Below, piece after piece: positions 1 through 33,848 of a stretch of 33,848 bases of DNA. The DNA comes from an uncultured Clostridia bacterium (GTDB lineage: Bacteria; Bacillota; Clostridia; Lachnospirales; Lachnospiraceae): positions 1 through 33,848 of the forward strand of contig CAMAKT010000005.1 of the NCBI GenBank assembly GCA_945836135.1, given 5' to 3'. The number at the start of each line of letters is the position of its first letter. Within the stretch, counting starts at the first letter, position 1. The notes below the pieces were generated by a model. The model saw nothing but the letters and a program-made list of their open reading frames with translations, had not been told where the DNA came from and did no database searches. The translations under genes were made by a program, and so were the position numbers.

Positions 1-36
1 TAAAACTTAAAATCTTTAAAAAAATATTTTTTTTAC

Positions 37-65
37 TTGCAAATTGTATAAATATCTGTTATTAT
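37..65 (+). promoter_or_regulatory. Sigma-A-like promoter of rpmB (TTGCAA - 17 nt - TATTAT)
   Basis: TTGCAA at 37-42, 17-nt spacer, TATTAT at 60-65, upstream of a strong RBS (gaggagg) and rpmB ATG. Confidence 0.6.
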
Positions 66-117
66 AACTGTTGTTGTCAGCCGAGTAGGCATTATTAAGC
101 TTTGAGGAGGTGCAATC

Positions 118-303
118 ATGGCAAAGTGTGCTGTTTGTGATAAGGGTGCTCATTTTGGACTCAAGGTAAGTCACTCTAACAGAAAGTCAAACAAGATGTG
201 GAAGTCAAACATTAAGTCCGTTAAAGTTATGACAACTGCTGGTCCAAGAAAGATGTATGTATGTACTTCTTGCTTAAGATCCGGTTTAGTAACCAGAGCG
301 TAG
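118..303 (+). CDS. rpmB: 50S ribosomal protein L28
   Basis: 61 aa MAKCAVCDKGAHFGLKVSHSNRKSNKMWKSNIK..., L28 signature with two CxxC pairs (CAVC, CTSC); RBS gaggagg. Confidence 0.97.
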   Translation: MAKCAVCDKGAHFGLKVSHSNRKSNKMWKSNIKSVKVMTTAGPRKMYVCTSCLRSGLVTRA

Positions 304-325
304 TCATATAAGTTTGATATTAATT

Positions 326-358
326 AAGCCCCGGAGTTTCTCCGAGGCTTCTTTATTT
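326..358. terminator. Bidirectional intrinsic terminator between rpmB and the convergent small ORF
   Basis: AAGCCcCGGAG TTT CTCCGaGGCTT followed by CTTTATTT; T-rich on the other side too. Confidence 0.8.
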
Positions 359-496
359 GCATCCGCAGAACAGATTGTACCCTAACAACATCAGAAGGAT
401 AATTATCACTATTCCGATAAATATATTTTCAATAAGCAGCCCTATTATCATTCCCACCGCTATCCAGAACATCATAAAACCAATTACCTTAATCAC
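353..496 (-). CDS. Small hydrophobic (membrane) protein, 47 aa, not in the supplied ORF track
   Basis: GTG start with GGAGG 8 nt upstream; translation MIKVIGFMMFWIAVGMIIGLLIENIFIGIVIIILLMLLGYNLFCGCK*; ends next to a terminator hairpin. Confidence 0.75.
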   Translation of the reverse strand: MIKVIGFMMFWIAVGMIIGLLIENIFIGIVIIILLMLLGYNLFCGCK

Positions 497-541
497 AGGG
501 CTTTCCTCCGGCCAACCGCTGCTCTGTTATATTATATGCAA

Positions 542-563
542 CAGGAATAAAAATTTATTCCTG
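542..563 (-). terminator. Hairpin downstream of the GH2 gene (possible terminator)
   Basis: CAGGAATAA-AAAT-TTATTCCTG inverted repeat just past the GH2 stop; weak U tract. Confidence 0.4.
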
Positions 564-595
564 CGGGAATGAAATTCTATTCTTCTTTCGTGTAT

Positions 596-2407
596 TTATT
601 TTTTATATTCAAAATCAGGTATCTTGCCCCATCTTTCCCTGAAATAATGTGCTGCAAGCTTAGGCTTTCTGTCCCTTGTAAACAGGCCCTTCTTATTACC
701 CTGTACACGCAACAGGCTTTGGCTGGTGGCAAAATCGGCAAAATTCCATACCTGTTCGCCGATTACAAAATCACATTCATCCAGCGCCGCATTATTCATT
801 TTATAAAAGTCCACCTGATACTCCTCGGTATACATAACCGGTGTAGTATCATGGAACCCCATAACGGTATCTGCGCCGTACTCAGTAAACATTACCGGTT
901 TTCCAAGAGTTCCCCATTTCTCAAGTTCATTCATCAATGCCTGCTTCGGTCCCTCTAAGTCAGGCCCTCCGAAATACCAGCCATAATATCTGTTAAGACA
1001 TATTACATCGCTGAGCTTCGCCGAGACATCAGTTTCCGGTGTTGTTCCCATCTGTACACTTACAAGGGTGCAGGGACGTTTCTGCGGGTCAAGCTCTCTG
1101 GCAAGCTCATACAGCGGTTCAAAATATTCGTACGCCCCCGCAGAAACAGAATCCGGTTCATTTGCTATACTCCACATAACCACGCAGGCATGATTTTTGT
1201 CTCTGGCAATCATATCCCGGATAACCTCCTTGTGATGTTCAAAGGTCTTGATTCCATGCTCCTTATCAAAGGTTCCTACCTTCTGACCGTTGAAATTGGC
1301 TCCGCCTCCGAAAGCAAAATTAATTCCCACGGCAGGCGTCTCATCAATCACCACAATTCCCTCCCTGTCGCAAAGACGCATCATCTCTTCGCTGTACGGA
1401 TAATGGCTTGTGCGGAAGCTGTTGGCATTCTGCCATTTCATAAGTGAAATATCCTTGCAGTTCATTGGCATATTCACCCCCCTGCCATTCGGAAAGGTAT
1501 CCTCGTGCTTTCCATATCCCTTAAAATAAAAAGGCTTTCCGTTAATCAGAAAATGTGTGCCCTCCACCTTTACTGTTCTTATTCCGTAAGGAAGCACATA
1601 CTCATCCTCTCCGTAGGTAATTCTGGCTTCATAAAGATACGCCTTAAGCGGCTGCCATAATACAGGATTTTCCACCGTAAGCACACCTGTAAGTCCACGA
1701 GACTGTGCAACAAGCTTACCCGCCTCGTCATAAAGTCCGATACTACACCCGGCATCTCCGTTTGCTTTGACTTCATATCCAATTTCCGCTTTTCCATCCT
1801 CTGACAGTTTCGTCGTAAGTGAAACATCCTCCATATAACTCCATGGTGTTGTATAGAGCTTTACAGGACGTGTTATTCCGCAATAGTTAAAGAAATCGAA
1901 ATTAGGGTTGTTGGCAGGTTTCACCCCAACAGCCGGTGCTTCACCGAACATTCCGCCCAGCATATTGGACTTTCCGCCTACCGGAAGTGTTGTATAATCG
2001 ATTATATTCCCTACAGCAACGGTAAGCAGATTATATCCTGACACTGCCTTGTCATTAATCTCCACCTCGAAGGGCAGATATCCGCCCTTATGCTCACATA
2101 TAAGCCCACCATTTAAATATACCTTTGCTTCGTTGGTAACTGCCTCAAAGCGCAGTACCATACGCTGACTTGTAAGAGCCTCCGGAACATAAAAATCTTT
2201 CTGATAAAATACCCATCCATAATGATCTCTGAAGCCAATTCCTTCCTTGATATCATTGTAAGAGGACGGAACCGGCATGGTCATGGTATCCGTCATAATA
2301 TTCTTATACCATTCATTTTTAAATCCATTACCATCATCAAGTTTAAAGTTCCATACACCGCTAAGATCACATACCACTCTTGAGCTGCTCATAATCGGAT
2401 ATAACAT
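596..2407 (-). CDS. uidA: Beta-glucuronidase, glycoside hydrolase family 2
   Basis: 603 aa; GH2 architecture; WSIANEPDS acid/base region, LNRYYGWYFGG, FTEYGAD nucleophile region, NKKG (NxK) motif near C-term typical of glucuronidases; RBS AAGGAGG. Confidence 0.9.
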   Translation of the reverse strand: MLYPIMSSSRVVCDLSGVWNFKLDDGNGFKNEWYKNIMTDTMTMPVPSSYNDIKEGIGFRDHYGWVFYQKDFYVPEALTSQRMVLRFEAVTNEAKVYLNGGLICEHKGGYLPFEVEINDKAVSGYNLLTVAVGNIIDYTTLPVGGKSNMLGGMFGEAPAVGVKPANNPNFDFFNYCGITRPVKLYTTPWSYMEDVSLTTKLSEDGKAEIGYEVKANGDAGCSIGLYDEAGKLVAQSRGLTGVLTVENPVLWQPLKAYLYEARITYGEDEYVLPYGIRTVKVEGTHFLINGKPFYFKGYGKHEDTFPNGRGVNMPMNCKDISLMKWQNANSFRTSHYPYSEEMMRLCDREGIVVIDETPAVGINFAFGGGANFNGQKVGTFDKEHGIKTFEHHKEVIRDMIARDKNHACVVMWSIANEPDSVSAGAYEYFEPLYELARELDPQKRPCTLVSVQMGTTPETDVSAKLSDVICLNRYYGWYFGGPDLEGPKQALMNELEKWGTLGKPVMFTEYGADTVMGFHDTTPVMYTEEYQVDFYKMNNAALDECDFVIGEQVWNFADFATSQSLLRVQGNKKGLFTRDRKPKLAAHYFRERWGKIPDFEYKK

Positions 2408-2419
2408 ATATTTTCCTCC

Positions 2420-3817
2420 TTATTTACCGTTGTCTCCGGCTCTTTGTTTTAATATGCGTACATTTTCCTCCACCCTTTTTTTGTTCAGTGGATAGAGAAA
2501 TACCATGGATATGGCAAGCAATACAAAGCTGATTGCCGGCACAAGACAGGTGATATCATATATTCTGTTTACAACAACTGTGTCAAATGCCGTCTCCGTA
2601 CTGTAGCCAATCATGGATAAAAACAGACCCGTAAGTCCCGATGCGCCTGCCTGTCCCAGCTTCCGGGCAAAAGAATACACTGAGTATATTGTTCCGTCCG
2701 AACGGCTGCCTGTTCTTACCTGGGTATCATCTATCACATCTGTAATCATAGCCCAGCTAATCAGCATAAATATTGCCATTCCTATATAAGACACCGAATA
2801 CAATGCTACCCACACCCATACGTTTTTTGTATGAATGATATAGGCAATAATCAGTGCTCCGGCACTAATAATTGCTCCGATAATTGACAGTTCTTTCTTA
2901 CCGGTTGCCGTGGCAAGAGGAACAATAAATGGTGCAAGTGCCAGAGTTATCACTGTTCCGAGAACTGCCACAAGAGACATTGCCTGTATATTTCCAAAAT
3001 AATTCGGATAAATATATGAGCCCATATTGCTGAGTGAAAGCTGTGCAAGCAGCATAAGCAATGCGCTGACAACTATTCCTATAAGTGCACGGTTCTGTAC
3101 AAGACTTTTAAGCAGCTCGGTAAGTGAAAAACGCCCTTTGATTGTGTCAACTTTTATTCTCTCGGTAGTCATAAAATAGCACAGAAAATAACAGATAACA
3201 GCCCCCACCGAGCAGGCAGCTGCCGCCACTGCCATACGGGTTCCGGATATCTGCATATTGCCTGCCGCATCGGTATAGTACACAATCTGTGGAAGCCCCG
3301 CTCCGATTACAAGGCTTGCAAGGGCTGCACCGATACTGCGCCAGTTTGATAAAGATGCCCTGTCCTTTGGTTCACCGGATATTGCAGATGCCATGGAGCC
3401 GTAAGGGATATTTACAGCTGTATAAAACACACTTCCCCAGAGCAGGTAAGTAAAAAACATCCAGAATATTTTAAAACCCAGCGACATATTTCTAAACCAT
3501 ACCGCGTACATAAGAAATGACGCTAATGCCACCGGTCCGCTTATCTTTAAAAGCCATGGGGCAAATTTACCTCTAGGCCCGCTTGGGCTTCTGTCTACAA
3601 TCTGTCCCATTGTCACATCCGTAAATGCATCCACAAATCTTGCAACCATCATCATTGTACCCACAATTCCTGCGGATACGCCCATGATATCAGTATAAAA
3701 TTTTAATAAAAAAGTGGAAGATAAGATAAAAGTGAAATCGTTGCCAAAATCACCAAACATATAGCCAAGCTTATCATAAAGCCCAAATGGCTTTGTTTCT
3801 TTATGTTTGTCCGACAT
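2420..3817 (-). CDS. Glycoside-pentoside-hexuronide (GPH) family cation symporter, probably for glucuronides
   Basis: MSDKHKETKPFGLYDKLGYMFGDFGNDFTF..., GPH/MelB-like start; multiple TMs; directly upstream of the GH2 gene. ATG at 3817 preferred (AAGGAGG upstream) over the ORF-track start. Confidence 0.85.
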   Translation of the reverse strand: MSDKHKETKPFGLYDKLGYMFGDFGNDFTFILSSTFLLKFYTDIMGVSAGIVGTMMMVARFVDAFTDVTMGQIVDRSPSGPRGKFAPWLLKISGPVALASFLMYAVWFRNMSLGFKIFWMFFTYLLWGSVFYTAVNIPYGSMASAISGEPKDRASLSNWRSIGAALASLVIGAGLPQIVYYTDAAGNMQISGTRMAVAAAACSVGAVICYFLCYFMTTERIKVDTIKGRFSLTELLKSLVQNRALIGIVVSALLMLLAQLSLSNMGSYIYPNYFGNIQAMSLVAVLGTVITLALAPFIVPLATATGKKELSIIGAIISAGALIIAYIIHTKNVWVWVALYSVSYIGMAIFMLISWAMITDVIDDTQVRTGSRSDGTIYSVYSFARKLGQAGASGLTGLFLSMIGYSTETAFDTVVVNRIYDITCLVPAISFVLLAISMVFLYPLNKKRVEENVRILKQRAGDNGK

Positions 3818-3858
3818 GATAACCTCCTTATAGCACAACACTATGAGATTATCATGTC
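3813..3858 (-). promoter_or_regulatory. Inverted repeat enclosing the RBS/start codon of the symporter gene
   Basis: GACATGATAA (3813-3822) and TTATCATGTC (3849-3858) are perfect reverse complements; the loop contains AAGGAGG. Confidence 0.6.
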
Positions 3859-3909
3859 CTTTGGCTGACTAATTATTCATAAGAATATTGAATTATGATG
3901 AGAAATACT

Positions 3910-4596
3910 CTATTCATTTGTGGCATCACCGTTACCGCTTATCGGAATAACCGATCCCAGGTATGTCGGCTGCGGTTTGACAATAGCCATTACAAAATCC
4001 TTGCTTCTGGCTAAAACCTCTCGCAAATCACGTTTATACTGTCCTGCATAATCACGCAGGTCGGCGGATACCCCATAAGCCTCCAGCCCTAACTTCTCCG
4101 CGATATAGAGTGCACGATACAGATGGTACTCCTGAGTTACAATAAGAACCTTTTTTGCCTGAAAAACATCCTTAGCCCGGTATATGCTCTCATATGTGGA
4201 AAAACCGGCATGATCCATGAAAACGTCCTCAGAGGCAATTCCCTCAGCCACGGCATACCGTTTCATGGTTCCAACCTCATTATAATTGGCCTTTCCGTGA
4301 TCTCCGCTCATTATAATCTTAGGAGCTGCCCCTGCTTTATACAGGTAAACTCCTGTCAATATACGGTCAAAAAGCATATTGCTCGGTGTTCCGTCAGGCT
4401 TTACCGACGCACCGAGCACAAGTATACAGTCAATATTTTCAAGCTCTGCTGCAGCTTCAATACTTAATATTCTGCTTCTTGTATGTGTCACAACATATTC
4501 GCTTACTCCCAGCAACATAAGAACACAGAACACCGCTAACCCGCAGCAGATTATTAAAAAGCTTTTAAATCTCTTTTTATGCTTTATTTCTGACAT
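3910..4596 (-). CDS. YdcF/SanA-like membrane-anchored DUF218 protein
   Basis: N-terminal TM, then CILVLGASVKPDGTPSNMLFDRILTGVYLYKAG...KIIMSGDHG, ...VTQEYHLYRALYIAEKLG typical of the DUF218/SanA family. Confidence 0.85.
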   Translation of the reverse strand: MSEIKHKKRFKSFLIICCGLAVFCVLMLLGVSEYVVTHTRSRILSIEAAAELENIDCILVLGASVKPDGTPSNMLFDRILTGVYLYKAGAAPKIIMSGDHGKANYNEVGTMKRYAVAEGIASEDVFMDHAGFSTYESIYRAKDVFQAKKVLIVTQEYHLYRALYIAEKLGLEAYGVSADLRDYAGQYKRDLREVLARSKDFVMAIVKPQPTYLGSVIPISGNGDATNE

Positions 4597-6245
4597 TTTA
4601 TATACTCCGAAAGTTCGTTTTTCTTTATAGGCTTTGAATAAAAATAGCCTTGATAATATGTAGCATTCTGCGGACGAAGAAAATCCCCAACGGACTTCGT
4701 CTCAATACCCTCTATGCAGGTCTTAATATTCATCTGCTTGGCTATATTGAGTATATTATTCACAATAATCTGGTCAACAGTACTGTTCTCAACATTGCGT
4801 ATAAATGACATATCAAGCTTAAGTTCGTCAATCGGCATCGACCTTAACAGATTGAGCGCTGACGCTCCGGTTCCGAAATCATCAAGCGACACCTTAATTC
4901 CGTGTTTATGGAAAAAGTCTGCCATATCATTGAGCAAATCATAGTCAAGGTGTCTGCATCTCTCTGTAAGTTCCACAATTAAGTCCTGAGGTGGGAAACC
5001 GGATTCCGTGATAATTTCCATGACATCAGAAGTAAACTCTTTTCTCTCAAGCTGTGATGCAGATATATTGACATTGAGAATAAGCTCAGGGTGGGTCTGC
5101 TTAAGGACCTTCATTTCGCTAATAGCTGTTCTGAAAATCCACAATCCTAACTCATAGAATACAACATCCGTCTCCAGCCAGGGAATAAACATTCCCGGAG
5201 GGACATCTCCGTAGTCGTCATTCCTCCATCTGAGCAGTGCCTCAGCTCCGGCAACCTTGCCTGTTTCAACATCCACAAGAGGCTGGTACACAATATAAAA
5301 TCCTTTACAGCCATTCAGAATATCTTTATGTATTGCAGACAAAAGCTTAAATCGATCTCCAAAGTCCTTATCTTCCTGATCAAAAAAGACAAGTTCACCA
5401 TGTTTCTCTTCTTTTGAAATGGACAACGAATAAGTAAGACTGCTCTTTATGCTGATGACTGTACCCTTGTATTCCGGCGTAATAATAAAAGCACCTGCAT
5501 ATATGGAAATAGGCATAATCTCACCGTTCACCGTGAAATTATACTGCATATACTTCTGCAGTCTGTTATAGTATTCCTCCATCTGCTCGTGGGTGCACTT
5601 TCTTGGAAGAACAATGGCAAATTTAGCCCCGCCCAGCCTGTATACATAACCTGCCGTTTTTGTTGCGCCAATAAGTGACTGCGCAAATGCACGAAGAACG
5701 TCATTACCTAGTTTGTATCCGTAAAGAACATTCAGATGCTCAAACTGCTTGATACCTATTTTCAAAACCGCAGCATCGTCATGATTGTTAAGAATGCCCT
5801 GAAGTCTTGAAACAAAAGAAGAATCACTGTGCAGTCCTGTAATAGAATCAATATCATCCTCAATCCCATGGTTGATAATGGTTCCTGCAAACAAATCAGG
5901 ATCCCCGTCCTTACCATGTATGATAATAGCTCTGCAGGTAACAAGGATATAATCACCGTAACGATTTTTTATATGATATTCAAATTCCTGACTATCTGTA
6001 TGCCTGTTCCAGATTTTTTCAAAAGACTTCCTATATGAAGCTAAATCTTCCGGATATATTCTGCTCTCCCATTGTTCGGAAGCATCGGTCATATATTCGC
6101 CAGATAAAGCAAAATCATCCACTGCATTCTTAGACCACCTAGAAACGCCGGTGGTCATGTTACACAAAAAGGAATAAGTTCTTGCATTTGTAATAGAAGA
6201 AATCTCAAAAGTTCGGTCCTCTAATCCGGTTTTATCAAACTCCAT
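4584..6245 (-). CDS. PAS - degenerate GGDEF - EAL protein (c-di-GMP phosphodiesterase candidate)
   Basis: GGDEF position reads GGAKF; EAL domain with GAEALLRW, NVNISASQL, ELTE, DDFGTGASALNLLRSMPIDELKLD. Confidence 0.9.
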   Translation of the reverse strand: MEFDKTGLEDRTFEISSITNARTYSFLCNMTTGVSRWSKNAVDDFALSGEYMTDASEQWESRIYPEDLASYRKSFEKIWNRHTDSQEFEYHIKNRYGDYILVTCRAIIIHGKDGDPDLFAGTIINHGIEDDIDSITGLHSDSSFVSRLQGILNNHDDAAVLKIGIKQFEHLNVLYGYKLGNDVLRAFAQSLIGATKTAGYVYRLGGAKFAIVLPRKCTHEQMEEYYNRLQKYMQYNFTVNGEIMPISIYAGAFIITPEYKGTVISIKSSLTYSLSISKEEKHGELVFFDQEDKDFGDRFKLLSAIHKDILNGCKGFYIVYQPLVDVETGKVAGAEALLRWRNDDYGDVPPGMFIPWLETDVVFYELGLWIFRTAISEMKVLKQTHPELILNVNISASQLERKEFTSDVMEIITESGFPPQDLIVELTERCRHLDYDLLNDMADFFHKHGIKVSLDDFGTGASALNLLRSMPIDELKLDMSFIRNVENSTVDQIIVNNILNIAKQMNIKTCIEGIETKSVGDFLRPQNATYYQGYFYSKPIKKNELSEYIKCQK

Positions 6246-6285
6246 GTCAATCGCCTCTCAAAGTAGAAAAATCAACTAATTATAG

Positions 6286-6687
6286 TTACTCTTCCGTCAT
6301 ACTCTTAATTGCCTCGTCGACGGCATCATCCTTCTTATTTCTCTTACCGGAAGCAATGGATGAAACCTTATCCACCATATCCGGCACCATGTCAAGGATC
6401 TTTGTGATGGTATCCTGATTCTTGACATTCACAAGACGTGTCTGTCCATTCTGAATTACAAGCACTGCGCTTGGTGACAGCTTAGCTCCAAGACCGCCGC
6501 CTGCATTGTTCTTGGTATCCCCGGAAAAAGCTCCGGCGCCGACTCCAAACGCCACATCAACAAGAGGAACGATAATTGTATCATTGACCGTCACTGCATC
6601 TCCCACAACCGTCTTTGCACTGACAAAGCTGTCCATGCCCGCAAAGAGTGATTCCACTGTTGAATTGAATTTTGTATTTTCTGCCAT
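6286..6687 (-). CDS. gerW: GerW (YtfJ) family sporulation protein
   Basis: 133 aa with VVGDAVTVNDTIIVPLVDVAFGVGAGAF...GGGLGAKLSPSAVLVIQNG, family-typical. Confidence 0.9.
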   Translation of the reverse strand: MAENTKFNSTVESLFAGMDSFVSAKTVVGDAVTVNDTIIVPLVDVAFGVGAGAFSGDTKNNAGGGLGAKLSPSAVLVIQNGQTRLVNVKNQDTITKILDMVPDMVDKVSSIASGKRNKKDDAVDEAIKSMTEE

Positions 6688-6696
6688 AATAACCTC

Positions 6697-7539
6697 CTAA
6701 TTCTTTAATATATGAATTATTTTCTTAACATCTTTATTAAAATATACCCTCAGAGCAATAAAAATTAATTTTCCTAACAGTATCCTTCCCTTGAAGCCAC
6801 AGTCAGCTTCCAATACCTTCTCATCCCACACCGGAGTAATATTGATTACAAGATTCGTCGCAGCGCGCACAACCGCCGCCGCTCCTAAAAGTTCTCCAAG
6901 GAGTGCCGGGTCATCAAGTCCAAGCTTAAGATTAATCACATGGCTTCCAGGAAGAATATGGCGTAGCAATACCTTAAGCTGTCTCATAAGAAAAGAAAGC
7001 ACTGAACGATTTTCTTTCAACATCGCCACAACAGACTTGACACTTTCCATTATACCACCGGATTTGTCTTTTGTGTGAAAATTTTTATTTTTTTTGTCTT
7101 TTTTTTCAGATTTTGGATTTCTTTTTTCAGGTTGTCTGTCTTTTGTCCGATGCACATCAGTTTCAGACTGCATTTTAGGTTCAGACTTTATTGGCAGTCC
7201 AGGCTGTAAATCCTGCTGCAAAATGCTATCCGTATCTGTCCTCTGTTCTTCAATGCGTTTGTTTTGCTGCTTGTCATCCTTACCGGACAGCTTAAACCAC
7301 AAAGCCCTTATATCTGTCGAGCTTTCCTTGCCGACCATTTCAAATCTCACCCTGAGTGCATGCAACAGGTAAGTTATCCTTGCCGTGACCTTAACTTCAC
7401 CTTTATACTGTACATTTATATTATATCTAATCGGAACAAACAAAAGCAGACAAACCACAAGCAATACTATTCCAAGAATTACCAGAAGAACAATGCCGAT
7501 AAACTTTAGAATCCATAATAAAATATTAAGTAAAAGCAC
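6697..7539 (-). CDS. DUF2953-type membrane protein
   Basis: N-terminal TM, Lys/Glu-rich linker, then GSHVINLKLGLDDPALLGELLGAAAVVRA...; next to gerW as in many Clostridia. Confidence 0.75.
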   Translation of the reverse strand: MLLLNILLWILKFIGIVLLVILGIVLLVVCLLLFVPIRYNINVQYKGEVKVTARITYLLHALRVRFEMVGKESSTDIRALWFKLSGKDDKQQNKRIEEQRTDTDSILQQDLQPGLPIKSEPKMQSETDVHRTKDRQPEKRNPKSEKKDKKNKNFHTKDKSGGIMESVKSVVAMLKENRSVLSFLMRQLKVLLRHILPGSHVINLKLGLDDPALLGELLGAAAVVRAATNLVINITPVWDEKVLEADCGFKGRILLGKLIFIALRVYFNKDVKKIIHILKN

Positions 7540-7542
7540 AGA

Positions 7543-7929
7543 CTACACCTCCGTATCAGAGGAAATAGTCCCCTGCCCTTTTCCGATGTCGGTATAGTCA
7601 GATTCATAGAAGCCAAGATATGTCCGTATATTAAAATTATTCCCGGATTTATACATCCCATCCACAAGTCCTGTTACAATATCCATAGCCTCTTCACGTC
7701 CCTTGGCTATACCTACAACATATTTGTCTTTTCCGTCAAAGTGGGACTGCTTAAGGGTGACTGAACGATAAATGTCTAGGATATTGCTATCCCTGCTTTC
7801 AGGCAGAGTAAGCACAAACACATCCGGCTCCGGCTTGCCCTTTTCGAGCCGGTGAATAAGGCGTGACTTACTCTTGGCAGCCTTTTCTCCACAATATAGC
7901 TTTTCATACCAGATATAATGCACGCCCAT
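7543..7929 (-). CDS. Conserved-looking hypothetical protein
   Basis: 128-aa ORF in a tightly packed same-strand cluster (4 nt from next gene); ends in TAG. Confidence 0.7.
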   Translation of the reverse strand: MGVHYIWYEKLYCGEKAAKSKSRLIHRLEKGKPEPDVFVLTLPESRDSNILDIYRSVTLKQSHFDGKDKYVVGIAKGREEAMDIVTGLVDGMYKSGNNFNIRTYLGFYESDYTDIGKGQGTISSDTEV

Positions 7930-7949
7930 ACTCCGCCTCCGTTCTTTAT

Positions 7950-9356
7950 TTATTCATTCATAATATCAAGCATAAGCTTCATGCAGGCCTTCCTCTCGGC
8001 TTCATCACTGCACTGGCCAAGTGCCACATGAACATATTTTCTTATTTCTTCAAGATTATTAAAGAACACCGGCAGACTGCTCAAAATGCCGGCCATAACT
8101 CCACGGTTAAATACGCGGTCATGCTCCTTGAAAAACTGTGTCAGTTCTTCAGTCAGCTCGTCGCATTTACGGTTAATATATGCTTCATCTGCTGAAACTG
8201 CCTCTGCCTTCTCCGTCTCAAGCTTCATAAAGCTGCTTCCTGAACATAGAAGTTCCATCTTAAAAAGTCTCTCATATGTATCTTTCATTCCCAGCTTCTG
8301 AACCTTATCCATGTATGAATTGTGGACATCGTCGAGGGCATAGCTTTCACCGGATAGCTGCATTGACAGCTTTTCCTGAACTCCCTCAATGGCAGAAAAA
8401 CTATCAAAGTTCTCCTCTGCCGGAAGCATCCTGTCCTCAACAGCATCAACAGCCTCAGTAATAATCTTCAGGCAATGCTCCTTATCGGCACTGTCAACAA
8501 GTGCATCATTGACAGACAGAAGCACAGTATATGCATTGTTGACCGCATCCATCAAAAGTACATAAATATCCGTTACGGACACTACATACTCACTCGCCTC
8601 CGCAAGAGCCTGTACAGCCTTGTCATACTCCTCCTCAGTCATATCCGTGTAGGAAAAGCTCTCAAGCTCTCTTATGCTGTCCGCCAGCTCCTCAAATGCA
8701 GTGCCAAACTGTTCCGGCGTATATAACATGGATACTGAGCGAAGCATATAGATAAAATCCTCCACTGAATTAACATCCGCACCCTTATATATGGTGAAGG
8801 CTTCATGCAATAGCTCAAAAAATTTGTTTTTCGACAAACGCATTGGAAGCTGTCCCACAACCTGACCAATCTTCATATTGACCACAGTGTTGTCCTTGTC
8901 CGATGAAATATAATTAATTATATCCTTCTCAAACTTATCATCATAATAATCCGGATTAACATCACATTCCTTATAATTATATTCAATTCGGTTCAATACA
9001 TACTCATAAATGGAGAAACGATCAGCATAAGCTGTCAGCACATCCATTCGAGCAATAAGCTCCTCGCGCAGCGCATCAATCTCTGTTAAGGCACAATCCA
9101 CGTTCTCACGCGACGGTGCTCCCTGCATAATTCCTTTCCTTAATATCTGGACAAGCCTATCTGCATAACTTTCAACAAGCCTGTTATAGCCGCCATCTTC
9201 ACCGTACACCTCAGAAAATGTATACAGATTGAGTGCAAGCTCAACATATCCTATTCTACCGTAAAGTGAATTCAGTCCTGCGGCATATCGGGACAGATTG
9301 CTCTCCACATTCTTACCCTTTGCAAGCTCTGCCGCAATATTACTAAGTTCTGCCAT
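7950..9356 (-). CDS. Hypothetical protein, 468 aa, predicted mostly helical
   Basis: Long ORF packed 3 nt from lysA; no family recognised. Confidence 0.85.
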   Translation of the reverse strand: MAELSNIAAELAKGKNVESNLSRYAAGLNSLYGRIGYVELALNLYTFSEVYGEDGGYNRLVESYADRLVQILRKGIMQGAPSRENVDCALTEIDALREELIARMDVLTAYADRFSIYEYVLNRIEYNYKECDVNPDYYDDKFEKDIINYISSDKDNTVVNMKIGQVVGQLPMRLSKNKFFELLHEAFTIYKGADVNSVEDFIYMLRSVSMLYTPEQFGTAFEELADSIRELESFSYTDMTEEEYDKAVQALAEASEYVVSVTDIYVLLMDAVNNAYTVLLSVNDALVDSADKEHCLKIITEAVDAVEDRMLPAEENFDSFSAIEGVQEKLSMQLSGESYALDDVHNSYMDKVQKLGMKDTYERLFKMELLCSGSSFMKLETEKAEAVSADEAYINRKCDELTEELTQFFKEHDRVFNRGVMAGILSSLPVFFNNLEEIRKYVHVALGQCSDEAERKACMKLMLDIMNE

Positions 9357-9359
9357 AAT

Positions 9360-10640
9360 CTATTCCTCATCTAATACTTTATCAAAAATATGAAAACAAT
9401 CAAAGGTTGCAAAATAATCCTTAGGTGTCTCAGCGCGTCTGATAAGCTTAACCGAGCCATCCTCGCATAAAAGCAGTTCTGCCGAGCGAAGCTTGCCATT
9501 ATAATTGTAACCCATGGAGAAGCCGTGTGCTCCGGTATCATGTATAACAAGAAAATCACCCATATCAATCTTTGGAAGCATACGGTCAATTGCGAACTTA
9601 TCATTATTCTCACACAATGAACCGGTAACATCATACTTATGGTCGCAAGGTTCATTCTCCTTACCCATAACTGTAATATGGTGATATGCACCATACATGG
9701 CAGGGCGCATCAGATTGGCAGCACATGCGTCACATCCGATGTACTCCTTATATGTGTGCTTCTCATGGATAGCCTTGGTCACAAGATGCCCGTAAGGAGC
9801 CATCATGAATCTTCCAAGTTCCGTGTAGATTGCCACATCGCCCATACCCGCAGGCACCAATACTTCCTCATATACCTTTCTTACACCTTCGCCTATTGCC
9901 ATAATATCATTTGGTTCCTGGTCAGGTCTATAAGGTATTCCGATACCTCCCGAAAGGTTAATGAACTTAATATCGCAGCCTGTCTTTTCCTCCACCTCAA
10001 CTGCAAGCTCAAACAAAATCTTAGCAAGTGTCGGGTAGTATTCATTAGTAACGGTATTGCTGGCAAGGAAAGCATGAATTCCGAATTGCTTTGCTCCCTT
10101 CTGCTTAAGAATCTTAAAACCTTCAATAAGCTGCTCCTTGGTAAAGCCGTACTTGGCATCTCCCGGATTGTCCATTATGGAATTGGCAATCTGGAAGTAT
10201 CCGCCCGGATTAAAGCGGCAGGATATGGTCTCAGGAATGCCGCAGATATCATCCAGAAACTGTATATGAGTAAAATCATCAAGGTTAATTGTAGCGTTAA
10301 TCTTATGGGCATATTCAAACTCTTCCGCCGGGGTTGCGTTTGAAGAGAACATAATATGACTGCCGTCAAAATCAAGGGCTTTGGCAAACATAAGTTCAGT
10401 AAGTGAGGAGCAGTCAACACCACAGTCATATTCCTTCAAAATATTAGCAAGGAATGGATTTGGAGTTGCTTTCACGGCAAAGTATTCCCTGAAGCCCTTA
10501 TTCCATGAAAAAGCTTCCCTAAGTCTCTTTACGTTATCACGTATTCCCTTCTCATCATAGATGTGATAAGGGGTTGGATACATCTTGTCAATTTCCTTAA
10601 GCTTTTCTAGTGTTACAAACGGTTTCTTTTCCATTTTCAT
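9360..10640 (-). CDS. lysA: Diaminopimelate decarboxylase-like PLP enzyme (fold III)
   Basis: TPYHIYDEKGIRDNVKRL...EYFAVKATPNP, GVDCSSLTEL, NLSGGIGIPY, ELGRFMMAPYG, GCDACAANLMRPAMYGAYHH. Confidence 0.88.
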   Translation of the reverse strand: MKMEKKPFVTLEKLKEIDKMYPTPYHIYDEKGIRDNVKRLREAFSWNKGFREYFAVKATPNPFLANILKEYDCGVDCSSLTELMFAKALDFDGSHIMFSSNATPAEEFEYAHKINATINLDDFTHIQFLDDICGIPETISCRFNPGGYFQIANSIMDNPGDAKYGFTKEQLIEGFKILKQKGAKQFGIHAFLASNTVTNEYYPTLAKILFELAVEVEEKTGCDIKFINLSGGIGIPYRPDQEPNDIMAIGEGVRKVYEEVLVPAGMGDVAIYTELGRFMMAPYGHLVTKAIHEKHTYKEYIGCDACAANLMRPAMYGAYHHITVMGKENEPCDHKYDVTGSLCENNDKFAIDRMLPKIDMGDFLVIHDTGAHGFSMGYNYNGKLRSAELLLCEDGSVKLIRRAETPKDYFATFDCFHIFDKVLDEE

Positions 10641-10696
10641 TCTCCTCTTTCTCCGGTTATGTAATTATTAATCATGTAATCTATGCCGGCTCATAA

Positions 10697-11137
10697 TCAC
10701 TTACTTTTCTGGCAGTCCTCGCAAATGCCATACAGCACTGTTCTGGAATTATCTATGCAAAAATGATGATGTTCGTATACATGCTCCTCAATCTGCTGCA
10801 GAAAATCACAGCTCACATGAAACAGTCTTCCGCATTTTACACATTTAAGGTGGAAATGACTCTGACACTTTGTATCATTGCCTTGAAACTGATAGCAGGC
10901 CCCCACACCTTCCTCAATGTAATATTTTCGCAGAAATCCCTCGTCAGCAAGTTTCTCCATATAACGATATATGGTAGTGCGTCCCACCTTATTGCCTTCG
11001 CTCTTAAGATGCTCAGTGACTTCATCAATTGTCACATGCCCATCCCGGCACTTCTTAAGGTAATCCAATATAATTTCTCTCTGCTTTGTGCGATATACGC
11101 TTTTCTCATTATTTTCCATTTTGTTTCTCCAAAACAA
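10697..11137 (-). CDS. Fur-family transcriptional regulator
   Basis: Winged helix YRTKQREIILDYLKK...GRTTIYRYMEKLADEGFLRKY, then CVKCGRLFHVSCDFL...CEDCQ metal site. Confidence 0.9.
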   Translation of the reverse strand: MFWRNKMENNEKSVYRTKQREIILDYLKKCRDGHVTIDEVTEHLKSEGNKVGRTTIYRYMEKLADEGFLRKYYIEEGVGACYQFQGNDTKCQSHFHLKCVKCGRLFHVSCDFLQQIEEHVYEHHHFCIDNSRTVLYGICEDCQKSK

Positions 11138-11171
11138 TACATATTTCCATTATAACTACTCTTTATTCCTG

Positions 11172-11200
11172 TTGCAAGTAAATTTATGTTGTGTTACAAT
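11172..11200 (+). promoter_or_regulatory. Sigma-A-like promoter (TTGCAA - 17 nt - TACAAT)
   Basis: TTGCAA 11172-11177, 17-nt spacer, TACAAT 11195-11200, upstream of the + strand ORF at 11237. Confidence 0.6.
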
Positions 11201-11236
11201 CCAGTTAATGCAAATAACACCAAAGGAGTACATATC

Positions 11237-11632
11237 ATGCCGGGAATTCTCGCCCTATTATTAGTAATTATTGTCGTATTTTTAATATTTTTCTCAGAGA
11301 GTATGCAGAAAAAGAAAATGGCTGAACAGTTGCACACTGTAATCGGAAATCAAAAGGTTCTGTACGGCAGCATGGCAAATCTGGCTTTCGGAACAGGCTT
11401 TGTCCGCGGATATTTTGCACTTACGGAACGCTATATCTACTTTATAGAAAGTAAAAAAGACGGCACTATTAAGGTTTTATTACAGCTCAAGTATGAAGAA
11501 GTGCAGAATTACAAGCTTCATTTTGTTCTATTTATTGAAGGTCCGGATCACAGCGTATATGAAATCAAGGCAACCAGTATTACCACCGCATATAACATTC
11601 TTTCCAATCAGCTAAAGAAGAATAATGCATAA
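11237..11632 (+). CDS. Membrane-anchored hypothetical protein (131 aa)
   Basis: AAAGGAG RBS then ATG at 11237; MPGILALLLVIIVVFLIFF TM segment and a small soluble domain. Confidence 0.8.
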   Translation: MPGILALLLVIIVVFLIFFSESMQKKKMAEQLHTVIGNQKVLYGSMANLAFGTGFVRGYFALTERYIYFIESKKDGTIKVLLQLKYEEVQNYKLHFVLFIEGPDHSVYEIKATSITTAYNILSNQLKKNNA

Positions 11633-11641
11633 GATACAAGC

Positions 11642-11669
11642 AAATAACCCCCGGATTCGGGGGTTATTT
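11642..11669. terminator. Strong bidirectional intrinsic terminator
   Basis: AAATAACCCCC GGATTC GGGGGTTATTT perfect 11-bp stem between convergent genes. Confidence 0.9.
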
Positions 11670-11696
11670 AATGTAATTTATTTGGCTTAGCTTTCA

Positions 11697-12167
11697 TTAC
11701 TGTCCAAGTATTTTCAATGCAAGTTCCAAGGCCGCAACTACTGCCTGTTCCCGCACGCTTTGACGATCCCCCTCAAAGACATGGCGTTCAACCACAATTT
11801 CTCCGTCAAAATAACAGCCTATATAGCACAGACCTACGGGATAATCAGGTGTTCCTCCGTCGGGACCGGCAATGCCAGTAACCGACAGCGCCACATCGGC
11901 TCCGGCTGCTTTAGCTGCTCCCTCCGCCATCTCATAAGCAACCTGTTCACTGTATACGGTGTATTTTTCTAATGTCTCATTTTTAACCCCCAGTTGTCTT
12001 ATCTTCGCATCCTCCGAATAGGTGACATAGCCTGTATCAAACACGTCTGAAACGCCTGCCACATTGACAAGTGTGGAGGCAATCATCCCTCCCGTACAGG
12101 ATTCTGCCGTAGTAATGCGCAGTTCCCTCTCAAATAATATTCTGACTAAATCTTCTTCAAGTGCCAT
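11697..12167 (-). CDS. cinA: CinA C-terminal domain / nicotinamide-nucleotide amidohydrolase (PncC-like)
   Basis: TAESCTGGMIASTLVNVAGVSDVF...SVTGIAGPDGGT...VGLCYIG. Confidence 0.93.
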   Translation of the reverse strand: MALEEDLVRILFERELRITTAESCTGGMIASTLVNVAGVSDVFDTGYVTYSEDAKIRQLGVKNETLEKYTVYSEQVAYEMAEGAAKAAGADVALSVTGIAGPDGGTPDYPVGLCYIGCYFDGEIVVERHVFEGDRQSVREQAVVAALELALKILGQ

Positions 12168-12209
12168 ACTGCATCCTTCCGCTTATGTTTGTTATAAAGT
12201 ATTTTTATC

Positions 12210-12746
12210 TTAATTATCCTTAAGCACATCCTTGTTCTGAACAAGGTATACGATAAGTGAATACACCGTAAGTACCAGTGCAGCGTAGATAAATGCCTGT
12301 TCCACATAACGCATAAAATCAAATGGCAGTCTGGCAATCAGCAGGCAGCACATAATCATCTGCACCGTGGTCTTAATCTTGCCCGACATTCCTGCGGCAA
12401 TGACAATATTGCGCTGTGCCGCTATTAATCTGAAGCCGCTTATAATAAATTCCCTTGCAATAATTATAATTACAATCCATGCAGGCATAAGCCCCATCTC
12501 AATAAATGCGATCATTGCAGAGCATACCAGAAGCTTATCAGCCAATGGATCCATGAATTTGCCGAAATTAGTCACAAGGTTATATTTTCTGGCTATCTTG
12601 CCATCTAAAAGGTCTGTAAGACTTGCTATAACGAATATCGCCAATGCAACATATCTGCTTGCCGGGAAGAAATTCGTCATAAGAAAAAACAGAAAAAAAG
12701 GTATCATAATTACTCTTGCTATTGTAAGTTTGTTTGGTAAATTCAT
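12210..12746 (-). CDS. pgsA: CDP-diacylglycerol-glycerol-3-phosphate 3-phosphatidyltransferase
   Basis: MNLPNKLTIARVIMIPFF...; CDP-alcohol phosphotransferase motif DLLDGKIARKYNLVTNFGKFMDPLADK. Confidence 0.95.
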   Translation of the reverse strand: MNLPNKLTIARVIMIPFFLFFLMTNFFPASRYVALAIFVIASLTDLLDGKIARKYNLVTNFGKFMDPLADKLLVCSAMIAFIEMGLMPAWIVIIIIAREFIISGFRLIAAQRNIVIAAGMSGKIKTTVQMIMCCLLIARLPFDFMRYVEQAFIYAALVLTVYSLIVYLVQNKDVLKDN

Positions 12747-13999
12747 TGTACCAGCTCTCCTATCAAATCATATTCTAATGCTCCCGTAACCTTCACTCGG
12801 CAGAAGTCACCGGACATAAGTTCCTCATCCGTGTTGATAAATATATACCCGTCCACATTCGGTGCATCCATGTACGTTCTGCCCACATAGGCATTCTCAT
12901 CGGCCACCTTTCCCTCTATCATCACAGTGACAATTCTGCCAATCTGAGCCTGTGACAAATCTGAAGAAACATCCTGCTGAAGTTCCATGAGTCTGTCACG
13001 CCGTTCCTCCTTAACCTCTTCCGGTATCTGGTTCTCCATATCGGCAGCAGCAGTCCCCTCCTCCGGTGAGTAGGTGAACACCCCAAGTCTGGTAAATTCC
13101 ATCTCGTCGATGAATTCCATAAGTTCCTCGTGATCTCTTTCCGTCTCTCCCGGAAAGCCTGCAATGAGAGTTGTTCTAAGGGCAATATCGGGTATCTCTT
13201 TTCGAATCGCAGCAATTCTTTCCTTAAGTTCCTTGCAGGTTGTCTTGCGATTCATGCGCTTAAGCACATTGTCAGAGGCGTGCTGAATAGGTATGTCCAG
13301 ATAATGGCATATCTTTGGTTCTTCTTTAATCACCTCTATAAGCTCATCGTAAATCTCCTCCGGATAGCAGTACATAAGTCGAATCCAGCGTAGCTGTGGT
13401 ATACGGCATAATCTTCTTAACAGTTCATGCAGCATCTTCCTGCCATATAGATCAACACCATACAGTGTAGTCTCCTGTGCCACAAGAATCAGCTCCTTGA
13501 CACCTCCATCGGCAAGTGCCTGTGCCTCCGAAACCAAATCCTCCATCGTAAAGCTTCTGTAATGTCCTCGCAGCTTCGGTATAATACAGTAGGTGCAGTA
13601 CTTGTCACAGCCTTCTGCAATCTTAAGATGCGCATAGTGACCTCCCGTAGTCACTATTCTCTTAGCCTTAGCCACCTCCGGCTTATAATCTGACATGCCG
13701 AAAATCAGGTCAACCTCCGGCAGTTCTGCCTTAATCTCTTCTTTATAGCGCTGTGCGAGACACCCGGTAACAATAAGCTTCTTACACTTTCCTGTCTCTT
13801 TAAGCTTACCCATCTCAATAATGGTATTGATGCTTTCCTCCTTTGCATCACTTATAAATGCACAGGTATTAATTATAATAATGTCTGCCTCATACTCATC
13901 ATCCGTAAGCTCATAGTGCTCCTCATTAAGCATCCATAGCATTTTCTCCGAATCCACAAGATTCTTATCGCAGCCCAATGACACATAAAATACTTTCAC
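12743..13999 (-). CDS. rimO: Ribosomal protein S12 methylthiotransferase RimO
   Basis: MKVFYVSLGCDKNLVDSEKML; CDKYCTYCIIPKLRGHYRS radical SAM motif; TRAM at C-term; 4-nt overlap with pgsA. Confidence 0.96.
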   Translation of the reverse strand: MKVFYVSLGCDKNLVDSEKMLWMLNEEHYELTDDEYEADIIIINTCAFISDAKEESINTIIEMGKLKETGKCKKLIVTGCLAQRYKEEIKAELPEVDLIFGMSDYKPEVAKAKRIVTTGGHYAHLKIAEGCDKYCTYCIIPKLRGHYRSFTMEDLVSEAQALADGGVKELILVAQETTLYGVDLYGRKMLHELLRRLCRIPQLRWIRLMYCYPEEIYDELIEVIKEEPKICHYLDIPIQHASDNVLKRMNRKTTCKELKERIAAIRKEIPDIALRTTLIAGFPGETERDHEELMEFIDEMEFTRLGVFTYSPEEGTAAADMENQIPEEVKEERRDRLMELQQDVSSDLSQAQIGRIVTVMIEGKVADENAYVGRTYMDAPNVDGYIFINTDEELMSGDFCRVKVTGALEYDLIGELVQ

Positions 14000-14010
14000 T
14001 TAATTTCTCC

Positions 14011-15543
14011 TTACATTAACGGTGCAAACAACCGAAGTATAGCTTTAAAATACTCAAAAATAACCGAACGCTTCTTAGGCTTATCCTCTTTGATAACCTC
14101 TGCACTTTTCTCAAAAGTCTCATAGAAATCCTTTTTAAGCTCTGCAAGCGCTGTCGAATTATACATAAAGGTTCCGCATTCAAAATGCAGATACAGGCTG
14201 CGGTAGTCCATATTGATTGTGCCAACCACGCCAACCTCGTCATCGCAGACATAGCATTTGGCATGGATAAATCCCGGAGAATAATGGTATATTCTGACTC
14301 CCGCCTCTAACAACTGCGGATAATACGACTTCGTCAGCATATAAATTATCTTCTTGTCCGGTATCCCTGGTGTCACAATACGAACATCAACACCGCTCTT
14401 TGCCGTAAGACACAGTACTTCCATCATCTCATTGTCAATGATAAGATACGGCGTGTATATGTACACATATTTCTTAGCATGCCTGATGATATTAAGGTAT
14501 ACATTCTCACCTACGCACTCATGGTCAAGAGGCGTATCTGAAAATGGGATAACCACCGCCTCATTATTAACAGCATGATACTCCGGTATTTCAAAATAAC
14601 TGTCATATTCTTTGTCCGTGTCCTCAATAGCATTCCACATCTGCAAAAACATAACCACATGGTTGCGCACGGCATCACCACGTAGCATTACAGCAGTGTC
14701 CTTCCAATGACCATAAGGATTGATAATGTTAAAATACTCATCGCACATATTAAAGCCGCCATTGAAGCTTACCCTGCCGTCAACCACCGTTATCTTACGA
14801 TGATCACGATTATTCATGAAAATATAGAAAATAGGCACTAACGGATTAAAAGCGCGGATTTTGATTCCTTTGGACTGAAGGCGCTTCACAAACTTATTGT
14901 TGAAATAGCCAAGGCTTCCGAAGTCATCATAAATAATGCGCACTTCAACGCCTTCTTTTACCTTGCGCTCCAATATCTCTTCTATCTTCTTAAAGGCTTC
15001 GCCGTCCTCAAAGGCAAAATACTCCATAAAAATGTAGTGCTCTGCTCCCTCAAGCTCCCTAAGTATTGCCTCATATGCTTTATCTGTTTCCGGATAATAT
15101 GTAATATCCGTATTCTTGTATGCTCCATACCCGCTGTGCTCGGACAGATAGTAGCATTGGGATTTCACATCCTTATTATTGTCAAGCTCATTAATAATCT
15201 GCTCATCCTGCGCCTTGTACACATCAAAACGTGCATTTATCGCGGAGAATTTACGGTTAAGCTTTCTGGGAACTCTTGACTGGCCCACAAAAGCATATAA
15301 GAATACACCAAATACCGGGAAAGTAAGTGTAACAACCGCCCATACAAGCTTATAAGCAGGGTTATCACGGTTCAATACAATTCCAAGAACCATAATAATT
15401 CCGATTACCTTGGCTGCTATCGTCAGCTCTATATAATAATTATTCAATCGGTACACTATAGAGAATAACCATAAAAACTGAAACAGTATACTGATTCCGA
15501 CAACTACCGCACGTCCGAATAAAATATTAAGAAATCTTTTCAC
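14011..15543 (-). CDS. cls: Cardiolipin synthase (PLD family)
   Basis: Two TM helices and two HKD motifs: DHRKITVVDGRVSFNGGFN and HAKCYVCDDEVGVVGTINMDYRS. Confidence 0.95.
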   Translation of the reverse strand: MKRFLNILFGRAVVVGISILFQFLWLFSIVYRLNNYYIELTIAAKVIGIIMVLGIVLNRDNPAYKLVWAVVTLTFPVFGVFLYAFVGQSRVPRKLNRKFSAINARFDVYKAQDEQIINELDNNKDVKSQCYYLSEHSGYGAYKNTDITYYPETDKAYEAILRELEGAEHYIFMEYFAFEDGEAFKKIEEILERKVKEGVEVRIIYDDFGSLGYFNNKFVKRLQSKGIKIRAFNPLVPIFYIFMNNRDHRKITVVDGRVSFNGGFNMCDEYFNIINPYGHWKDTAVMLRGDAVRNHVVMFLQMWNAIEDTDKEYDSYFEIPEYHAVNNEAVVIPFSDTPLDHECVGENVYLNIIRHAKKYVYIYTPYLIIDNEMMEVLCLTAKSGVDVRIVTPGIPDKKIIYMLTKSYYPQLLEAGVRIYHYSPGFIHAKCYVCDDEVGVVGTINMDYRSLYLHFECGTFMYNSTALAELKKDFYETFEKSAEVIKEDKPKKRSVIFEYFKAILRLFAPLM

Positions 15544-15565
15544 ACTACGCCTCGATTCTGCGCTC

Positions 15566-16711
15566 TTATGCGCCTAAATTGCTTCCGAGCAGAATTCCCA
15601 TAATACTCTTGCAGGAGAAAGCCTTTTTTTTATGGAATTGTGTATACAGTTCCTCTAAGTTCTCCTCTGAATGTTCCGTCTCCTTGGAATAAATTCTCAT
15701 TATGGTAATCTGGTCAACAAACGAAAAATCATTATTTTTATCATACCAAGCCATTCCTGATAGTTCCTGCATAATAAGAGCTGCACAGGCAAGCTGAGCT
15801 TTTTCAAAAAGTCTGTCGTCAAATACAGCACGAAGAAAATAGCGATAAATATAATAAACCAGGAGATGCTCGTACTCGTAATCGCGTTTGTGTATCAGTA
15901 TAGCAGAATTTTCTGCATTTGGCATCCCCTTTTTTATATATTCTTCTGCGTCAGAAAGCATCACCGGCCATTCATTCTTGATGTGCTCCAGGGACTTATA
16001 TGTGTCAAGCCACTCAAGAAGGCTTATATCCGCTTTCCTATATTTTGAATATTTATTAATAAGCTTATTGAGTCTGCTCCTGATAAATGTTTCGTCCTTA
16101 TAATCGGATATAATCCCGGAAAGTCCGGAACTCTTTATCTTCTTTTGAAGTGCAGCTGCAAAATCAAGGAAAAGAACTGCTCTGTGGTTAATCTGCAAAT
16201 CCCGGTTCTGACATATATTGTATGCTGTTTCTCTTGCAGCGCACAGATTATAATACAGCCCGGCGTCTATATCATTGTACCCGCTAATCTTCTCATCGTT
16301 CTCGTACATTTCAAACTTTATAGGCTGTGTTCGTTTCATTATAAGTTCTGCTGCAATCGGACAGGAAAGAGATATTCCTATCTCTCTGGTATTTCCAAAT
16401 TCCGTGATATGCCGCGGGAAATTGGTACAGGTCTCACACAGCTTATCTTTGCCTAGCTCGGAATAGATATCACACAGATTTCTATCATTTAAAAATGGGC
16501 ATCTTGCATTATCCTGAAGGATAAATCTGTCCTCAACGGGATAATCCACAAGCATGCTTCTAAGTCTGTCCCCAAATGTGCCTTCTACGCTCTTATAATA
16601 TGCACTTGACTTTTTATCAACATCTACTTCCCATCCGGCACAACAGGTGTCAATGCATTCTCCTCCGATACACTCAAAATCTTTGTAATATTCAGGTATT
16701 CTGATTTTCAT
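15566..16711 (-). CDS. fliB: FliB-type lysine N-methylase
   Basis: MKIRIPEYYKDFECIGGECIDTCCAGWEVDVDKK...CPFLNDRNLCDIY...CETCTNFPR Cys cluster; ATG at 16711 with AAGGAG RBS. Confidence 0.85.
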   Translation of the reverse strand: MKIRIPEYYKDFECIGGECIDTCCAGWEVDVDKKSSAYYKSVEGTFGDRLRSMLVDYPVEDRFILQDNARCPFLNDRNLCDIYSELGKDKLCETCTNFPRHITEFGNTREIGISLSCPIAAELIMKRTQPIKFEMYENDEKISGYNDIDAGLYYNLCAARETAYNICQNRDLQINHRAVLFLDFAAALQKKIKSSGLSGIISDYKDETFIRSRLNKLINKYSKYRKADISLLEWLDTYKSLEHIKNEWPVMLSDAEEYIKKGMPNAENSAILIHKRDYEYEHLLVYYIYRYFLRAVFDDRLFEKAQLACAALIMQELSGMAWYDKNNDFSFVDQITIMRIYSKETEHSEENLEELYTQFHKKKAFSCKSIMGILLGSNLGA

Positions 16712-16741
16712 GGTAACTCCTTGCAAATACTATATATACAT

Positions 16742-16780
16742 AAAAAGAACACCAAAATGAAAGCCATTCTGGTGCTCTTA
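16742..16780 (-). terminator. Intrinsic terminator between the FliD-like gene and fliB
   Basis: Minus strand: AAGAGCACCAGAAT GGCTTTC ATTTTGGTGTTCTT followed by TTTATG. Confidence 0.75.
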
Positions 16781-16795
16781 TTGATTCTAAAACTA

Positions 16796-17509
16796 TTACA
16801 GATACCAATTATATGCACTGCTATAATAGCTGCTATATGTTCCGTCTGAGCCATATATTGATGAAGTATTGCCTGCATTCTCTGCTGCACTGCTGATTGC
16901 GGAAGCCCTGACAAAGGTCTGATAAGCCATGGAGTCTGAACCGTTAAATAACGACTTAACCTTAGAAATATCAGCGTTCTTAAGTGCCTTATCATCAACA
17001 GTCAGTGTCTTGTCATCATTAATTGTAATTCCAATCTCACTAAGTGCATTCCTGTATGCTGACGTCTGGCTTGTCATAAAAGAAACCTTACCGGTAACCT
17101 TCTTATTGGAGGTGTCCGCCGCTTCCTCGACTAATGTATTATAATCGCTAACATAGCTCTTGACAGCGGATACAATATCATTCGTAACCGAATCAGCCTT
17201 CTTAAAAAGACTCTTGGAAGCACTTGTGTCGGTAAGCTTGGCTGACGAACTGTATAAATCATCGGCAGCATCCTTAACCACGGCAAGCTGCTTGTTCTCG
17301 GCAACGGAATTAACCGGCTTCTTATTAGCCGCTACAGTATTACTGCTTGAGCTGTTATCCTTGGTATAATATGCGTTGAGTAGTTTCTTATATGCACCTG
17401 TTCTGATTGAAGTATACTCAGATAAAGAGGCATATAGACCGCTGTTAAACGAACCGGCAGATGTACTGTTTCCCATATTACCGAATAATGTATTAACCGA
17501 TAACGACAT
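16796..17509 (-). CDS. Short FliD C-terminal-like protein (flagellar cap/hook-associated-like)
   Basis: ...VSDYNTLVEEA...ALSEIGITINDDKTLTVDDKALKNADISKVKSLFNGSDSMAYQTF...; ATG at 17509 with AAAGGGG RBS. Confidence 0.65.
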   Translation of the reverse strand: MSLSVNTLFGNMGNSTSAGSFNSGLYASLSEYTSIRTGAYKKLLNAYYTKDNSSSSNTVAANKKPVNSVAENKQLAVVKDAADDLYSSSAKLTDTSASKSLFKKADSVTNDIVSAVKSYVSDYNTLVEEAADTSNKKVTGKVSFMTSQTSAYRNALSEIGITINDDKTLTVDDKALKNADISKVKSLFNGSDSMAYQTFVRASAISSAAENAGNTSSIYGSDGTYSSYYSSAYNWYL

Positions 17510-17553
17510 ATTATGCACCCCTTTCCGCATAATGCATATTCTCTTACATCTAC

Positions 17554-17582
17554 AGCATATACTTATTTGCCATGAATGTCAA
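17554..17582 (-). promoter_or_regulatory. Promoter of the FliD-like gene (TTGACA - 17 nt - TATGCT)
   Basis: Consensus -35 on minus strand at 17577-17582, 17-nt spacer, TATGCT at 17554-17559. Confidence 0.6.
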
Positions 17583-17603
17583 TCTTTTATTTTACACATA
17601 TCT

Positions 17604-18443
17604 TTACGCGAACATCATTATGAGAACCAGCACACCAAGAACTATTCTGTACCATCCAAAAACCGTAAAATCATGCTTCTTAATATAGCTCATAAGGAAC
17701 TTAATAGCTATAATTGATACCACAAAGGCAACAACCATTCCAAGAATAAGTGCCAGAGCTTCAGCAGCGGTAAAGGCAAAGCCAAATTTGAGAAGCTTAA
17801 GAAGGCTCGCTCCGAACATTACCGGAATCGCAAGATAAAATGTAAATTCTGCCGCAGCCGTTCTGCCCACACCTATCATCATGGCTCCCACTATCGTGGC
17901 ACCCGAACGTGATGTTCCGGGAATAAGAGCAAGCACCTGGAACACACCTATAAGTGCCGCTGTCCGGAAGGATATTTCGCTGATATCCTTAATCTTGAAT
18001 TCTTTGCCCTTGTGAAGCTTCTCAACAATGATAAATGCAATACCATACACAATAAGCATCACTGCAACCGTAGGTGCGTTGTAGAAAAGTTCGTCTATCT
18101 TATCATCAAAAGGAAGTCCGATAATTGCTGCCGGAAGGCTGGCAATAAGAATCTTCCCCCACAGAATAAGCTTATCCTTATTCCATGACAGCTTTTGGGC
18201 TGAAGCATCATTTTTCTTCGTAAGGTCTAAAGGTATCAGCTTGCCAAAATAAATAACAACAACAGCCATAATGGCTCCAAGCTGCACAAGTACATCAAAC
18301 ATTTCCTTGAATTCTTCACTCATATTCAGCTTCATGAATTCATCCACAAGAATAAGATGCCCGGTGCTGCTTATCGGCAGCCATTCAGTAATGCCCTCTA
18401 CAATTCCAAGGATAATAACCTTAATATATTCTATTAACTCCAT
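17604..18443 (-). CDS. uppP: Undecaprenyl-diphosphatase
   Basis: [24 protein letters not shown] and [34 protein letters not shown] motifs. Confidence 0.96.
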
Positions 18444-18482
18444 AACGCTCTCCTTATTAATTAATCCATATAAAGAAAATAA

Positions 18483-18502
18483 GGGCTGTTATAAAACAGC
18501 CC
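18483..18502 (-). terminator. Intrinsic terminator downstream of rpoZ
   Basis: GGGCTGTT ATAA AACAGCCC; minus strand followed by TTATTTTC. Confidence 0.75.
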
Positions 18503-18512
18503 GTCTTATCTG

Positions 18513-18761
18513 TTATTCGTTGCAGTTCTCATCACCGACAATCTTAATCTTAGACTCGTACAGTTCCTCAATAGCTATTGATAAAGGCTTATTTGCTGAC
18601 TTTGTCTTAACAAGCGGTTCATCACCTGCAATAATCTGTCTTGCTCTCTTAGCAGTGGCAAGTACGATTGAATAACGGCTCTGAACAATAGGCTGCTCGC
18701 CCGGCTCAACATCGCTGTTAACAACTGCCATCAAGTCTGTATAAGATGGATGTAACATCAT
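18513..18761 (-). CDS. rpoZ: DNA-directed RNA polymerase subunit omega
   Basis: MMLHPSYTDLMAVV...QSRYSIVLATAKRARQIIAGDEPLVKTKSANKPLSIAIEELYESKI; overlaps gmk by 4 nt. Confidence 0.92.
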   Translation of the reverse strand: MMLHPSYTDLMAVVNSDVEPGEQPIVQSRYSIVLATAKRARQIIAGDEPLVKTKSANKPLSIAIEELYESKIKIVGDENCNE

Positions 18762-19390
18762 AATTCTCCTTCCGTGAAGGACTTAAGCCCTTCCTTAATA
18801 TTCTCGATAATCGAAATATTGCCGTAACTGTTATTATGACCTGTTTTTATAATTTTGTCAATAGTTTCAACGCAATCATCAAGAACATCATTGACTACTA
18901 TGTAATCATAAGCTTCCACTCCCTCAGCCTCCTCAGCTGCACGAGCCATGCGCTTGCGTATGGTGGCTGCATCCTCAGTTCCTCTGTCGGTAAGACGCTG
19001 TATAAGGGTGGCTGCATCCTTAGTCGTAATGAAAATAAGTACCGCATCAGGAAACTTACCTTTAATCTTGAGAGCACCCTGAATCTCAATCTCAAGCAGG
19101 ACATTCCTGCCCATAGCAAGCTGTTCTTCCACGTATGCCTTAGGGGTTCCGTAATAGTTACCCACATACTGTGCATACTCCACAAGCTCTCCCGCCTGTA
19201 TCATAGCTTCAAATTCTTCCTTAGTCTTAAAGAAATACTCTCTTCCGTCCTCTTCACCCGGTCTTGGTTTTCTTGAGGTAGCCGACACGGACAATGCATA
19301 ATCATTATACTTTGCAACAAGTGCCTTCATCGTAGTTCCCTTACCCGCACCGGAAAATCCTGATACAACCACAAGCTTACCTTTTTCCAT
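18758..19390 (-). CDS. gmk: Guanylate kinase
   Basis: MEKGKLVVVSGFSGAGKGTTMKAL...SATSRKPRPGEEDGREYFF. Confidence 0.97.
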   Translation of the reverse strand: MEKGKLVVVSGFSGAGKGTTMKALVAKYNDYALSVSATSRKPRPGEEDGREYFFKTKEEFEAMIQAGELVEYAQYVGNYYGTPKAYVEEQLAMGRNVLLEIEIQGALKIKGKFPDAVLIFITTKDAATLIQRLTDRGTEDAATIRKRMARAAEEAEGVEAYDYIVVNDVLDDCVETIDKIIKTGHNNSYGNISIIENIKEGLKSFTEGEL

Positions 19391-19427
19391 AATCCTTAAT
19401 CCTGCTTTCTTATCTTATATACGATAC

Positions 19428-20306
19428 TTATTCAATATTCTGTATCTGTTCTCTTACCTTTTCAATCTCAGTCTTCAGTGTAATTGCACAGTTGGTAACT
19501 TCCAGGTCATTAGCCTTGGAAAGTATGGTATTAGCCTCACGGTTCATCTCCTGCGCAATGAAATCGAGCTTTCTTCCGACACTTCCGCCTTCTAAAAGCG
19601 TAGCCCGCATATTCTCAATATGGCTCTTAAGTCGTACAGTCTCCTCGTCAACGCATATCTTATCTGCAAAAATTGTAACCTCTGTTGCAATTCTGCCATC
19701 ATCTATTGATGAATCTGCAAGGAGCTCCCTGACCTTGTCTTCTAACTTAATTCTATATTCCTCAATTACCTGAGGGCTTCTTATCTCAACAAAATTCACC
19801 AAATCAAACATATTGTCAAGCTTGTCAAGCAAATCGTCCCTTAGATGCTCCCCCTCCTTAATTCTTGTCTCCACAAATAACTGGCATGCATTCTCAACAG
19901 CTTTCTCAAGCAGATGCCATATTGTCTCGTCATCCCCATCCTGATCCTCCATGGTGATGACCTCCGGCATCTTGGCAAGTGAGGACACTTTGATATCGTT
20001 CTCAATACCAAACTGCTCTGACATATATTTGAATATGCTCATGTACTCACCGGCAAGATCCTCGTTATAATGCAGACATACTTTGTCCTCAGAAAAATCC
20101 TCATATGTAATAAATATGTCAACCTTGCCCCTGCTAATATATTTCTTAAGGATGTTCCTTATTCCTGCTTCATAAAAATTCAACTTCTTAGGCATCTTAA
20201 TGCCCGTCTCAAGATAACGGTGGTTCACGGACTTCATCTCCACAGTAATCTTGCGTTCCTCATCGGCAGCCTCATATCTGCCAAATCCTGTCATGCTCTT
20301 AATCAT
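19428..20306 (-). CDS. YicC/YloC family endoribonuclease-like protein
   Basis: MIKSMTGFGRYEA...VEMKSVNHRYLE...GRKLDFIAQEMNREANTILSKANDLEVTNCAITLKTEIEKVREQIQNIE. Confidence 0.95.
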   Translation of the reverse strand: MIKSMTGFGRYEAADEERKITVEMKSVNHRYLETGIKMPKKLNFYEAGIRNILKKYISRGKVDIFITYEDFSEDKVCLHYNEDLAGEYMSIFKYMSEQFGIENDIKVSSLAKMPEVITMEDQDGDDETIWHLLEKAVENACQLFVETRIKEGEHLRDDLLDKLDNMFDLVNFVEIRSPQVIEEYRIKLEDKVRELLADSSIDDGRIATEVTIFADKICVDEETVRLKSHIENMRATLLEGGSVGRKLDFIAQEMNREANTILSKANDLEVTNCAITLKTEIEKVREQIQNIE

Positions 20307-20428
20307 CGGATAGCCTCCATATCTCATAGTTGTCCAAGACTTTAAAAAAGTATATCACATTTCATCCGGATATGCTACAATTAAATATGTTTAACTGTTA
20401 CAAATTAATAGAAAGTTGAGGATATATC

Positions 20429-22201
20429 ATGGCATTTGATGGATTTGTTGTCGCAGCACTGGTAAAGGAAATGAATGATACCATTGCAGGCGGACGTTTG
20501 TATAAAATTGCACAACCTGAGGAAGATGAGCTTTTCATCACAATTAAGAACAATAAGGAACAGTACCGTCTCCTTCTCTCAGCCAATGCGAGTCTCCCTC
20601 TTGCTTATTTATTGGAGGATAACAAGCCCAGTCCCCTAACTGCGCCTAATTTCTGCATGTTGCTCCGCAAGCATATAAGCAACGGACGTATTGTCTCCAT
20701 TACACAGCCGGGACTTGAGCGTATTATACGTTTTGAAATCGAACATCTTGACGAAATGGGAGATTTGTGCAAAAAATTTCTTATTGTTGAACTGATGGGA
20801 AAACACAGCAATATTATTTTCTGTGATGAAAACAACATAATAATTGACAGTATCAAGCACATTCCTGCCTATGTAAGCTCCGTGCGTGAGGTGCTTCCCG
20901 GACGTGAATATTTCATTCCAAATACCACAGGTAAACATAATCCTTTCACCGTCAACCAAAGTGAATTTGAGCATGATGTATGTTCCAAACCTTTTGAGCT
21001 TAGCAAGGCAGTTTACTCTTCTTTTACAGGAATTAGTCCTGTAATTGCTGAGGAAATATGCCACGTGGCATCCATTGACAGTCATACTTCTGCCGGTTGC
21101 CTTACCCCTGATGAAAGACTGCATATTTTCAATATTTTCTCATCGGTTATGGAGGATATTTCCGGCGGCATTTTCTCTCCATGTATTGTTTATAAGGATG
21201 ATGAACCTGTGGAATTTTCCGCAATACCTCTTACCATGTATTCCTGTGATGCTTCCGTAGCTTCAGGAATCAGCTACCGCACGGAGCATTTTTCTTCAAT
21301 CAGTACAGTTTTGCTCAATTTTTACGAAAAAAAGAATGCTCTGTCCCGTATTCGCCAACGATCTGCGGATTTGCGCCAGATTGTCAATACTGCCTTAGAG
21401 CGCAATTACAAAAAATATGATTTACAGCTTAAGCAGCTTTCCGACACCGATAAGCGCGAAAAGTATCGTATCTACGGAGAGCTTCTTAACACCTATGGTT
21501 ACAATATTCCCGAAGGTACCAAGAGCTTTGAAGCACTTAATTACTATACCAATGATATGATTACCATACCCCTGCAGCCGGACTTAACAGCAAGAGAGAA
21601 CAGTGTCAAATATTTTGAGCGCTATAACAAGCTTAAGCGTACCTACGAAGCCCTGAGTAAGTTGACACTTGAAACCAAGGCCGAGATTGAGCACTTGGAA
21701 TCCATAAGCAACTCTCTGGACATCGCTGTATCTTATGAGGACCTGGTTCAGCTTAAAGAAGAGATGATTGAGTACGGATATATCCACCGCAAAGGACCTA
21801 AAGGCAAAAAAGAAAAGATAACCAGCAAGCCTTTCCACTATATCTCAAGCGATGGTTTCCATATGTATGTGGGCAAGAACAACTTCCAAAACGAGGAACT
21901 GACCTTTGGGCTTGCCACAGGAAATGACTGGTGGTTCCACGCGAAGAACATTCCCGGCTCCCATGTCATTGTTAAGGCTGAGAACAAGGAACTTCCGGAC
22001 AATACCTTTGAAGAAGCAGCCCGCCTTGCAGCCCACTACTCCAAGGGACGTGCCCAGGAAAAAGTTGATGTGGACTATATACAGAAAAAACACATAAAAA
22101 AGCCGAACGCAGCGAAGCCCGGCTTTGTAATATACCACACCAATTATTCCATGACCATTGATAATGACCATCATAAAATGGGAACATTGGTTGAAGAATA
22201 A
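20429..22201 (+). CDS. rqcH: Rqc2/NFACT family ribosome quality control factor RqcH
   Basis: MAFDGFVVAALVKEMNDTIAGGRLYKIAQPEEDELFITI...; C-term NFACT-R region FHYISSDGFHMYVGKNNFQNEELTFGLATGNDWWFHAKNIPGSHVI. Confidence 0.95.
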   Translation: MAFDGFVVAALVKEMNDTIAGGRLYKIAQPEEDELFITIKNNKEQYRLLLSANASLPLAYLLEDNKPSPLTAPNFCMLLRKHISNGRIVSITQPGLERIIRFEIEHLDEMGDLCKKFLIVELMGKHSNIIFCDENNIIIDSIKHIPAYVSSVREVLPGREYFIPNTTGKHNPFTVNQSEFEHDVCSKPFELSKAVYSSFTGISPVIAEEICHVASIDSHTSAGCLTPDERLHIFNIFSSVMEDISGGIFSPCIVYKDDEPVEFSAIPLTMYSCDASVASGISYRTEHFSSISTVLLNFYEKKNALSRIRQRSADLRQIVNTALERNYKKYDLQLKQLSDTDKREKYRIYGELLNTYGYNIPEGTKSFEALNYYTNDMITIPLQPDLTARENSVKYFERYNKLKRTYEALSKLTLETKAEIEHLESISNSLDIAVSYEDLVQLKEEMIEYGYIHRKGPKGKKEKITSKPFHYISSDGFHMYVGKNNFQNEELTFGLATGNDWWFHAKNIPGSHVIVKAENKELPDNTFEEAARLAAHYSKGRAQEKVDVDYIQKKHIKKPNAAKPGFVIYHTNYSMTIDNDHHKMGTLVEE

Positions 22202-22229
22202 ATCATTTTATATTTTTTTATAAAACACA

Positions 22230-22273
22230 AAAGCGGAATACTGTTTACAATCCCGTAAATAGTATTCCGCTTT
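22230..22273. terminator. Shared bidirectional terminator (rqcH / decarboxylase operon)
   Basis: AAAGCGGAATACTgTTTAC AATCCC GTAAAtAGTATTCCGCTTT, 19-bp stem incl. one G.T pair. Confidence 0.92.
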
Positions 22274-22315
22274 AATTAACTTGAGTCTTCTAAAAAATAT
22301 GAAGGAACTATCGCG

Positions 22316-23722
22316 TTACACCGGATAAGCTCCGTCCTTGGCTGCTGTAGCATCAACCTTGGTCTGCTGTGCTTCTCTGTACTTGAAGAAATCCATAGCA
22401 ACCTGTGGGAAGAGTGCGTAGGAAAGCACATCCTCATCCTGCTGCTTGTACTGCTTCATCTCCTCCTCAAGCTTAGCAAGCTCAGGCTGGAGAGTATCTG
22501 CAAAGCGGCAGGTGATTGGCTGCTCGCCTGTAAGCTCAATAGCCTTCTGCTGAACTTCAGGATTGAAAGGCTTAACAGTCTTGCCGTACTTACCAAGAAG
22601 TAAGTCCTTGGACTCCTTAGTCATATTCTTGTATCTTTCGCCGAGAACAACATTGAGAACTGCCTGTGTTCCTACAATCTGGCTTGAAGGTGTAACAAGA
22701 GGTGGTTCACCGAAGTCCTTACGAACTCTTGGAACTTCCTCAAGAACCTCTGTAAACTTGTCCTCTGCCTTCATTTCCTTTAACTGGGAAACAAGGTTGG
22801 AAAGCATACCGCCAGGTACCTGGTAAAGAAGGGTCTTAATATTAACGCCCATAACCTTGGTGCTCATAAGACCACTCTTAATCCACTCCTCACGAAGAGG
22901 TGTGAAGTAAGCTGCAATCTCAGCAAGAAGATTCTGGTCAAAGCCAGGGTCATACGGTGTACCCTCAAATGTCTTTGCAAGAACCTCTGTAGCAGGCTGG
23001 CTTGTACCCATAGCCATAGGAGACATTGCTGTATCAATTCTGTCACAGCCTGCCTCAACAGCCTTAAGGTATGTCATTGAACCTACACCGGATGTATAGT
23101 GGGTATGAAGGTCAATAGGAAGGGATGTTCCCTCCTTGAGAGCCTGAACAAGCTCCGTTGCAGCATAAGGAACTAAGAGACCTGCCATATCCTTGATACA
23201 GATGGAGTTCGCACCCATATCCTCAATTCTCTTTGCCATATCCTTCCAGTAATCAAGAGTGTATGCATCTCCTAATGTATAGGAAAGAGCCACCTGAGCC
23301 TCAACGCCTTCGGAGTTAGCTGCCTTAACTGCTGTCTGAAGGTTACGAATATCATTCAGACAGTCAAAAATACGAATAACATCAATTCCGTTAGCTGCGG
23401 ACTTCTTAACGAAGTATTCTACCACATCATCTGCATACGGACGATATCCGAGAATGTTCTGACCACGGAACAACATCTGAAGCTTGGTGTTCTTGAAGCC
23501 ATCCTTAAGCTTACGAAGTCTCTCCCATGGGTCTTCCTTTAAAAATCTTAAACATGCATCAAAAGTTGCACCGCCCCAGCATTCTACAGCGTAGTAGCCA
23601 ACCTTATCCATCTTCTCGATGATAGGAAGCATCTGCTCCGTTGACATTCTGGTGGCAATGAGTGACTGATGAGCATCACGTAAAACTGTTTCAACAATCT
23701 GAACCGGTTTCTTCTCTGCCAT
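22316..23722 (-). CDS. oadA: Oxaloacetate decarboxylase alpha / pyruvate carboxylase B-type carboxyltransferase, no biotinyl domain
   Basis: VQIVETVLRDAHQSLIATRM...YYAVECWGGATFDACLRFLKEDPWERLR...CIKDMAGLL; ends at 468 aa. Confidence 0.93.
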   Translation of the reverse strand: MAEKKPVQIVETVLRDAHQSLIATRMSTEQMLPIIEKMDKVGYYAVECWGGATFDACLRFLKEDPWERLRKLKDGFKNTKLQMLFRGQNILGYRPYADDVVEYFVKKSAANGIDVIRIFDCLNDIRNLQTAVKAANSEGVEAQVALSYTLGDAYTLDYWKDMAKRIEDMGANSICIKDMAGLLVPYAATELVQALKEGTSLPIDLHTHYTSGVGSMTYLKAVEAGCDRIDTAMSPMAMGTSQPATEVLAKTFEGTPYDPGFDQNLLAEIAAYFTPLREEWIKSGLMSTKVMGVNIKTLLYQVPGGMLSNLVSQLKEMKAEDKFTEVLEEVPRVRKDFGEPPLVTPSSQIVGTQAVLNVVLGERYKNMTKESKDLLLGKYGKTVKPFNPEVQQKAIELTGEQPITCRFADTLQPELAKLEEEMKQYKQQDEDVLSYALFPQVAMDFFKYREAQQTKVDATAAKDGAYPV

Positions 23723-23768
23723 TTTAATTTCCTCCTGAATTAATATATGAAAGCAATATATAATCCTA

Positions 23769-23925
23769 AAATTGCTCCATTCATTTGCTCATGCAAATGA
23801 ATTCCCGCAATTTCCAACAGCAATTCGCAATCCGGCTTATCAGCCTTCTTGCTCATCGCTGTTGCCATCTCTAAAGCAGAACCGAAATGGCCTGCAAGCA
23901 GTCCTTTCGGTTTTGCTTTGAGATG
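23769..23925 (-). repeat. Three contiguous imperfect hairpins filling the oadB-oadA intergenic region
   Basis: HP 23769-23813 (AAATTGC-TCC-ATTCATTTGC-TCAT-GCAAATGAAT-TCCC-GCAATTT), HP 23815-23864 (CAACAGC...GCTGTTG with inner GCAA/TTGC and GGCT/AGCC), HP 23866-23925 (CATCTC-t-AAAGCAGAACCGAAA...TTTCGGTTTTGCTTT-GAGATG). Confidence 0.7.
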
Positions 23926-23928
23926 AGC

Positions 23929-25086
23929 TTATACTCCGAATATCGCCATAAAAGTACCTGCAACTACTGCCGTACCGATAACGCCTGCCACGTTAGGTCC
24001 CATTGCATGCATGAGTAAGAAGTTGGTAGGATCTGCCTCAGCACCTACCTTCTGTGATACTCTCGCCGCCATAGGAACTGCGGATACACCTGCCGAACCG
24101 ATAAGCGGATTAACCTTACCCTTAGTAGCAATGCACATAAGCTTGCCGAATAAAACACCGGCTGCCGTACCAACTGCAAAAGCCACAAGACCAAGTACAA
24201 CGATCTTAAGGGTATCAGCCTTTAAGAATGCCTCAGCACTTGTAGTTGCGCCTACTGATGTACCAAGGATAATAACCACGATGTACATAAGTGCATTGGA
24301 TGCGGTCTCTGTAAGCTGCTTAACAACGCCGCTCTCCTTGAAAAGGTTACCAAGCATAAGCATACCGATAAGTGGTGCAGTTGAAGGAAGAATAAGAACA
24401 ACTATAATGGTAACAATGATTGGGAAGAGAATCTTCTCAAGCTTGGATACCGGACGAAGCTGCTCCATCTTAATCTTACGCTCTTTCTCAGTTGTAAGAA
24501 GCTTCATAATAGGCGGCTGTATAATAGGAACAAGTGACATATATGAGTACGCTGCAACTGCAATCGGACCCATAAGCTCTGTCTGTCCTAACTTACCTGC
24601 AAGGAAAATGGATGTAGGACCGTCAGCACCACCGATAATGGAGATAGCTGCGGCTGCCATACCATTGAATCCAAGGATAATAGCAAGGAAATATGCACTG
24701 AAAATACCAATCTGTGCTGCTGCACCCAAGAGGAAACTCTTAGGGTTTGCGATAAGCGGACCGAAATCGGTCATGGCACCTACACCCATGAAAATCAGGG
24801 ACGGAAGGATGCTCCACTCATCAAGTAAGTAAAAATAATGCAATAAACCTGCGGCCTGACTTCCGGATGCCTTGGCCTCTTCCACTGTCATCATAATGTC
24901 CGGGAAAAGGTTTACAAGGAGCATACCAAAGGAAATAGGAACCAGAAGAAGCGGCTCATAACCCTTCTTAATAGCCAGAAACAGGAAAAATAACGCAACA
25001 GCCACCATAATAAAATTCTTGTATGACAGCGTCATAAAGCCCGTCTGGTTCAGCAGGTTCACCAATGTGTCTGTAAAGATTTCCAT
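23929..25086 (-). CDS. oadB: Na+-translocating decarboxylase beta subunit (OadB/GcdB/MmdB)
   Basis: Polytopic; AISIIGGADGPTSIFLAGKLG motif; PLIANPKSFLLGAAAQ. Confidence 0.95.
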   Translation of the reverse strand: MEIFTDTLVNLLNQTGFMTLSYKNFIMVAVALFFLFLAIKKGYEPLLLVPISFGMLLVNLFPDIMMTVEEAKASGSQAAGLLHYFYLLDEWSILPSLIFMGVGAMTDFGPLIANPKSFLLGAAAQIGIFSAYFLAIILGFNGMAAAAISIIGGADGPTSIFLAGKLGQTELMGPIAVAAYSYMSLVPIIQPPIMKLLTTEKERKIKMEQLRPVSKLEKILFPIIVTIIVVLILPSTAPLIGMLMLGNLFKESGVVKQLTETASNALMYIVVIILGTSVGATTSAEAFLKADTLKIVVLGLVAFAVGTAAGVLFGKLMCIATKGKVNPLIGSAGVSAVPMAARVSQKVGAEADPTNFLLMHAMGPNVAGVIGTAVVAGTFMAIFGV

Positions 25087-25120
25087 CTTTTAACCTCCTG
25101 TATTCGATATGAGGCTAGTA

Positions 25121-25492
25121 TTAGTTCATAGTAGCTAATACGGAACCTGCTTCTACAGATGCGCCTGTAGCAACGTCAATGCTTGCGATGGTGCCGTCCT
25201 GTGGTGCAACCACATCGTTCTCCATCTTCATAGCCTCAAGAACAAGAATAACCTGTCCCTTCTTAACTGCAGCTCCGGCATTAGCCTTAACTGCTACAAT
25301 CTTGCCCGGCATAGGTGCTGTAATCTTAACTGCGCCTGTACCTGCGGCTGCCGGAGCAGGAGTTGCTGCGGCCTTTGGTGCTGCCTTAGGTGCTACCTTT
25401 GGAGCGGCTGCCGGAGCACTTACTGCGCCTGTGCCCTCTTCTACTGTTACATCATATACATTACCATTTACTGTGATAGTATAACTCTTCAT
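25121..25492 (-). CDS. Biotin carboxyl carrier protein
   Basis: Ala/Pro/Lys hinge followed by APMPGKIVAVKANAG...VLEAMKMENDVVAPQDGTI. Confidence 0.95.
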   Translation of the reverse strand: MKSYTITVNGNVYDVTVEEGTGAVSAPAAAPKVAPKAAPKAAATPAPAAAGTGAVKITAPMPGKIVAVKANAGAAVKKGQVILVLEAMKMENDVVAPQDGTIASIDVATGASVEAGSVLATMN

Positions 25493-25507
25493 GTTAATCC
25501 TCCTAAA

Positions 25508-25867
25508 TCAGGCCTTAGCCCATTTGCTGTTATTTGATCTTCTAATTGAGCGGACTACAAATCCATCTGTGGAAGTTCCGGTGGAAGCTGCGATAGCTGC
25601 TGTGATAACAGCAACAAGCTCTAAGTCATCTGAAAGCTCCTCGCTCTCCTCCTTAACCTCAATCTGGGATACGGTATTAACAACCGCTGTTTCTGCAAGC
25701 TCTGTCTTATTCTTCTTACCTGCCAGGGCAGCCTCAAGCTTCGGAATATACTTAAAAAGGCTGATAATGAAAGAAATAAAAATAAGTACCGAAAAAACTA
25801 CAATCAAACAGATGACTGTGTTTATAGCCGCATCAGTAATTGCACTGCCAATTATCATACATGTCAC
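25508..25867 (-). CDS. OadG-like gamma/delta subunit of a Na+ pumping decarboxylase
   Basis: Single N-terminal TM followed by an acidic linker and helical tail; position in the operon. Confidence 0.75.
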   Translation of the reverse strand: MTCMIIGSAITDAAINTVICLIVVFSVLIFISFIISLFKYIPKLEAALAGKKNKTELAETAVVNTVSQIEVKEESEELSDDLELVAVITAAIAASTGTSTDGFVVRSIRRSNNSKWAKA

Positions 25868-25873
25868 CTCGCA

Positions 25874-27304
25874 TTAAACCGTGCCATGCTTCTTGCTTGG
25901 GCGGTCTTCTTTCTTAGTGAATAACATCTCAAAAGCACCTATAACATACTTTCTTGTATCAGCCGGCTCAATAACCGCATCAACATAGCCTCTCTTAGCA
26001 GCAGCTATGGCGCTTGACTGAAGTGCTGCATACTCGGAAGCCTTCTGGGCAATAAGCTCAGGCTTGTCAGCATACATAATCTTGGCAGCCATGTTGGAAT
26101 CCATCATTCCGATGCTTGCATTACTCCATGCATAAGTCATATCAGCGCCGATTGCCTTGGAATTCATAGCCACATAAGCACTTCCGAAAGCCTCACCGAT
26201 GATTACGTTAACCTTAGGAACTGTCGCATTTGCGAATGCGTATGTAAGCTTAGCTGCGGCCTTAGCCATATTCTTCTCAGCATCGACTGTAGCCTTGTAA
26301 CCCTTAACATTGGTAAGGGAAAGTACAGGGATGTTAAAGGAATCACAGAAATTAATGAATTCTGCAGCCTTCTCGCAGCCTTCCGGAGATAATACAGCAT
26401 CGAACTTGGCAGCTTCCTTCATCTCGTCGTCATATACCACTGTTCTGTTGGCTACTGCACCTACCGTAACACCGTTCAGTCTCATAAAGCCTGTAACCAT
26501 GTCCTTAGCATATGCCTTCTTAACCTCAAAGAACACATTATTGTCTGCGATATCGGCAAGAGCGATTGATGTATCTCCAACAGCATTGGCAATTGTATCG
26601 CTCACTCTGTTGAGGTCATCGTTACACTCATCAAAAGCGCCGTCCTCATTGTTAGCAGGAAGAATTGAAACAAGCTCTCTTATCTTGTCAATAATCTCCG
26701 CTTCTTCGCCAACAACATCAACGATGCCTGCCTCTTCGCTCTGGAACTTGGCAGTAGCTGTGTCAAGCTTGGCTGTGTAGTTGCCGTCAAGAGCGTTCGG
26801 GCTGTTGACAAATAACTTAGCTGACTTCTCTTCCATGAATGTAAAATCAGTAAGAGTAGGCACAACTGCCATACCGCCGCCACAGGTTCCGAAAATAGCT
26901 GTAATCTGCGGAACAACGCCTGATGCCTGAACCTGCTTCAGGTATATCTGGCCAAAGCCGTTCAGTGCGTCGGTTGCCTCCTGTAATCTTAATCCGGCAC
27001 AGTCTACAAGACCGATAACCGGTGCTCCCATCTTAAGTGCTAAATCATAAAGATTAGCGATTTTCTTAGCATGCATCTCACCAATGGAACCACCAAGTAC
27101 TGTGGCATCCTGGCTGTATACATACACAAGACTTCCATTGATAACACCATAACCTGTAATAACACCGTCTGCAGGTGTGGCATTGTCGCTTAAGTTAAAA
27201 TCTGTGTTTCTTGCTGTTACAAAACCACCGATTTCAACAAAACTGTTATCATCAAGCAGAGCTTCTATTCTTTTGCTTGCTGATACCTGTGCTGTGTTGC
27301 TCAT
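25874..27304 (-). CDS. MmdA/acyl-CoA carboxyltransferase-type subunit
   Basis: SASKRIEALLDDNSFVEIGGF...VYVYSQDATVLGGSIGEMHAKKI...IFGTCGGGMAVVPTLTDFTFM; crotonase-fold carboxyltransferase. Confidence 0.88.
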   Translation of the reverse strand: MSNTAQVSASKRIEALLDDNSFVEIGGFVTARNTDFNLSDNATPADGVITGYGVINGSLVYVYSQDATVLGGSIGEMHAKKIANLYDLALKMGAPVIGLVDCAGLRLQEATDALNGFGQIYLKQVQASGVVPQITAIFGTCGGGMAVVPTLTDFTFMEEKSAKLFVNSPNALDGNYTAKLDTATAKFQSEEAGIVDVVGEEAEIIDKIRELVSILPANNEDGAFDECNDDLNRVSDTIANAVGDTSIALADIADNNVFFEVKKAYAKDMVTGFMRLNGVTVGAVANRTVVYDDEMKEAAKFDAVLSPEGCEKAAEFINFCDSFNIPVLSLTNVKGYKATVDAEKNMAKAAAKLTYAFANATVPKVNVIIGEAFGSAYVAMNSKAIGADMTYAWSNASIGMMDSNMAAKIMYADKPELIAQKASEYAALQSSAIAAAKRGYVDAVIEPADTRKYVIGAFEMLFTKKEDRPSKKHGTV

Positions 27305-27366
27305 TATTCAGCCCTCCATAAATGTATTTTGGAAAATTTATTCAATTTATGCCGTTTATAATTGTA

Positions 27367-28584
27367 TTACGAAATAAGCAAATTATCAAGTACCATTTTT
27401 AAAAACCATCTATAATCAACTTGTTCAACAGCCTCCGTTGCAGTGATGGGAAATGCAGTATACCTTTCATCATTTATGTAAATAATGGCTTTCCCCATAG
27501 TATCTCCTACATTGACCGGAGCCATTACATAATCTTCAAGCTCATATATTACCCGTACCTTATCCGTATCGTTAAGCAACATCGACAATTCTCCGTCGAT
27601 TCGTGTTCCGGTGCTTTCCGCCTTGCCGTCAAGCACAGCCACCCGCTTATACTCCTCTACGGTGGTAAATACCTTCTTTTCGAAAAAATTGTTGACTCCA
27701 TATTCCATAAGTTTGCGGGTATCCTTCCACTTGTAAGTTCGATTGCCAGGCCATCCGCTTCCCAGCACAACCGTTATAAACACTCTGCCATCAGAACGGA
27801 GTGCCCCAACAAAGCAATATCCGGCATCACCGGTAAATCCTGTCTTAATTCCGAATGCACCTTTCATCTGGTCGAGAAATGCGTCTTTATTGTTCGCACT
27901 GCAGCTACGTTTTCCGTTAACTTCTGAAAAGGAGTGGCTTCTAGTTGCCGTAATCGTGTTAAAATCTTCATTTTGTACCGCATAAGCAGCTATCATTGCA
28001 AGTTCCCTGGCAGTTGTTGAATGCTTACCATTCTCATCTTGGGCATCAAGTCCGTTGGGGGTAATAAAATATGTATTGGTACAGCCAAGCTCAGCCGCCT
28101 TACTGTTCATAAGCCCTGTAAAAGCTGCCACACATGCCTTGCTCTCCTCCACACTACGCTTTGCGGCATCCTGTTCTTCTACATCACAATACATGGAACC
28201 TATATGTTCCGCAATAGCCACCGCCACATCATTGTAGGATTCAAGCATCATTCCGTAACATAAATCCGACAGGACATACTGCTCTCCCTGGCGAATGTTA
28301 AGTTGCACGTCCGGCATTGACGCAGCATACTGTGACACGGTGACAACATCCTGCAAGTTTCCGTATTCAAGTGCAATAACCAGCGTCATAATCTTAGTGG
28401 TGCTTGCCATAGCACGGACTTCATCGCAGTTTTTTGCATACAACACCCTCCCTGTATCCGCATCCATCAGGCAGGCTGAAATGGCATACAGCTCCGTCGG
28501 CTTTGGCGCCGCAGAATACGATATTGATGCTGTTGCCATGGAAAATACAAGCAATACGGATATAACCTGTCTAATTAATCTCAT
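27367..28584 (-). CDS. dacF: D-alanyl-D-alanine carboxypeptidase (peptidase S11)
   Basis: Signal-like N-term, MASTTKIMTLVIALE (SxxK), SYNDVAV (SxN), KTGFTGDAGYC (KTG). ATG at 28584 preferred because the longer ORF runs back towards the terminator at 28681-28709. Confidence 0.88.
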   Translation of the reverse strand: MRLIRQVISVLLVFSMATASISYSAAPKPTELYAISACLMDADTGRVLYAKNCDEVRAMASTTKIMTLVIALEYGNLQDVVTVSQYAASMPDVQLNIRQGEQYVLSDLCYGMMLESYNDVAVAIAEHIGSMYCDVEEQDAAKRSVEESKACVAAFTGLMNSKAAELGCTNTYFITPNGLDAQDENGKHSTTARELAMIAAYAVQNEDFNTITATRSHSFSEVNGKRSCSANNKDAFLDQMKGAFGIKTGFTGDAGYCFVGALRSDGRVFITVVLGSGWPGNRTYKWKDTRKLMEYGVNNFFEKKVFTTVEEYKRVAVLDGKAESTGTRIDGELSMLLNDTDKVRVIYELEDYVMAPVNVGDTMGKAIIYINDERYTAFPITATEAVEQVDYRWFLKMVLDNLLIS

Positions 28585-28680
28585 TTTACCCTTAGTCCGC
28601 CATAGCCATTTTTGATAAAATATATGTTGCCCCGGGCGTAAAAATACCTTTAGGAAAATGTGTATGCATATAATGATAAA

Positions 28681-28709
28681 GGGCCGTCGCACATAACGTG
28701 CGACGACCC
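28681..28709 (-). terminator. Intrinsic terminator downstream of the OFA transporter
   Basis: GGGcCGTCGCAC ATAAC GTGCGACGaCCC; minus strand followed by TTTATCATTAT. Confidence 0.7.
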
Positions 28710-28736
28710 AATGTCTTAAAACTCAACTAACATGTA

Positions 28737-30113
28737 TTAATTACTCTGCTTCTTTGCCTGCTTTGCTGCAAGTGCCTTGTCAGTAGGTTTTACCAGCACA
28801 AGTGAAATAACAAGCGCAATTATGTAAAGAGCAATTGTAACGTACAGTACAGTCTGATATCCTGTAGGATTAACTTTAATTATCTCTATGGTTCCATCCG
28901 CAAGAACATGCTCAATATCTACAGGTGTTCCAAACTTGTTCACAATCCATGTTGCCATCTGGTTGCCGGTAAGTCCTGCAAAGCCCCATGCAGAAAGTGT
29001 TATTCCATGTAATGCACTGATGCTTCCCATGCCGTAATGGTCGGAAAGCAATGTAGGAACATTGGAAAAACCACCGCCATAGCCTGCGTTTATAACGAAA
29101 ATAAGGCAAAGCACAAGGACTGTAAGAACCATATTGCCTTCTCCGTTCTTAATACCGCCTGTAACAATAACAATAGCCGTAAATGCAATGGAAAGGATAA
29201 AGATTATCTTATATATTGTATTTCTGTCCTTCATTGTATCTGCCCATGCAGAAAAACCAAGACGACCGCCTGCATTGAATACTGCAGATACCGTGGCAAT
29301 AATACCTGCAAAGCTTGCAAGACCGATACATTTTACAATCATCTTCTCCTGTGAAATCAGAGCAAGTCCACATGTAATGTTGATGTAGAACATTAACCAG
29401 ATTCCAATATAATTACCAATCGGCTTGGACTTGATAACGGAGAGTATGCCTTCGCCCTTCTCCTTCTTCTGCGGCTCATGCCAGCCCTCAGGCTTCTTAA
29501 GCAGGAGATGTCCTACGAACATCATGACAAAATATACACCTGCCAGAATAAAGAACATCTTATAAATTCCGCCATCTCCAAGATTGTCAAGCAATGCCTA
29601 CATGATCGGGCTTGCAATTGCCTTAGCTGCACCAAAACCTGCAACGGCAAGACCTGTAGCCAGACCCTTTCTGTCCTTAAACCAAAGCATCAGTGTCTTA
29701 ACCGGCGACAGGTAACCTGTTCCGAGACCGATACCCATGATAAAACCGTAGCAAACATAAATACCAATAAGTGCCAGCATACTGCCCTGATGTGCTCCAC
29801 CGTAATAGATAAAGAAACCGGTGCCTGCCATACCCAGAGAAAAACATAATGCCGCAATCAGAGAAGACTTGTGGATATCCTTCTCAACCACGTTACCTAA
29901 GAAAGCTGCCGACATACCAAGGAAAAAGATTGCAAAGCTGAACGCCCACTCCGTTGCGCCCTTGGAAAAGCCGATGTAATCCGCAATCTCCTGACTGAAG
30001 ATTGACCAGCAGTATACAGTACCTATACTGCAGTGAAGCAGCAGTGCAGGAATGGCTGCGCGAAACCACTTATTATTGCGCCATCCCTTAGTGTTGTTTT
30101 GTGTTTCATTCAT
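28737..30113 (-). pseudogene. OFA (oxalate/formate antiporter) family MFS transporter interrupted by an in-frame TAG
   Basis: ORFs 29598-30113 and 28737-29594 are in the same frame: ...FGAAKAIASPIM-TAG-ALLDNLGDGGIYKMFFILAGVYF...; 12-TM protein split by one codon. Confidence 0.85.
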
Positions 30114-30143
30114 AACATATTACTTCCTTTGTATTTTTTGTAA

Positions 30144-30172
30144 ATTATACACCCATATTTTATAAAATACAA
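30144..30172 (-). promoter_or_regulatory. Promoter of the OFA gene (TTGTAT - 17 nt - TATAAT) with an overlapping palindrome
   Basis: TATAAT at 30144-30149 and TTGTAT at 30167-30172 on minus strand; palindrome TATTTTATAAAATA at 30156-30169. Confidence 0.55.
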
Positions 30173-30181
30173 GTTATTGTT

Positions 30182-31927
30182 TTATCCTATATCCGGTTCG
30201 TCCTTAAGCTCAATACTATCTGAGTGTTCACCATCCGTCTCAAAAATAATTATTTCATTTTCGCCTTTATTCAAAAGTGGCGCAGGAATATACAATCGTC
30301 TCTGTGGCCCGATTTTCCAGAAACGTCCTATATTAAATCCATTGACAAACGCACAGCCCTTGCCCCAACCTTCAAAGTCAAGGAATGTATCACAGGCCTC
30401 CTCCACATCAAATGTAAAGCGGTAAAAAGCAGGCGTATTCTCGATATAATCTTTGGAGAAATCAATCTCATCTACATTGTCAAGAGGTAGCGTGTATTGC
30501 TGCCAGTCGTTGTGCATATGCCCGTTAATCTGAACACAATGGTCAATACCCTTGCGCTGAAGCTCCAGATATGGTCCGAAATTGACTCTTCCCATATTCT
30601 CCACCAGAATATCAAGCGGCTCTCCCTTATCACACCTGATATCCAGCTTATGTTCTTCAAGAAGTTCCCTGTCATATAACACAGCAGCTTTTCTTTGTCC
30701 TATAAATATATTCGCCCTATCATTAGCCTTCCACAGCCTGATGCGCTCAACGCCTTCCTCCGTGTCAAGTGTGGAATGATATAAAATGTATCCATAGCTC
30801 TGCCCCAGCTTTTCCATGGACTGTGGAAATACAGAAAATACAGGCTTGCTGATATCATCAAGCACAGAAAACAGGCTTACCCTGTCGCCAACAGTAAGCT
30901 TTCCGTATGCCTTACGCTTAATCTCTGTTGAAAATCTAACCTCCGGGATGTCCCTGTACTTTGAAATAACCTGCTTGTAAAGTCTGTATTTCTCGGTGAG
31001 CTGTCCATCCTCCGTAAGCACTCCGTCATAATCATAGGAAGTAACATCCGGCGTAAGTTCGTCATAATAATTGGAACCGTTCATAAATCCGAAGTTGGTG
31101 CCGCCTTCGAACATATATATGTTCACATGACCAAGCTCCAGCATCTTATCCAGGTCCTTGACGCTCTCTTCAAGGTTCCCTCTCATATGCCCGCCGTTTC
31201 CCCAGTGGTCAAACCATCCTACCCAGAATTCGGCACACATAAGCGGGCCACCCTTGGTATACTGCTTCAATACCTCGAAACGCTCCTCCGTCTTAGAGCC
31301 GAAATTACCCGTCGGCAGCACCCCCTCGATACACCCGGCATTAAGACTTTCCCTGTAAGGACCGTCGGATGTGATAAATGGAACATCAATGCCCTGCTCC
31401 GTCATCAACTCCTTAATTGCCTTAAGGTAGGACGCATCCGTTGCGAAATAACCATACTCATTTTCAATCTGCATAAGTATAACCGGTCCGCCGTTGTCGA
31501 TAAGAAGCGGTTTAAGCATTGGCATAAGTACACCATAGTATTCCCTGATATGCTTTACAAAGGGCTCATAATTCACTCTGAGCCTCATTCCGTCCTCCGC
31601 AAGGAGCCATGCAGGAAGCCCGCCAAACTCCCACTCAGCACAGATATATGGTGACGGACGCAGAATCACATACAGCCCAAGCTTCTGTGCGAGCTTTACA
31701 AAACCCACAACATCCAGCATTCCGTTAAATACAAACTGCCCCTTCTTAGGCTCATGCATGTTCCATGGAATATATGTTTCCACCGTATTGCACCCCATGG
31801 CAAGAAGCTTCTCAAGCCTGTCCTGCCAGTACTGAGGCACCGTTCTGAAATAGTGGATTGAGCCGGATATAATTTTAAACGGCTTCCCATCCAGATAAAA
31901 ATTGTCCTTGATTTCAAACCTTCCCAT
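30182..31927 (-). CDS. Beta-galactosidase, glycoside hydrolase family 35
   Basis: MGRFEIKDNFYLDGKPFKIISGSIHYFRTVPQYWQDRLEKLLAMGCNTVETYIPWNMHEPKKG...MQIENEYG...MCAEFWVGWFDHWG. Confidence 0.96.
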   Translation of the reverse strand: MGRFEIKDNFYLDGKPFKIISGSIHYFRTVPQYWQDRLEKLLAMGCNTVETYIPWNMHEPKKGQFVFNGMLDVVGFVKLAQKLGLYVILRPSPYICAEWEFGGLPAWLLAEDGMRLRVNYEPFVKHIREYYGVLMPMLKPLLIDNGGPVILMQIENEYGYFATDASYLKAIKELMTEQGIDVPFITSDGPYRESLNAGCIEGVLPTGNFGSKTEERFEVLKQYTKGGPLMCAEFWVGWFDHWGNGGHMRGNLEESVKDLDKMLELGHVNIYMFEGGTNFGFMNGSNYYDELTPDVTSYDYDGVLTEDGQLTEKYRLYKQVISKYRDIPEVRFSTEIKRKAYGKLTVGDRVSLFSVLDDISKPVFSVFPQSMEKLGQSYGYILYHSTLDTEEGVERIRLWKANDRANIFIGQRKAAVLYDRELLEEHKLDIRCDKGEPLDILVENMGRVNFGPYLELQRKGIDHCVQINGHMHNDWQQYTLPLDNVDEIDFSKDYIENTPAFYRFTFDVEEACDTFLDFEGWGKGCAFVNGFNIGRFWKIGPQRRLYIPAPLLNKGENEIIIFETDGEHSDSIELKDEPDIG

Positions 31928-32021
31928 AAGTATTCTCCTGCCTGTATAAGTTTGTTAAATAATACAGTTTCAGTTTAGCATGTGTGCAGGTATTGAGCAA
32001 GTCTCATTTATCTATCCTTAA

Positions 32022-32084
32022 ATCCTGCAGGAATCGGCTGAAGAGATAAATAAAATGCTTGCAGAAGGAGCCAAGAAAGCATAA
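32022..32084 (+). pseudogene. Possible C-terminal remnant of a degraded gene
   Basis: Short open stretch ILQESAEEINKMLAEGAKKA* preceded by an in-frame TAA, in an otherwise AT-rich 200-nt intergenic region. Confidence 0.3.
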
Positions 32085-32128
32085 AATTAAAAATATAATT
32101 TATCACAGCATAGATAAGGAGAATTACA

Positions 32129-32938
32129 ATGCGTTCATATATTTGTTTTCCGGAAGGCAAATTCAAGGTGCTCACCATGAGCTATGACGACGGTAAATTA
32201 GAGGACCGCCGTTTAATAGAGATATTTAATAAAAACGGAATCAAAGGTACATTTCATATTAATTCGGGCTTGTTTTCACAGGACATCCGTATTAAGGCTA
32301 GCGAACTCCCTGAGCTGTATGCGGGACACGAGATTGCATGCCATACCCTTACGCACCCTACAATAGGGCGCTGTCCTCTCAGTGAGGTAATTTCCGAGAT
32401 TGCCGATGACAGAATTAACCTTGAGCACATCCTTAAGAAGCCTGTTCAGGGGCTTTCCTACCCTAATGGTTCATATTCCAAGGAAATAGAGGATGTTCTT
32501 CCTGCTCTTGGAATCAAATATTCCCGTATCGTCGGTGATTCTGACAATTTTGAACTTCCGACTAACCTGTATGAGTGGAAGGCAACCTGCCACCATAACC
32601 ATAGGCTTCTGGAGCTTGGCAAGAATTTTTGTGACCTTAATAAGAAACAGTATCTCTACATGATGTATGTCTGGGGGCACAGCTACGAATTTGAGCGGGA
32701 CAAGAACTGGGAGCTCATTGAGGAATTCTGCAGTATGATGGGCGGCAGGGACGATATCTGGTATGTAACCAACCTTGAGTATGTCAATTATATGGAAGCA
32801 GCCCGTTCCCTGGTATATGCCTACGACTTAAGCTTCGTGTACAATCCAAGTGCTCTTTCCGTATGGATTGCCGTAAACAGCGATAATGTTATCGAAGTTC
32901 CGGCAGGAACACAGGTTGATTTGAGTACATACAAGTAA
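32129..32938 (+). CDS. Polysaccharide deacetylase (CE4/NodB)-like protein, no signal peptide
   Basis: VLTMSYDDGKLEDRRLIEIFNKNGIKGTFHINSGLF and HEIACHTLTHPTIG (metal His-box); RBS AAGGAG. Confidence 0.85.
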   Translation: MRSYICFPEGKFKVLTMSYDDGKLEDRRLIEIFNKNGIKGTFHINSGLFSQDIRIKASELPELYAGHEIACHTLTHPTIGRCPLSEVISEIADDRINLEHILKKPVQGLSYPNGSYSKEIEDVLPALGIKYSRIVGDSDNFELPTNLYEWKATCHHNHRLLELGKNFCDLNKKQYLYMMYVWGHSYEFERDKNWELIEEFCSMMGGRDDIWYVTNLEYVNYMEAARSLVYAYDLSFVYNPSALSVWIAVNSDNVIEVPAGTQVDLSTYK

Positions 32939-32964
32939 ATATACGAACTTAATTATTAAAAAGC

Positions 32965-33001
32965 AAAGCGTTCCTTAAGCCTACACTATAAGGAACGCTT
33001 T
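32965..33001. terminator. Strong intrinsic terminator
   Basis: AAAGCGTTCCTTA ... TAAGGAACGCTTT perfect 13-bp stem followed by ATTTTTAG. Confidence 0.9.
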
Positions 33002-33035
33002 ATTTTTAGTTATGTATATATTTTTAAACTTCAAA

Positions 33036-33764
33036 TCACACATTCATATCGAAATGCTGTCCAACCTGTTTCTCCTGCTCCGTCATTACGTTATCGCTTA
33101 ATGCTTCGTAATATACATTATTGATTTTCTTAAGCAGTTCTTCCACTGATGAAGCTGTAACCGTTACCTCATCCGTCCCAGCAGCCTCCGTACGCTTATC
33201 CTTAAGCTTCTGCAGGCGTTCTTCCTTCTCTTCATTGTCAGCCTTCTTTTTATCGGCTTTCTTCTCCTCAGCCTTTTTCTCTGCTTTCTTTTCAATGCGC
33301 TCCTTCTGGGCTGCAAGTGACTTGTCAATCACGGCAAAGTAAGAGGCCGTACCGTTGTCATTTATCTTAATTCCATAGGAAGTCACGCCATTGCTCTCTG
33401 AAAGACCTGATTTAATCTGGTTAAGCTGTGCTGCGGCACTTGAGATTATTCCCTCATATTGTGAGCGGTATTTCTCATCCTCAGCCATACGTTCAATCTT
33501 CTCTTCATCAATAAGAACTACCGTCTTGGAGGATGTGGCATACTTAGCCGCATTCGCCTCCGCCTGTTCCTTCATGTCCTTGCTTACCAAGACAAATTCC
33601 ATATTGCCGAACTTTGCCTTAAGCTGCTCATAATATTTGGATGCTTTTTCGGAAAGCTTTGGATTGCCAACTGTTCTTCCGCTTACTTTATTTTTCTTTT
33701 CTGTTTCCTTGATATTCTCAGCCCCGGACATTGCTGTACTATTGTTAACTACACCTGTATTCAT
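33036..33764 (-). CDS. Hypothetical protein with Lys/Glu-rich coiled region
   Basis: 242 aa; KYYEQLKAKFGNMEFVLVSKDMKEQAEANAAKY...VVLIDEEKIERMAEDEKYRSQYEGII; resembles a Clostridia family of unknown function; RBS aggagg. Confidence 0.8.
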   Translation of the reverse strand: MNTGVVNNSTAMSGAENIKETEKKNKVSGRTVGNPKLSEKASKYYEQLKAKFGNMEFVLVSKDMKEQAEANAAKYATSSKTVVLIDEEKIERMAEDEKYRSQYEGIISSAAAQLNQIKSGLSESNGVTSYGIKINDNGTASYFAVIDKSLAAQKERIEKKAEKKAEEKKADKKKADNEEKEERLQKLKDKRTEAAGTDEVTVTASSVEELLKKINNVYYEALSDNVMTEQEKQVGQHFDMNV

Positions 33765-33848
33765 GATTCCATCCTCCTGTATATGATGTATTTAAAGTTC
33801 TTTCTTTTTTATATCGACACATAGCCTCTATATTTTAATTCCTAAAAT

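Follow-up and report, generated by a model that had tools for sequence, protein, structure and literature searches.

The hairpins between oadB and oadA in a Lachnospiraceae genome belong to RF01699, a dispersed and mobile RNA family

What fills the gap between oadB and oadA in the window (the whole stretch of 33,848 nucleotides analysed here), and does the operon make use of it? An earlier note on this DNA had drawn three adjacent hairpins with single-base separation in the gap, and folding of the transcribed strand returned exactly the same coordinates (Table 1). The minimum free energy (MFE) was -80.5 kcal/mol, whereas dinucleotide shuffles averaged -46.6 kcal/mol (sd 4.3), which gives z = -7.9; none of 200 shuffles reached the native energy, and DNA folding parameters gave the same three hairpins. 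Also present as described are the oadA ribosome-binding site behind the hairpins and, on the minus strand, a 62-codon frame which runs from the oadB TAA (23929-23931) to a stop at 23740-23742 and holds an internal ATG (ORF 23740-23868). By sequence reading, the oadA ATG is at 23720-23722.

Table 1. Features of the oadB-oadA region, in window positions.
Feature	Position	Strand	Evidence
oadB, sodium-translocating decarboxylase beta subunit, upstream gene	23929..25086	-	NCBIfam TIGR01109, 481.7 bits
Clostridiales-1 RNA (Rfam RF01699) copy, full model 1-166	23759..23933	-	cmscan 95.8 bits, gathering score 48, E 1.4e-20
Closing stem, left arm TATAA, contains oadB stop TAA 23929-23931	23929..23933	-	sequence; Rfam alignment; family helix 1 covaries
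Hairpin 1, long arm with G(CUUG)C tetraloop at its end	23866..23925	-	RNA and DNA folding; compensatory changes relative to sister species
Hairpin 2, AUGAGCAnGnAG ... CGGAnUGCGAAU, GA/GA and GAA/GGA-type internal loops	23815..23864	-	Rfam alignment; near-invariant columns; covariation helices 6-7
Hairpin 3, AUUGCGGGA ... GGAGCAAU	23769..23813	-	folding; Rfam alignment; covariation helix 9
Closing stem, right arm TTATA, weak here, not in MFE structure	23759..23763	-	sequence; Rfam alignment; folding
oadA ribosome-binding site AGGAGG, 22 nt 3' of element end	23731..23736	-	sequence reading
oadA, oxaloacetate decarboxylase alpha / carboxyltransferase, downstream gene	22316..23722	-	NCBIfam NF008985, 718.6 bits (cut-off 718)

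We found that the oadB-oadA hairpin element belongs to Rfam family RF01699, the Clostridiales-1 RNA, at twice the gathering score, and this was the sole Rfam 15 match within the whole window. The window copy is full-length and shares the three hairpins of the family, including the conserved loops of hairpin 2 (UGAGcA..GAAG / CGGA..UGCGAAU), which is the most conserved part of RF01699, and a CUUG-type loop in hairpin 1, itself a family feature. The match extends slightly past the hairpins and takes in the oadB stop codon and a closing stem. The copy differs from the family in its longer hairpin 3 and in this closing stem, which covaries family-wide (helix 1) but is reduced here to TATAA/TTATA and falls outside the MFE structure. 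In the table of Weinberg et al. 2010, Clostridiales-1 is given as a probable RNA, neither cis-regulatory nor a riboswitch, from Clostridiales and the human gut (PMC2864571), and the main text of that paper makes no mention of mobility. A few other papers in the open full-text literature carry its name or accession; judged from titles and abstracts, none of them studies this RNA, and we found no functional explanation of it since 2010.

RF01699 was then surveyed in 61 genomes, comprising the source genome and its relatives, and in 14 control genomes. Matches were present in 25 of the 61 genomes, with at least one over the cut-off in 18, and none was seen in the 14 controls; copies per genome ranged from none to at least 35 among the matches listed. 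In the source genome itself, 6 full copies exceed the cut-off, and 14 matches have E values no higher than 1e-3. The suggestion that the hairpins form a dispersed palindromic element, REP-like in form, is thus borne out by copies across the source genome and its relatives. Copies are near-identical within single genomes, tandem copies occur, and several copies lie at contig ends, as is typical of repeats.

With a pattern of the conserved core we found at least 120 stretches in bacterial genomes, the named matches being mainly Lachnospiraceae, Eubacterium and Clostridiales, compared with 0 exact matches in IMG/VR viral contigs; a phage-borne element was rejected on this comparison. The mobile subfamily has look-alikes in 17 faecal 'Bacteriophage sp.' records that carry no annotation, and these may in fact be contigs of bacteria. 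Plasmids gave no match.

RF01699 is a dispersed, mobile family. Those of its subfamilies that are near-identical within a genome carry the RNA core followed by a right inverted repeat, CTTTTGACCCCAACATC, which matches the left end, GATGCCAGGGTCAAAAG. An exact 7-bp flanking duplication was found in 23 of the 42 copies with the right inverted repeat, and at least 6 of 7 positions agreed in 32 of them; when left and right flanks were permuted (2000 trials), exact matches averaged 1.5 and never exceeded 7. The consensus of the target duplication is ATNNNAT. A duplication shorter than 7 bp was considered and rejected, four copies having, duplicated on both sides, letters that deviate from the AT of the consensus ends (CTTACTT, ATTTTAA, ATAAGTA and ACTTTAT), which favours 7 bp. 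The first two letters of the element are GA, so that a copy landing just after the T of a stop codon restores TGA, and sequence reading identified insertions of this kind at L018, L066 and L071. The main addition made here is that RF01699 acts as a mobile repeat and comes to rest at stop codons.

As for the features of a MITE, many dispersed copies were found in the source genome, and terminal inverted repeats and the duplication were found in subfamilies of its relatives. The RNA core is conserved while the ends vary between subfamilies. In the window copy neither a right inverted repeat nor a target duplication can be recognised, and older copies likewise lack such ends. Inspection by eye of the ORFs of 20 regions revealed no transposase close to the inverted repeats, and inspection of inverted-repeat pairs 1-5 kb apart revealed no autonomous transposon.

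The earlier note had also proposed a structured RNA, and besides the match to a known family this proposal gains from strong covariation. The covariance model used here has a hand-set structure and replaced a first, automatic-structure model that was poor (25 pairs). In 86 GTDB copies held out of model building, whose alignment was fitted to the structure and so favours covariation, changes on both sides occurred in 47 of 53 pairs, and the covariation score was 0.502 compared with 0.152 for shuffled and at most 0.089 for slid pairings. Helix 9, which is hairpin 3, had 98.5% of its cells paired. In well-paired columns picked on Watson-Crick pairs only, we counted 68 G-U pairs in the sense strand against 37 A-C mismatches, and of the two strands it was the sense strand that gave the better fold in 153 of 155 copies. 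This sense bias points to selection on the transcript, although single-stranded DNA could fold too.

Where copies sit relative to genes was counted with simple codon-score gene calls, on sets in which same-genome copies are related and the GTDB copies were gathered by their conserved core. Copies were divided by the right inverted repeat, as it is found in just a few subfamilies. Those with the repeat (n = 41) showed no clear preference for either orientation relative to the upstream gene (22 to 18), whereas those without mobile ends were mostly co-oriented with it (75 to 31). Of these 75 co-oriented copies, 35 start between -8 and +6 nt from the upstream stop, compared with 1 of 24 in the mirror-image antisense control (Fisher P = 7e-5), the distance window having been set after viewing the data. 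Stop-adjacent copies split pheS-pheT, rpsL-rpsG, dnaK-dnaJ and yicC-gmk, as read from the protein sequences, and the genes neighbouring copies are functionally mixed.

A terminator-like hairpin with a T run lies directly 5' of 23 of 109 copies without mobile ends in the sense direction, compared with 9 of 109 in the antisense control (Fisher P = 0.01) and 3% of random positions. Four copies lie approximately 20-60 nt after a T-box (two), a lysine riboswitch or a SAM riboswitch, and one follows an SRP RNA. The source genome has a copy between a T-box leader and pheS (L002, G000:C7:3665-3825 minus) and another about 15 nt after the large SRP RNA gene (L004, G000:C103:13-172 minus).

At the oadB-oadA site, the element was present in 2 of the 30 closest oadB loci, those of the source genome and of one other searched member of the genus. 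The other 28 loci are without it, and their gaps are nearly all below 100 nt, one of about 200 nt holding other repeats. Since most related genomes do without the element here, it is not essential to the operon. At pheS-pheT, the element was found in 1 of 30 loci, and a second lineage has one there too. Hence, presence at both loci is lineage-specific and so are the insertions. The pheS-pheT elements of L056 (G008) and L154 (Eubacterium sp. RGIG4356) are strongly diverged in sequence. Elements at this site in two lineages suggest either that insertion at this stop codon happened more than once or that the element is deeply conserved there.

The two oadB-oadA copies, from sister species, have 43 base pairs of hairpins 1 and 2 in common. 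Seven of these differ by compensatory double changes and one by A-U to G-U; none of the 43 is broken, and one pair in each species is unformed in the other. If the 15 changes were scattered randomly, at least 7 double changes would arise with P about 5e-6, in a compensatory test that comprises one orthologous pair. Gene conversion was rejected as the origin of the paired changes, since no other copy in the source genome matches the window copy at more than 79% identity across most of the query. Hairpin 3 is not of the same length in the two orthologues. The sister species (L050 after 2145, G001) also has approximately 90 extra nt 3' of the element, in which hairpin 3 and the closing stem are partly repeated, as though a duplication of the 3' part had taken place.

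The earlier note would have taken a lack of covariation and of a second copy in any genome, with random drift of both hairpins and frame between close relatives, as evidence against its proposals. In the sister species the fold is kept and the orthologous frame stops after 8 codons; hence, this comparison speaks for the fold and against the frame. Together with the paired changes, it shows that the fold at oadB-oadA has been under selection after insertion.

Our preferred reading, to which we give a probability of roughly 0.6, is that the window copy is an old, immobile, transposon-derived element captured as an intercistronic RNA, comparable to REP and ERIC, which would act in cis on the oad mRNA, the cis action being the part we infer. 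On this reading, a small non-autonomous mobile element of family RF01699 inserted itself between oadB and oadA, at the stop codon of oadB, in an ancestor of the genus, and the copy has since been kept as an intercistronic structured RNA of the oad operon transcript. About 4 nt separate the oadB UAA from the first of the three hairpins, and terminating ribosomes should thus meet these structures at once. They may impede these ribosomes and block reinitiation, which would uncouple oadA translation from that of oadB. They may also form a nuclease barrier or a processing boundary, giving separate lifetimes to the parts of the message for the membrane and the soluble subunit. A role in stoichiometry or processing is plausible. 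REPs lower translation when they lie no more than 15 nt from a stop codon (PMC12306157), and the ERIC elements of Yersinia, which are cotranscribed, alter the stability of flanking transcripts, with orientation-dependent cleavage that destabilises upstream transcripts (PMC2229807).

On a wider scale, and tentatively, RF01699 could be a transposable regulatory RNA module, with a covarying core, varied ends, lossless insertion at stop codons through TGA, and repeated recruitment as an intercistronic or post-terminator control (oad, pheS-pheT, rpsL-rpsG, dnaK-dnaJ, T-box-pheS); we regard so general a role as unlikely. With the dispersal, target duplications, siting and conserved fold shown here, an orphan RNA family offers a way to test how mobile DNA can seed structure into the mRNAs of gut bacteria, and its many copies call for caution against tallying them as independent small-RNA genes.

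The reading that competes most directly with capture takes the element for a passenger, a neutral or selfish repeat of no use for oad expression, its fold kept only because an unfolded, untranslated spacer of 175 nt within an operon would invite termination (polarity) or RNase attack. The site-by-site, lineage-specific presence of the element and its functionally mixed neighbours are what tolerated insertions would give, and settling at stop codons is the expected look of a harmless insertion, since the mobile ends regenerate TGA. The conserved internal loops of hairpin 2, however, exceed the needs of mere compactness, and the sense excess and the siting after T-box, riboswitch and other terminators suggest, weakly, more than tolerance. 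We hold this possibility to be a serious one, if rather doubtful. A trans-acting sRNA, processed from the operon mRNA and working elsewhere, would agree with the Rfam class of the family ('Gene; sRNA') and with the very conserved hairpin-2 core in all copies, and one RNA could come from several copies per genome. Against this, copies sit behind stop codons and regulatory leaders, their number among relatives runs from 0 to dozens, and the oadB-oadA copy has no sigma-70-like promoter (none found in a scan of 23650-24010), so that we consider such an RNA improbable.

The earlier note had also raised the possibility of a microprotein, for which the frame in the source genome is indeed open and offers its internal ATG. 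The frame stands behind the oadB stop codon, though, and it is lost in the sister-species orthologue while the fold is conserved; hence, we rejected a microprotein, and translation of the 62 codons would be a great surprise. In view of the same two facts, an in-frame insertion of the kind seen in RPEs is not supported either. Strong hairpins in an intergenic gap could likewise serve as an intrinsic terminator or attenuator between oadB and oadA, but none of them is followed by a U tract, from which simple termination had already been judged unlikely, and the scan of 23650-24010 returned 0 terminator-like sites. A terminator here is scarcely credible, and it was rejected together with an internal promoter.

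The element resembles several known repeats. Like the REPs of enterobacteria, RF01699 copies are dispersed palindromes, many of them directly behind stop codons; unlike REPs, they are approximately 165 nt long with three covarying hairpins, and their mobile subfamilies have inverted repeats and 7-bp duplications. We know of no sequence relationship between REP and RF01699. ERIC/IRU and other MITEs (Correia/NEMIS, RUP) share with RF01699 a length of about 100-200 bp, highly base-paired transcripts, inverted repeats, target duplications, intergenic location and cotranscription (PMC2229807). RF01699 differs from ERIC/IRU, Correia/NEMIS and RUP in its 7-bp ATNNNAT target instead of TA, and from ERIC and MITEs in that its ends vary by subfamily around a conserved internal RNA core; we saw no Rfam or BLAST link of the element to ERIC/IRU, Correia/NEMIS or RUP. 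The RPEs of Rickettsia are also palindromic dispersed elements with an open frame, but they lie in frame inside proteins, whereas the frame of the RF01699 copy comes after a stop codon and is not conserved.

Several related repeats were seen alongside these copies. A 125-nt repeat at L008, L011, L012 and L014 (G000 C37, C145, C244 and C146) has the same hairpin-2 core with different ends (CGGTGCGCA...GCACCG) and a common left flank, ATTATCGTTTAC..TAC; it scores below the RF01699 cut-off and is apparently a longer dispersed repeat. Copies L160, L163, L174, L208, L215, L221 and L224 form a superfamily of the form (CTA)TGAAAG ... CTTTCA(TAG) with an extra 3' hairpin, often ending in GTTTA, and L215 and L224 contain tandem units of it. 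Finally, L104 and L107 (G000 C36 and C42) are solo or doubled fragments of the inverted repeat (TGATGCCGGGGTCAAAAG...) without the RNA core, possibly remnants of excision or deletion.
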